Assembly: GCA_029262875.1 (NCBI GenBank)
Contig: JAJCYO010000023.1
Location: forward strand, 1-52,692
Direction: 5' to 3'
From: Flavobacteriales bacterium
GTDB taxonomy: Bacteria > Bacteroidota > Bacteroidia > Flavobacteriales_E > Vicingaceae
DNA: 52,692 nucleotides
A program made the translations under genes and the position numbers. Shown one piece after another: positions 1 through 52,692 of the stretch; position 1 is the stretch's first letter, and every line of letters starts with the position of its first letter. Below the pieces are notes generated by a model that worked only from the letters and a program-made list of their open reading frames with translations, was not told where the DNA came from and did no database searches.

Positions 1-1911
1 GCACTAATTAAACATGCCCTGGAAATCTACCATAGTTCTAAAGAAGATATAGATAAGGTTAAAGCAATAGGTCAAATTACAGAAGGGATGATGCATAGTG
101 ATTGGGAGAAATATAATCTCTTGGTCAAAAAAATGGTTGAAAAACAATTGGCTACCAATTTAGCACCCGACTTGGAAAAACGATACCTACACTCTTTAGC
201 AACATCTATCAATAATATGGGGATTATTTATAATGAGAAAGGAGAAATTCCTAAAGCACTGGAGTGTTTTCATAGAAGCTTAAAAATTCAAGAGAAAATA
301 GGTGATTTAGATGGAACAGCGACAACAATCAACAATATAGGAACCATTTATAATAGCCAAGGAGACATCGAAAAAACCTTGGAATATTTACTGAAAAGCT
401 TGACAATTCGGGAGGAAATAGGTGATAAAAAAGGAATCGCTCAATCACATAATAATTTAGGGAGTATTTATTATAAACTCACAGATAACCCCAAAGCATT
501 GAGTTATTTTAAAAAGGCATTAAGAATTAATGAGCAAATTGGGAATAAGGAAGGGATTGCTTATTCCTTAACCAATATTGGCAATGCATATGATACTGAG
601 AATTTACGACTGGGCTTAAGCTACCATAAGAGAAGTTTAAAACTACGCGAAGAAATAGGAGATAGAAAAGGACAAGCTACAGACTTATTTAGTATAGGAA
701 ACGATTTGTTTAAGTTAGGAAATAAGAAAGAAGCTTTAGTTTATGCAAAACGTAGTTATAAATTAGGAAATGAGCTGGGGTATCCAGATTACATTCAGAA
801 AACAGCATTGTTACTAAGTCAAATATATCAAGAATCAGGAAAGTATAAAGAAGGCTGGGAAATGTATAGAGTTCATATCAATTTAAGAGATAGCATCGTT
901 AACGTGAGAAACAAAAATATTGCATTAAGAGAAGGCGAAAAGTATGAATATGAAAAAGAAAAAGCGATACAAAAGGCAGAATACAACAAACAGCTTGAAG
1001 TTGTTGCTGAGCGTGAACAAAAACAAAGAGTAATTAATTACGCCATTACAGGAGGGTTGGTGTTGTCTATACTTTTTGGAGTTTTCGTAGTAAGTAGGCT
1101 TCGAATTACACGTAAACAAAAAATGGTTATCGAAGAACAAAAAGAGCTGGTTGATGAGAAAAATCAAGAGATTACAGATAGCATTACTTATGCGAAAAGA
1201 ATACAGGAAGCCATACTGCCTCCTTCGGTTGAAGTTAATAAACATCTAAAAGATGGGTTTGTTTATTACAGACCAAAAGACATTGTGGCTGGAGATTTCT
1301 ATTGGTTAGAAACAGTTGGAGATGTAGTGCTTTACGCTGCTGCAGACTGTACAGGTCATGGCGTTCCTGGAGCAATGGTAAGTGTTGTCTGCAACAATGC
1401 GTTAAATAGAGCGGTAAGGGAATATAAGTTAACAGAACCTGATTTAATCCTAATTAAAGTTAGGGAGTTGGTGATAGAAACCTTTGAAAAAAGTGATCAA
1501 GAAGTAAAAGATGGAATGGATATCGCGTTGTGTTCTATCAACTTTAAAACGAATAAATTAAAATTTTCTGGAGCAAATAACCCTTTGTATATCGTTAGAG
1601 ATAATGCGGTTATAGAAACAAAGGGAGACAAACAATCTATAGGTCGGTTTGCAGGGATTAGCCCATACAGTTCACATGAAATAGAATTAGAACCTAAGGA
1701 TGTAATTTATACGTTTACTGATGGTTATCCAGATCAATTTGGAGGGCCAAAAGGAAAAAAAATGAAGTACAAACCCTTTAAAGAATTGCTATTATCCTTA
1801 AGCCAAAAACCAGTAGAGGAACAACACCAGTTAATTGACGAAGCTTTTGACACATGGAAAGGCAACTTAGAACAAATTGATGATGTTTGCATCATTGGTG
1901 TTAGGGTTTAA
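1..1911 (+). CDS. TPR-repeat membrane protein with SpoIIE/PP2C phosphatase domain (5' partial)
   Basis: Signal-transduction protein: a sensor built of tetratricopeptide repeats, one membrane helix, a short coiled coil and a cytoplasmic SpoIIE-type serine phosphatase. The frame is open from base 1 to the stop at 1909-1911, and the codons before the first ATG (88) already read as TPR-like helix, so the true start lies left of the window and 88 is not the start. TPR units of about 40 residues run to roughly base 880. The membrane segment is near 1035-1100 and the phosphatase occupies about 1270-1905, with the metal-binding motifs GDFYW (about 1291), ADCTGHGVPGAM (about 1341), DGMDIALC and FTDGYPDQFGG. 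This architecture is common in Bacteroidota, where the phosphatase is thought to act on anti-sigma-factor antagonists or unknown phosphoproteins; no partner is encoded nearby. It is convergent with dinB, and the two stop codons share the bases TTAA. Confidence 0.9.
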   Translation, partial: ALIKHALEIYHSSKEDIDKVKAIGQITEGMMHSDWEKYNLLVKKMVEKQLATNLAPDLEKRYLHSLATSINNMGIIYNEKGEIPKALECFHRSLKIQEKIGDLDGTATTINNIGTIYNSQGDIEKTLEYLLKSLTIREEIGDKKGIAQSHNNLGSIYYKLTDNPKALSYFKKALRINEQIGNKEGIAYSLTNIGNAYDTENLRLGLSYHKRSLKLREEIGDRKGQATDLFSIGNDLFKLGNKKEALVYAKRSYKLGNELGYPDYIQKTALLLSQIYQESGKYKEGWEMYRVHINLRDSIVNVRNKNIALREGEKYEYEKEKAIQKAEYNKQLEVVAEREQKQRVINYAITGGLVLSILFGVFVVSRLRITRKQKMVIEEQKELVDEKNQEITDSITYAKRIQEAILPPSVEVNKHLKDGFVYYRPKDIVAGDFYWLETVGDVVLYAAADCTGHGVPGAMVSVVCNNALNRAVREYKLTEPDLILIKVRELVIETFEKSDQEVKDGMDIALCSINFKTNKLKFSGANNPLYIVRDNAVIETKGDKQSIGRFAGISPYSSHEIELEPKDVIYTFTDGYPDQFGGPKGKKMKYKPFKELLLSLSQKPVEEQHQLIDEAFDTWKGNLEQIDDVCIIGVRV

Positions 1912-2987
1912 TCGAAGTCAAATTCCAGCTGACCTAAAAAAACATCTTTATTATCCTGATCAAAATTGGCCGTTTGCAAACCAATTAGACGTATTCCTTT
2001 TCCTATGTTAGGAATGAGTTCGAGTAATTCCAATCCGATACTTTTAATTTGTAGGTTGGTTAAGGGGTCTGCTATTGTTTTACTTCTGGTAATTTGCTGG
2101 AAATCCCCATATTTTATTTTTAACGTTAAGGATTTTCCTGCACCACCAGATTTTTCTACTCGTTTAATTAAAATATCAGCAATGTGCTCAATGTTGGCTA
2201 CCATAGCTTCTTTAGTACTGATGTCAAATTCGTAAGTACGTTCAGCGCCTAATGATTTTCTAATGCGATGTGGATTTACGGCTCTGTTATCAATTCCCCT
2301 AACAATGTTGAAATAGTATTTTCCAGATTTTCCAAACCAACGTTTCAATTGATGTTCTGTTTTGTTTTTTAAATCAGTGCCTCTAAAAATACCTTTTGAA
2401 TGCATTTTTTTAGCAGTTACTTTTCCAACACCAAAGAATTTTTCAATAGGTAATGCCTCAATAAAAGAACCTGCCATTTTTGGGGTAATCACATAAAACC
2501 CATCCGGTTTATTATAATCTGAAGCTATCTTTGCCAAGAATTTGTTGTAGGAAATTCCAGCCGATGCGGTAAGATCTGTTTTGGCTTTAATTTTTTGCTT
2601 GATTTCAGTGGCTACATCCATAGCGAATTCGATGTCAAATTTATTTTCAGTAACATCCAAATACGCTTCATCTAACGATAAAGGCTCCACTAAATCCGTA
2701 TACTCTTCAAATACTTCTCTGATTTGTTTTGAAGCTTCTTTGTAAGCATCAAATCGAGGTTTTACAAAAATGATGTGCGGACATTTTCGATAAGCAAGAG
2801 AAGAAGGCATAGCAGATTTCACCCCATATTGTCTTGCTTCATAACTTGCTGCAGCAACAACCCCTCGGTGCCTTGATCCACCAACAGCTAATGGTTTTCC
2901 TCTAAGCTCAGGATTATCTCGTTGCTCAACAGAGGCATAAAAAGCATCCATGTCAATGTGCAGTATTTTTCTAATGATTTCTGACAT
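1908..2987 (-). CDS. dinB: DNA polymerase IV (Y-family translesion polymerase)
   Basis: Error-prone Y-family polymerase that bypasses DNA lesions. The N-terminus has the palm motif HIDMDAFYASVE (Asp12 and Asp14 bind metal, and Tyr17 sits where the steric gate is expected). The second catalytic motif SLDEAYLDV (Asp106, Glu107) follows, then helix-hairpin-helix thumb residues (FFGVGKVTAKKM) and a little-finger domain near the C-terminus. Length is 359 residues, normal for DinB. The frame could begin at a GTG at 2990, but the ATG at 2987 gives the usual short N-terminus and overlaps the upstream DUF5686 stop codon by one base (TGATG), so I chose it. Coupling to a DUF5686 gene suggests co-transcription rather than a dedicated SOS promoter; no LexA-like site is evident. 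The C-terminus does not clearly end in a canonical clamp-binding peptide, although QLEFDFD is similar. Confidence 0.95.
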   Translation of the reverse strand: MSEIIRKILHIDMDAFYASVEQRDNPELRGKPLAVGGSRHRGVVAAASYEARQYGVKSAMPSSLAYRKCPHIIFVKPRFDAYKEASKQIREVFEEYTDLVEPLSLDEAYLDVTENKFDIEFAMDVATEIKQKIKAKTDLTASAGISYNKFLAKIASDYNKPDGFYVITPKMAGSFIEALPIEKFFGVGKVTAKKMHSKGIFRGTDLKNKTEHQLKRWFGKSGKYYFNIVRGIDNRAVNPHRIRKSLGAERTYEFDISTKEAMVANIEHIADILIKRVEKSGGAGKSLTLKIKYGDFQQITRSKTIADPLTNLQIKSIGLELLELIPNIGKGIRLIGLQTANFDQDNKDVFLGQLEFDFD

Positions 2988-5407
2988 CACAAGACAAAAC
3001 CAATACTCATTTTTACCGCAAAATTATCACTTGCTTTAGGAAATTGATAAGGCCCATAACGGTAAAAAGCACCTACTCCAAAAGAAGAAAAATTGAATTT
3101 TAAAATGTTATTAATTAGCAAACCAGATTCGTAATAACCTTTTTCCATGGTATTAAATGTTACACCATCATGCAAACCAGGATAAGCTAAGGCTCCAATG
3201 CCAACACTCGAAGTAATAATAAATTCTGGTTCAAATTTCTTTGCTTTCAACAGCAATGATCCAAAACTATGTCTAAAATGAAAATGAAGGTATTCACTTG
3301 AGAAAAATTCATAAGGAAGCATGGTTTCAAATACACTTTCGCTGGCAATTAGAAAAGATTTAAATTTAAAAGTACCCATAGCGCTGTTCAGTTTATGTTG
3401 TGGAACTTGGCCATCAATTAATCCAGCTTCAACATAAAAACTGGGTCTACCAAGGTTATTAATGTGAAATTTCTTCTCTGCTCTTATCGTGTATCGTGTA
3501 TATTTATATTCACCATCAAACTCCTTGATTCCTTGTTCTATTTTCGCGTAAATAATAGGGTAATTGGTGGGCTTAGCGTATTTACCACTTAGTGTTTTAA
3601 TTACTTTTTCTTTGTAAGCATACCTAAATTCTACCCCAAATTCACTAAAAGTATAGTATTGATCATTTAAGATGGTAGTTGCATCAACACGTTTCTTAAA
3701 AAAATAATTGTCAGTTACTTCTACATTTTCCTGGTTACCGAATACGTAAACTTTCAGGTAACGCAAGGTTCTAAATTTCAATCGAGCTTCAACTCTATCA
3801 ATATTATTCATTCTACTCAAATAAAGCACACGATTACCAGCAGCAGAGAGCAAAGGGGTTTTATAATCATAAAAACGAACGACTCCAGGTTCAGCAACAT
3901 CCTTTAAAATGGAGAAGTTTAGGCTTACATCATTCTTTCGATTAATGGTAAAATCTACATCTCCACCGTATTTAAATTCTTTATCACCAAAACCATAAGC
4001 ACCATACCCCCCAATCGAAAACCATTTCGAAACTCTTTCATTAGTGTGCAATCCAGCACCTAATCTAAATCCTTCATAGTCATTATAGCCAATAAACCGA
4101 TTGAGGTCTAAACTAACAGGCCCCCACATTATTTTACCTGTTAATAAGGCTTCCATTCCACCAACCAACTTATCGAAATTCTCAGCTTTTCCTAAACTGT
4201 CAATCACATGGTAGGTGTTTTTTTCTTTCTGAGAAAGTGTATCTCCTCGATAACTGTTCCAAAATACGTCATCTTTTTTGGTAGCATTTACATCAATCTC
4301 TGTTTCCACATAACCGAACTCTTTATTGGAGAGTTCAGGATTTATCTCAATGTTTTTCAAATAGGTTTTTCCTATTCCCATCATTTTATAATTACCAAGC
4401 TCGAGATTATTAAAAGTCAAATTAGAATTTAGTTGAACAGGAAACCAGCTCCCCTCAACTTTCTCATATTTCTGTTGAATTTTGATGTCAACCCCTTCAT
4501 CTTGAACCATAGGTTCGGCAATTACATTTTGCAGTGCAAATTCATCTGTATTAACATAAAGTAATCCTTTTAGTGCATCAAAATTTTTACCTTTTCTTGG
4601 TCTAAAAGAAATAATAAAAACAGTATCAACACCGCTGTAGGCAGTATCTTCAATCAAAAAAAGATATTTATTAATACTGTTTGGTGTAATGGGGTTGAGG
4701 TAGGCTTTATCCAATACATTTAGCGTTGGGTTATAGAAAGAAAAGGATTGAATTTCAGTGGCCAGTAAAGAAAAAGTAGGATTTTTTAATCCTGAAACCC
4801 TTGAGGCAATTACCTTTTCAAAACTTTTGTCAGGTTGTTTGTATTTTCGTTCGGTAACCGACTCCATCATAAAAATATGATGATCCTCTAACCATTTAAT
4901 GGCTTCTTGATCATTGCTATCTAATTCAATTATTTTTTCGGGATTATTGAGAATGGCACTATCAAGCAAAGCCGTAAAGTACATTTTACTGTAGGATTCG
5001 TATTTAAAATTGAGACTCTTTTCAGGATTGTGTTTTTTTCTATTCTTAACAACCTCCATAATTATTCGTTCGGCTGGATTTATGCCAGGTAATACTTTAA
5101 ACTCTTCAAGTGCAAAAGAGGTTCTTTTCATCTTGATGAGAAGGTTTTCTCCACCATTTACAGTGATTTCTTGTGATTCATAACCAACATAACTCAGTTT
5201 TAATGTTTTGATGGGTTGCGGAGCGTTAAAACTAAAAACCCCGTCAATTCCTGTGCTGGTTCCAACACGATCATCATTGGCAACAATGTTTACAAAGGCC
5301 AATGCTTCTTTTGTTTTACCATCAATAACTTTTCCTCTAATTTGATATTGAGCAAATAGAAATGTAGGAGATAAAATAATTAGTAGACTAAAGATTAATC
5401 TTTTCAT
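2987..5407 (-). CDS. DUF5686 / carboxypeptidase-regulatory-like outer-membrane protein
   Basis: Exported protein of 806 residues. A signal peptide ends near residue 19 (FLFAQ), followed by a carboxypeptidase-regulatory-like beta-sandwich (about residues 21-105, with IRGKVIDGKTKEALAFVN and the GVFSF turn) as found at the N-terminus of many Bacteroidota surface proteins and TonB receptors. The remaining 700 residues match the DUF5686 family in length and pattern: an alpha/beta periplasmic part, then alternating aromatic strands ending in a beta-barrel-like C-terminus (final residues FAVKMSIGFVL). Family function is unknown; an outer-membrane barrel is inferred. It is transcribed toward dinB with a one-base stop/start overlap. 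It is divergent from the radical SAM gene, with 82 bases between them. Confidence in family assignment is good, in function low. Confidence 0.85.
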   Translation of the reverse strand: MKRLIFSLLIILSPTFLFAQYQIRGKVIDGKTKEALAFVNIVANDDRVGTSTGIDGVFSFNAPQPIKTLKLSYVGYESQEITVNGGENLLIKMKRTSFALEEFKVLPGINPAERIIMEVVKNRKKHNPEKSLNFKYESYSKMYFTALLDSAILNNPEKIIELDSNDQEAIKWLEDHHIFMMESVTERKYKQPDKSFEKVIASRVSGLKNPTFSLLATEIQSFSFYNPTLNVLDKAYLNPITPNSINKYLFLIEDTAYSGVDTVFIISFRPRKGKNFDALKGLLYVNTDEFALQNVIAEPMVQDEGVDIKIQQKYEKVEGSWFPVQLNSNLTFNNLELGNYKMMGIGKTYLKNIEINPELSNKEFGYVETEIDVNATKKDDVFWNSYRGDTLSQKEKNTYHVIDSLGKAENFDKLVGGMEALLTGKIMWGPVSLDLNRFIGYNDYEGFRLGAGLHTNERVSKWFSIGGYGAYGFGDKEFKYGGDVDFTINRKNDVSLNFSILKDVAEPGVVRFYDYKTPLLSAAGNRVLYLSRMNNIDRVEARLKFRTLRYLKVYVFGNQENVEVTDNYFFKKRVDATTILNDQYYTFSEFGVEFRYAYKEKVIKTLSGKYAKPTNYPIIYAKIEQGIKEFDGEYKYTRYTIRAEKKFHINNLGRPSFYVEAGLIDGQVPQHKLNSAMGTFKFKSFLIASESVFETMLPYEFFSSEYLHFHFRHSFGSLLLKAKKFEPEFIITSSVGIGALAYPGLHDGVTFNTMEKGYYESGLLINNILKFNFSSFGVGAFYRYGPYQFPKASDNFAVKMSIGFVL

Positions 5408-5474
5408 GCGAATTTATATTATGACGCTAATTTACTTTTAAAAGTTACACTAACGTTTATAAGCACTAAGTTAG

Positions 5475-5482
5475 TATTTTTG
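5475..5482 (+). promoter_or_regulatory. TAnnTTTG promoter -7 box for the radical SAM gene
   Basis: TATTTTTG matches the Bacteroidota -7 consensus TAnnTTTG exactly and ends seven bases before the ATG at 5490. No clear TTG -33 element is seen. If used, the transcript would have almost no 5' leader. Confidence 0.5.
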
Positions 5483-5489
5483 GATACCT

Positions 5490-6512
5490 ATGTTTGGTAT
5501 TAACAGTGATCATATTAATTTACTTTCTAAACTTACATTTTCAAGAGTTGTTAATGCATTAAGGGTTAAATGGAGTTTTAATTATTCAAAATGGGTAAAA
5601 AAGCCAGTTTTAAATGCGGTACCAATTAGTATAACAATTGAACCCACAACAGCTTGTAACTTGGGTTGTCCAGAATGCCCAAGTGGATTAAAACAATTTA
5701 CCCGTCCAGAAGGAAACCTAAAACAAGATTTTTACAAAAAATTAATTGATCAGACCTATCAAAAATCCTATTACCTGAATTTTTACTTTCAAGGAGAGCC
5801 ATATATTAATCCTGATTTTTTGGAAATGGTTAGCTATGCAAATAATAAAAAAATGTACACGGCTACTTCTACCAATGCTCATTTCTTAAATGAGGAGAAT
5901 GCTAAAAAGACGATCAAAAGTGGGTTAAGCAGATTAACCATTTCTATTGATGGAACCACGCAAGAAACCTATGAAAGCTATCGTAAAAACGGAAGTTTAG
6001 ATAAAGTTATCGAAGGAACAAAAAACGTGATTAAGTGGAAACAAGAATTAAAGTCTAAAACGCCCTACATCATTTTTCAGTTTTTGGTAGTAAAACCAAA
6101 TGAACATCAAATAGAAGAGGCCAAACAATTAGCAAATGATTTGGGCGTAGATGAAATTCGTTTTAAAACGGCACAGTTGTACAATTTCAAACATGGAAAT
6201 GATTTGATGCCAAGTATAGATAAATATTCACGGTATAGAAAGAAAGCTGATGGTACTTATCGTTTAAAAAACAAAATGCTCAATGAGTGCTGGCGCATGT
6301 GGAGTTCCTGTGTTATTACTTGGGATGGAAAAGTTGTACCTTGTTGTTTTGATAAAGATGCCATTCACCAATTGGGAGAACTACAGCAAAAACCGTTAAA
6401 AGAAATTTGGACATCAGCTCCTTACAACAATTTTAGAAAAGCCCTATTAAATAACCGACAGGAAATTGACATTTGTCAAAACTGTACTGAAGGAACTAAG
6501 GTTTGGGAGTGA
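5490..6512 (+). CDS. Radical SAM / SPASM domain enzyme
   Basis: Radical S-adenosylmethionine enzyme of 340 residues. The [4Fe-4S] motif CxxxCxxC is at Cys56, Cys60 and Cys63 (TACNLGCPECP), followed by the TIM-barrel elements FQGEPY (the GGEP-like SAM motif) and SISIDG-like TISIDG. The C-terminal region, from about residue 265, carries further cysteines in the patterns CWRMWSSC, VPCCF and ICQNC, typical of a SPASM auxiliary-cluster domain. SPASM enzymes modify peptides, sugars or cofactors; the substrate here cannot be read from the sequence, and no precursor peptide or partner enzyme lies adjacent. There is no other methionine in the first 70 residues, so the start at 5490 is the only reasonable one. 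The gene is convergent with a small membrane-protein gene, four bases away. Confidence 0.85.
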   Translation: MFGINSDHINLLSKLTFSRVVNALRVKWSFNYSKWVKKPVLNAVPISITIEPTTACNLGCPECPSGLKQFTRPEGNLKQDFYKKLIDQTYQKSYYLNFYFQGEPYINPDFLEMVSYANNKKMYTATSTNAHFLNEENAKKTIKSGLSRLTISIDGTTQETYESYRKNGSLDKVIEGTKNVIKWKQELKSKTPYIIFQFLVVKPNEHQIEEAKQLANDLGVDEIRFKTAQLYNFKHGNDLMPSIDKYSRYRKKADGTYRLKNKMLNECWRMWSSCVITWDGKVVPCCFDKDAIHQLGELQQKPLKEIWTSAPYNNFRKALLNNRQEIDICQNCTEGTKVWE

Positions 6513-6516
6513 TTTT

Positions 6517-6900
6517 TTATTTATTGAACAGCGCTTTGATTTCGGGTTTACTCAGTTCAATAATGGTAAATGCAGCCAGTAATATTCCAAGAATACCTGT
6601 AATTCCATTAATCCCTGCAGCAACGATAATAAAGTTATAATTGCTGATCTCTTTTAAGTGTTTAGAAGCCATCAAAGCCAATATGCCTATAGCAATTGAG
6701 AATATAAACCCAACCATTCCGATGATTAAAAATATGTGGCCAGGGTTAAATGGGAGGGGATCTGAAGGATTCGAAAATTCTGCCATATTTCCCATAAACA
6801 CTCCAAAGACAGCATAAACAATGAAAATAACAGAAAAACATAAGGTCAAAATTCCCTTTATTAAAAAGAGTATTCTAAATGTATTGAGGTTGTTAGACAT
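6517..6900 (-). CDS. Small four-helix membrane protein, unknown function
   Basis: A 127-residue protein with four predicted membrane segments: about residues 10-32, 52-74, 88-108 and a final one near 96-116 that overlaps or follows closely. A polar loop rich in Asn, Pro and Asp lies after the first helix. The helix spacing and the SKHLKEISNY linker resemble short Bacteroidota membrane proteins annotated only as hypothetical. It has no catalytic motif. The downstream beta-lactamase-like gene is on the same strand 40 bases upstream in transcription order, so it could be co-transcribed with it as the distal gene. I do not recognise a named family. Confidence 0.75.
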   Translation of the reverse strand: MSNNLNTFRILFLIKGILTLCFSVIFIVYAVFGVFMGNMAEFSNPSDPLPFNPGHIFLIIGMVGFIFSIAIGILALMASKHLKEISNYNFIIVAAGINGITGILGILLAAFTIIELSKPEIKALFNK

Positions 6901-6939
6901 TGTTCAAATTTAGTTTAACACCTATAAAGTTAAGGTATT

Positions 6940-7692
6940 TTATTCTATAGAAAATAGTTTAATCGTATAATCTAATAAATCTGTATTTCCAGGTTTTCCA
7001 TGCCCTGGAACCACCCATTTTAGATTGGGGTATTCCGCTTTTATTTTTGTTACAGTATTGGACCATTCATCAACATTGGCATCTCCTAAATAACCTTTAC
7101 TTGCATCAATTTTTTTAATTAAACATCCACCAAATAGTACATTTTCAGTTGCTACATAAACAACAACATTATCTTTTGTATGCCCTTCTCCAAAATGGGT
7201 CACATTTACATAATCATCGCCAATAGGAATTACAAACTCATTGTCAAAACCCAAAAGAGGAACTTCAAGGCTATCCGTCTCAGCCAATTGGATGGTTAAA
7301 TTATTTCCATAACTCTTAATTCCTTTATCGTTAAAAGCTTTAAGTCCTCCTAAGCAGTCGTTATGAAAATGGGTAGCTAATACTCCTATAACGTTACATT
7401 CTAATTCTTTTTCTATCCAATTTATCAACTCTATACTTACGCTATCTGTAGTTGGTGTATCAAAAATAAGGGCTTCGTTGTTATGAATATATATCATTCC
7501 ATTACAGCCAACTTTTCCATACTCGGGGAGAAAAAGATAAGAAGTGTGTACAAATACATTGTCAGTTAATTCTTCAATTTTTAAATTAGAGGTTTCGTAA
7601 TTGGCTGCACTTTCTGCGTCCTCCTTACATGAAAATAGCACCAAAATAAGTAGTGAAGCCAGTAAAAACTTAATGTGTTTGAATAATAACAT
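6940..7692 (-). CDS. Subclass B1 metallo-beta-lactamase, CcrA/CfiA-like, lipoprotein
   Basis: Zinc hydrolase predicted to open beta-lactam rings, including carbapenems. All zinc ligands of subclass B1 are present: His108-x-His110-x-Asp112 (THFHNDCLGG), His171 (GEGHTKDN), Cys190 (LFGGCLIK) and His231 (VPGHGKPG). Lys193, which binds the substrate carboxylate in B1 enzymes, is also there. Cys113 after the Asp matches CcrA of Bacteroides fragilis, where most other B1 enzymes have Arg, Lys or Ser. The segments CNGMI, TPTTD and TENVLFGGC also resemble CcrA. The usual LGN motif (Asn233 in standard numbering) is replaced by GYL, and the loop is about one residue shorter. A lipobox ends at Cys22 (LFSC), so the enzyme should be membrane-anchored, as NDM-1 is. 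Length is 250 residues, normal for the family. It is divergent from the TetR gene, 125 bases away. Family assignment is strong; activity spectrum is inferred. Confidence 0.9.
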   Translation of the reverse strand: MLLFKHIKFLLASLLILVLFSCKEDAESAANYETSNLKIEELTDNVFVHTSYLFLPEYGKVGCNGMIYIHNNEALIFDTPTTDSVSIELINWIEKELECNVIGVLATHFHNDCLGGLKAFNDKGIKSYGNNLTIQLAETDSLEVPLLGFDNEFVIPIGDDYVNVTHFGEGHTKDNVVVYVATENVLFGGCLIKKIDASKGYLGDANVDEWSNTVTKIKAEYPNLKWVVPGHGKPGNTDLLDYTIKLFSIE

Positions 7693-7699
7693 AAGTAAT

Positions 7700-7707
7700 C
7701 AAAATTA
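7700..7707 (-). promoter_or_regulatory. TAnnTTTG promoter -7 box for the metallo-beta-lactamase gene
   Basis: On the minus strand this reads TAATTTTG, an exact match to TAnnTTTG, and ends seven bases before the ATG at 7692. No good -33 TTG lies at the expected distance. Confidence 0.45.
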
Positions 7708-7793
7708 CAATAACAATTTCATTTCGTTACTTCTTAAAGCACATCACTGATTTAATTTTTTTCATAAAAAATTAGTAGTTCAATAAAAAATTC

Positions 7794-7816
7794 TAAATTT
7801 GTACCGTTCGGTCTAA
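7794..7816 (+). promoter_or_regulatory. Promoter -7 box overlapping a TetR-type operator
   Basis: TAAATTTG (7794-7801) matches the Bacteroidota -7 box. It runs directly into the interrupted palindrome ACCG-TT-CGGT (7803-7812). The right half continues as CGGTCTA, the half-site known for NemR/AcuR-like TetR repressors (TAGACCG..CGGTCTA); the left half is degenerate beyond ACCG. The site spans the likely transcription start of the TetR gene, so repressor binding should block its own operon. Operator identity is inferred from pattern and position. Confidence 0.6.
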
Positions 7817-7817
7817 A

Positions 7818-8393
7818 ATGAAACACTCTAGAGAAGACATAATAGAAGGAGGAATACAATTGTTTAGTATTCATGGATACCAAGGAACTGGAGTCCAACA
7901 AATACTAAAATCATTGGATATTCCTAAAGGATCTTTTTACAATTATTTTAAAAGTAAAGAAGATTTTGCGATAGAGGCGGTTGAGCTGTATGGCGGAGAA
8001 GGGATGAAAAAGCATAAAATAGCATTGACAAATAAATCATTAGCACCATTGGCTCGGATCATAAAGAGAATGGAAAGTACACAAAAACTTTATGTCTCTG
8101 AATCGTTTGAGAAGAGCTGTTTATTGGATGTGTTAGCGATAGAGATAAGTGGAAGTAATAAGAAGGTGGCAAAAATTGTTGACGAAATATTCGTAAAGAG
8201 AAAAGAAATTTATGCAGCTTGCATAAAAGAAGGACAAGAATTGGGTGAGATAAGAAAGGATGAAAGTGCTGATGATTTAGCTGAATTTTTATTGACAGGA
8301 TATTCAGGAGCACAATTAAAAGCAAAAACAGAAAAAAGTGTGCGGCCGATGAAAGTATTTATGAATCAATACATCAACTATATAAAAGTATAA
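7818..8393 (+). CDS. TetR/AcrR family transcriptional regulator
   Basis: A 191-residue repressor. The N-terminal helix-turn-helix domain (residues 1-55) has the TetR signature: I..GIQLFSIHGYQGTG, then VQQILKSLDIPKGSFYNYF and the KSKEDF cap. The C-terminal ligand-binding half is helical and contains one conserved-looking Cys (EKSCLLDVLAIE) of the kind seen in NemR/AcuR-related regulators. The start is fixed by the promoter and palindrome immediately upstream. It is followed by two exported-protein genes on the same strand, 61 and 30 bases apart, so it probably controls them as one operon. It faces the beta-lactamase gene divergently. The inducer is unknown; electrophiles or aldehydes would be the guess by analogy with NemR/AcuR, and that is inference only. 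Confidence 0.9.
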   Translation: MKHSREDIIEGGIQLFSIHGYQGTGVQQILKSLDIPKGSFYNYFKSKEDFAIEAVELYGGEGMKKHKIALTNKSLAPLARIIKRMESTQKLYVSESFEKSCLLDVLAIEISGSNKKVAKIVDEIFVKRKEIYAACIKEGQELGEIRKDESADDLAEFLLTGYSGAQLKAKTEKSVRPMKVFMNQYINYIKV

Positions 8394-8454
8394 TTTTTTT
8401 TAAATCACAAAATAAGTAAACCAGTCTAATTAGTAATAATTTAAAACAAACAAT

Positions 8455-9270
8455 ATGAAAAAAAATGGAATAATTGTAGCGCTAATGTTAGGAACATTTG
8501 GCCTATCAGCAACAGGGTGCTCAAACAACAATGCAAGCAATGTTGTTGAAGAAACCTCTACTGAAATAGTAGCGGAAGAAGTAACCGCAGTAACTGCAGT
8601 GCCTGTAGAAGAGGTTAAAGAAGTAATGTTTAAAAAAGGCAAATTAATAGAAGTTGCGTTTTTATCTGTAAAAGAAGGAATGGGAAAACAGCTTAAAGAA
8701 GATTACTTTCCTCAAGTAATGCCTATGGTAACAGAATATGGTGGGAAACCATTGATGAAAATAGGTATTAAAAACAACTACTCTAAAAAAATTAAAGCAC
8801 AAATGGTGGTATTTTTTGAGTGGCCAAGTGCGGCAAAAAAGGAAGCTTTTGATAAAGATCCAAGGTTCTTAAAAGTAAAAAAAATACGAGACGCAGCCTT
8901 GAGTTCTTTAAAACTGAGCTATTTTGAAGTAGAAAAAGATTCTCCAGTTAAATTGGATGAGAATAAGTTTTACGAAGTATATGGTATGTCCATGAACAAA
9001 GAAAAAGGGCACCTTATGCAAACCTATTTTGAAAAAGCAGGACCAATTGTGATGAATGACTACAATGTTGAATTTGCATTGTCGTTAAATCCAGTCAAAG
9101 TAGCTGGAGGAGACCATTATGTTCCTCAAACTTTTGGATTAGCCATTTGGCCTTCTGCTGAGTCCAATGCTAAATTTTTTGGATCAAAAGAATACAAAAA
9201 AATCAAACATTATAAAGAAGAAGCATTGGAAAGAATTGATGTATGGCAAGGAGCCGTAATGCTTAAATAA
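8455..9270 (+). CDS. Lipoprotein with two tandem DUF1330-like domains
   Basis: Exported lipoprotein of 271 residues. The signal sequence ends in a lipobox at Cys22 (SATGC), and a Val/Glu/Thr-rich linker runs to about residue 60. The rest is two copies of a domain of about 100 residues. Copy one contains VMPMVTEYGGKPLMKIG and FFEWPSAAKKEAFDKDPRF; copy two contains AIWPSAESNAKFFGSKEYKK at the corresponding position. The WPS-A...F motif followed by a short helix resembles DUF1330 and other dimeric alpha-beta-barrel proteins, and a tandem pair would form such a barrel within one chain. No catalytic residue is evident. It is the second gene of the TetR operon. The family name is a pattern-based guess with moderate confidence. 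Confidence 0.7.
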   Translation: MKKNGIIVALMLGTFGLSATGCSNNNASNVVEETSTEIVAEEVTAVTAVPVEEVKEVMFKKGKLIEVAFLSVKEGMGKQLKEDYFPQVMPMVTEYGGKPLMKIGIKNNYSKKIKAQMVVFFEWPSAAKKEAFDKDPRFLKVKKIRDAALSSLKLSYFEVEKDSPVKLDENKFYEVYGMSMNKEKGHLMQTYFEKAGPIVMNDYNVEFALSLNPVKVAGGDHYVPQTFGLAIWPSAESNAKFFGSKEYKKIKHYKEEALERIDVWQGAVMLK

Positions 9271-9300
9271 AATATAAGTTAAACCATAAATAAAATAAAA

Positions 9301-9876
9301 ATGTTAAAAACACTAAATATAACAATCATGTTACTATTCGTTTCCCTATGTTCTTTTGCAAAAAAAGATAAACCGAATACCATCATTGCAAAAGAAATAG
9401 TCATTAATGCAGACATTAAAAAAGCTTGGCAAGTGTTGGGCCCCGAGTTTGCCAATGCAGATAGATGGTCGACAGTAATTAAGCATTCTCAAGCCAATGA
9501 CAGCAAAAGCTTTAACGGATCAACCTGTACAGAAAGAGGATGTGATGTTTCTGGGTTAGGCAAAATAAAAGAGAAAATTTTGGAATATTCTGATAGCGAA
9601 TATGTGCTCTCCTATCAGGTATATGAAGGGATGCCTAAAATGGTGAAATACATGTCTAATTACTGGAAGTTGACACCTTCTGCTGATGGTAAAGTCAAAT
9701 TAGAAATGAAAATGGAAATGAAAACAGGTGGACTGATGGGGTCAATGATGAAGGGAATGATGAAAAAGAAAATGTCTAAAATGGCAGATCAGGTCATAGA
9801 AGAATTTAAATATTATGTAGAGAAAGGAAAGCCTCATCCACGAAAAATAAAAGCGACCAAAAAACAAAAAAACTGA
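9301..9876 (+). CDS. Exported SRPBCC (START/polyketide-cyclase-like) protein
   Basis: A 191-residue protein with a signal peptide ending near residue 20 (LCSFA), followed by an SRPBCC fold. It opens with the strand IIAKEIVINADIKKAWQVL and the WSTVIKH segment typical of Polyketide_cyc2 proteins. A middle GLGKIKEKILEYSDSEYVLSY segment follows, then a long C-terminal helix rich in Met and Lys (GSMMKGMMKKKMSK). Such proteins bind lipids or small hydrophobic ligands in a deep cavity. It is the last gene of the TetR operon and is followed by a clear rho-independent terminator. The ligand is unknown. The Met/Lys-rich helix is unusual and might touch membrane. Confidence 0.75.
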   Translation: MLKTLNITIMLLFVSLCSFAKKDKPNTIIAKEIVINADIKKAWQVLGPEFANADRWSTVIKHSQANDSKSFNGSTCTERGCDVSGLGKIKEKILEYSDSEYVLSYQVYEGMPKMVKYMSNYWKLTPSADGKVKLEMKMEMKTGGLMGSMMKGMMKKKMSKMADQVIEEFKYYVEKGKPHPRKIKATKKQKN

Positions 9877-9905
9877 AGTTAGTTAATAGTAGAAGTGTGT
9901 TGGTT

Positions 9906-9938
9906 AAGCCCAAGGATAACTTTATTCTTGGGCTTTTT
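9906..9938 (+). terminator. Rho-independent terminator of the TetR operon
   Basis: A 9-bp stem AAGCCCAAG (9906-9914) pairs with CTTGGGCTT (9927-9935) across a 12-base loop and runs into TTTT. It lies 30 bases after the SRPBCC stop codon. Confidence 0.85.
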
Positions 9939-10023
9939 GATATAACCAGAATTGATAGTTGGCAAGACTACGAAGAGGATAAAGAGTTTAGGTTTAATGT
10001 CTTAAATATAGGGTGTTAAATTC

Positions 10024-10335
10024 CTATTCAAATTCAACCTTTAATCCTCCAAATTTTCTTGCAAAATAATTGTAAAAAATTGCTTCGATGAGACCAAGTA
10101 CAAAACCAATTACGCCAAATATAACTGGCATTCCGATTAATGCTCCGAACGCAAGAATAGTTCCATAACTTAACCCAGGTGTTTCAGCTGAAAAGATTAA
10201 ATCACTACTCACAAGAATATCTACTGTTAATCCACCAAAAGAATATATAATTCCTAAAAATAACCCGAAGAGAGCACCCAAAACAGCTTGAAGTTTTGCC
10301 AAGGAAAAAACACTGATCTTATTTATCTTTCTCAT
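10024..10335 (-). CDS. Small conserved membrane protein, unknown function
   Basis: A 103-residue protein with two long hydrophobic stretches (about residues 15-37 and 58-88, the second probably a re-entrant pair). It begins with a basic KINKISVFSLAKLQ segment and ends in ARKFGGLKVEFE. The layout, a helix after an [IV]xxxSLAK motif and a C-terminal GG-[LI]-x-[VL]-E strand, recurs in short membrane proteins of many bacteria and archaea that have no known function. It is transcribed divergently from tyrS, with 106 bases between them, and has its own TAnnTTTG box. No operon partner is seen. Confidence 0.7.
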   Translation of the reverse strand: MRKINKISVFSLAKLQAVLGALFGLFLGIIYSFGGLTVDILVSSDLIFSAETPGLSYGTILAFGALIGMPVIFGVIGFVLGLIEAIFYNYFARKFGGLKVEFE

Positions 10336-10376
10336 GATCTGTTCTTTTTATTCATTACATATAATTGAGCCTATCT

Positions 10377-10384
10377 CAAATATA
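10377..10384 (-). promoter_or_regulatory. TAnnTTTG -7 box for the small membrane-protein gene
   Basis: The minus strand reads TATATTTG, an exact consensus match, about 40 bases before the ATG at 10335. No convincing -33 element is seen. Confidence 0.4.
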
Positions 10385-10415
10385 CCAATTACCAAATTAC
10401 TTCCCACATTATTAC

Positions 10416-10423
10416 TACTTTTG
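10416..10423 (+). promoter_or_regulatory. TAnnTTTG -7 box for tyrS
   Basis: TACTTTTG matches the consensus and lies 18 bases before the tyrS ATG at 10442. It would give a leader of roughly 10-12 bases, so no T-box or other leader regulator fits there. Confidence 0.45.
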
Positions 10424-10441
10424 TTTACCTAAAACAAAGAA

Positions 10442-11722
10442 ATGAACTTTATAGAAGAAATCCGTTGGAGGGGCATGATACATGATATGATGCCGGGAAC
10501 AGAAGAGCAATTTGCTAAGGAACTGACAGCAGCATATATTGGTTTTGATCCTACAGGAGATTCGCTACACATTGGTAGTTTAGTGCAAATAATGATATTA
10601 GTTCATTTACAAAATGCTGGACATAAACCTTATGCATTGGTAGGGGGAGCAACGGGTATGGTAGGAGATCCTTCTGGAAAATCTGCTGAACGCAATTTGT
10701 TGGATGAGGAAACATTAAACCATAATGTGACGTGCATCAAAAAACAATTGGAACAATTTTTAGATTTTGATTGTGGTGAAAATTCAGCTGAAATGGTAAA
10801 CAACTACGACTGGTTTAAGGAATTTAATTTCTTAGATTTTATTCGTGATGTTGGAAAGCACATTCCAGTTAATTATATGATGGCGAAAGATTCTGTAAAA
10901 TCTCGTTTAGAAACGGGGATGTCTTTTACAGAGTTTTCTTACCAGTTGGTCCAAGGCTACGATTTCTACTGGTTGAACCAAAACAAAAATTGTAAAGTTC
11001 AGTTGGGTGGTTCAGATCAATGGGGAAACATTGTTACTGGAACAGAGTTGATTAGAAGAAAAGGCGGAGGAGAAGCTTTTGCTTGTACTACTCCATTAAT
11101 TAAAAAAGCCGATGGGAGCAAATTTGGCAAAACAGAAGGTGGGAATATATGGTTGGATAAGACCAAAACATCTCCCTATAAATTTTACCAATATTGGATC
11201 AATGCTTCAGATGAAGATGCAGCCAATTACATCAGAATTTTCACGTTAAAGGAAAAAGAAGAAATAGAAGCATTAGAAGCTGAGCATAAAAAAGCACCTC
11301 ACCTAAGAATCTTACAACGTCAATTAGCAATGGACATTACCATTCGCGTTCATTCTAAAGAAGATTATGATGCCGCAATAAATGCTTCAGAAGTGTTGTT
11401 TAAAAAAGGAGCAGAAGCCGTTGAAGCATTAAAAAATTTACCAGAAAACATTTTTAATGATGTGTTTGAAGGTGTCCCTCAGTCTGAAATAGCATTATCA
11501 GAAATTGAAAATGGTCTAAACATTGTAGATGCCTTAGCAACAAAGACAAATTTTTTAAGTTCTAATGGGGAAGCCAGAAGAGCTTTAAAAGAAAACTCGA
11601 TTAGTGTGAATAAAGATAAAGTAGGAGAAGATAAAGTGCTTGATAAAGACGATTTGATTAACGGTAAGTACATTTTATTACAACGAGGAAAGAAAAATAA
11701 CTTTTTGGTAAAAGCGATATAG
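10442..11722 (+). CDS. tyrS: Tyrosine--tRNA ligase
   Basis: Class I aminoacyl-tRNA synthetase that charges tRNA-Tyr. The N-terminal Rossmann fold shows [15 protein letters not shown], whose HIGS is the HIGH signature. The tyrosine-binding region includes [13 protein letters not shown] and [11 protein letters not shown]. The KMSKS loop appears as KFGKT ([10 protein letters not shown]), the usual form in bacterial TyrRS. The C-terminal 70 residues form an S4 RNA-binding domain ([13 protein letters not shown]...[11 protein letters not shown]). Length is 426 residues, normal. The stop codon overlaps the GTG start of the next gene by one base (TAGTG), so the downstream exported protein is probably translationally coupled. 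Confidence 0.98.
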
Positions 11723-12381
11723 TGAAACACATCCTTTCAATATTCTTAATAATATTATTTTATTCAGGAGTTGCACAAACTTCTAATAAAAAAAGGGTGT
11801 TGGTAATCCCACCAAGTCGTTTCGAGTTTGTTTCTGAATTTGATTTGGAAGAAATTGCTAAAAAAAATGAAACAACAACTTCTAAGGTTTTTTTGACTTA
11901 TGAAAAAGCATTGTTAAACACGTTTGGAAAATACAATGATGAAAATTTTGAATTTGTTCCAGTCGAAGCTGCGAAACTAAAACCTTATAAAAAGCTCATA
12001 AAATACAAATACGGAAAATTTAAAGGGAAACGACACAATGCAGTTGAGTTAAAGAATTTTGCAACCGCAGATTTCACGAAACTGTTAGAACAGCACAATG
12101 CTGATTTTGTTATTTTTATTACGTGGTACGATATTCAAAAAGAATCCTTTTCAAGGAAGCATAGTAAAAGGGCTGTGTATGCAGGACACTATCTCGATTA
12201 TGACATCTATAATTTATTTAAACAACAAATTGCAGGGGCAGGGAAAGTTAAAGCTGAAGCAGACGCACCAAATGATTTACAAGTTTCGTTTAAATTACTT
12301 CGGGTAAAAGAATTAGAAAGTGCTTACAACAATTTAATTAGTAAAGTAGTCGTACAGCTCAACAAACCAATTGAGCAATAA
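11722..12381 (+). CDS. Exported protein of unknown function coupled to tyrS
   Basis: A 219-residue protein with a signal peptide of about 18 residues (ending GVAQ), starting at a GTG that overlaps the tyrS stop codon. The mature part is alpha/beta and starts with VLVIPPSRFEF, then two Lys/Glu-rich helices. It contains an ADFVIFITWYD strand in the middle and ends with a helix (LESAYNNLISKVVVQL). The order of an N-terminal strand ending in a proline-rich loop and a central hydrophobic strand recalls periplasmic proteins that resemble nucleotide- or peptide-binding folds, but I see no active site. No family is recognised. Coupling to tyrS is probably co-transcription without functional meaning. 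Confidence 0.7.
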   Translation: MKHILSIFLIILFYSGVAQTSNKKRVLVIPPSRFEFVSEFDLEEIAKKNETTTSKVFLTYEKALLNTFGKYNDENFEFVPVEAAKLKPYKKLIKYKYGKFKGKRHNAVELKNFATADFTKLLEQHNADFVIFITWYDIQKESFSRKHSKRAVYAGHYLDYDIYNLFKQQIAGAGKVKAEADAPNDLQVSFKLLRVKELESAYNNLISKVVVQLNKPIEQ

Positions 12382-12447
12382 TTTACTGGAGATTAAATAC
12401 TTAATGTAATTCCTGCTTTAACTCATAAGATTACTTACTTCTATTGT

Positions 12448-12455
12448 TATCTTTG
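12448..12455 (+). promoter_or_regulatory. TAnnTTTG -7 box for the acyltransferase gene
   Basis: TATCTTTG matches the consensus and lies 18 bases before the ATG at 12474. It sits inside the upstream extension of the reading frame, which argues against the in-frame TTG at 12444 as the start codon. Confidence 0.6.
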
Positions 12456-12473
12456 CACGGAAAATTTGCATCT

Positions 12474-13175
12474 ATGGTTTCAGCAATTCGTTTGTTTTTC
12501 CTCCTCTTGTGGACATTGTCATTGATGTTTATTGCACCATTTCTCATCCTCATAACTTTTAACAGACAATTTCCACTCTTTGTGGCAAGAACCCTATTTT
12601 CTAAAGTACTCATGTGGATTGCTGGAGCAAATTTAACGACTTATGGTGTTGAGCATGTTCCAAAAAATGAACCGGTAATTTTTATAGCTAATCATTGTTC
12701 GCATTTAGACATTGGAGTCTTGTGCAGAAGTTTGCCTGTTAACCTTCATTTTATAGGAAAAAAAGAACTGATGTGGTTACCCATTGTTGGATGGTATATG
12801 TTTGTTGCAGGGCACATTTTTATTGATAGAAGAAATAAGAGAAAGGCAGTAGAAAGTTTAAAAAAAGCTGCGCTTAAAATTAAAAACGGTAAAAGTGTAG
12901 CCATTTACCCTGAAGGAACAAGGAGTAAAACAGGAGAACTGGCAGAATTTAAAAAAGGAGCTTTTCATTTAGCGTTAGATGCTGGTGTTAGTATTGTACC
13001 GGTTCATATAAAGGGAACACATAGCTTGTGGCCAACACAGAGTAATAAGATAACGCCAGGAGATGTAACGGTTAGAGTTGGGAAACCAATTGACTCATCA
13101 AAATATACTAAACGAACCATAAAAGAGTTCGTTGCGGAAGCAAAAACTGCTATCCAAGAAATGGGGAAAGAGTAA
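12474..13175 (+). CDS. 1-acyl-sn-glycerol-3-phosphate acyltransferase (PlsC family)
   Basis: Phospholipid-synthesis enzyme that acylates lysophosphatidic acid to phosphatidic acid at the inner membrane. The catalytic HX4D motif is His74...Asp79 (NHCSHLD), the glycerol-phosphate site is FIDRRN, and the third motif is YPEGTRS (residues 145-151). The fourth motif is VPVHIKG. Two N-terminal hydrophobic segments (about residues 5-30 and 40-52) anchor it. I start at the ATG at 12474, giving 233 residues, because the TTG at 12444 lies upstream of a consensus promoter box. The gene is monocistronic or followed by the exported protein at 13240, 64 bases on. Substrate specificity among lysophospholipids or amino-acid lipids cannot be read from the sequence. 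Confidence 0.93.
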   Translation: MVSAIRLFFLLLWTLSLMFIAPFLILITFNRQFPLFVARTLFSKVLMWIAGANLTTYGVEHVPKNEPVIFIANHCSHLDIGVLCRSLPVNLHFIGKKELMWLPIVGWYMFVAGHIFIDRRNKRKAVESLKKAALKIKNGKSVAIYPEGTRSKTGELAEFKKGAFHLALDAGVSIVPVHIKGTHSLWPTQSNKITPGDVTVRVGKPIDSSKYTKRTIKEFVAEAKTAIQEMGKE

Positions 13176-13239
13176 CTTCTTTAGTACTATTTTTTTGTTC
13201 TGGGCGTTTAATTATAACTAACCCACTAAAACCGCAGTT

Positions 13240-14109
13240 ATGAGAACTATTATTTTAATAATGATTGGAGCTTTCCTGTCATTATCCTTTATCACCAATA
13301 AAAAAGAAACCTTAAGCATTCAACAGCTCATTAAAAACCCTGATTTTGAAGTCACGGTAAAATCTAACGGAAAACATTCAGGAAAATCTGTGCTGCTGGC
13401 TATAAAATCGAAATCTTTGAAAGATGTTAGCTTGAGAGTTCCAGCAGGAGCTTTGTTTTATCCTTCAGATGAAAAAGAACAAACATTAATAACGCCACGG
13501 GAGCAAATAATGGCAATTAATAAAAAGCAAACTAATGATGTTGGGGTATATGGATTTTGTACCGAGGCAAACGATAAAAGCCCAACATCATCAGGAGCAT
13601 TTAAAGTTGGAACAAATAAAAATGAAAAATTGGCTCAATTACTCGAATTTTTTAAAGAAAATAAAGGGATTAGAGTTCATGCCGTTCAAGAAGCCATTTG
13701 GTGTGTAACCGATAATGAATCTATCTCTCATGCCTATTCCGATGATCCAGTTCTTGACAAGAAACTCAAAAAAAAGCTATCAGAAATAACGGGACAGAAG
13801 ATTCCTTGGCACACGAATAAACGAAAAATAACAACCAATAATAGGGGATACATTGTAGCTTCACCAGTTGAAGTTGTTGGAGAAGTGACTTTTAGCACTA
13901 CGCAAAAAACGGTTGTAAAGAGTAAAGTAATTAATGAAGCAGGTGTAGTTGTTTTCCCCAATACCAATGAGTTAAAGATTCCTCAAGCCATTAAAAACAT
14001 TAAACTCGATTTTAAGGTTAAGGTAACCGGTTGGGACAAAGGAAAATACTATGTCATCTATTACACAGGAGAAGGAAAAACCATCTTAAAAAAAGAATTT
14101 ACGGTCTAA
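13240..14109 (+). CDS. Exported protein with possible Cys/Gln thioester-domain-like segment
   Basis: A 289-residue protein with an N-terminal hydrophobic signal (residues 3-18). The mature part starts with a beta-rich region whose strands (VLLAIKSKSLKDVSLRVPAG) look like an Ig-type fold. The middle contains Cys107 in YGFCTEANDKSP and, 43 residues later, HAVQEAIWCVTDN with Gln150 and Cys155. The pattern of an early aromatic-Cys followed by VQ-x-AIW resembles thioester (TED) domains, where Cys and Gln side chains form an intramolecular thioester. A disulfide between Cys107 and Cys155 is the simpler alternative. The C-terminal 90 residues are again strand-rich (TFSTTQKTVVKSKVINEAG). I do not recognise a family. 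It is convergent with the carboxylase gene, with 13 bases between the stop codons. Confidence 0.7.
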   Translation: MRTIILIMIGAFLSLSFITNKKETLSIQQLIKNPDFEVTVKSNGKHSGKSVLLAIKSKSLKDVSLRVPAGALFYPSDEKEQTLITPREQIMAINKKQTNDVGVYGFCTEANDKSPTSSGAFKVGTNKNEKLAQLLEFFKENKGIRVHAVQEAIWCVTDNESISHAYSDDPVLDKKLKKKLSEITGQKIPWHTNKRKITTNNRGYIVASPVEVVGEVTFSTTQKTVVKSKVINEAGVVVFPNTNELKIPQAIKNIKLDFKVKVTGWDKGKYYVIYYTGEGKTILKKEFTV

Positions 14110-14122
14110 GAAAAGAATGTTA

Positions 14123-15664
14123 TCACAACGGAATATTTCCGTGTTTTTTCTTGGGTAGAGTATCCACTTTGTTTTCCAACATTTTAAAAGCAGCGATTAA
14201 CTTTTCTCTGGTTTGTGATGGCTTAATAACTTCATCAACATAACCACGAGCAGCAGCGTTGTATGGATTAGCAAACATCTCAGCATATTCAGCTTCTTTT
14301 TCTTTCCATTTGGCTTCAGGATTTTTTGCTTCTTTGATTTCTTTCTTGAAGATAATTTCTGCAGCACCTTTTGCTCCCATGACTGCAATTTCTGCACTTG
14401 GCCAAGCATAGTTCATGTCTGCGCCAATGTGTTTAGAGTTCATTACATCATAAGCACCACCATAAGCTTTACGAGTAATAACAGTTACTCTTGGCACTGT
14501 TGCCTCACTAAATGCATACAATAATTTTGCTCCATTACTAATAATAGCATTCCATTCTTGATCAGTACCAGGTAAGAAACCAGGAACATCTTCCAAGACC
14601 AATAAAGGGATGTTAAAAGCATCACAAAAACGAACAAAACGAGCACCTTTTTGAGAAGATTTAATGTCCAAAACACCGGCTAAAAATGCAGGTTGGTTGG
14701 CCACAATTCCTATTGATTTTCCAGCTAAACGCGCAAAACCAACAACAATGTTCTCAGCAAAGTCCTTATGGATTTCATAAAAACTTCCTTCATCAATAGT
14801 TTGTTCAATGACCTCTTTAATATCATAAGGCTGGTTTGGATTATCGGGAATAATGGTGTTTAATCCTTCCCTGTTTTCGTCTCCCATTTCATAAAGAACT
14901 GAAGGTGCATCCTCCTCACAATTTTGAGGCATGTAAGAAAGCATATTTTTAATTCCATTAATGCATTCTATTTCGTTGGCATACGTTAAATGAGTAACTC
15001 CAGATTTTGTAGAGTGAGCAGAAGCACCACCCAAATCTTCAGAGCTAACTTCCTCATGTGTTACTGTCTTTACCACGTTTGGACCTGTAACAAACATGTA
15101 AGAAGTATTTTCAACCATCATAATAAAATCAGTCAATGCTGGAGAATAAACAGCTCCACCAGCGCAAGGTCCCATTATAGCAGAAAGTTGAGGAACTACT
15201 CCACTGGCCAATGTATTCTTGTAAAAAATATCTGCATAACCACCTAAACTTACCACGCCTTCTTGAATACGTGCTCCACCAGAATCATTTAATCCAATAA
15301 CAGGGGCGCCATTTTTCATGGCCATGTCCATCACTTTGCAAATTTTTTCGGCATGAGCTTCAGCCAAAGAACCACCTAAAACTGTGAAATCTTGAGAAAA
15401 AACATAAACCAACCTACCATTAACGTTACCATAACCCGTAACAACACCATCACCTAAAAATTTGGTTTTATCCAACCCAAAATTGGTAGAGCGGTGTGTT
15501 ACCAACATTCCCATCTCTTGAAAAGTACCTTCATCCATTAAAAAATGAATTCGTTCCCTTGCTGTAAGTTTTCCTTTACTGTGTTGTGCTTCAATTCTTT
15601 TTTCCCCACCGCCTAATTTGGCTTCTTCTATTTTGGCATCCAGTTGATTAAATTTTTCTTCCAT
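14123..15664 (-). CDS. pccB: Acyl-CoA carboxylase beta (carboxyltransferase) subunit, propionyl-CoA type
   Basis: Carboxyltransferase subunit of a biotin-dependent acyl-CoA carboxylase, probably propionyl-CoA carboxylase, which transfers CO2 from carboxybiotin to the acyl-CoA to give methylmalonyl-CoA. Its 513 residues are normal. It has the N-terminal [11 protein letters not shown] motif, the crotonase-fold acyl-CoA site [11 protein letters not shown], and the oxyanion-hole loops [13 protein letters not shown] and [12 protein letters not shown]. It ends in KKKHGNIPL, a C-terminus common in PccB and in methylmalonyl-CoA decarboxylase alpha (MmdA). The biotin carboxylase and biotin carrier genes are not in the window, so it is monocistronic here. 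Decarboxylase (MmdA) function is the alternative, because the subunits are homologous and the partners are not visible. Confidence 0.93.
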
Positions 15665-15811
15665 AAGTGTAATTCTAATAGGTAGTAAAAATAAAAAAAA
15701 TAGAATTAATAAATGCGTTTAGATTCTGATGTTTTTAGCACGCTTAAAGACTGTTTTTAAGTATTGAAAACCAGGCAGTTAAAAAAGATTTAAAATAAAT
15801 TTATTTTTTAC

Positions 15812-15840
15812 TTGCAGGTTAAAATATTTGCCTACGTTTG
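15812..15840 (+). promoter_or_regulatory. Bacteroidota promoter (TTG - 18 bp - TACGTTTG) for marC
   Basis: TTG (15812-15814), an 18-base spacer and TACGTTTG (15833-15840) form a full -33/-7 promoter of Bacteroidota type, 28 bases before the ATG at 15869. The TTG that could be read as an upstream start codon is therefore better explained as the -33 element. Confidence 0.7.
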
Positions 15841-15868
15841 CCGGCTTAAAAATTTAAAAATAGTTGTT

Positions 15869-16447
15869 ATGTTCAAGCTCAATTTTACAGAAATACTATC
15901 GGCATCCATGATATTGTTTGCCGTAATTGATATCGTTGGATCAGTTCCAGTTATCATAGATTTAAAACAGAAAGTGGGTAAAATCCAATCGGAAAAGGCA
16001 AGTATTGTGGCCTTACTTATTATGGTGATGTTTCTATTTGTGGGAGAGTCTATATTAGGCTTAATTGGTATTGATGTGAATTCATTTGCCATAGCAGGTG
16101 CTTTTATTTTATTTTTTTTGGCATTGGAAATGATTTTAGGAATAAGATTGTACAAAGATGATGCACCTGAAACGGCATCCATTGTACCGATTGCTTTTCC
16201 ATTAATCGCTGGTGCTGGTACTATGACAGCACTACTTTCATTAAGAGCAGAATATGCAGTTCAGAATATAATTGCTGCTATTTTGGTGAACATTGTATTG
16301 GTTTACGTAGTGCTTAAGCTCTCAGGCAAAATAGAAAAAGTATTAGGAAATGGAGGAATTGCTATTTTGCGTAAAGTTTTTGGTGTAATTTTATTGGCCA
16401 TAGCAGTGAAACTTTTCACAACTAATATTATGGACATAATTGGCTAA
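15869..16447 (+). CDS. MarC family integral membrane protein
   Basis: A 192-residue inner-membrane protein with six hydrophobic helices, matching the MarC family in length and motifs. Visible are the N-terminal FAVIDIVGSVPVII (the family's conserved Asp-Pro-type entry), the central FILFFLALEMILG and the second-half IVPIAFPLIAGAGTM, the family's conserved P-L-x-A-G-x-G motif. The two halves mirror each other, as expected for an inverted duplication. Function is uncertain; family members were once linked to multiple antibiotic resistance and amino-acid transport. I start at the ATG at 15869 rather than the TTG at 15812, which falls in the promoter. The last eight bases overlap the start of rnhA, so the two genes are likely co-translated. 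Confidence 0.9.
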   Translation: MFKLNFTEILSASMILFAVIDIVGSVPVIIDLKQKVGKIQSEKASIVALLIMVMFLFVGESILGLIGIDVNSFAIAGAFILFFLALEMILGIRLYKDDAPETASIVPIAFPLIAGAGTMTALLSLRAEYAVQNIIAAILVNIVLVYVVLKLSGKIEKVLGNGGIAILRKVFGVILLAIAVKLFTTNIMDIIG

Positions 16448-16919
16448 GATTACAATTTATACAGACGGAGCAGCAAAGGGAAACCCTGGAAACGGAGGTT
16501 ATGGTGTTGTGATGATGAGTGGAAAACACCGAAAGGAACTTTCAGAAGGATTTAGATTAACCACGAACAATCGCATGGAATTGCTCAGCGTAATTGTTGC
16601 GTTGGAATCAATTAAAACAGCATCAGCAGATGTTGCTGTTTTTTCAGATTCGAAATATGTAGTAGACTCAGTAGAAAAGGGTTGGGTTTTTGGATGGCAA
16701 AAAAAAGGGTTTAAAGGCAAGAAAAATGTGGACTTATGGAAACGTTTTTTAGTGATTTACCCTAAACACAGCGTAAAGTTTAATTGGGTAAAAGGACATG
16801 CTGGCAACGTATTTAATGAACGCTGTGATGAACTAGCGGTTGATGCCGCAGAAGGAACTGACTTGCTTGTGGATCAAGGCTATGAGCAAACTGGAGAAAC
16901 GAATTTGTTTGATTCCTAA
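16440..16919 (+). CDS. rnhA: Ribonuclease HI
   Basis: Endonuclease that degrades the RNA strand of RNA/DNA hybrids. It has the complete acidic active site: Asp9 (IYTDGAAKGNPG), Glu47 (NNRMELL), Asp70 (FSDSKYVV) and Asp131 (NERCDELA), plus the flexible-loop His121 (KGHAGN). The basic substrate-handling loop is present (GWQKKGFKGKKNVDLW). Length is 159 residues, close to E. coli RNase HI (155). The start is a TTG at 16440 that overlaps the marC stop by eight bases; no later ATG keeps the first strand, so a weak TTG start with translational coupling is the best reading. A short C-terminal tail (residues 140-159) goes beyond the core fold. Confidence 0.95.
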   Translation: MAKITIYTDGAAKGNPGNGGYGVVMMSGKHRKELSEGFRLTTNNRMELLSVIVALESIKTASADVAVFSDSKYVVDSVEKGWVFGWQKKGFKGKKNVDLWKRFLVIYPKHSVKFNWVKGHAGNVFNERCDELAVDAAEGTDLLVDQGYEQTGETNLFDS

Positions 16920-16976
16920 AATAAAAAAAGAGCTGTCACTTACGCAACAACCCTTTTTCGAACCAAGAACTTTATA

Positions 16977-18320
16977 TTACTTTATTTTATGACATTCAAT
17001 TTCTGTTTGGGAACCAACTCCGTTCCAAATTAAAGTCGATGAATATTTTGAACCATCATAATCTTGTTTAAACCCCATGTCTTGGAAAGTACAATGACCA
17101 TCTGGCCAAGTTGCACATAGCGAAGCTGAGCGTTTTCTTCCTAAAATTACACCAGTAAGCTCGTGTCTAATGGTGTACCAATCGGATGTAATCACAGCTT
17201 TACTAAAGGTCTCTTTCCAACCTTGAGATCGTGCATAGTTGTTAGTTGTAGCTACCATTTTAGATTCCAATGTTGGATCAGAAGTAAAAGAGCTTGGTAA
17301 TTCATTTTTAGAAACATTACCTGAATGTACATTGTTAGCTGTAGCAGTCCATCGTTTAAAATCTCCTGCCGCCAAGTTTATTTCTCCGTACCAACCTAAA
17401 GCATCATAGGTATGTCCTCCACTTGCAGTCCAACCAACAATTAACTTATGGTTACCTGGGGTCAACTTTGTTAGCATATTATTTAATACTTGGAAACAAA
17501 CCGCTTCACCATCTTTAGAATTTTCTTCTGGTAGTAATTGGAATTTAATAGTTGTTTCTTGAGAACTCATTAAATCTGTTCTTGGAGAAATGTAAATCAT
17601 CTCACCATCTAACCACACGACTAACGTAGGAATTAAGTATTGAAACGCTTGCTGAATTGGAGCCTTAAAATTGGTCATGGCATAAACCGCATCACCATCA
17701 CTAACTAAAGTTGTTTTGGCAGCACTTATCGCACTAATTTTTGATGTTTTAGAAAAATTAATCGTTTTTTCTGCATTTGCAGGAATTCCTTTTACGGCCT
17801 CAAAAGAACCACTTGATGGTGCAGGTGGTGGTGGAGTAGTTGGTGCTGGGGGAGTTACATTTGAAGCCCCAGAAGGTGTCGGTGGAGAAGCAGGTGCTTT
17901 TCCTTTTGATGGGGTTGAACCAGAGGGGGTGGTTATAGTTGTTCCGGTATTTGGTGCACCTGGTTTATTACCAGTTATTATTGTTGTACCGGTATTTGGC
18001 GCTTTTGGTTTAGTACCCGTTACCGTTGTTCCGGTGTTTGGTGCTGTGGGTTTTGCACCGGTCACAGTTGTTCCTGCAGTAGGTGTTTTGGGTTTAGTTG
18101 GTTTTTTAGGCGTTGCAACAGTAGTTGCTTTGGGTTTAGTAGTTTCAATAACTGCTGCAGCCGCAGCAATTGAGTCTCTTTTAGCTTTTGCAGCAATCGC
18201 TGTTGAGTCTCCTTCAACAAAATTTTTGGTAGCTTTTTTTAATTTATCTTTCCAGCCTTGGGCTTGCACAGTTGTACCTATAAGGCACAAGGCGATTGAG
18301 GCCATTACTATTTTTTTCAT
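16977..18320 (-). CDS. Secreted protein with Thr/Pro repeat linker, unknown function
   Basis: A 447-residue exported protein. A signal peptide ends near residue 20 (VQAQ), and a short helical Lys/Ala segment follows. A low-complexity linker (about residues 60-170) contains four imperfect repeats built on APNTGTT-VTG plus a proline-rich stretch. The C-terminal 270 residues are globular, with alternating strands (YLIPTLVVWLDGEMIYISP, HKLIVGWTASGGHTYDALG) and four cysteines (VCFQV, LCATW, HCTFQ, ECHK) that probably pair in the periplasm or outside the cell. No type IX sorting domain is present, so it may be periplasmic. I do not recognise the globular domain. The gene is convergent with rnhA. 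Confidence 0.75.
   Translation of the reverse strand: MKKIVMASIALCLIGTTVQAQGWKDKLKKATKNFVEGDSTAIAAKAKRDSIAAAAAVIETTKPKATTVATPKKPTKPKTPTAGTTVTGAKPTAPNTGTTVTGTKPKAPNTGTTIITGNKPGAPNTGTTITTPSGSTPSKGKAPASPPTPSGASNVTPPAPTTPPPPAPSSGSFEAVKGIPANAEKTINFSKTSKISAISAAKTTLVSDGDAVYAMTNFKAPIQQAFQYLIPTLVVWLDGEMIYISPRTDLMSSQETTIKFQLLPEENSKDGEAVCFQVLNNMLTKLTPGNHKLIVGWTASGGHTYDALGWYGEINLAAGDFKRWTATANNVHSGNVSKNELPSSFTSDPTLESKMVATTNNYARSQGWKETFSKAVITSDWYTIRHELTGVILGRKRSASLCATWPDGHCTFQDMGFKQDYDGSKYSSTLIWNGVGSQTEIECHKIK
17928..18089 (-). repeat. In-gene tandem repeat coding for Thr/Pro linker
   Basis: Four imperfect units of about 33-45 bases encode residues 78-131 of the secreted protein, each with the core NTGTT (the first unit AGTT). 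Units differ by the residue before APNTG and by one inserted Ile in the third. They read as a flexible linker, and slippage here could change linker length. Confidence 0.75.
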
Positions 18321-18508
18321 GTTTTTGGGTTTAATTAGCAGTTAAATGTAGTAATTTAAATAACAATTTAATTTTTAGTGTTGATTTTCCCCTGAATTTA
18401 ACAGTAATTTAATCCTTGGATTCTTTTAAGAGTTGCAGCGGTAAAAAGGGCTTCTTTTCACATCATTTTTTCTTTTGTTCATTTTATAAAAGGGTACAAC
18501 TCTTTTGT

Positions 18509-18516
18509 TACATTTG
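18509..18516 (+). promoter_or_regulatory. TAnnTTTG -7 box for the aminotransferase gene
   Basis: TACATTTG matches the -7 consensus and lies 17 bases before the ATG at 18534. The nearest good TTG (18475-18477) is too far upstream to be its -33 element. Confidence 0.45.
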
Positions 18517-18533
18517 TCGTCTTTCAAAATAAG

Positions 18534-19691
18534 ATGCCAGAATATCCAAATGCAATAAAATCGAAATTACCTAAAGTAGGCACTACTATTTTTACGGTAA
18601 TGAGTCAGCTGGCCAATGAGCAAAAAGCCATTAACCTTTCACAAGGGTTCCCAGATTTTGAGAGTTCAGCCGAGCTGATCAGTTTGGTAAATGATGCCAT
18701 GAAAAAAGGTTTGAATCAATATGCTCCAATGCCAGGGATTATTTCTTTACGAGAACAAATTGCCAAAAAAACGCATAACCTTTATGGAATAGAATACCAC
18801 CCAGAGTCTGAGGTGACCATTACTTCAGGAGCTACACAGGCAATTTATACAGCTATAGCAGCAACAATTACAGAGGGTGATGAGGTAATTATTTTTACAC
18901 CAGCTTACGATTGCTATGAACCTGCGATTGAATTAAATGGAGGTAAAACAGTGTTTGTTCAAATGCATGCGCCAGATTATAACGTAAACTGGGAGCAAGT
19001 AAAGAAGTTGATTAATCAGCGGACTAAGATGATTATTATCAATACCCCTCATAATCCAACGGGAACTGTTTTAGAAGAGGAGGACATGTTAGCATTGGAG
19101 AAAATAGTGTCAGATACGGATATTGTTTTGATTAGCGATGAGGTTTATGAGCACATTATTTTTGATGGAAAACAACATCAAAGCGTAGCTAAATTTCCAG
19201 GGTTGGCAGAGCGTTCATTTATCATTTCTTCCTTTGGAAAAACATTCCACAATACGGGGTGGAAAATGGGCTATTGTATTGCCCCCAAAAACTTAATGGT
19301 AGAGTTTAGAAAAGCACATCAGTTTATTGTTTTTTCTGCAAACACACCAGTTCAACATGGGTTAGCAGAATATTTAAAAAATGAAAAAAACTACTTATCG
19401 TTAAATTCTTTTTATCAAGAAAAAAGAGACTTGTTTACGGATTTAATAAAAGACTCTAAATTTGACATTTTGCCTTCTTCAGGCACTTATTTTCAGTTGT
19501 TGAGCTACAAAGGAATAACAGACATGGCAGATACAGAATATGCCATTGAGTTGACTAAAAAACACAAAATTGCATCTATTCCAGTCTCGGTTTTTTATCA
19601 TCAAAAAGTAGATGAAAAAGTGTTGCGTTTTTGTGTGGCTAAAAAAGAAGAAACACTTCATCAAGCTGCCGAAATTTTAAATAAAGTTTAA
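18534..19691 (+). CDS. PLP-dependent aminotransferase, YbdL-like (methionine/glutamine)
   Basis: Class I/II aminotransferase of 385 residues, very close in pattern to E. coli YbdL, which prefers methionine, His and Phe. Conserved blocks are VGTTIFT..S.LA, INLSQGFPDF, NQYAPMPG, NTPHNPTG (Asn174), ISDEVYEH (Asp202, Tyr205) and the PLP lysine Lys236 in SSFGKTFHNTGWKMGY. The carboxylate-binding Arg is in VLRFCVAKKE. Related enzymes (kynurenine aminotransferase/glutamine transaminase K) use glutamine as amino donor, making alpha-ketoglutaramate. That fits well with an omega-amidase gene two genes downstream on the same strand, which would hydrolyse this product. The likely role is methionine salvage (keto-methylthiobutyrate to methionine) or keto-acid repair. 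The specificity is inferred from similarity to YbdL. Confidence 0.93.
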   Translation: MPEYPNAIKSKLPKVGTTIFTVMSQLANEQKAINLSQGFPDFESSAELISLVNDAMKKGLNQYAPMPGIISLREQIAKKTHNLYGIEYHPESEVTITSGATQAIYTAIAATITEGDEVIIFTPAYDCYEPAIELNGGKTVFVQMHAPDYNVNWEQVKKLINQRTKMIIINTPHNPTGTVLEEEDMLALEKIVSDTDIVLISDEVYEHIIFDGKQHQSVAKFPGLAERSFIISSFGKTFHNTGWKMGYCIAPKNLMVEFRKAHQFIVFSANTPVQHGLAEYLKNEKNYLSLNSFYQEKRDLFTDLIKDSKFDILPSSGTYFQLLSYKGITDMADTEYAIELTKKHKIASIPVSVFYHQKVDEKVLRFCVAKKEETLHQAAEILNKV

Positions 19692-19775
19692 AACAATCGA
19701 ATTTTTAAAACATCACATCAATCTTTTTTTCTTCTTCCTTTTAATTGATTAATTTCAACATCTTATTTGTTGAGG

Positions 19776-22736
19776 ATGAATCGTTTATTTTTTGTTTTTA
19801 CCTTACTATGTTGCCTTTTTTTATCGCAAAAGGAGAGTAATGCTGCGGTTTTATTAGGAGGTGATTCCACCAAAAGTGATGCTTATTATTTTGTTTCCAA
19901 TCGATTCAATACCGATGGAAAATATACGATGTATAAGGCTCGAACCAACCAGAGCGGAATTTCTTCCTGTTTGGTTAAGGGAAATTTTGAGGTAGAAGGA
20001 TTTGCCAATATGCGTAAAGCAGAAATTGCGGTTTACAATATTTCTAATGATGAGTTAGTGGGGATATACAATACCAATTCCATTACAGGAAATTACCTTG
20101 TTATTTTGGCTCCAAATGTGAAATATGAGTTTGTGATTAATGCCTATGGGTACGCCCCTATTAAAAGAATTGTGGAGGTGCCGAGTTTTGCAAGCACCAA
20201 TGTTTTAGAAGACATTTCAACTCAAAAAATACTGTTAAAAAAGGACGGAGAAAAAGTAAGCTTTAGCATCAACACTTGGATCATTGAAGAAAAAGAACCT
20301 ACCCTGTTTTTATTAACGGTATACAATGAAGATCAGGAAGAATCTCATCATGTAGAATTGTATCAAGCAACAGAAGAGAATATTGGAGAGGCTAATGAGA
20401 AAGATAGAAGAAGGTTAAAAGAAACTGATTTTGGAAACATTGATGAATTGATAAAATCGCAGGCAGAAGCGGAGAATAAGAAACCGGAAATAGCCGAAAA
20501 AGCATTTGAAAAAAAGGATTACCAAACGGCTATAGAAATGTACTCTCAATTGTTAAAGTTAGATGCCGATGACCCCATTTATAACTATCGAAAAGGGTTG
20601 GCTTTATATTATACGCATCAGAACAAATTGAGGGCATTACCCTATTTAAAAAAAGCTGCTACGTCAGCTAAAACACCTTATGATGTTTATTATTTTATGG
20701 GAAAATCATACCACTTATGGTCAGATTTTGCAAAAGCACAAGTAGCTTATGAAACCTTTAAAACGAAAGCAACTGCAAAAGAATTAGAAAACCTAAACGT
20801 TTCTCGATTAATAGAAAATTGCATCAATGGGAAAAAACTAATGGAAGGCCAATTAAACATGCAAATTGTAAATAAAACACCACTCGACATTGAAAAGCTT
20901 CCTAAAGGGTATCCTCCAGCTTTGGTAGGAGATAAATTGACAAAAAAGACTAAATTTTTCATTTCTCCAGTGGATGAAAAGAAGAAAGCTAAATTGCTAA
21001 TGTTTAAAACAGAACGGAATGAAATGGTGCAAACCAGCTATGGGTTGGATGAAAAAAATGGGAAAGATTTGTATTCGAACATGCTAATAGGAAGCGATAA
21101 GTGGGGTGTTCCAAAATCATTGGGAGAGAACATCAATACACCTTATGATGAAGAGTATGCTTATGTTTCATTGAATGGGAGAACGATGTATTTTTCTTCA
21201 AAAGGACACAACAGCATTGGGGGATATGACATTTTTGTATCTACCAGAAAGTCAACAACATCTCCATGGGAGAAACCGAAAAACATTGGATATCCAATCA
21301 ATTCTCCTTACGATGATATTTTATTTATGCCAGACCTAACGGGCCAAATGGCTTACTTTTCATCCAATAGAAGAAGCCCGACTGGAGGGTTTAACTTTTA
21401 TGAAATCAAAATGCCAAAACCACCTTTACCACTTACGGTTATTAAAGGTCATTTTATGACCAATGATTCCATTCCTAACTTTATGGCATCAATTGCGGTG
21501 TACAATACCAATAACCAAGAAATAGTTGGAATTTACAATACCAATGCGAACAATGGTAATTTTTTAATGGCATTGATGCCTGGCATTAAATACGAGTTTG
21601 TATTGGAATGTGATGGGTTTAAAGAGCATACAGCTTACATTACGGTTCCTGAGCAAACAGAACTGTTTGCATTGCGCCAAAACATCCGTTTGAAAAAAGA
21701 AGCTGCGTTTGAAATTTTAAAAATTGACAATTTCTTTACCAAAGAAGAAGCTGAAAATGCACCAGAATATAAATTGACAAAAAAGGATTTTGCGGTTCAA
21801 GAAAAACAAGTAGAAGAAAAAAAATCATTGCCTGAACGGGTTTCAGCGGCAAGAAAACCCAATACGGCACAACAGGAACTTTTGGCAAGTGCAGAGCAGT
21901 TTTTTGTAAACAAACAGTATTTAAAGGCTTCCCAGCAATTTGCTAAGGTGGCACCACTTGTTGATTTAAGCAGTAAGCAAAGTTATTATTATGGAAAGGC
22001 CTTATTCAATGTGTCAAGAGACTACGAAAAAACGTTGGTGCATTTAGAAAATGCCGGAACGGATAAAAATACGCCTTATGACGTATTTTACATGTTGGGA
22101 AAAACCAATCACTATGCTTATCGTTTCCAACGAGCAGCAAAGGCTTTTGAAAAATACCGACAGCATGCTTCTCCAAAAGAAGTAGAAATTAAAGACATCG
22201 CCAATGAAATTAATTTGGCCAAGTTTGGGAAAAAACTGGTGAATGAGCCTAAGCCTATAGAGGTAATCTCTAAAAAAGAATTCAAGAAAGAGAGTTTACA
22301 TACCATTTACAATTCTATTGATTTGAAATCTAAATTTTTATTGACTCCAGATGATATGGTAACGGCAAAAGACAAAAAGGAAAACTTTAAACCTACCATG
22401 TATTTAAACAGTAACAAAACACTAATCTATTACTCAAGTTACGGTACAGATGGAGCCAATGGCAAGGACCTATTTCTGATGCGTAAATTACCTAACAATA
22501 CCTGGACGGACCCCATTAACTTAGGTGATTTGATAAATACATCTGGAGATGAAGACTTTCCTTATGTAACTCCTGATGCAAAGATACTTTATTTCTGTTC
22601 CACTAAACATGGAAGTATGGGTGGGTATGACATTTACAAATCTACTTGGAACGATAAAAAAGACAAATGGAATGCTCCAGTAAACATGGGTGCACCGATT
22701 AATTCTCCTTTTGACGATTTATTTTTTGTGGAATAA
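19776..22736 (+). CDS. Exported TPR/PD40 protein with duplicated module
   Basis: A 986-residue exported protein with an N-terminal signal (about residues 1-24). It consists of two copies of a module in the same order: an Ig/carboxypeptidase-regulatory-like domain (VYNISNDELVGIYNTNS in copy one, VYNTNNQEIVGIYNTNA in copy two), then TPR helices, then PD40-type beta-propeller strands (MYFSSKGHNSIGGYDIFVS; LYFCSTKHGSMGGYDIYKS). A partial PD40 blade (YYFVSNRF..DGKYTMYKA) precedes the first copy. Bacteroidota outer-membrane proteins of this class often carry an OmpA peptidoglycan-binding domain, for example PorE of the type IX system, but none is present here. I start at the ATG at 19776; the in-frame TTG at 19767 is less likely. 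The stop overlaps the omega-amidase ATG (TAATG). Function is unknown. Confidence 0.8.
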   Translation: MNRLFFVFTLLCCLFLSQKESNAAVLLGGDSTKSDAYYFVSNRFNTDGKYTMYKARTNQSGISSCLVKGNFEVEGFANMRKAEIAVYNISNDELVGIYNTNSITGNYLVILAPNVKYEFVINAYGYAPIKRIVEVPSFASTNVLEDISTQKILLKKDGEKVSFSINTWIIEEKEPTLFLLTVYNEDQEESHHVELYQATEENIGEANEKDRRRLKETDFGNIDELIKSQAEAENKKPEIAEKAFEKKDYQTAIEMYSQLLKLDADDPIYNYRKGLALYYTHQNKLRALPYLKKAATSAKTPYDVYYFMGKSYHLWSDFAKAQVAYETFKTKATAKELENLNVSRLIENCINGKKLMEGQLNMQIVNKTPLDIEKLPKGYPPALVGDKLTKKTKFFISPVDEKKKAKLLMFKTERNEMVQTSYGLDEKNGKDLYSNMLIGSDKWGVPKSLGENINTPYDEEYAYVSLNGRTMYFSSKGHNSIGGYDIFVSTRKSTTSPWEKPKNIGYPINSPYDDILFMPDLTGQMAYFSSNRRSPTGGFNFYEIKMPKPPLPLTVIKGHFMTNDSIPNFMASIAVYNTNNQEIVGIYNTNANNGNFLMALMPGIKYEFVLECDGFKEHTAYITVPEQTELFALRQNIRLKKEAAFEILKIDNFFTKEEAENAPEYKLTKKDFAVQEKQVEEKKSLPERVSAARKPNTAQQELLASAEQFFVNKQYLKASQQFAKVAPLVDLSSKQSYYYGKALFNVSRDYEKTLVHLENAGTDKNTPYDVFYMLGKTNHYAYRFQRAAKAFEKYRQHASPKEVEIKDIANEINLAKFGKKLVNEPKPIEVISKKEFKKESLHTIYNSIDLKSKFLLTPDDMVTAKDKKENFKPTMYLNSNKTLIYYSSYGTDGANGKDLFLMRKLPNNTWTDPINLGDLINTSGDEDFPYVTPDAKILYFCSTKHGSMGGYDIYKSTWNDKKDKWNAPVNMGAPINSPFDDLFFVE

Positions 22737-23527
22737 TGGATTTAAAAGTTACCGTAATACAATCAGATTTACATTGGGAAAATGTGGATGAAAACTTAGC
22801 AATGTTTTCTAAGAAGATTGATGCCATTTCAGAGCCTACAGACATCATCGTGTTGCCAGAAATGTTTAATACTGGTTTTTCGATGCACTCTGAAGAGTTG
22901 GCTGAAACTATGAAAGGCAAAACAGTAGCATGGATGAAAGAAACAGCAAAAGGAGCTGATGCTGTGATTGTTGGTAGTTTAATCATTGAAGAACATAACA
23001 AATATTACAATCGTTTAGTTTGGGTACAACCCGATGGTGATTTCTACACTTACGATAAAAGGCATTTGTTCAGAATGGGAGATGAGCATTTGAGTTTTAG
23101 TGCTGGAGAAAAGAGATTGATTGTCAATTATAAAGGGTGGAGGTTTTGCCCTATGATTTGTTATGACTTGAGGTTTCCAGTATGGGCCAGAAATTCTTTT
23201 AAAACTGAGACACCATCTTATGATTGCCTGATTTATGTTGCCAACTGGCCTGAAGCAAGAAAACAACCTTGGAGCAAACTATTGGAAGCTAGAGCAATAG
23301 AAAATCAATGTTATGTGATAGGAGCAAATCGAATAGGTGAAGACGGTAATGGAATACCATGTAGTGGAAATTCAGTGATTATTGACCCTAAAGGAGAAAC
23401 GTTAACGAACATTCCTGAAGATAAGAATTACACCGAAACGGTGAATTTATCGTTAGAAGAATTAAATAGCTTTAGAGAAATATTTCCTGTAACCAAAGAT
23501 GGAGATGATTTTGAGATTATTCATTAG
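22736..23527 (+). CDS. Omega-amidase (YafV/NIT2-like, nitrilase superfamily)
   Basis: Carbon-nitrogen hydrolase of 263 residues with the nitrilase catalytic triad: Glu42 (VLPEMFNTGF), Lys108 (YDKRHLF) and Cys142 (ICYDLRFPVW). It most resembles E. coli YafV and mammalian NIT2, which hydrolyse alpha-ketoglutaramate and alpha-ketosuccinamate; the RHLFRMGDEH and YVANWPEARK blocks are characteristic. It begins within the stop codon of the PD40 gene and lies downstream of a YbdL-like aminotransferase. The likely role is to remove the alpha-ketoglutaramate formed when glutamine serves as amino donor, pulling transamination forward. The assignment is strong at family level. The pathway link is inference from gene order and from the known YbdL/YafV biochemistry. 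Confidence 0.93.
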   Translation: MDLKVTVIQSDLHWENVDENLAMFSKKIDAISEPTDIIVLPEMFNTGFSMHSEELAETMKGKTVAWMKETAKGADAVIVGSLIIEEHNKYYNRLVWVQPDGDFYTYDKRHLFRMGDEHLSFSAGEKRLIVNYKGWRFCPMICYDLRFPVWARNSFKTETPSYDCLIYVANWPEARKQPWSKLLEARAIENQCYVIGANRIGEDGNGIPCSGNSVIIDPKGETLTNIPEDKNYTETVNLSLEELNSFREIFPVTKDGDDFEIIH

Positions 23528-23538
23528 ATTCGAAAAAC

Positions 23539-23569
23539 TTGCCTAAACTCTTGTTTTTCAGTATATTCG
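23539..23569 (+). promoter_or_regulatory. Bacteroidota-type promoter for the FG-GAP protein gene
   Basis: TTG (23539-23541), a 20-base spacer and TATATTCG (23562-23569, one mismatch to TAnnTTTG) precede the ATG at 23577 by only seven bases, so the leader would be nearly absent. Confidence 0.5.
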
Positions 23570-23576
23570 TAGGGTT

Positions 23577-26500
23577 ATGAAGAATAGTTTTCTTATAATT
23601 TTCTTTTTGTTGAGCACATTTTATCTGAGTGCCCAATTTGGCCCTCAACAAGATATCTCTAAATCTGTTGCCAGGGCTTGGAATGTAGAAGCTTTTGATT
23701 TGGACGGAGATGGAGATTTGGATGTGCTTTCTGCTTCATTTGGCGACAATAAAATAGCATGGTATGAAAATTTGGGAGGAGGCAACTTCGGAGTACAGCG
23801 GATAATTTCCACAAATGCAATTGGAGTTAGAGATGTCTTAGCAGCCGATTTAAACAATGATGGGAAGTTAGATGTTTTGTCTGCATCTACTGATGATGAT
23901 AAAATAGCATGGTATAAAAATTTAGGAGGAGGTGATTTTGGAGTTGAAAATATTATCTCAAAAACTGTAGATGTTACTTCTACTGTTGCCTCTGCTGATA
24001 TGGATAATGATGGAGACATCGATGTTATTGCGAGTTCATTTAGTGATGCTACCACGGTTTGGTTTGAAAATTTAGGAGGAGTTATTGACACATCTAAACA
24101 TTTGATTGCAGCGATAGGGGCTGTTGGGTTGACAGCTGTTTCTACTGCCGATATTTTTGGTAATGGAAATATGGATGTATTTATAGGAGGTAGTAGTTTA
24201 AGGTATAGCGAGAATCTGGGTGGAGGAACTTTTAATCCTTCTCTTTGGCCATCTATTTCTGTTTCAGGAGGGGGCAATTATTTTGCAACAGATATGGATA
24301 ATGATGGGGATGTGGATGTTATTACAGGCGGTACCGGTAGTAGTTTAGTTTATCATGAAAATGTAGGAACTAATAGCTTTGGTATTCAATTGGTACCAAA
24401 CACTTCTGGCTTAGCCATGTTCTCCATAAGAGCTGCAGATATGGATGGAGATGGTAGTAAGGATATTGTTTGTGGAATTGGTTCCTCTACCATAGCTTGG
24501 TTTAAGAATCTGGGGGCTGGAAATTTTGGTGTTCAACAAGATATTACCTTGGGCATTATGAATGGAGGATCATCAATAGCGACTGCCGATATGGATGGTG
24601 ACGGAGACATTGATGTATTATCGTCTTCAGAAATGGATAGTAGAATAGCCTGGTATGAAAATCTGGGCAGTGGAATTTTTGGCTCTCAACAAGCTATCTC
24701 TAAACCTGTCGGAGGACTTGCCAATGAAGTTCATTCGGCAGACTTGGATAATGATGGGGATATGGATGTGCTAGCGGCTTTAGTTAATGCGATAGCTTGG
24801 TATGAAAATGTGAATGGAGTACTCGGTGACGAGCAAATTATTTCTACTAATATACTTCACGGTATTAACGTTTCTACGGCAGATTTTGATTTGGATGGTG
24901 ATCTTGACGTTTTATCGGTTTCAGTTAATGACGACAAAATAGCATGGTATGAAAATTTTGGGGGAGCTGTTTTTGGTCCTCAACAAATTATTTCTACGAA
25001 TAGTTTTCCGAGTTGTTCCTTCATAGCTGATTTGGATAATGATGGGGACATGGATGTGGTTTCCGGTCATCAGCCCGGACCTTCAAATCTTATTTGGCAT
25101 GAAAACATAGGGGGAAGTTTTAATCCACCCCAGACAATTGATCCCCTTCTTAATTCAATTACTGATGTTTATGCAGCAGATTTAGATAATGATGGAGATC
25201 AGGATGTAATTATAGCAAATTCTGTTGTTGATTTAATTGGTTGGTACGAAAACCTTGGAGCCGGAACTTTTAGTACGTTAAATGTAGTTTCTAATATTAT
25301 TGAATCGGCCAATTCTGTCCATGTCGCTGACATAGATGGAGATGGCTTTAAGGATATTATTTCTTCTTCTGCTGGGGGAGTTAGTAAAGCGGTGGAATGG
25401 TATAGAAATTTTACTAATGGAAATTTTAGTACTCCCATTTTAATCTCAGCTAATTCTCTTACCGCGCAGGATGTTTATACTTCAGACATTGATAATGATG
25501 GTGATTTAGATGTACTTTCTACGGCAGATTATAAATTAATTTGGAATGAGAATTTAGGAGGTGGAGTTATTAGTACGACTAAAAACATTGTTTCAAGTTC
25601 CCTTGGGGATTCATTAATTGGTGGATCTCCATCAGTATTTGCTGCAGATGTTGATGGTGATGGGTCTTTAGACTTACTTACCTCGTCATATTTTGATGAA
25701 AAAATAGCTTGGTACAAGAATTTTCACAATAGTCCATATTTATTAAAAGGAAAAATGTTTTACGATGGTAATCAAAATGCTTCTTTAGATTCGACCGAAT
25801 TAGGGCTTGCGTTTATTCAAGCATTTTTACAACCAAGTAACAACTATAATTATACATCCGTTCCGGGTGATTTTTTATTTGCAACTGATACTGGCACTTA
25901 TGTTGTTAATTTTACCTCTCAATCATTGTGGAGTTTAACAACAGATTCCACAACCTATACTAAAACATTAACAGGAGTAAACCCTGTAATAGATAGTTTA
26001 AATTTTGGATTTTATCCAGATACTATTTTAACGATTATTAACCCTGATTTGGTTGGTGGGTTTCCAAGATGTAACCAGATAATTAATTATTGGGGAAGTA
26101 TTCATAACAAGGGAACCACTATTCCAAGTGGTATTATCCATTTGCAATTGGATGATTCAATTAATTATATATCTTCCGTTAATACTCCTGATTCGATTAA
26201 TGGTCAGAATATTTATTGGCACTATGATAGTTTGTTCTTCTATTCTGATACCTTGATAAATATACAAGTGCAATTGCCTCCTTTTACCAGTATGGGGGAT
26301 ACTTTAACTTCATTATTAAGTGTATTTGAATTGGATGGGGCAAATAACGTTGTTTATACGAAGGTTGATACATTAGATCAAATTTTGGTTTGTGCTTATG
26401 ATCCCAATGATAAGAGTGTTACACCAAAAGGTGTTGGACCATTAGGTTATATTTCCCAGAATCAGGAATTGGAATATTTAATTCGATTTCAAAACACTGG

Positions 26501-27302
26501 TAATGATACTGCAATTACAGTAATGATAAGAGATCAATTGGACAATGATCTGGACTGGAGTACCTTACAGCCTATTTCTAACAGTCATTCCGTTCAGGTG
26601 TCGATAACTCAGAGTGGAGAAGTTGTATTTAAGTTTGAGAACATTATGTTACCTGATAGTGGGGTGGATTTTTTAGGTAGCAAAGGATTTGTTAAGTTTA
26701 GTATTCAACCAAAACCAGGTTTGTTACCTAATACACCTATCTATAATAATGCGAATATTTATTTTGACAATAATCCTGCTGTTGTTACGAATACTATTTT
26801 GAATACCATAGAGTGTTATTCTACACCACAACCTGTAATTAGTTACAGTTTTCCATATCTAAATGCTGGTGTAACGGGGAATTACACCTACCAATGGTAT
26901 TTAAATGACACGCTTATTGTTGGTGCAACTTCTGATACGTTAACGCCTTTAGTGAGTGGAGGTTATACGGTAGAAATAATAGACTCTAATACATGTACTA
27001 AGGTCTCAAACCCGTTTACACATTTTATGGTTGGCATAGAAGAATTGAGACAAATACAAACTGTCGTTTTCCCTAATCCATTCAATGAGTCAACGACCAT
27101 TTTGTTTGATAAAAATTTAAATGGAGATTATGATTTGCAGGTTTATAATATTGTAGGTGCTCACACAAAACAAGTAGGTAAAATCGTTGGTAATAAAGTA
27201 GAAATTGCTAAAAATGATGTCGGTAAAGGACTATTTTTGGTTTATCTTATAAATCGTAAAACTGGAGAGAAGATGTTTGTCGGGAAACTGGTTGCTCAGT
27301 AA
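23577..27302 (+). CDS. FG-GAP/VCBS repeat protein with type IX secretion sorting domain (type A)
   Basis: Surface or secreted protein of 1241 residues. A signal peptide ends near residue 19 (LSAQ). About 14 FG-GAP/VCBS-like repeats follow (bases 23680-25740), each with a calcium-loop motif of the D-x-D-x-D-G-D-x-D type (for example DLDGDGDLDVLS) and a trailing WYENLGGG strand; fourteen would suit two seven-blade propellers. An SdrD-type segment (KGKMFYDGNQNASLD, about 25745) follows, then a conserved Bacteroidota domain beginning AYDPNDKSVTPKGVG (about 26395-26800, DUF7619/DUF11-like), an Ig-like segment with a WYLND strand, and a C-terminal sorting domain starting VVFPNPFNESTTI. Members of this group are often adhesins. 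It is convergent with the Ig-like lipoprotein gene, with adjacent stop codons. Ligand unknown. Confidence 0.9.
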   Translation: MKNSFLIIFFLLSTFYLSAQFGPQQDISKSVARAWNVEAFDLDGDGDLDVLSASFGDNKIAWYENLGGGNFGVQRIISTNAIGVRDVLAADLNNDGKLDVLSASTDDDKIAWYKNLGGGDFGVENIISKTVDVTSTVASADMDNDGDIDVIASSFSDATTVWFENLGGVIDTSKHLIAAIGAVGLTAVSTADIFGNGNMDVFIGGSSLRYSENLGGGTFNPSLWPSISVSGGGNYFATDMDNDGDVDVITGGTGSSLVYHENVGTNSFGIQLVPNTSGLAMFSIRAADMDGDGSKDIVCGIGSSTIAWFKNLGAGNFGVQQDITLGIMNGGSSIATADMDGDGDIDVLSSSEMDSRIAWYENLGSGIFGSQQAISKPVGGLANEVHSADLDNDGDMDVLAALVNAIAWYENVNGVLGDEQIISTNILHGINVSTADFDLDGDLDVLSVSVNDDKIAWYENFGGAVFGPQQIISTNSFPSCSFIADLDNDGDMDVVSGHQPGPSNLIWHENIGGSFNPPQTIDPLLNSITDVYAADLDNDGDQDVIIANSVVDLIGWYENLGAGTFSTLNVVSNIIESANSVHVADIDGDGFKDIISSSAGGVSKAVEWYRNFTNGNFSTPILISANSLTAQDVYTSDIDNDGDLDVLSTADYKLIWNENLGGGVISTTKNIVSSSLGDSLIGGSPSVFAADVDGDGSLDLLTSSYFDEKIAWYKNFHNSPYLLKGKMFYDGNQNASLDSTELGLAFIQAFLQPSNNYNYTSVPGDFLFATDTGTYVVNFTSQSLWSLTTDSTTYTKTLTGVNPVIDSLNFGFYPDTILTIINPDLVGGFPRCNQIINYWGSIHNKGTTIPSGIIHLQLDDSINYISSVNTPDSINGQNIYWHYDSLFFYSDTLINIQVQLPPFTSMGDTLTSLLSVFELDGANNVVYTKVDTLDQILVCAYDPNDKSVTPKGVGPLGYISQNQELEYLIRFQNTGNDTAITVMIRDQLDNDLDWSTLQPISNSHSVQVSITQSGEVVFKFENIMLPDSGVDFLGSKGFVKFSIQPKPGLLPNTPIYNNANIYFDNNPAVVTNTILNTIECYSTPQPVISYSFPYLNAGVTGNYTYQWYLNDTLIVGATSDTLTPLVSGGYTVEIIDSNTCTKVSNPFTHFMVGIEELRQIQTVVFPNPFNESTTILFDKNLNGDYDLQVYNIVGAHTKQVGKIVGNKVEIAKNDVGKGLFLVYLINRKTGEKMFVGKLVAQ

Positions 27303-28919
27303 TTACTCATTAACCGTCCAAATGATATCGTTGTCCCAATTGGCACGAATCTTAATTTCTTTCTCGTAATAGATCACTTTTTCTGGTTGTAATCCATCAA
27401 GGTAGATTCCTGTATTCCATTTTTTGTCATCATTGGTGTCAATGATCAATTTCAATTGGTAATTACCAGGAAGGAGGTAATCATATTTAGCATCCATTAC
27501 ATCTTTTGAAGAAGTTTCTTTAATCAATTTGTCTTTTTTGAATAACTGAATGATGTAGTTATTAGAAAAATTAGGCGTTACTTTTAAGTTGATGATGCCA
27601 TAGTCTGATTCATTTTTAGTTCTAAAACCTACTTTGACCGTATCGTTTTTTAGGCCATAAATATCAGTGAATGTACCTGGAGGAATGAACAATTGGTATT
27701 GAGTGTTTTCTTTAAAAGTATATTGTAACGTGTTCCTTGGAGGAGGCGAACCCAACAAGTTTTCAGAGAATATTATAAAGTCCTTAACTGGAATACTATC
27801 CTCATACAATTTTATTTGTCCTACTTGTAATCCACCTTTATCTATTGGCCTATTCGTATTAATCGCTATGTTTCTATCTAAATTAAAACTTCCAGTGATG
27901 TTGGTCGTAACATTTAAAAGCGAGTCCTTAAATTCACTTTTAGGAATAATATTGATGCTAACGGTGTCAATTACTTCATCCTCATCCGTGAGTTCTAAAA
28001 CTAACTCTTCAATTTCTTCCGTAGTTTTTAACCATAGCGTTAAACTATCTCCAGTCTCATTTTTTTCTTCAACATACCATTTTTTTTCAAAACTGTGGTT
28101 TAACGGATTGATGATTAAACTTTTTGTTGGTTGGTTCAGTATAATGTCAACCTTTCCGTAAGTTTTATTTTCTGCTTTATCAACAAATTGCAAACCGCCC
28201 TCTTCTTCAAATAAATAAATTAAATGATCTGAACTTGATGAATCAAGCTGAATCGGATCATTTTTAAAAGCGATTTCTTCATTCGGTAAATCAAATAAAT
28301 AACTGCCATTAATGTCGTTGATGGCAAAAAGTTTGTATCGACCATTAGCAATGTTGGTTATGGAAAATTTTCCAGTAGCATCACTTAGAGCAACATAACG
28401 TGGCAATTCTTTGTAAGGAACAGAATCTTCAAACTGATCATAGAGCAACACATAAATATTCTCTTTTTCAGAAAGATCAAACGCATTGACTACCGTTCCT
28501 GAGTAAGAGAGTGAATCAAGGTAACTTCCAGTTGAAAAAACATATTTATAGTTCAGAAAAACATTGTTTTCGGTAATGTCTGTTATCGCATTTCCAAAAT
28601 TTAAACTGTAAGTTGTGTTTGCAGCTAATTCATCCTTGAGTTTAATGACCAGTTTTTTTCCTTTTACCAAAATTTCGGGCGGAGTTTCCATTAACGGAGA
28701 AACAATTAATTGACTGCTTACATTATTCAATTGAATAAATTCATCAAACTGGACGGTTATGGTCTTTTCGGTAAAATTGATGGAGCCATTTTGTGGGGTA
28801 CTTTCAACTTCTTTTGGAGCTTCTAAATCTTTTTCACCACCAGTTATTGGCACTATTTGCGCACAAGAAAGTAAAATTAAAGTAGTCGAAAAAAGTGCTA
28901 TGAGTTGTTTTAAATTCAA
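27303..28919 (-). CDS. Ig-like (Big_5) domain lipoprotein
   Basis: A 538-residue protein with a lipobox at Cys19 (LLSC). The first mature domain (about residues 35-135) contains PQNGSINF..TITVQFDEFIQL and the NTTYSLNFGNAITD strand typical of bacterial Ig-like Big_5 domains. A second sandwich follows, containing SDATGKFSITNIANGRYKL, a carboxypeptidase-regulatory-like turn. The C-terminus (YGIINLKVTPNF... GNYQLKLIIDTNDDKKWNTG) is a third beta-sandwich with an acidic calcium-type loop. This three-part layout occurs in many Bacteroidota lipoproteins of unknown function. Its ATG overlaps the last four bases of the fRMsr gene (ATGA), so the two are translationally coupled. Confidence 0.85.
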   Translation of the reverse strand: MNLKQLIALFSTTLILLSCAQIVPITGGEKDLEAPKEVESTPQNGSINFTEKTITVQFDEFIQLNNVSSQLIVSPLMETPPEILVKGKKLVIKLKDELAANTTYSLNFGNAITDITENNVFLNYKYVFSTGSYLDSLSYSGTVVNAFDLSEKENIYVLLYDQFEDSVPYKELPRYVALSDATGKFSITNIANGRYKLFAINDINGSYLFDLPNEEIAFKNDPIQLDSSSSDHLIYLFEEEGGLQFVDKAENKTYGKVDIILNQPTKSLIINPLNHSFEKKWYVEEKNETGDSLTLWLKTTEEIEELVLELTDEDEVIDTVSINIIPKSEFKDSLLNVTTNITGSFNLDRNIAINTNRPIDKGGLQVGQIKLYEDSIPVKDFIIFSENLLGSPPPRNTLQYTFKENTQYQLFIPPGTFTDIYGLKNDTVKVGFRTKNESDYGIINLKVTPNFSNNYIIQLFKKDKLIKETSSKDVMDAKYDYLLPGNYQLKLIIDTNDDKKWNTGIYLDGLQPEKVIYYEKEIKIRANWDNDIIWTVNE

Positions 28920-29401
28920 AGAAGGGGCTCTATAAGTTGAACTATTTTGGAAAGATATTCTTTATCTATTTCATCAAAATCGTTGAGTTTATCACTGTCA
29001 ACGTCAAGTATTAACGCAACTTCACCCTCTTTATTAAGAATAGGCAAAACTATTTCAGACTTAGAGGCTGCATTGCAAATAATGTGATCGGGAAATTCAT
29101 TGACATCAGGAACGATAATGATTTCTTCTTTATGCCATGCTGTACCACTAACACCTCTTCCTAATTGTATTCGTGTACAAGCAATTGGTCCTTGAAATGG
29201 CCCTAAAACTAATTCTTTACCTTTTACAAAATAAACACCTACCCATAGCCACCCGAAGCCGTACTTTAATGCAGACATGATATTGGATAAGCTGGCGATT
29301 AAATCATCTTCTCCTTGGATTAATGCAAAAATCTGAGGGTAGAGTTCCTTGTATTTTTCTTCTTTAGAAAGGTTATTTGTTATGATGAGCTCTTCTGCCA
29401 T
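28916..29401 (-). CDS. msrC: Free methionine-(R)-sulfoxide reductase (GAF domain), Cys94-to-Ser variant
   Basis: A single GAF domain of 161 residues that aligns with E. coli fRMsr (YebR/MsrC) with a constant offset of nine residues. The catalytic Cys118 is Cys109 (HIICNAASKSEIVLP), the resolving Cys84 is Cys75 (GPIACTRI), and the third conserved cysteine, Cys94, is Ser85 (GRGVSGTA). Known work assigns the sulfenic acid to Cys118 and the first disulfide to Cys84, so catalysis should survive, but thioredoxin recycling through Cys94 may differ. It reduces free methionine-R-sulfoxide in the cytosol. The gene is coupled to the Ig-like lipoprotein gene by a four-base overlap, and a consensus TATATTTG box lies four bases upstream of the ATG. 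Confidence 0.9.
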   Translation of the reverse strand: MAEELIITNNLSKEEKYKELYPQIFALIQGEDDLIASLSNIMSALKYGFGWLWVGVYFVKGKELVLGPFQGPIACTRIQLGRGVSGTAWHKEEIIIVPDVNEFPDHIICNAASKSEIVLPILNKEGEVALILDVDSDKLNDFDEIDKEYLSKIVQLIEPLL

Positions 29402-29405
29402 AACA

Positions 29406-29413
29406 CAAATATA
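29406..29413 (-). promoter_or_regulatory. TAnnTTTG -7 box for the fRMsr gene
   Basis: The minus strand reads TATATTTG, an exact consensus match, and ends four bases before the ATG at 29401. The transcript would then start at or inside the start codon, meaning it is leaderless. Confidence 0.5.
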
Positions 29414-29435
29414 ATCATCCTATTCGCTTTTGGCT

Positions 29436-32400
29436 TTATTTGAGTAACGAAACGTGACCAACAAATTTATGATTAACACCTTGCCAATCTTTTATTCTAA
29501 TCTTATACACATAAACACCTTCCATAGAGACTTCACTGCCACCTTTGGCAGATCCATCCCACCCTTTTTCTAAACTCTTAGTTTCATAAATCAATTCGCC
29601 CCATCTATCAAATATCAGCATGTCAAAAGATTCAATTGCTTCTCCAACAGCGGTAAAAATATCGTTGTTACCATCATTATCTGGTGTAAATGCATTAGGA
29701 ATGTAGAAATTGAAATGTGGTTCTATGAGCAGTTCGGCCAGTGCGGTGTCCTTACATCCAAACGTATTACTTGCAATTAACGTGATAAAATAGGTCCCTT
29801 CTTTTTCATAATTGTGAACTGGGTTTGTTTGGTTTGAATTAGCTCCATCACCGAAAGTCCACTTATAAAAGTCCGCATCAACAGAATAGTTGTCAAAAGT
29901 AATTTGAGCATTCAAAATAGTTGTTTCCTTAGGATCAAACTCAAATTGAGCAATTGGCTTAGGATTAACGGTAACATTCATGTTCGTTTGTTCAGAATCA
30001 ACACAACCCTGTGGAGTAGTTACTGTTAAAATAACATTGTAAATACCTGTTTGCGTGTATGCTTTGGTCGGATTTTCTAATGTAGAATTGCTTCCATCTC
30101 CAAAGTCCCATAAGTAAGTTGTTCCACTTGGGTTTGTAGCAAGATTATTTAAATCAAGTACGACAGCACCACAAGCTGTAGCTGTTTGAGGTAAAACATG
30201 AACACTAGGTAGTGGGTTTACATTCACTGTAACCGATTCATTAATGGTGTTTCCACAAACATCAGTAATGGTAGCTATATAATTGGTAGTTGATAAAGGA
30301 GCAACTACAAAAGGTCCCTGACCTTGTCCTAACCCGTTATTCCAATTAAAAGAATAAGGACCTATTCCACCACTAACATTTGCACTAATCAGGTAAGGTG
30401 AGCCTTCACATAAGTTAGTGTCAGGAACGGTAGACAGGTTGACTAAATTGATGTTGTTAACTAAAACAATTGCACTATCTGACGTTCCAACACACCCATT
30501 TGCATCTACTGCGAAAACTGAATAGGTTGTTGATGAAGAAGGTGAAACCGCTTGAGTTGCTCCAGTGTTTCCATTATTCCATTGGTAAGTATAATTGCCT
30601 GAGCCTCCAAATGCTGTTGCGGTTAATGTTGAAAACTGACCTGGACAGATAGTGTCCCCGCCAGTTAAAACTGTAGCAATAGGAGAAGGCTCGCTAATGA
30701 TTGCTGCTGTGGTATCAACACAACCATTGTCATCGACTATAGCTAAAATATGATAACCTAATCCTAAATTGGTAACATTAGGGGTGGTAGAAATTGTAGG
30801 GTTCCATTGGTAAGAGTATGGTGGTGTTCCTCCAATTGTATTGGTTTGGATCGTTCCATCATTCAGTCCGTTACAAGTTATATCGGTAAAACTGGTAACA
30901 GAAGCAACCAATGCTGCAGGTTCTGTAATGGTGTATTGATTGTTTACGACACACCCATTTGCATCAGTAATACTTAGCAAATAAACACCTGTGGTTAAGT
31001 TTGTAATAATAGCACTATCTGGAAAAGTATTGTTATTCCAATTGTAAGAATAAGGACCTGTCCCACCACTTATAGTGACAGCTATTTGCCCATTACTTCC
31101 CCCAAAACAACTTACATTTTGCTGGTTGGAAATGTTAAAACTTAATGGCAGTGGTTGAGATATGGTTATGTTTTGAATGGTACTACATCCATTATTATCA
31201 GTAACAGTAACCGTATACAATCCATTAATTAATCCAGTTGCGGTTAAATTATTTTGTGCAGGAGTTGTATTCCATGCTACGGTATAAGGACCAGTACCAC
31301 CAGAAGGGATAACTGTTGCTGAACCATCATTTCCTCCAAAACAAGTGACATTACTTTGAGTGGTAACGGCTGTTACTGGAGATGTTGGAGCTGTAATGGT
31401 AACAGAATCTGTCGTAATACAACCACCATTTGAAATTACTGTAACATAGTATGTTCCTGCTGTAAGACCTGATATGGTTGGATTGAAACCACCATTAGAC
31501 CATGAATAAACATAGGGCTGTTGTCCACCATTTACATTTGCTGTAGCAGACCCATCATTCCCTCCAAAGCAACTAACGTTGGTACCAGTCATGTTAATGT
31601 TTCCTGGGAGAGGTCCTGTGCCGACAGTTACCGTAGACGATGAGATGCAGCCATTTACATCGGTAACATTCACCGTATATTGTCCTGGAGTAAGCCCATT
31701 GGCATTGGCATTGTTTCCACCGGATGGAGACCATTGGTAAGTATATGGCCCTGCACCTCCTTGAACAGTTGCAGTTGCGGTACCGTTAGAAGCACTACAA
31801 TTTGCAGGTGTTGAGGTCGTGTTTGTTGTAAACCCAGTTACCGTAATACAGAAAGAATAGATCTGAACACCATTATAAGGACAATTATCATCACTTACTG
31901 TAACGGTAAAACAATGAGGAACAGAACTAACATCCCCAACTGTCGGAGTCCAGCTGAAATTGGCTGTTGGTTGTTGACCACCATTTGTGGTAAATGCTGC
32001 TGCTGGTATAGAATTGTTCCAATTAACAGTAAGTGTTTGCCCTAAATCTGGATCAAAAGAAGGGATATTGAAATTAATTGGAGAACCTGCACATGCGGTT
32101 GTTGAAAATTGACCTGTTCCATTAATTCCTGATAGATTTGGTAATGTATTGTTGCAAGTAACAGTTCGAAGTTGAATGTCTCTAATCACACTTCCTATTA
32201 GAATGCCGTTTCTCCATTCCTCAACTTTTACGGCTAATACTGTTACTTCTTGTAGTGTAGGTGTCATGCAAATGTCTCCGGTTAGAGGATTAAATGTTAC
32301 AGCTGGAGCAGAAATCAAAGGTTGTTGTGCAGAGTATCCCGCTAAGTAAGTAACAGTTGTTGCTGGCCCAGTTCCAGGAGGGATTAAAGAATAATAAAGA

Positions 32401-32996
32401 GAATCTCCATCAGCTTCTACTGCTCCATGGTTAAAACAAGAAGTTTGCCCCACACATGGAAATGAAACAGGAGGGTTGGAGAAGGTAGGAGAATTATTAC
32501 ACGTAACGTCTAAATTATTCAATAGCGCTTCAACATATATGTTTTCTCCTCCTGGATTATTGATGGTATTAATGGCATTGTTTCTACAACACAGTGTAAA
32601 ACTAAAAAGCCAATCATTACAGTTTGATGGTAAGTTGATAGTCCCTCTATAGATGTACTCTTCAACTCCTGGAGTACCTCCACCATTACATTGGGTTATC
32701 ATTGTATTACATATTGGAGTAACATCAATTCCAGTCCCGGGTATTTGATTAATGGTCGTATTAAAATTTTGAGCACAAGATGCGGATGTAGCATTAATAG
32801 TTATAGAATTAGGCGCTGCAACTCCAGCACAATCTCTATAAAAAGAAACACTAATTTCGTATTGATTTGCACCTAAACATTGGTAAGTAATGTCTGCGCT
32901 TTGTGCGTGGGTGGCATGGGTTTTTTTATGAATTATAAACGATATAAAAAGAAGTGACACCCAGAAGATTATTCGATATGTGTTTTCTCTTTTCAT
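29436..32996 (-). CDS. Giant SprB-repeat/PKD surface protein with gliding-type C-terminal domain (type B)
   Basis: A 1186-residue surface protein with an N-terminal hydrophobic signal. The first 400 residues form Cys-rich beta-domains (a segment with YQCLGANQYEIS and SFYRDC, seen in other Bacteroidota surface proteins). Five SprB-type repeats follow, each with CFGGNDGSA-like openings, a YSW/YQW centre and a TVTDxNGC end. Two Ig-like segments come next, then two PKD domains (TYLWDFGDGSN, FYKWTFGDGAN). The end is a gliding motility-associated C-terminal domain (IPNAFTPDNDGNND, FDRWGELIYE, GWDGSAKGG, GVYVYKIRIKDW), which directs export by type IX secretion as a type B signal. SprB itself is a gliding adhesin, but this protein is much smaller, so a general adhesin is the safer call. 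No gld genes are adjacent. Confidence 0.92.
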   Translation of the reverse strand: MKRENTYRIIFWVSLLFISFIIHKKTHATHAQSADITYQCLGANQYEISVSFYRDCAGVAAPNSITINATSASCAQNFNTTINQIPGTGIDVTPICNTMITQCNGGGTPGVEEYIYRGTINLPSNCNDWLFSFTLCCRNNAINTINNPGGENIYVEALLNNLDVTCNNSPTFSNPPVSFPCVGQTSCFNHGAVEADGDSLYYSLIPPGTGPATTVTYLAGYSAQQPLISAPAVTFNPLTGDICMTPTLQEVTVLAVKVEEWRNGILIGSVIRDIQLRTVTCNNTLPNLSGINGTGQFSTTACAGSPINFNIPSFDPDLGQTLTVNWNNSIPAAAFTTNGGQQPTANFSWTPTVGDVSSVPHCFTVTVSDDNCPYNGVQIYSFCITVTGFTTNTTSTPANCSASNGTATATVQGGAGPYTYQWSPSGGNNANANGLTPGQYTVNVTDVNGCISSSTVTVGTGPLPGNINMTGTNVSCFGGNDGSATANVNGGQQPYVYSWSNGGFNPTISGLTAGTYYVTVISNGGCITTDSVTITAPTSPVTAVTTQSNVTCFGGNDGSATVIPSGGTGPYTVAWNTTPAQNNLTATGLINGLYTVTVTDNNGCSTIQNITISQPLPLSFNISNQQNVSCFGGSNGQIAVTISGGTGPYSYNWNNNTFPDSAIITNLTTGVYLLSITDANGCVVNNQYTITEPAALVASVTSFTDITCNGLNDGTIQTNTIGGTPPYSYQWNPTISTTPNVTNLGLGYHILAIVDDNGCVDTTAAIISEPSPIATVLTGGDTICPGQFSTLTATAFGGSGNYTYQWNNGNTGATQAVSPSSSTTYSVFAVDANGCVGTSDSAIVLVNNINLVNLSTVPDTNLCEGSPYLISANVSGGIGPYSFNWNNGLGQGQGPFVVAPLSTTNYIATITDVCGNTINESVTVNVNPLPSVHVLPQTATACGAVVLDLNNLATNPSGTTYLWDFGDGSNSTLENPTKAYTQTGIYNVILTVTTPQGCVDSEQTNMNVTVNPKPIAQFEFDPKETTILNAQITFDNYSVDADFYKWTFGDGANSNQTNPVHNYEKEGTYFITLIASNTFGCKDTALAELLIEPHFNFYIPNAFTPDNDGNNDIFTAVGEAIESFDMLIFDRWGELIYETKSLEKGWDGSAKGGSEVSMEGVYVYKIRIKDWQGVNHKFVGHVSLLK

Positions 32997-33210
32997 AATA
33001 GGTTAGGTTTAATTAAGGAAAAGAACGATTACTGTTGCCCTAAGTATTTTAACGGATGAGTGTAAAAATAAGTTACATTAAGTTTTGATAAAAAGTACAA
33101 TAAACACTAAAAAGACTGTTTTTTATAGTTAAATCAGAATAAAATACTTAAAAAACGTAATAAAAAGGAATATAATATCAATTTGAAGAGCTCATTGTTA
33201 ATAAGTAATA

Positions 33211-33238
33211 AAAAAGTACCCCCGATAAACGGGGGTAC
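33211..33238 (-). terminator. Rho-independent terminator of the VWA protein gene
   Basis: GTACCCCCG (33216-33224) pairs with CGGGGGTAC (33230-33238) around a five-base loop. Read on the minus strand the hairpin is followed by TTTTTTATTA. It lies 33 bases past the stop codon at 33271. Confidence 0.88.
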
Positions 33239-33270
33239 AGATTGGTAAGTGTGTGGTTATTTGATTACTA

Positions 33271-35256
33271 TTATTCGTCTAATAACGCACTTGCTTGCAT
33301 CTCACTCATTTCTACCAACCTTATAAACTCTGCCCTGTAACCGTGATTATCAATTCCTTTACTATTTTTTGCAAGTTCAATTACTTGTTCATATGATGCT
33401 TTAGCTTTGTGTTTAGAGTTTCTTAACAACAATCCAAATTCAGCAACTGCAGCGGAAAATCTAAAATTTGCTGAACTCTTATTTAGACTAACTGGCTTTC
33501 CTGTTAGGTGCCTAACAATCAACTTGCTTTTTTTGCCTTTAGGGGTTTTGTATCTAAACTTAACAGTTAGCAATTCTTTTGATGTTGATTTAGAGCTCTC
33601 CGCTTGCTGATTATTTTGATACCTTAATGGATCAACAGTTGGGGCATTTTCTGGGCTTCCTTTTAAGACTACTTCGTATAAAGCCGTTACGGTATGGCCA
33701 GCACCTAACTCTCCAGCATCTTTAGTATCATCATTAAAGTCTTCATCGTTTAATAATCGGTTCTCATATCCTATTAATTTATAGGAAATTATTTTAGCAG
33801 GGTTAAATTCCAATTGCAGTTTAACATCTTTGGCAATGGTATGCATGGTGCCTCCCATTTCTGTAACCAGTACTTTTTTTGCTTCTAATATGTTGTCGAT
33901 ATAAGCATAGTTTCCATTTCCTTTATCAGCTAAGGTTTCCATTTTAGAATCTTTATAGTTTCCCATTCCAAAACCTAAACAAGTTAGAAAAACACCAGAC
34001 TCTCTTTTCTTTTCAATTAACCGGGTCATCTCTCCATCACTACTTGCTCCAACATTAAAATCTCCATCAGTGGCTAAAATAATCCTGTTGTTACCTTCTT
34101 CAATTAGGTTGTTCATGGCAATTTTGTAGGCCAATTTAATTCCTGCACCTCCAGCTGTGGAACCTCCTGCATCTAACCTGTTTAGAGAGTTCATTATTTT
34201 TTCTTTTTGATTTCCTGGAGTTGACTCTAAAACTACCCCAGCTGCTCCAGCATATACAACGATGGCTACCCTATCTTTTTCAGTTAGGTTTTTAACCAAC
34301 AACCCGAATGATTTTTTTAGTAAAGGAAGCTTGTTAGGAGAGCTCATTGAGCCAGAGACATCCAATAGAAAGACTAAGTTACTTGCTGGTAGTTTATCCG
34401 TTTGTATTTTTTCACCTTGCAAACCAATGTGAATCAATTTGTGTTTTTTGTTCCATGGGCAATCACTCATTTCTGTGGTGATCGAGAAAGGATCTTCACC
34501 TTTTGGTTGAGGGTAATCATAACTAAAATAGTTAATCATTTCTTCAATTCTAACGGCATCAATTGGCGGGTTTTGCCCGTTATTGATAAACCTTCTCATG
34601 TTCGAATAGGATGCCGCATCTACATCAATAGAAAAGGTTGACAATGGAGTGGATTTCGTATTCTTGAAATTATTTTCGGCATTATGAGCGTATGCTTCAG
34701 TATTGAGGTTGTCTCTTTTAGTTTCCATCGGAGCATAATATCCTGATGACTTATGTTTACTTTTTTTAGAAATTCTGCGTCTTTGTTTTGAAGAATTAGC
34801 AGAGTGCCTCATGTTTGAGACTTTAACAACTGAAAGACTCACTTCGTCTCTACTGATGATAGGGAGTGGTTTTTCTTTAATAACAAACTCTTCTAATTGT
34901 ACAGATCCGCCATCCAATTTAATGTTTAAATAGGTAATCTTTTCAGCAGAAAGAAGCACACCCTTAATCAGGTTATTTTGATAGCCAACAAAATTTACTT
35001 TGACAGTATATTTTCCTGGTTTAATTTTTTGTATCGAATATTTTCCATCAAAATCAGTGGATGTTCCTGCTATTTGAGAATCTGCTTGAAGAATAATGAC
35101 ATTGGCAAAAGGCAAGGGGTCATTATTCGATTTATCTGTTACTTTTCCTTTTAAAATTCCTAACCCATTTTGAGCCGAAAGAATGTTAAATGATAATAAT
35201 AAGATAATGATTAAAACAAATGGAAGTGGTTGTCTGAGTTTAATAAATGAGTTCAT
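33271..35256 (-). CDS. YfbK-like von Willebrand factor A protein with carboxypeptidase-regulatory domain
   Basis: Exported protein of 661 residues. A signal peptide ends near residue 29 (ILSAQ), then a carboxypeptidase-regulatory-like domain (about residues 35-115, LKGKVTDKSNNDPLPFAN) and a basic linker (residues 155-172, QRRRISKKSKHK). The YfbK N-terminal domain follows (FSIDVDAASYSNMRRFIN), then a VWA domain with a MIDAS metal site: Asp299-x-Ser301-x-Ser303 (LLDVSGSMS), the Thr of GGSTAGG and the Asp of ATDGDFN. A C-terminal DUF3520-like region ends it. YfbK-type proteins bind metal and protein partners in the envelope, but function is not established. It is followed by a strong terminator and lies divergently from the DUF6150-like gene, with 126 bases between. 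Confidence 0.9.
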   Translation of the reverse strand: MNSFIKLRQPLPFVLIIILLLSFNILSAQNGLGILKGKVTDKSNNDPLPFANVIILQADSQIAGTSTDFDGKYSIQKIKPGKYTVKVNFVGYQNNLIKGVLLSAEKITYLNIKLDGGSVQLEEFVIKEKPLPIISRDEVSLSVVKVSNMRHSANSSKQRRRISKKSKHKSSGYYAPMETKRDNLNTEAYAHNAENNFKNTKSTPLSTFSIDVDAASYSNMRRFINNGQNPPIDAVRIEEMINYFSYDYPQPKGEDPFSITTEMSDCPWNKKHKLIHIGLQGEKIQTDKLPASNLVFLLDVSGSMSSPNKLPLLKKSFGLLVKNLTEKDRVAIVVYAGAAGVVLESTPGNQKEKIMNSLNRLDAGGSTAGGAGIKLAYKIAMNNLIEEGNNRIILATDGDFNVGASSDGEMTRLIEKKRESGVFLTCLGFGMGNYKDSKMETLADKGNGNYAYIDNILEAKKVLVTEMGGTMHTIAKDVKLQLEFNPAKIISYKLIGYENRLLNDEDFNDDTKDAGELGAGHTVTALYEVVLKGSPENAPTVDPLRYQNNQQAESSKSTSKELLTVKFRYKTPKGKKSKLIVRHLTGKPVSLNKSSANFRFSAAVAEFGLLLRNSKHKAKASYEQVIELAKNSKGIDNHGYRAEFIRLVEMSEMQASALLDE

Positions 35257-35382
35257 GAGTGCAATTTTAGTGAGACTTAATTTTTGATAGATAGATGCAG
35301 GGATTGAATAAATTCCATAAAATAATCTCTATTTTTACAGAAAGGCTCAATTATTGTTATGTCTTAATTAAAAACAAAACAA

Positions 35383-35730
35383 ATGAAAAAGTTACTATCA
35401 ATCTTCATCGTTACGGCAATTGCTTTTGCGTTTTCAGCCAATTCAGCAAGTGCACAAAAAATTTACAAAGTAAAATACGAGAGTCAGGCAGACGTTAAAG
35501 TTTATATCGTAAAATATGAGTCACAATGTGATTTAAAGGTTTACCATGTTAATTATGAATCACAGGCTAAGAAAGATGGCAAATGGTTCAATGTGAAATA
35601 TGAATCTCAGGCAGATAAGAAAGTTTATTACGTTGATTATGAATCACAAGCAGATTTAAAAATCTACTATGTTGATTATGAATCACAAGCAGGCTGGAAA
35701 AATAATTCCAAGTCACATTTAATGAAGTAG
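35383..35730 (+). CDS. Small exported six-repeat protein (DUF6150-like)
   Basis: A 115-residue protein with a signal peptide of about 25 residues (ending SASAQ). The mature part is six tandem copies of a 13-residue unit, K-[VIW]-[YF]-x-V-x-Y-E-S-Q-[AC]-D-x, at residues 26-38, 39-51, 52-66 (two-residue insertion), 67-79, 80-92 and 93-105. A ten-residue tail follows (ending SHLMK). Every unit keeps YESQ. The alternating hydrophobic/aromatic and polar residues suggest a small beta-solenoid or beta-prism. I associate it from memory with the DUF6150 family of Bacteroidota; function is unknown. The gene is convergent with the YiiX-like gene, eight bases away, and divergent from the VWA gene. Confidence 0.8.
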   Translation: MKKLLSIFIVTAIAFAFSANSASAQKIYKVKYESQADVKVYIVKYESQCDLKVYHVNYESQAKKDGKWFNVKYESQADKKVYYVDYESQADLKIYYVDYESQAGWKNNSKSHLMK

Positions 35731-35738
35731 GCAGAATA

Positions 35739-37283
35739 CTACTCTACGGTCATTAATTCTTTCAGCAATATTAATTGTTCTTCTTCAATTACCTTTTCTC
35801 CATCATGGTAAAAAGTAATTAATTGTAAAGGAACATTATCCCAACACAGATTGGCAACATTATCTGGGCTAATGGTATGCCTTCCTGCTGTTTTTTCTGT
35901 GGGCCAATCGATTTGTGGAAAGCAGACGTACGCCAATTCAGAACAAACAATTTTATCGGTGGTGTTTACATCAAAGTTAAAATCATATTCCTTACCTATT
36001 TGTCTAAATGTAAGCAAGATAGACTCTTTTTCTTTTTCACTAATGTTATCCGAAAAAACAGGTCGTAAAATGGCAATGTCATCAATGTTCATAAACTCTT
36101 CTAAAGAACTTAGCTTAACACCTTCTCTTAATGCTTCAACAATACAATAGCCGTCTTTCGAGTCTTCTTTATTTCCTTCAGGGGTAATGCTGTTGTGATG
36201 AGGCTGCACCACTTCATGTTCCCATAAACCTCTTTCTTTTAATTCTTTTTGATTTCCAACCCATATCGCTACATGTCCAAAATGGCCAGGAATTAATTTG
36301 TCAGTTAACCTGAAAGGTGTTTTCTCAAGGATAATATCTAACGGCTGTAACTGTTCAAGTAGCTGTTCTCTGATGATTTCTTTTCCATATAATTTTCCTT
36401 TTCTCGATTCTACTAAACCAACAGAGTTGCCAAAAAACTTACTCACATCATCAAAACCATCATCTCTTAATTCAGCAACTACATCACGAGAAATTTTACC
36501 AAACATTTTAAATTTCTTTTTCAGCATATCGGTCGTACCAATACTTTTTAGGTGGTTGTAGGAAGGACTGGCATAGATGAGCAATTTTAAATAATAGAAA
36601 TCATCATCTTTTAAATCTTTAAAAAGGTCCTTTTTTTCTTCAAAGAAAAAAATTCCTTCTTGAATTCTTTTTTGCTTGCTCATCGAGTTAGCAGCCATGG
36701 TAATTTCTAATAATTCATTTGCAGAAATTCCAAACCCTTTGTCTGGGTCATTTAAAAGTCTTCTAAGGCGTTTATCGTTCTCAAAGAGCATTGCTCCCAT
36801 TATGTAATTATCATACAGTGTTAATGCAGCAGCAACGGAAAGCATGACTGCCTTTGTTCGAATTACTTCTGGTATATTTTCTCTTTCTAATTCTTCTTTC
36901 GTAGCATCCAAAGCACATTCATACCTATTAGTTACAGCATAAAGATCATCCCGTAAGTCCAAACACAATTGTGTGTTTTCTTTTAAGAATTCTAAGTTTT
37001 TAGAAGCAATTGGTTCATCTGGATGTTGACTGATCTCATTTGCAATTTTTATCATCTCTGCCCGAACCATTAAACTTTGTTCTACCAAGATTTGAAATTC
37101 GGCTATTTCATAATCAACTAAAGAATCGAGGTCATCAACTGAATTTATTTGAGTTTGAATAGATGTCCAGCAGATTTCTTTTTGCTTTTTTTTCTGCTCT
37201 TTTCTGGAAAAAAAGCCAATAACTATAATCATTACAATTAAGGTAATAATATAGTGAGGAAAGTATCTTTTTTTAAGACGCAT
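35739..37283 (-). CDS. YiiX-like (permuted NlpC/P60) cysteine hydrolase, membrane anchored
   Basis: A 514-residue protein with an N-terminal membrane anchor (about residues 10-26) followed by a Lys-rich stretch. A long helical region (residues 45-300) comes next and then a C-terminal hydrolase domain of the YiiX/YebB papain-like type. The hydrolase shows LQPLDIILE, the His motif PGHFGHVAIWVG (His334 and His337) and the catalytic Cys447 in KIVCSELAYVCF with Glu449, the permuted order expected (His before Cys). YiiX-like enzymes are thought to act on lipids or amide bonds at membranes. The helical region has no recognised fold and may restrict access or bind a partner. The gene is divergent from the MazG-like gene, 61 bases away. 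Confidence 0.85.
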   Translation of the reverse strand: MRLKKRYFPHYIITLIVMIIVIGFFSRKEQKKKQKEICWTSIQTQINSVDDLDSLVDYEIAEFQILVEQSLMVRAEMIKIANEISQHPDEPIASKNLEFLKENTQLCLDLRDDLYAVTNRYECALDATKEELERENIPEVIRTKAVMLSVAAALTLYDNYIMGAMLFENDKRLRRLLNDPDKGFGISANELLEITMAANSMSKQKRIQEGIFFFEEKKDLFKDLKDDDFYYLKLLIYASPSYNHLKSIGTTDMLKKKFKMFGKISRDVVAELRDDGFDDVSKFFGNSVGLVESRKGKLYGKEIIREQLLEQLQPLDIILEKTPFRLTDKLIPGHFGHVAIWVGNQKELKERGLWEHEVVQPHHNSITPEGNKEDSKDGYCIVEALREGVKLSSLEEFMNIDDIAILRPVFSDNISEKEKESILLTFRQIGKEYDFNFDVNTTDKIVCSELAYVCFPQIDWPTEKTAGRHTISPDNVANLCWDNVPLQLITFYHDGEKVIEEEQLILLKELMTVE

Positions 37284-37344
37284 GAAAATCTTTTTTTAAA
37301 AATACCAAATCATCTTTAAATTTATAACTTTAATAAAAAAAAGA

Positions 37345-37671
37345 ATGACAATAGAAGAAGCTCAAGAAGCAGTCGATCAATGGATTGCAACAAATGGCGT
37401 TCGTTATTTTAATGAACTAACCAACATGGCAATGTTAACTGAAGAAGTTGGTGAAGTTGCCCGAATTATTGCAAGAAGGTATGGCGAACAATCAGAAAAA
37501 GAAAGTGATAAAGTAAAAGACTTAGGCGAAGAAATGGCGGATGTGTTGTTTGTGTTAATTTGTTTGGCGAATCAAACAGGAATTGACTTGACTGAAGCGT
37601 TGCAAAAAAATTTAGAAAAGAAAACCACCCGAGATAAAGAAAGGCATCACAAGAATCCTAAATTGAAATAG
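37345..37671 (+). CDS. MazG-like nucleotide pyrophosphohydrolase
   Basis: A 108-residue all-helical NTP pyrophosphohydrolase. The metal-binding motif EExxE is Glu33, Glu34 and Glu37 (LTEEVGEVAR) and the downstream ExxD is Glu63 and Asp66 (GEEMADVLF), as in single-domain MazG proteins. These enzymes hydrolyse noncanonical or damaged NTPs to NMP and pyrophosphate and usually work as dimers or tetramers. The length fits the short single-domain type. It is convergent with the M23 peptidase gene, two bases apart, and divergent from the YiiX-like gene. The exact nucleotide substrate cannot be read. Confidence 0.92.
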   Translation: MTIEEAQEAVDQWIATNGVRYFNELTNMAMLTEEVGEVARIIARRYGEQSEKESDKVKDLGEEMADVLFVLICLANQTGIDLTEALQKNLEKKTTRDKERHHKNPKLK

Positions 37672-37673
37672 CT

Positions 37674-38927
37674 TTAGATAACCACCTGCTCTAACTTAAT
37701 TTTATTTACTTGAGCTTTATATTTTTTAAGCTTCTTTTTGTACCGTTCTAAATGTGCTGGTTCAACAGGTTTTGATGGAGGGAAATCTTCTTTTAAATGG
37801 TTTGTTTGACTTCCGTTTTTCCAGAAACGGTAACAAACATGAGGACCAGTTGCTAAACCAGTACTGCCTACATAACCTATTACATCACCTTGCATAACAT
37901 GTTGTCCAACTTTAGAAGCTCTTTTACTCATGTGCAGGTACTGAGTAGTGTAAGTACTGTTGTGTTGTACTTTAACAAAATTACCGTTGTATTTGGAATA
38001 AGCAGAAGCGATAACAATCCCATCTCCAGTAGCCATAATTGGAGTACCAGTTGGAGCAGCGTAATCCGTTCCTAAATGAGGTTTGTTTCTTTTTTGTACT
38101 GGATGAAATCTTCTCATGGTAAAACCAGAACTTAACCTTCCAAACTTAAGTGGGGATTTTAAAAATGCTCTTCGTAGGCTATTTGCTTCGGTATCGAAAT
38201 AATCCCCAATGCTGTCTTGAACAAAGTAGCAGGCAAAAAAGTCTTTGTTGTAATGGTTGAAATTAGAAGCCAACACCCTTCCAATTCCGATTGATTTTCC
38301 ATCTACGAATTTTTCTTCATAAACCACTTTAAACCAATCTCCTTTTTGGATGCGATAAAAATCAATGGTCCAGGCAAAAACATCTGCCATTTCAATGGCT
38401 AAGACTGGACTTACATTGGCATCATCTAAGGTTTGATAAAGTGATGATTTAATTATTCCAGATGCTTGTTGAATTTTTGTGGTCACCTCTTTTTTTCCCT
38501 TGTAAATTGAAACAGAGTCGCGCATGTCAAAAACAACATAGTCTACTGAGTTGGGTTCGTATATAAAACATTGTGCTTTTCCTAAAGAATCTTTACTACA
38601 TAAAATGGTGTAGTTTTTTCCAGCGGCTAATTTTTTCACATCAAAAATTGCTTCAGATTTGCTGGCTAAATGGTCAATTTCGGGGTAAGGTATTTTATAT
38701 TTTAAAAGAATATTGGCTAAAAATTCATTGGGTTTTATAACGTCTTTGTAAACGGTAAATGAATCCGTATTAAAACCATATTCAATCACTGGTTCTGGAA
38801 TCGAATCAACAGTGACAATGTCTTCAGGTTGTGGAGTGCTAATTTCACTGGGCTGAAAAAATGCCCAAATAAAAATGATTGTTCCAATAATAATTAATGA
38901 TAACGCTAATATTCCCCCTCTCTTCAT
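37674..38927 (-). CDS. M23 family peptidoglycan metallopeptidase with HxC zinc motif
   Basis: A 417-residue cell-wall peptidase. An N-terminal membrane segment (about residues 5-23) anchors it, and an OapA/LysM-like region (about residues 55-110) and a linker domain follow. The LytM/M23 domain is residues 265-380. Zinc ligands of the HxxxD motif are His284 and Asp288 (KPHLGTDYAAP); a further catalytic His is His332 (YLHMS). The usual HxH motif reads His363-Val-Cys365 (ATGPHVCYRFWKNG), so the third zinc ligand would be Cys. I recall the same HVCYRF pattern in other Bacteroidota M23 proteins, so this looks like a subfamily trait rather than a defect. It should cleave peptide cross-links during wall growth or division. 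Confidence 0.9.
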   Translation of the reverse strand: MKRGGILALSLIIIGTIIFIWAFFQPSEISTPQPEDIVTVDSIPEPVIEYGFNTDSFTVYKDVIKPNEFLANILLKYKIPYPEIDHLASKSEAIFDVKKLAAGKNYTILCSKDSLGKAQCFIYEPNSVDYVVFDMRDSVSIYKGKKEVTTKIQQASGIIKSSLYQTLDDANVSPVLAIEMADVFAWTIDFYRIQKGDWFKVVYEEKFVDGKSIGIGRVLASNFNHYNKDFFACYFVQDSIGDYFDTEANSLRRAFLKSPLKFGRLSSGFTMRRFHPVQKRNKPHLGTDYAAPTGTPIMATGDGIVIASAYSKYNGNFVKVQHNSTYTTQYLHMSKRASKVGQHVMQGDVIGYVGSTGLATGPHVCYRFWKNGSQTNHLKEDFPPSKPVEPAHLERYKKKLKKYKAQVNKIKLEQVVI

Positions 38928-38935
38928 AGTGCAAC

Positions 38936-38968
38936 AAAAATAAGGTGTTGAAGTACTTCAACACCTTA
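38936..38968 (-). terminator. Rho-independent terminator of the DUF3108 gene
   Basis: TAAGGTGTTGAAG and CTTCAACACCTTA form a perfect 28-base palindrome at 38941-38968. On the minus strand it is followed by TTTTTG. It lies 31 bases past the stop codon at 38999 and directly before the M23 gene start. Confidence 0.85.
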
Positions 38969-38998
38969 TTTAAGCTATATTTTTAAACAGAATATTGT

Positions 38999-39814
38999 TT
39001 ATTTAATTTTTGATGAAGGATTGGCTAAACCATTTGCCTTTGTCAATTCCATTTTGATAGAACCTACCCAAATTTTTCCTTGGGCTAAAAGAGGGATTTT
39101 ATTCTCATCATCAGAAACCCAAACAGTAACATCTTCTTCATTTTCAAACAACCTGCCTTCCTGTACAACAGGGTGAAATTTTAGGGCTTTGTATTTCTGT
39201 CCGCTCACCTTAACTTCACCTTTACCCATGTACCTGATTTTTAATGGCCAAATTTCATCATCAACAAAAGACCATACAGTGAATGCTTCACCTACCTTAG
39301 CATTAGAATAATCTATAGATCGTGCATAATAAAAAGCAGATAGCATATCTTGAACTCCTTCCGGAGTAGAAAACGACTTCCCTTCCCCATTATTTACTTT
39401 GTTCTTTGATTGGGCAAATTTATAAGTTTGTTGTTTTTTGTACCCGCCCTCATTTATATCTCTTACAAACATCCATGGGAAAACACCATCTACATCTAAA
39501 TAGGTTTCATATCGGTCTCTTACTTTAAAAAACCAATCAAAAGCACCTCTTGATCTTCCAGAACCTACAATATGATAAACTTCTCTTCCAGAGATTTTTC
39601 TAGCTAATTTTTTTACTTCAAGTTGAGCTGTACCTGCATTTACTAAACCATAATGCAAACGGTATTCTAATTTTTCTCCTTCTTTAAAAGCATTGTGTTG
39701 GATAGATCTAAGTGCAGTTGGAGTTTCTACTTCTACTTGAGGAATCTCCTGTTTCGTAAAACCAAAAACTGCAAAGAGAACGGCACCTGCAAGGATTAAA
39801 TTTCTAGTTTTCAT
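38999..39814 (-). CDS. DUF3108 family exported protein
   Basis: A 271-residue exported protein with a signal peptide of about 20 residues. The mature part matches DUF3108: FKEGEKLEYRLHYGLVNAGTAQ at the start, then VRDRYETYLDVDG, and SFVDDEIWPLKIRY with the conserved strand order of this beta-barrel-like periplasmic family. The PEGVQDMLSAFYYARS segment is typical of its central helix. DUF3108 proteins occur in the envelope of many Gram-negative bacteria with no assigned reaction; a lipid- or polymer-binding role has been suggested. A terminator follows it. The next gene on the strand is the M23 peptidase, so the two could still be functionally linked in envelope maintenance, although the terminator argues for separate transcripts. 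Confidence 0.88.
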   Translation of the reverse strand: MKTRNLILAGAVLFAVFGFTKQEIPQVEVETPTALRSIQHNAFKEGEKLEYRLHYGLVNAGTAQLEVKKLARKISGREVYHIVGSGRSRGAFDWFFKVRDRYETYLDVDGVFPWMFVRDINEGGYKKQQTYKFAQSKNKVNNGEGKSFSTPEGVQDMLSAFYYARSIDYSNAKVGEAFTVWSFVDDEIWPLKIRYMGKGEVKVSGQKYKALKFHPVVQEGRLFENEEDVTVWVSDDENKIPLLAQGKIWVGSIKMELTKANGLANPSSKIK

Positions 39815-39970
39815 AAGTTAAGTTTTTAAGTGTATGCGGTAAAATGCAAAGTCTGTGCCAGAAACAATACTGGCCATTGATATAATACGGAATTTCTGAA
39901 AATTTGTTGTATCAGCTAATCACTCCACAAGCTAATGAAACAGCAGGACATCATGTACATCATTCAATTA

Positions 39971-42169
39971 TCACTGTTTAATAATTTTATGCACACTTAC
40001 TCCTGTGTTGCTTTGTAATTCCATCATGTAAACACCATTGGAAAATTCATTTAAGTCTATTTGGATGGAAGATTTAGTTAAACTTTCATTGAGGTATATT
40101 ATTTTTCCTTGTAAATCCGAAATGGAGATCTTATCAATAGTCGTGATTGTATTTAATTCTATATTAATGATTCCATTTGTTGGGTTAGGATAAATGCTGA
40201 TGTTCGAATTTTCCAATTCGGAAATTCCGGTAGGTGAGAAGATAGTAAAATCAGAGCTGTTTACAGCATAAAAAATATTTCCTGCTCCTCTTACCATCAC
40301 TCTTGCATTTGATGTTGCAGTTCCGAAAGGAACTGTTATTGTCGCTGACCCATTGTTTGGCACTCCTGTTGCCAAAGTTGTCCAAAAGGTCACACCTCCA
40401 TCTGTTGACAGATAGATGTCTACATTGGCTGTACTTACTGGAGCACCTGTGGTATTTGCGACATTCCAAGTAATTGTTTCTGACGCTCCTATGTTCCAAG
40501 TTACACCTGTAGATTGAGATGTTACTTCAAATGGACCAGCATTAGCCTCAACTGTTACCACCATTTTATCAATATTATTTTGACCACCTCCATTTACGTT
40601 ATCCCTAACGGTTAAAGAAAAATTCATGACACCGGCTTGCGTTTGTACAGTCTCCCATTGAGTGGTTAGACTATCATCAATAACTTTCCTTAGTTTAGGC
40701 ATATACCTATTGGGAGAGCCTGTTGGAGGCAATGATCTAAATGATGGTGACATTCCGCTGTTTGGAGCAGCATTCACAAAAGTTTTTGATTCGAAACCTT
40801 CATCACCTTGTTCCCAACAATAAGTAAGAACATCTCCTGCATCTGGATCAGTTGCCGCTCCTTCTAAAATAAAAGCAGTACTATGTGGGATAATGTAATC
40901 GTTACCAGCATTGGCAATAGGTGGTGAATTTATCAGTGCGGTATTTGTTTGACAACCTGTACCGGAAACATAGTTGGTTATTTGTTCAATATTGAAGTAA
41001 TGAAAATAATCATCGCTATGCGCTTGAACATCTGATGCTCCAGTGATACCCGCATAGCCCATAATAGTACTACCACTTCCAGGTTCTAATTGAGCACCAG
41101 TACCTTCAGGAAAAAAACCTTGAGTAAACGTATGGTTACCACCAAATTGATGCCCCATTTCATGGGCAACATAATCAATGTCAAAATCATCTCCAATAGG
41201 AGTAATGTGTGAAGTAAAACCACTTCCTTTTTGTCCATCGACACAAACACAACCGATGCATCCTGCATTACCATTACTGTTGGACTCTTGATGAACCAAA
41301 TGTCCAATGTCATAATTGGCTTCAGCAATTACACTTGTAAGTGTTGATTGTAATTCTGTGTTTAGATTACTTCCGTACGGATCCGTAGTGCTATTGGTAT
41401 AAATAACATCATCTGTATTTGCAATTAACACCATGGTGATGGCAAAATCAGTTTCGTAAACACCATTTACACGTGTCATTGTTACGTTGATTGCAGCCAA
41501 GGCCATTGGCTTAGTTCCTCCATGATAAGCAGTATATTCTCCAGTTGCTGACATGGCTAACCTAAAGGTTCTTAAGGTTTGATCATTAGCGTCTTTATTA
41601 TTCGTCATTTTATAAGGAACATCATCCGTTAAGCACTCAAAAGTATTTGTGCGAACCTGATCAGAAGATCTTGAATAAACAGTATAGGTTGATAAATCTG
41701 CCGTATAAGGTTCGATAAATGTTGTTTGATGATTATTAGAAGTAATCATAGCACTTATTCCTTTTTGAGGAGAAGAGCTAAACCTAACAGTCAACCCTTT
41801 ATTATTTATACCATACCCAACATATGATTTAATTTCAGGATAACGAGCTGCTAAATCTGGATGCATTACAGGGGCATCAAATACTCTAAACTGCTCTAAT
41901 TGCCCATTAGATAGGGGGAAGCTAACGATAACATTTGACGTTGCGTTAGCGTTATTTCGCATCGGAGCGTTAACTAAAGCACCTTTAAAGTTATTTAAAC
42001 TTAGCGAATAAGTTAAAGCCGTTTTAGGCACTTCATTAGTTGTTTTGTCTAATCCAAAAACAGCACTTTTTGTGGTTTGTGACCAATAATTTGCCGTATT
42101 ATTTTGAGCAATGGCACTAAAAGAAATGATTAAAAGGAATAAGGAAGTAGAGAGTATTTTTGATTTCAT
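39971..42169 (-). CDS. Reprolysin-type zinc metalloprotease with type IX sorting domain
   Basis: Secreted protease of 732 residues. A signal peptide ends near residue 21 (SAIAQ), a propeptide region runs to about residue 200, and the reprolysin-like catalytic domain holds the zinc motif HExxHxxGxxH as HEMGHQFGGNH (bases 41132-41164). Upstream is a Cys-rich CIGCVCVDGQKGSG segment and downstream the Met-turn-like IMGYAG. A PKD/Ig-like region and a strand-rich domain (TWNIGASETITWNVANTTG) follow. The C-terminal sorting domain begins SIYPNPTNGIINIEL and ends HKIIKQ, directing export through the type IX system. It is a paralogue of the next gene on this strand, which has two additional domains. 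It likely degrades extracellular proteins. Confidence 0.92.
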   Translation of the reverse strand: MKSKILSTSLFLLIISFSAIAQNNTANYWSQTTKSAVFGLDKTTNEVPKTALTYSLSLNNFKGALVNAPMRNNANATSNVIVSFPLSNGQLEQFRVFDAPVMHPDLAARYPEIKSYVGYGINNKGLTVRFSSSPQKGISAMITSNNHQTTFIEPYTADLSTYTVYSRSSDQVRTNTFECLTDDVPYKMTNNKDANDQTLRTFRLAMSATGEYTAYHGGTKPMALAAINVTMTRVNGVYETDFAITMVLIANTDDVIYTNSTTDPYGSNLNTELQSTLTSVIAEANYDIGHLVHQESNSNGNAGCIGCVCVDGQKGSGFTSHITPIGDDFDIDYVAHEMGHQFGGNHTFTQGFFPEGTGAQLEPGSGSTIMGYAGITGASDVQAHSDDYFHYFNIEQITNYVSGTGCQTNTALINSPPIANAGNDYIIPHSTAFILEGAATDPDAGDVLTYCWEQGDEGFESKTFVNAAPNSGMSPSFRSLPPTGSPNRYMPKLRKVIDDSLTTQWETVQTQAGVMNFSLTVRDNVNGGGQNNIDKMVVTVEANAGPFEVTSQSTGVTWNIGASETITWNVANTTGAPVSTANVDIYLSTDGGVTFWTTLATGVPNNGSATITVPFGTATSNARVMVRGAGNIFYAVNSSDFTIFSPTGISELENSNISIYPNPTNGIINIELNTITTIDKISISDLQGKIIYLNESLTKSSIQIDLNEFSNGVYMMELQSNTGVSVHKIIKQ

Positions 42170-42218
42170 AACAGATGTTTAAAGTTGCTATGAAATTAAT
42201 AAAAAATATTGACCCACT

Positions 42219-42247
42219 AAAAAAGCCCTACCATTTGGCAGGGCTTT
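42219..42247 (-). terminator. Rho-independent terminator of the large reprolysin gene
   Basis: AAAGCCCTACC and GGCAGGGCTTT (42222-42247, with one G-U pair) form a hairpin with a short loop, followed on the minus strand by TTTTTAG. It lies 20 bases past the stop at 42268. Confidence 0.85.
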
Positions 42248-42267
42248 AAATTCAAAATAGAATTCTA

Positions 42268-45200
42268 TTACTCTTTAATTATTTTATAAACATTGCTTGA
42301 ATTAACATCATCAATCTTAATCAAGTACATTCCTTTACTTTCATTCGTTAAGTCAATGGTTATGTTATTATCACTAATGTTTTGGTGTTGTTTAACCAAA
42401 CGACCATCAATTGTGGTAATGGTATAGTTAATAGCACCATCGTAATTACCCATGTTGATGTTGAATAACCCATTTGTTGGGTTCGGATAGATTGAAATGG
42501 AATTACTTAATGTGCTTTGTTCAGCACCAGTAACCAAGGCATTTAAGCAAATATCAAGTTCCCAGCTGTTCAGTGAACCTCCATCTTGATTCGCCATATC
42601 ATCAATCGTTAATGTCCATGTTCCTTGCGGGTCTTCACCATTAAAGGCAGCTAACGAACCTTGAGGTTGATAAGTACCTCCACCAACTGGAGGACATGGA
42701 AGAGCACCTGCTGCTGCACCGTCATCAAAGTTGATGTCAAAATCATTTTCACTACCACAGATTTGACTCCATAGAATAACATTCGTTCCCTGAGGACTCG
42801 AAAGCGTTACTACAAGATCATTAATCCAAGTATGAGTTCCAGTTAAATTGGTCACATCAAGATCATTAATGGTCCCCGTTGTTGGAACATTTATGGTAGA
42901 TGTAATTGTTGGTGTTCCAGATGATGAAATACTCACAGGCACATTTGTACTTACATAATTATTACAGTTGCTTGTTGTAAAAGAGAATGCAATAGGGAAA
43001 GTTCCTGTTCCACACATGTTGTTTGCTCTTACTCTCCAATAATGCACAGTATTTGAAGCTAATGCACCTGATACATAACTATTTGTACCCAATCCAGTAG
43101 CATTGTCAACAATTGTTGTAAAAGCTGCATCTGTTGCGATATCAATATCATAAGTAGCAGCATTAGGATCAGCAACCCAACTAAAGTTTGTTGGCCCTAA
43201 CACATTTAAAGCTCCGTTTAAAGGTGCACTAAGTGTTATTGGGCTAAATGTAGAAGAAAATACGTTTAACGTTACCGCTGCATTTTTTACTACCAATGGA
43301 GCAGGAGCAGTTCCTGTTACTGTAATAGAATAATTTCCAACCATAGCAGGAGTAATTCCATTTACTGTCATCGTAACAGGAGTTCCATTGTTTTGAGCTG
43401 TTGTTGGACTAAACGTAACTGTCGTTCCTCCTGGATTTCCAGAAGCAGAAAAAGTAGTTACTTGGTTAAACCCTAAGAAAGTGTTGTAAGTGAAATTATA
43501 AGTTGCAGAACCCGGAGCACATAAATCTGAAGTTGTCGCACCTGGTAAAAAGCTCATTACAAATTCTGAAGCAACGATAGAAAAGTCAGAAGAGTTTAAT
43601 GCGTAGAATATATTTCCAGCACCTCTAACCATTACTCTAGCCGTTGTTGTGGCAGAACCACTTGGCACCAAAACATTTGCTGTACCATTGTTAGGAACAC
43701 CAGTTGCTAATGTTGTTGGGTAAGTCAATCCTCCATCCAAAGATAAGAAGATGTCAACATTTGGTGTGCTAACAGGAGCAGCAGTTGTATTTGCTACATT
43801 CCATGTAATTTGCTCAGTTGTTCCTTCATTCCATGTAACTGCTGTTGTTTGAGAAGTTACAGTAAAGGGACCAGCACCACCGGCAACGGTTACTTGCATA
43901 AGATCATCTGCAGTTTGCGCACCATTAATTTCATTGTCTCTTACCATGAATGAAAAATTCATTGTTCTACCAACAGAAGGAGTTACTTCCCATGTAGGAG
44001 TTAAGTTTCCAGCAATTACATCCGTCAATTGAGGCATGTATCTGTCAGGAGAAGCAATAGGCATTTTAGCTCTATACATCGGACCAACTGTCCATGTAGA
44101 TTGTGGAGCAGCATTTGATGGTGCTTGAGTTGGATCATTTTGAGACCACTCATAAGTTAACGAACTTAAACCATCTGCGTCAGTAGCAGTTCCTTCTAAA
44201 ATAAAAGCAGTGCTTCTAGGAATTGTATAGTCGTTACCTGCGTTTGCAGTTGGAGGATTGTTTGTTGTTGTAAGTTCAGAAGCACAAGTACTTGTTCCGC
44301 CAGGCTTAATGTTTGCCGAAATATCTCTAATGTTCACGTAGTTAAAATGAGCATCACTGTTAGGTTGTACGTTTGTCCCGCAAATACCAGCATAACCCAT
44401 AATAGAACTTCCACTTGCTGGTTCAACTTCTGTTTGACCACTTCCACTTCTACTACAAGTATTCATGGTATGGTATCCGCCAAATTGATGTCCCATTTCA
44501 TGTGCAACATAATCAATATCAAATGGATCTCCAGTAGGATTAGCTCTTCCCGTCATTCCACTCCCTTTTTGACCGTTTACACAAACGCAACCAATACATC
44601 CAGCATTACCACCACCAGAAGTATTAAAGTTATGTCCTATATCATAATCACCGTTTGCCAATGTTGAGTTTAAGAAGTTTTGAGTTGTTGTATTGTATTC
44701 TCCATTCCATGGATCAGCACCTGTACTTCCCCAAAAAACTAACGCACTTTGATTGGCGATTAATATCAATGTAGTACCTAAATCAATTTCGTAAACAGAA
44801 TTTACCCTGTTAATCGTTATGTTTATTTGAGTCATAATATCATTAAACTCATTTCCTGGAGTCGTTGCAAAAATATTTCCATATTCAGCGGTACAGGTTT
44901 GAGCTAATCTAAACGTTCTGAATTTTTGATCATCAACGGCCTCAATATCGTCCATGTCTCTTTGCTTCAAACTTGGTAATGTTTCATCTTGAGGTGTTAA
45001 ACATTCAAAAGGTTGAGGGTCTACACCTAAAGAACTCCTATCATAAACAATGTATGAGGATAAGTCTGTTGTATAAGGATCTATATAAGATGTGCTTCTT
45101 TTACCAGATAAAGACATTGTGTGCAATCCAAATGAAGTAACACTAAACCGCATATATGCTGTAGGGTCATCAATACCTTGTGCTACGTAAGTCTTAATCG

Positions 45201-45543
45201 TAGGAAGAGTAGCTGCTAAAGCAGGTTCCATAATTGGTGACTCTAATACCCTGTAACTTTCCATTTTACCATCAGCAGTCGGAAATTCAACAATAACATT
45301 AGATTTTCCTGTGATTTCTCCTCTAACCGGAGCACCTACTAATGCAGTCTTAAAAGCATTAATATCTAAATTAAAGATTTGCGATGTTGCTGGTTGAGAG
45401 CTTCTATTCACTTTTGTAACATTCGCCACAGCCGATTGACTTGACTTTGTCCAATAGTTGGCTACGCTACTTTGAGCTGAAACGCTTGCAATAAAAACGA
45501 ATGCTAAGCATGCCGACAAAATTTTCTGGTAATGATTTTTCAT
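42268..45543 (-). CDS. Reprolysin-type zinc metalloprotease with Fn3-like and P domain, type IX cargo
   Basis: Secreted protease of 1091 residues, paralogous to the gene downstream of it. The zinc site is HEMGHQFGGYH (bases 44470-44502), preceded by CIGCVCVNGQKGSG and followed by SIMGYAG. After the shared VTWNEGTTEQITWNVANTT domain it adds two domains the paralogue lacks. One is a Fn3-like domain with TFSPITLSAPLNGALNVLG and HYWRVRANN. The other is a proprotein-convertase P domain, with TWINDLVVTLSSPQG, FNGEDPQGTWTLTIDD and LNSWELDICL. It ends in a type A sorting domain (SIYPNPTNGLFNINM). P domains often fold back to stabilise the protease, so this enzyme is probably mature after secretion. 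A terminator follows it. The role is nutrient acquisition or matrix degradation, by inference. Confidence 0.92.
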   Translation of the reverse strand: MKNHYQKILSACLAFVFIASVSAQSSVANYWTKSSQSAVANVTKVNRSSQPATSQIFNLDINAFKTALVGAPVRGEITGKSNVIVEFPTADGKMESYRVLESPIMEPALAATLPTIKTYVAQGIDDPTAYMRFSVTSFGLHTMSLSGKRSTSYIDPYTTDLSSYIVYDRSSLGVDPQPFECLTPQDETLPSLKQRDMDDIEAVDDQKFRTFRLAQTCTAEYGNIFATTPGNEFNDIMTQINITINRVNSVYEIDLGTTLILIANQSALVFWGSTGADPWNGEYNTTTQNFLNSTLANGDYDIGHNFNTSGGGNAGCIGCVCVNGQKGSGMTGRANPTGDPFDIDYVAHEMGHQFGGYHTMNTCSRSGSGQTEVEPASGSSIMGYAGICGTNVQPNSDAHFNYVNIRDISANIKPGGTSTCASELTTTNNPPTANAGNDYTIPRSTAFILEGTATDADGLSSLTYEWSQNDPTQAPSNAAPQSTWTVGPMYRAKMPIASPDRYMPQLTDVIAGNLTPTWEVTPSVGRTMNFSFMVRDNEINGAQTADDLMQVTVAGGAGPFTVTSQTTAVTWNEGTTEQITWNVANTTAAPVSTPNVDIFLSLDGGLTYPTTLATGVPNNGTANVLVPSGSATTTARVMVRGAGNIFYALNSSDFSIVASEFVMSFLPGATTSDLCAPGSATYNFTYNTFLGFNQVTTFSASGNPGGTTVTFSPTTAQNNGTPVTMTVNGITPAMVGNYSITVTGTAPAPLVVKNAAVTLNVFSSTFSPITLSAPLNGALNVLGPTNFSWVADPNAATYDIDIATDAAFTTIVDNATGLGTNSYVSGALASNTVHYWRVRANNMCGTGTFPIAFSFTTSNCNNYVSTNVPVSISSSGTPTITSTINVPTTGTINDLDVTNLTGTHTWINDLVVTLSSPQGTNVILWSQICGSENDFDINFDDGAAAGALPCPPVGGGTYQPQGSLAAFNGEDPQGTWTLTIDDMANQDGGSLNSWELDICLNALVTGAEQSTLSNSISIYPNPTNGLFNINMGNYDGAINYTITTIDGRLVKQHQNISDNNITIDLTNESKGMYLIKIDDVNSSNVYKIIKE

Positions 45544-45641
45544 GATATAGATAATGTTTAGTTAGTAAGTTTGTCTGCAAATTACGAATAAACAAGGGGA
45601 TTTGCTGATTAGCTTTGTTTCATTCTTGAAATCCTATAGAC

Positions 45642-45671
45642 AAAAAAAGGCCATCTAATTTAGATGGCCTT
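45642..45671 (-). terminator. Rho-independent terminator of the 325-residue cargo-protein gene
   Basis: AAGGCCATCTAA (45647-45658) pairs with TTAGATGGCCTT (45660-45671) with a one-base loop in register (the functional loop would open AT pairs). On the minus strand it is followed by seven T residues. It lies 32 bases past the stop codon at 45703. Confidence 0.9.
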
Positions 45672-45702
45672 AGCGTTAATTATGAAGAACAAAAGCAGTA
45701 TG

Positions 45703-46680
45703 TTACTTAATAATTAGTCGTTTTATTAAAGTATTGGTGTTGCTTCTTACTTTAATAAAATAGACTCCCTTTTCTAATTTTGATAAGTCTAAAGTAGATT
45801 GAAATTTATCCGATTTATATACTTCTGCTCCAGTAATGCTATAAACATTAACCTGGTTGGCTATAAAGTTAGCAGGTAAAACAAGGTTAAATATTCCTTC
45901 AGATGGATTTGGGTAGATGTTTAAAGTTGGTTCAGAATCATTGGTTTTTATTCCGGTAGGAACAGGAGTAAACTCCCAATAATCATTATCAGTACTAAAA
46001 TTAGAAGTATTTACTTTTGCAATAGAAATTGGGTTTCCTGGTGCTTCAACAGCAGTTGATCCATTGATTTGTACACCTACTGAAACAGGAAAATCTTGCC
46101 AAGTACCACCAAAATCAATTTCCCATTGTCTAACGACATAAATTTTATTGGATCCTTCTTCCAATACAATTGCCCAATAGGTAAAATCGAAAGCATCGGT
46201 TCCATTTGGGTTGTAAAAAGAACGGAATGCTATCCATAATTGTCTACTACCAGCAGAGCCAAAGACTTTCATATCCATTTTTGCAAAACCGCTTTGTCCA
46301 TCAACGTAAATTCCCCAGGCACAAACAGAATTGCTAGGAAGACTTGCAGATGGTAATGTAGTTACATTTAGAGCCGATGCTGGAGTTGGATGAGCCACAT
46401 CGAAAGTAATGTATCCAGTATTAGATGCTTTAAATTGACTAACGGGAGAACCATTGAACTCAAACGTAAAAGGAATTGTTTGTGGGGTAGAATAGATATT
46501 GGCAAAGTTTGCTATTCCAGTTGCGTTGTGGATGCTTGTCCAACTTACACCCCCATCAAATTCATCTTCATTGTGTAATCCTCCTGGATTGCCACCATTT
46601 GCTGCATAATTAACCGTGTATTGTGCGTTACATACGGTGATTATGCTCATTGTAAAAAGTAATAAGTAGATTTTTTTCAT
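45703..46680 (-). CDS. Type IX secretion cargo protein, unknown function
   Basis: A 325-residue secreted protein. A signal peptide ends near residue 19 (CNAQ), then a beta-sandwich region with FTFEFNGSPVSQFKASNTG, SNSVCAWGIYVDG and an RQLWIAFRSFYN strand. This layout is seen in carbohydrate-binding or choice-of-anchor type modules. The C-terminal 80 residues form a type A sorting domain (LNIYPNPSEGIFNLVL ... GVYFIKVRSNTN). It lies upstream of the two metalloprotease genes on the same strand, and its own terminator implies a separate transcript. I do not recognise the N-terminal domain. A role as extracellular adhesion or glycan-binding module is possible but not shown. Confidence 0.85.
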   Translation of the reverse strand: MKKIYLLLFTMSIITVCNAQYTVNYAANGGNPGGLHNEDEFDGGVSWTSIHNATGIANFANIYSTPQTIPFTFEFNGSPVSQFKASNTGYITFDVAHPTPASALNVTTLPSASLPSNSVCAWGIYVDGQSGFAKMDMKVFGSAGSRQLWIAFRSFYNPNGTDAFDFTYWAIVLEEGSNKIYVVRQWEIDFGGTWQDFPVSVGVQINGSTAVEAPGNPISIAKVNTSNFSTDNDYWEFTPVPTGIKTNDSEPTLNIYPNPSEGIFNLVLPANFIANQVNVYSITGAEVYKSDKFQSTLDLSKLEKGVYFIKVRSNTNTLIKRLIIK

Positions 46681-46837
46681 AACAATATGTTTTTGGTTTG
46701 TAGAATAATTTATTTACTACCAAATTCATTATTAATACCTTAATAGTCATATCAATTTATAGCTATTATCTAATGAATAAAACTTTTAACATTCTGAAAC
46801 GTACTATGAATAAAGAAAATATAAATTATATTATCTA

Positions 46838-48334
46838 ATGGGAAAAACTGATAATAAGATATTGCATCAACTCATTCATTCAATGAGTAAATATGAAAAA
46901 GCACAGTTTAAGCGGTCAAAGTTAATTGATGAGGCTGATGACACCAAATATATCCAATTGTTTGAATTGCTCAATAACCAAGCAGAATACGATAAGTTAT
47001 CCATAATAACACAATTGGACTCTTCAACCAGTAAATACGCCAAGATGAAGAATTTTCTTTATCGACAGTTGATTATGTTCTTAACCAAGCAACAAAAAGC
47101 GGTATCAAAAAACCATAGAATTGAAAATTTATTAAAGGAAGCTGAAGTGTTATCTAATCGGAAATTTTACAATGCGGCCTTAAAACGGATTGATAAAGGA
47201 ATTAACGAATGCAAAAAATATGAGGTTTACGATTTTCTCATTAAGTTTTGTCATGCTAAGCGAATGGTTCTTCTTAATACAAATGATAAAAAGGCAGGTC
47301 AAATTTTAAAAACTATTAATGAAGACATTCAATATTCTATTAAGGAAATGGGGAACTATTACGAATTGCTTCAAATTGGAGATGAATTGAACATTTTATT
47401 GATTCAGAAAGGACACCTTAATAAAGAGGGAGCTTCGAAATTTCTTTCAGAACAAATGAACAAAAAAATACTTGAAACCGAAGACAATGCTATTTCTCAC
47501 AGAAGTAAACAGGTGTATAACTTTATCCATGGCGCTTACCAACTTATAATTCTAAATGATGTTAAGTTAGCAGCTAAGTATTCAAAAAGAAGGGTTGAAC
47601 TATGGAAGAGCCACATGAGTTTAGTTGAAATTACGCCAGTTAATTATATGGGTTCATTAAATAATTACATCTTTTTTACCTTTAAGTTGAACCTATTGGA
47701 TGAGGCGAAAACGTGTATTGCTGATTTGAATGCATTTAGAGAAGATTATTTTCACTTGTTAAATAAATCAACTCAAAGTAAATTACTTGAATATATTCTA
47801 ACGAATGAATTACAGTATTTTGAGATTACATTGAACACCAATTCGTCATTTAGCACATTACATCAGATCGAGGAGTTTGCTATTGGCCATTATCGGACGA
47901 TGAATAATTATGCTGCTTTGGTTTATTATTATATTGGATTATCGCATTATTATCTTAATAACCTGAAACAATCTCAAAAAAACATTAACGAAATTATCAA
48001 TGCACGTCAGTTTAAAACCTTAAGAAACGATGTTCAAGTATCGGCTCTTGTTATTCAGTTGATTATTTTGTTTGATTTAAAAAAATATGAATTATTGAGT
48101 TATCGAATATCAACTTTTAAGTATTACCTGAAGGCAAAAAAAGACAACTATCCTCATCTTAAAGAGTTGGTAAATTACCTTGAAAAAGAAATTAATACAC
48201 CTACCAATAAGGTAGATCGTAAAAACAATTTAGTAGCATTAAGAACCTTTTTTGAAACTAAACATCAAACTTCAAATTCTGAAATTCTGAAATTCAATTT
48301 GGTTAATTGGGCTAACAATAAGTTGGTTAAATGA
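46838..48334 (+). CDS. Helical protein of a widespread Bacteroidota family, unknown function
   Basis: A 498-residue, almost entirely helical protein. The N-terminus has LIHSMSKYEKAQFKRSK, matching the LIxS[ML]xKxEKxxFK motif I recall from many Bacteroidota hypothetical proteins. Next come FELLNNQ and a KNFLYRQLIMFL helix that fits the same family. The rest resembles TPR-like helical hairpins (YNAALKRIDKGINECKKY; YYIGLSHYYLNNLKQSQKNI). There is no signal peptide, so it is probably cytoplasmic and may act as an adaptor. It is preceded by a ten-codon upstream frame whose stop overlaps its ATG (TAATG). It is convergent with leuS, with an eight-base overlap of the coding ends. Confidence 0.7.
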   Translation: MGKTDNKILHQLIHSMSKYEKAQFKRSKLIDEADDTKYIQLFELLNNQAEYDKLSIITQLDSSTSKYAKMKNFLYRQLIMFLTKQQKAVSKNHRIENLLKEAEVLSNRKFYNAALKRIDKGINECKKYEVYDFLIKFCHAKRMVLLNTNDKKAGQILKTINEDIQYSIKEMGNYYELLQIGDELNILLIQKGHLNKEGASKFLSEQMNKKILETEDNAISHRSKQVYNFIHGAYQLIILNDVKLAAKYSKRRVELWKSHMSLVEITPVNYMGSLNNYIFFTFKLNLLDEAKTCIADLNAFREDYFHLLNKSTQSKLLEYILTNELQYFEITLNTNSSFSTLHQIEEFAIGHYRTMNNYAALVYYYIGLSHYYLNNLKQSQKNINEIINARQFKTLRNDVQVSALVIQLIILFDLKKYELLSYRISTFKYYLKAKKDNYPHLKELVNYLEKEINTPTNKVDRKNNLVALRTFFETKHQTSNSEILKFNLVNWANNKLVK

Positions 48335-51128
48335 CTATGTTCACAATCTTGTTGGGAACTACAATCACTTTTTTAGGTGCATTTCCATCCAACCATTTTT
48401 GAGCTTGTTCATTTGCCAGCACCTCTTTTTCGATGTCTTCCTTGCCCATGGTTTTTGGCAATTCTAACATAAAACGCATTTTACCATTAAATGAAACTGG
48501 GTATTTATGGTTGGCTTCTGTTAAGTATTCTTCATTGTGTTTTGGAAAAACAGCAGAAGAGATACTCTCTGTATTTCCCAATTTTGACCATAGCTCTTCA
48601 GCAATATGAGGTGCATAAGGTGAGAGAATAATGCACAAATCAGCTAAGATTGCCCGTTTGTTGCATTTAAGTGCAGTCAACTCATTTACACAAATCATAA
48701 AAGCAGAAACAGGGGTATTGAACGAATAACGTTCAATGTCTTCTTTAATTTTTTTGATGGTTTTGTGTAGCGATTTTAATTCTTCTTTGGTTGGTTCATC
48801 ATCTGAAACTACAAATCCGTTATCATCATGAAACAAACGCCACAACTTTTTCAAGAAACCATGTACACCTGTAATCCCTTGTACATCCCATGGCTTGTGT
48901 TGCTCTAAAGGTCCCAAAAACATTTCGTAACAACGTAGGGTGTCAGCTCCAAATTGGTCGCACAAATCATCTGGGTTTTGTATATTGAATTTGGATTTTC
49001 CCATTTTATCAATTTCTCTTCCGCAGATGTAATCACCGTTTTCTTCAGTGATGAATTCTGCAGTTGCATATTCCTCCCTCCAGTTTTTAAATTTATCAGT
49101 ATCTAATTTATCACCATCCAAGAAATTTATATCAGCATATAAACGAGTAACGCTGTATTCATTCTTTTTGCTTTTGGTAATAAATTTTCCAGAATCTTTG
49201 TCTCTATAAACCAAAGCCGAATTCCCCTGAATCATTCCCTGGTTAATCATTTTTTTAAACGGTTCTTCAAAGGGGATATAATCTAAATCGTAAAGAAATT
49301 TTGTCCAAAAACGGGAGTACAATAAATGTCCTGTGGCATGTTCTGCTCCACCAATGTACAAGTCAACATTTTGCCAATAGTTGACTTTGTCTTTTGCGAC
49401 AAATTCATTGTCGTTGGCAGGGTCCATGTAACGTAAAAAGTACCAGCTACTACCTGCCCAACCTGGCATGGTATTGTAATCCATTCTATCGCCAGGACAA
49501 CTGGTGTTCCAGTCTGCTTTATTAGCTCTTGCTAAAGGTGGTTCACCTTCTTCGGTAGGTAAATATTTATCTACTGGTGGCAATTCAACCACTTCATTAT
49601 CCTCAAACAAATAAGGAGTGTCTCCTTTGTAATAAACTGGAAATGGTTCTCCCCAATAGCGTTGACGAGAGAACACTGCATTTCTTAATTTGTATTGTGT
49701 TTTTCCTTTTCCTAAAGCACGTTGTTCGATTTCGTAAATGGCCAATTTGGTTGCCTTTTTTACGGACAAATCAGTTAGGAAATCAGAGTTGGCGATGATG
49801 GCATCTTTTTCAGCATAAGCGCCCTCAGAAATGTCCTGATCTTTAAAAATATTTGGGATGTCAATGTTAAAATGATTGGCAAAATCCCAATCACGTTGAT
49901 CACCGCATGGTACTGACATGACCGCACCGGTACCATAACTTGCCAATACATAATCACCAATCCATACTGGAATTTTATTTTTTGTAAAAGGATGTATCGC
50001 ATAGGCTCCCGTAAATTCACCACTAATGGTTTTTACATCGCTCATTCGATCCCTTTCAGATTTTAAAGAAGCTGCTTTTTGGTAGGCTTCAATTTTATCC
50101 TTTTGGTCGGTTGTGGTAATTTTAGCTGCCAATTTATGTTCTGGTGCCAACACCATAAATGAAACACCAAAAATGGTGTCAGGACGAGTTGTAAAAACTT
50201 CAATTTTATCATCGAATCCATCTACATCAAAATGAACTGCAGCTCCTTGAGATTTTCCAATCCAGTTGCGTTGGATGTCTTTAATTGAATCTGTCCAATC
50301 AACCGTGTCTAAATCTTTTAATAATCGTTCAGCATAAGCTGTAATTCGCATGCTCCACTGGCGCATTAATTTTTGCTCAACTGGATGTCCACCACGTTCT
50401 GAAACACCATCTTTTATTTCATCGTTGGCCAAAACAGTTCCTAAAGCAGGACACCAGTTTACCCATGTATCAGAAAGGTAAGTCAACCGATAGTTCATCA
50501 ACATTTGCTGTTGTTCCTCTTCGCTCCATCCATTCCAATCGGCTGCAGAAAAGATTTCTTCAAAATCGGTAGCAGCTTTTACATTACCATTTCCTTCTGT
50601 TTTAAAAACTTCAATCAAGCTGTTAATCGATTCAGCTTTATCCGTTTCTTTATTGTACCACGAATTGAAAATTTGCTTAAAAATCCATTGGGTCCATTTG
50701 TAATAATTCGGATTGGAAGTTCTTACTTCTCTATCCCAATCAAACGAAAAACCAATTTTATCCAATTGGTTTCTGTAGCCAGGAATTATGTTTCCGTCTT
50801 TGTCGGTTCCGCCTTCAATATTTGTTTTGGTAGTAGTTGCTGGATGTTGTCCAGTTTGTATCGCATACTGTTCTGCAGGCAATCCAAATGAATCGTATCC
50901 CATAGGGTGTAAAACATTATACCCTTCCAACCTCATATAACGCGCATAAACATCCGATGCAATATATCCTAATGGATGCCCAACATGCAATCCTGCCCCA
51001 GAAGGGTAAGGAAACATGTCCAATACATAAAATTTTGGTTTTGCCGAGTTATCTTCTGCCGCAAAAGTCTTCTTGTCAGCCCAATACTTTTGCCACCTTT
51101 TTTCAATCTCGTTAAATTGATATTGCAT
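48327..51128 (-). CDS. leuS: Leucine--tRNA ligase
   Basis: Class Ia synthetase of 933 residues. The HIGH motif is His48-Val-Gly-His51 (PSGAGLHVGHPLGY). The editing (CP1) domain lies roughly between residues 230 and 430 (TRPDTIFGVSFMVLAPEH) and has the YGTGAVMSVPCGDQRDWDFA block with the editing Asp. The KMSKS loop reads KMGKS (DKMGKSKFN, bases 48993-49007), an unusual Ser-to-Gly change at position three. The C-terminal anticodon-binding region and final domain are complete. LeuRS charges tRNA-Leu in the cytosol. The gene is divergent from ftsX, with 111 bases between, and its 3' end overlaps the neighbouring gene by eight bases. Confidence 0.97.
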   Translation of the reverse strand: MQYQFNEIEKRWQKYWADKKTFAAEDNSAKPKFYVLDMFPYPSGAGLHVGHPLGYIASDVYARYMRLEGYNVLHPMGYDSFGLPAEQYAIQTGQHPATTTKTNIEGGTDKDGNIIPGYRNQLDKIGFSFDWDREVRTSNPNYYKWTQWIFKQIFNSWYNKETDKAESINSLIEVFKTEGNGNVKAATDFEEIFSAADWNGWSEEEQQQMLMNYRLTYLSDTWVNWCPALGTVLANDEIKDGVSERGGHPVEQKLMRQWSMRITAYAERLLKDLDTVDWTDSIKDIQRNWIGKSQGAAVHFDVDGFDDKIEVFTTRPDTIFGVSFMVLAPEHKLAAKITTTDQKDKIEAYQKAASLKSERDRMSDVKTISGEFTGAYAIHPFTKNKIPVWIGDYVLASYGTGAVMSVPCGDQRDWDFANHFNIDIPNIFKDQDISEGAYAEKDAIIANSDFLTDLSVKKATKLAIYEIEQRALGKGKTQYKLRNAVFSRQRYWGEPFPVYYKGDTPYLFEDNEVVELPPVDKYLPTEEGEPPLARANKADWNTSCPGDRMDYNTMPGWAGSSWYFLRYMDPANDNEFVAKDKVNYWQNVDLYIGGAEHATGHLLYSRFWTKFLYDLDYIPFEEPFKKMINQGMIQGNSALVYRDKDSGKFITKSKKNEYSVTRLYADINFLDGDKLDTDKFKNWREEYATAEFITEENGDYICGREIDKMGKSKFNIQNPDDLCDQFGADTLRCYEMFLGPLEQHKPWDVQGITGVHGFLKKLWRLFHDDNGFVVSDDEPTKEELKSLHKTIKKIKEDIERYSFNTPVSAFMICVNELTALKCNKRAILADLCIILSPYAPHIAEELWSKLGNTESISSAVFPKHNEEYLTEANHKYPVSFNGKMRFMLELPKTMGKEDIEKEVLANEQAQKWLDGNAPKKVIVVPNKIVNIVI

Positions 51129-51175
51129 CGTTAATAAGTCTAAATAGTTGCTGCGAAATTAACAATATTTAGCAG

Positions 51176-51183
51176 TATTTTTG
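51176..51183 (+). promoter_or_regulatory. TAnnTTTG -7 box upstream of ftsX
   Basis: TATTTTTG matches the consensus exactly and lies 56 bases before the ATG at 51240. No TTG lies at the ideal distance upstream. Confidence 0.4.
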
Positions 51184-51239
51184 AAGAATTAAGTTGTTAA
51201 TCAAGGAGTTTAATAATATCTTGCAAGCGATTAAAGTAT

Positions 51240-52115
51240 ATGGCTGGAACAGAAAATAAACATTCAAGAAGAAGATTAAGATCATCTTACGTTACCACTA
51301 TTATTAGTATTTCTTTAGTGCTGTTTATGTTAGGGTTTTTGGGGTTGATTATTTTAAATGCACAACAAATTTCAAAGCATGTTAAAGAGAACATAGGGTT
51401 TTCTATTATTCTGAATAAAGGAATTAAGCAACAGGAAGTAAAACACATTAAAGATTTACTGGATACAGAACCATTTGTTAAACAAACTGAATTTATAGAT
51501 CCAGATCTTGCTGCAGAAGAATTTCAGGAAGCGTTAGGAGAGGATTTCGTTAAATTTATTGGGGAAAATCCGTTGCTACCTTCTATTGATGTTAAGCTGA
51601 ATGCTGCTTATGCCAATCCAGATAGCTTAGCACTCATTGAAACGGAGTTATTGGAAAATACAAAAATCAAAGAAGTGTTTTACCAACCAAATTTGGTTGA
51701 TGCGGTAAATAAAAACATGAAAAAGATTAGTCTTTATCTGTTAGGGTTTAGTGTTGTGTTACTTATAATAGCCATGGCATTGATTAACAATACGATAAGG
51801 TTGGCGATTTATTCTAAACGCTTTTTAATCAAAACAATGCAATTGGTTGGTGCACGTCATTCCTTTATAAGGAGGCCTTTTGTAATGCGTGGAATCGGAA
51901 ATGGAATTGTGGCTGCTTTTATAGCCATTGGATTAATAGTTACCCTTTTATATTATTTACAAAAACAATTACCGGAGCTAATAGATTTTAAAAATGTTGA
52001 ACTTTATGGAGCATTATTTCTTATTGTCATCGTTTTAGGGATTATTATCTCATGGATTTCTACTAATTTAGCAGTCCGAAAATACTTAAGAATAGAAACA
52101 GGAGACCTTTATTAA
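51240..52115 (+). CDS. ftsX: Cell-division permease FtsX
   Basis: Integral membrane subunit of the FtsEX complex, which with the FtsE ATPase activates peptidoglycan hydrolases at the division site. Its 291 residues have four membrane segments (about residues 18-42, 165-185, 218-240 and 256-278), typical of FtsX. The extracellular loop between the first two contains PFVKQTEFIDPDLAAEEFQE and DVKLNAAYANPDSL, the expected family pattern. The conserved cytoplasmic coupling motif is TMQLVGARHSFIRRPFVMRG. FtsE is not adjacent. It is followed by a DUF3098 gene and uppP in the order found in many Bacteroidota, suggesting one operon for envelope growth. Confidence 0.95.
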   Translation: MAGTENKHSRRRLRSSYVTTIISISLVLFMLGFLGLIILNAQQISKHVKENIGFSIILNKGIKQQEVKHIKDLLDTEPFVKQTEFIDPDLAAEEFQEALGEDFVKFIGENPLLPSIDVKLNAAYANPDSLALIETELLENTKIKEVFYQPNLVDAVNKNMKKISLYLLGFSVVLLIIAMALINNTIRLAIYSKRFLIKTMQLVGARHSFIRRPFVMRGIGNGIVAAFIAIGLIVTLLYYLQKQLPELIDFKNVELYGALFLIVIVLGIIISWISTNLAVRKYLRIETGDLY

Positions 52116-52125
52116 ACTGAACATT

Positions 52126-52374
52126 ATGAGTGAAGAAAATAATGACGATAAATTAAATCAAGATTTTGCTTTTGGAAAACAAAATTACATTTTAATAGCT
52201 GCTGGAACTGCTCTTGCAATCATTGGTTACATCTTAATGTCTGGTGGAGGGTCCGATGATCCTGCTGTTTTTAGCGAGGAATTATTCAATTCCCAACGAA
52301 TGTATATTGCCCCAATATTTATTCTTGCTGGATTAGGTGTTGTAGGTTGGGGAATATTAAAAAAAGCAAAATAG
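52126..52374 (+). CDS. DUF3098 family small membrane protein
   Basis: An 82-residue protein with two membrane helices (about residues 21-39 and 60-78). Between them is the MSGGGSDDPAVFSEELFNSQR segment, which matches the short DUF3098 family of Bacteroidota. The FAFGKQNY segment before the first helix is also characteristic. It lies between ftsX and uppP, its usual place, 10 bases after the ftsX stop. No function is established; an accessory role to FtsX or UppP is inference from the conserved gene order. Confidence 0.9.
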   Translation: MSEENNDDKLNQDFAFGKQNYILIAAGTALAIIGYILMSGGGSDDPAVFSEELFNSQRMYIAPIFILAGLGVVGWGILKKAK

Positions 52375-52410
52375 GGTTAAGACCTTTACACTTCTAATTG
52401 TTTATTTCGC

Positions 52411-52692
52411 ATGTCTGTACTTGAGGCTATTATTTTAGGAATAATTCAGGGCTTAACTGAATTTTTACCTGTAAGTAGTAGTGGCCATTTAGAGTTGGCA
52501 AATGTTATTTTAGGAGACAATTCTGTGCCTGAAGAAAGCATGTTAATGATTGTCGTACTTCATGCGGCAACAGCATTAAGCACCATTGTTGTTTTTAGAA
52601 AAGATCTTTTAAGCATAGTAAAGGGCTTGTTTCAATTTAAGAATAACGATGAGTTTAAATTCTCTTTAAATGTAGTGTTGTCTATGATCCCT
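52411..52692 (+). CDS. uppP: Undecaprenyl-diphosphatase UppP (3' partial)
   Basis: N-terminal 94 residues of an integral membrane phosphatase that recycles undecaprenyl pyrophosphate, the lipid carrier for wall synthesis; loss of it raises bacitracin sensitivity. Visible are the first active-site motif [14 protein letters not shown] and the FRKDLLSI segment after the second helix. The frame is open to the right edge and the remaining two-thirds of the gene lies outside. It starts 36 bases after the DUF3098 stop codon. The motif with Glu, Ser-rich loop and His is diagnostic for UppP/BacA. Confidence 0.93.

Follow-up and report, generated by a model that had tools for sequence, protein, structure and literature searches.

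Does the metallo-beta-lactamase (MBL) gene that lies beside a TetR-family regulator in a Flavobacteriales genome of the family Vicingaceae (contig JAJCYO010000023.1 of assembly GCA_029262875.1) encode a relative of CcrA from Bacteroides, and is it governed by the regulator at its side? We use "the window" for the whole stretch of DNA analysed, 52,692 nucleotides in length, and "the window MBL" for the enzyme in question (Table 1). An initial annotation had described a CcrA-like lipoprotein of subclass B1 and a possible resistance reservoir, with regulation by the TetR protein proposed from position. Judged by its sequence, the window MBL is a genuine B1 enzyme and an ordinary addition to the already known MYO-1/CIM/ECV-1 group of Bacteroidota; we call it ordinary because that group has already been tested in related Bacteroidota, and because the TetR protein is most likely not its controller.

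Table 1. Features of the MBL locus and its borders, in window coordinates.
Feature	Positions	Strand	Basis
Radical SAM (rSAM)/SPASM protein, conserved border of the variable MBL site	5490..6512	+	profile matches, synteny
Subclass B1 metallo-beta-lactamase, predicted lipoprotein (Cys22), MYO-1/ECV-1/CIM-2-type clade	6940..7692	-	NCBIfam, PDB matches, zinc ligands, tree
Probable MBL -7 box TAATTTTG, 7 bp before ATG	7700..7707	-	sequence match only
Probable TetR operon -7 box TAAATTTG	7794..7801	+	sequence match
Imperfect palindrome tgtACCGttCGGTcta resembling a TetR operator, abutting the TetR -7 box	7801..7816	+	kept in G025
TetR-family regulator, 191 aa, AcuR-like, TetR_C_13	7818..8393	+	profile matches
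DUF1330-domain lipoprotein, TetR operon gene 2	8455..9270	+	PF07045; orthologue in G025 TetR cluster
Polyketide_cyc2/SRPBCC-type secreted protein, TetR operon gene 3	9301..9876	+	PF10604; orthologue in G025 TetR cluster
Tyrosyl-tRNA synthetase (tyrS; named from sequence), conserved border on the opposite side of the MBL site	10442..11722	+	synteny

Identity of the enzyme

The MBL gene is single and intact in the assembly, and its 250-residue product scores 253.8 bits against the NCBIfam equivalog model for subclass B1 (NF033088.2), the curated cut-off of which is 200 bits. In the alignment all six zinc ligands are found, as had been claimed at the outset (residue/BBL number: H108/116, H110/118, D112/120, H171/196, C190/221, and H231/263), and Cys113, K193, and Tyr201 occupy positions 121, 224, and 233. 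A maximum-likelihood tree was built from 55 rows, 51 of them B1 sequences and four of them non-B1 MBL-fold outgroups; besides the window MBL and these outgroups it holds CcrA, BcII, BlaB, IMP-1, VIM-1, NDM-1, the nearest PDB structures, and database relatives, and the CcrA, BcII, and BlaB sequences match their PDB chains in full. The branch splitting the 51 B1 rows from the four MBL-fold rows has support of 100/99. A profile search and a phylogeny had been suggested as checks of the initial annotation, and both place the window MBL among the true B1 enzymes, the phylogeny also setting it apart from non-lactamase MBL-fold proteins.

Relation to CcrA

The close kinship with CcrA that had been proposed does not survive a finer comparison. 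Against the curated CcrA model the window MBL scores 179.4 bits, below the cut-off of 550. The best-scoring of the named B1 families listed are CHM, CIM, and BMHC, and each one's own cut-off is missed as well (279 bits against 475, 274 against 490, and 263 against 550, respectively). The nearest PDB sequences are 9c3d, 6t5l (MYO-1), 9gx9/9gx8 (CJO-1/CIM-2), and 6t5k (ECV-1), with CcrA well behind. A fold search with an AlphaFold2 model of moderate confidence (mean pLDDT 77.6, with the lowest confidence around L10) returned CJO-1, a CcrA-like MBL of Dyadobacter, CIM-2, MYO-1, and ECV-1, and then CcrA. Sequence identity is about 50% (48-50%) to MYO-1, CIM-2, CJO-1, and ECV-1, as opposed to 36.5% to CcrA, and in the tree the window MBL falls with those four enzymes in a 25-row clade with support of 97/88.

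That the window MBL is nonetheless an enzyme of the CcrA branch is extremely unlikely. The idea draws on the Cys121 common to both proteins, on CcrA being the closest of the classical enzymes tried, and on the tree, in which CcrA's small group can be forced as sister to the whole MYO-1-type clade without rejection (p-AU 0.49). However, forcing the window MBL, its orthologue in the congener G025, and CcrA into one clade is rejected (p-AU 0.0003). The cysteine following HxHxD is indeed present but is no marker of CcrA, since 20 of the 24 distinct members of the MYO-1-type clade carry it, the other four having Ser. The annotation was also right that Asn233 is replaced and the loop shorter: L10 has one residue fewer than in NDM, CcrA, BcII, and BlaB. 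This gap is common to all 24 distinct clade members (17 with Tyr at position 233, seven with Asn) and absent from CcrA, BcII, and BlaB, and so points away from CcrA. Taken together, the identity of 36.5%, the missed cut-off, the L10 gap, and the AU test rule out membership in CcrA/CfiA. The broad group B1-3 of Bacteroidetes genes holds both MYO-1 and CcrA (PMC5637372), and the label "CcrA-like" is therefore true of the window MBL only in that broad sense.

The lipobox likewise stands as a feature, though its likeness to that of NDM-1 in particular does not; it is of a general Bacteroidota kind. The signal peptide, read from the sequence, ends in LFS before C22 (lipobox LFSC, residues 19-22), and by eye a lipobox Cys is seen in 17 of the 20 full-length members of the clade. 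The window MBL is probably lipidated on Cys22 and anchored in the envelope. In the G025 orthologue (L007:1492-2244) Ser replaces this Cys, so the two congeneric species seem to differ in whether the enzyme is anchored in the membrane.

Genomic site

The gene order in the window is DUF5686 (-), rSAM (+), a 127-aa ORF (-), MBL (-), TetR (+), DUF1330 (+), SRPBCC (+), a 103-aa ORF (-), and tyrS (+). In G025, an assembly that is 72% complete and in which the relevant stretch lies inside one contig, the MBL orthologue (68% identity) has rSAM and tyrS on its two sides as in the window, adjoining the latter, with no TetR gene. All 14 congeners have tyrS. The rSAM-tyrS gap is empty in G018 (76 bp) and filled by other genes in G017, G019, G022, G023, G024, and G027. 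This alternation of empty and differently occupied gaps (window 5490-10442; L069-L082) marks a variable insertion site, and the MBL gene is accessory cargo within it.

Orthologues of the window MBL occur in two of the 14 genomes of the genus. Another genome of the genus, G021, carries a different B1 gene that groups with BlaB (L010), and in G030, of the same family, the neighbour of an MBL relative is a protein of 713 aa that contains the serine Beta-lactamase domain PF00144 (L083:2530-5801). Among 72,556 plasmids no near relative of the window MBL was found at an identity of at least 60%, and composition gives no signal of foreign origin (G+C of 32.7% for the MBL gene, 33-35% for the TetR operon, and 35.1% for the window).

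The neighbouring TetR operon

A TetR gene with an operator-like site does lie next door, as first described; it does not face the MBL gene, the two being divergent, back to back, with a 125-bp gap between them. The protein scores 128 bits against the AcuR equivalog model, below the cut-off of 247, and is AcuR-like only. A limited search of the literature gave nothing usable on a NemR/AcuR-type operator. Probable promoters were located with the Bacteroidota -7 consensus TAnnTTTG. The palindrome sits at the start of TetR, 94 bp upstream of the probable MBL -7 box. Its core, ACCGNNCGGTCTA, is found at a single place in the genome, against about 0.45 occurrences expected by chance, so that it is position and conservation, not rarity, that support it.

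The arrangement in G025 is informative here. The TetR orthologue (87%) lies on a separate contig from the MBL orthologue, with no MBL gene adjacent, and the palindrome is kept upstream of it with one change (TGTACCATTCGGTCTA), with TATTTTTG at the position of the TetR -7 box; the region upstream of the MBL orthologue contains TAAATTTG and lacks the palindrome. The G025 cluster (L081:3920-8400) comprises TetR, AraC-type, 191-aa, DUF1330, SDR-type, and SRPBCC genes (AraC and SDR named from sequence), and is longer than that of the window, where TetR, DUF1330, and SRPBCC stand together without the AraC-type, 191-aa, and SDR-type genes. A search by the carbonic-anhydrase flank found no counterpart of the TetR operon's old site in the window genome. 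Beyond the genus, 41 other locus records of B1 genes (some of them repeated genes) were scanned with a home-made TetR profile that passed its positive control, and no TetR-like ORF was found beside the B1 gene within the flanks covered, most of them only about 1.5 kb long.

These observations bear directly on whether the TetR protein controls the divergently transcribed MBL gene from the gap that separates the two, for instance by a repression that an inducer would lift. Such control would fit the presence of an operator-like palindrome between the two genes, and divergent neighbours are often targets of TetR proteins. We nevertheless consider it very unlikely, with the operator abutting the -7 box of TetR rather than that of the MBL gene, the operator remaining with TetR in G025 where the pairing is absent, and no TetR gene beside the other B1 genes examined. 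The G025 arrangement and the scan of other B1 loci rule out a conserved TetR-MBL unit and give no support to the functional coupling that had been suggested. The simplest reading is that the TetR protein most likely represses its own operon, and the adjacency to the MBL gene is most likely a matter of chance. It is conceivable, and in our estimate extremely improbable, that in this lineage alone the TetR operon inserted itself between the MBL gene and tyrS and so gave the MBL gene a divergent control region in common with TetR; were this so, an inducer of TetR such as a reactive electrophile or acid would now also change MBL expression.

Proposed function

Very probably, the window MBL is an active, envelope-anchored, di-zinc B1 beta-lactamase of the MYO-1 type, expressed from its own promoter, outside TetR control, and carried as accessory cargo. 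In the mechanism that we infer, the protein would be exported and then lipidated on Cys22, with Zn1 held by His116, His118, and His196 and Zn2 by Asp120, Cys221, and His263, and a zinc-bound hydroxide would open the beta-lactam ring. Transcription would start from the promoter just before the ATG, independently of the neighbouring TetR protein, which would repress its own operon. MYO-1 and ECV-1 are carbapenemases; in laboratory E. coli they increase the MICs of ertapenem and meropenem by 8- to 16-fold (PMC7443720). By analogy, the window MBL probably hydrolyses penicillins and carbapenems, and its activity should be weaker on some cephalosporins because L10 is short and bears Tyr233.

On the other hand, some predicted Bacteroidetes B1-3 genes are Carba NP negative in E. 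coli (PMC5637372), which counts against activity of the window MBL and would suit a native job other than resistance, that of an MBL-fold hydrolase acting, for instance, on a cell-wall-derived or other lactone or amide substrate. A setting in muropeptide recycling is seen in G029, of the same family, where an MBL relative (~50%) lies between genes for the exo-muramidase NamZ and a GH3 (NagZ-like) protein (L084:5285-8411). With all B1 zinc ligands and Lys224 intact, however, with proven beta-lactamases among relatives at ~50% identity, and with the MBL-fold outgroups split off at 100/99, a non-resistance role for the window MBL appears very improbable.

Significance and comparison with known enzymes

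As a beta-lactamase of the MYO-1 type, the window MBL extends by one chromosomal-type member the reservoir of MYO-1-like B1 enzymes already known from Bacteroidota. One enzyme of this clade, MYO-1, has already reached a resistance plasmid. The window MBL leaves the reservoir picture as it was: of 395 genomes sampled from the phylum, 61 have a B1 gene that scores above the cut-off. The locus also serves as an example of synteny used to set aside a neighbouring regulator.

The traits stressed for the window MBL are all already described for MYO-1 or CIM-2/CJO-1. MYO-1 (Myroides; PDB 6t5l) is likewise a B1 enzyme, of the same clade and ~50% identical, and shares with it the lipobox, Cys69, Cys121, Tyr233, and an L10 short by one, the last four of these having been described for MYO-1 (PMC7443720). 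MYO-1, however, is borne on a multidrug-resistance plasmid, whereas the window gene lies between an rSAM gene and tyrS on a contig in which no plasmid sign was seen. CIM-2 and CJO-1 (Chryseobacterium; PDB 9gx8, 9gx9), also ~50% identical, have the lipobox, the Tyr in L10 (Tyr233), and an L10 one residue shorter than that of NDM-1, and their membrane anchoring has been shown (PMC12326980); they differ in having Ser121 where the window MBL has Cys121. ECV-1 (Echinicola vietnamensis; PDB 6t5k) is 48% identical, with Cys121 and the short L10, and has Asn233 in place of Tyr233. CcrA/CfiA (Bacteroides fragilis; PDB 1kr3) has in common with the window MBL the B1 fold, the zinc ligands, and Cys121, but stands apart at 36.5% identity, with a full-length L10 carrying Asn233, on another branch of the tree.
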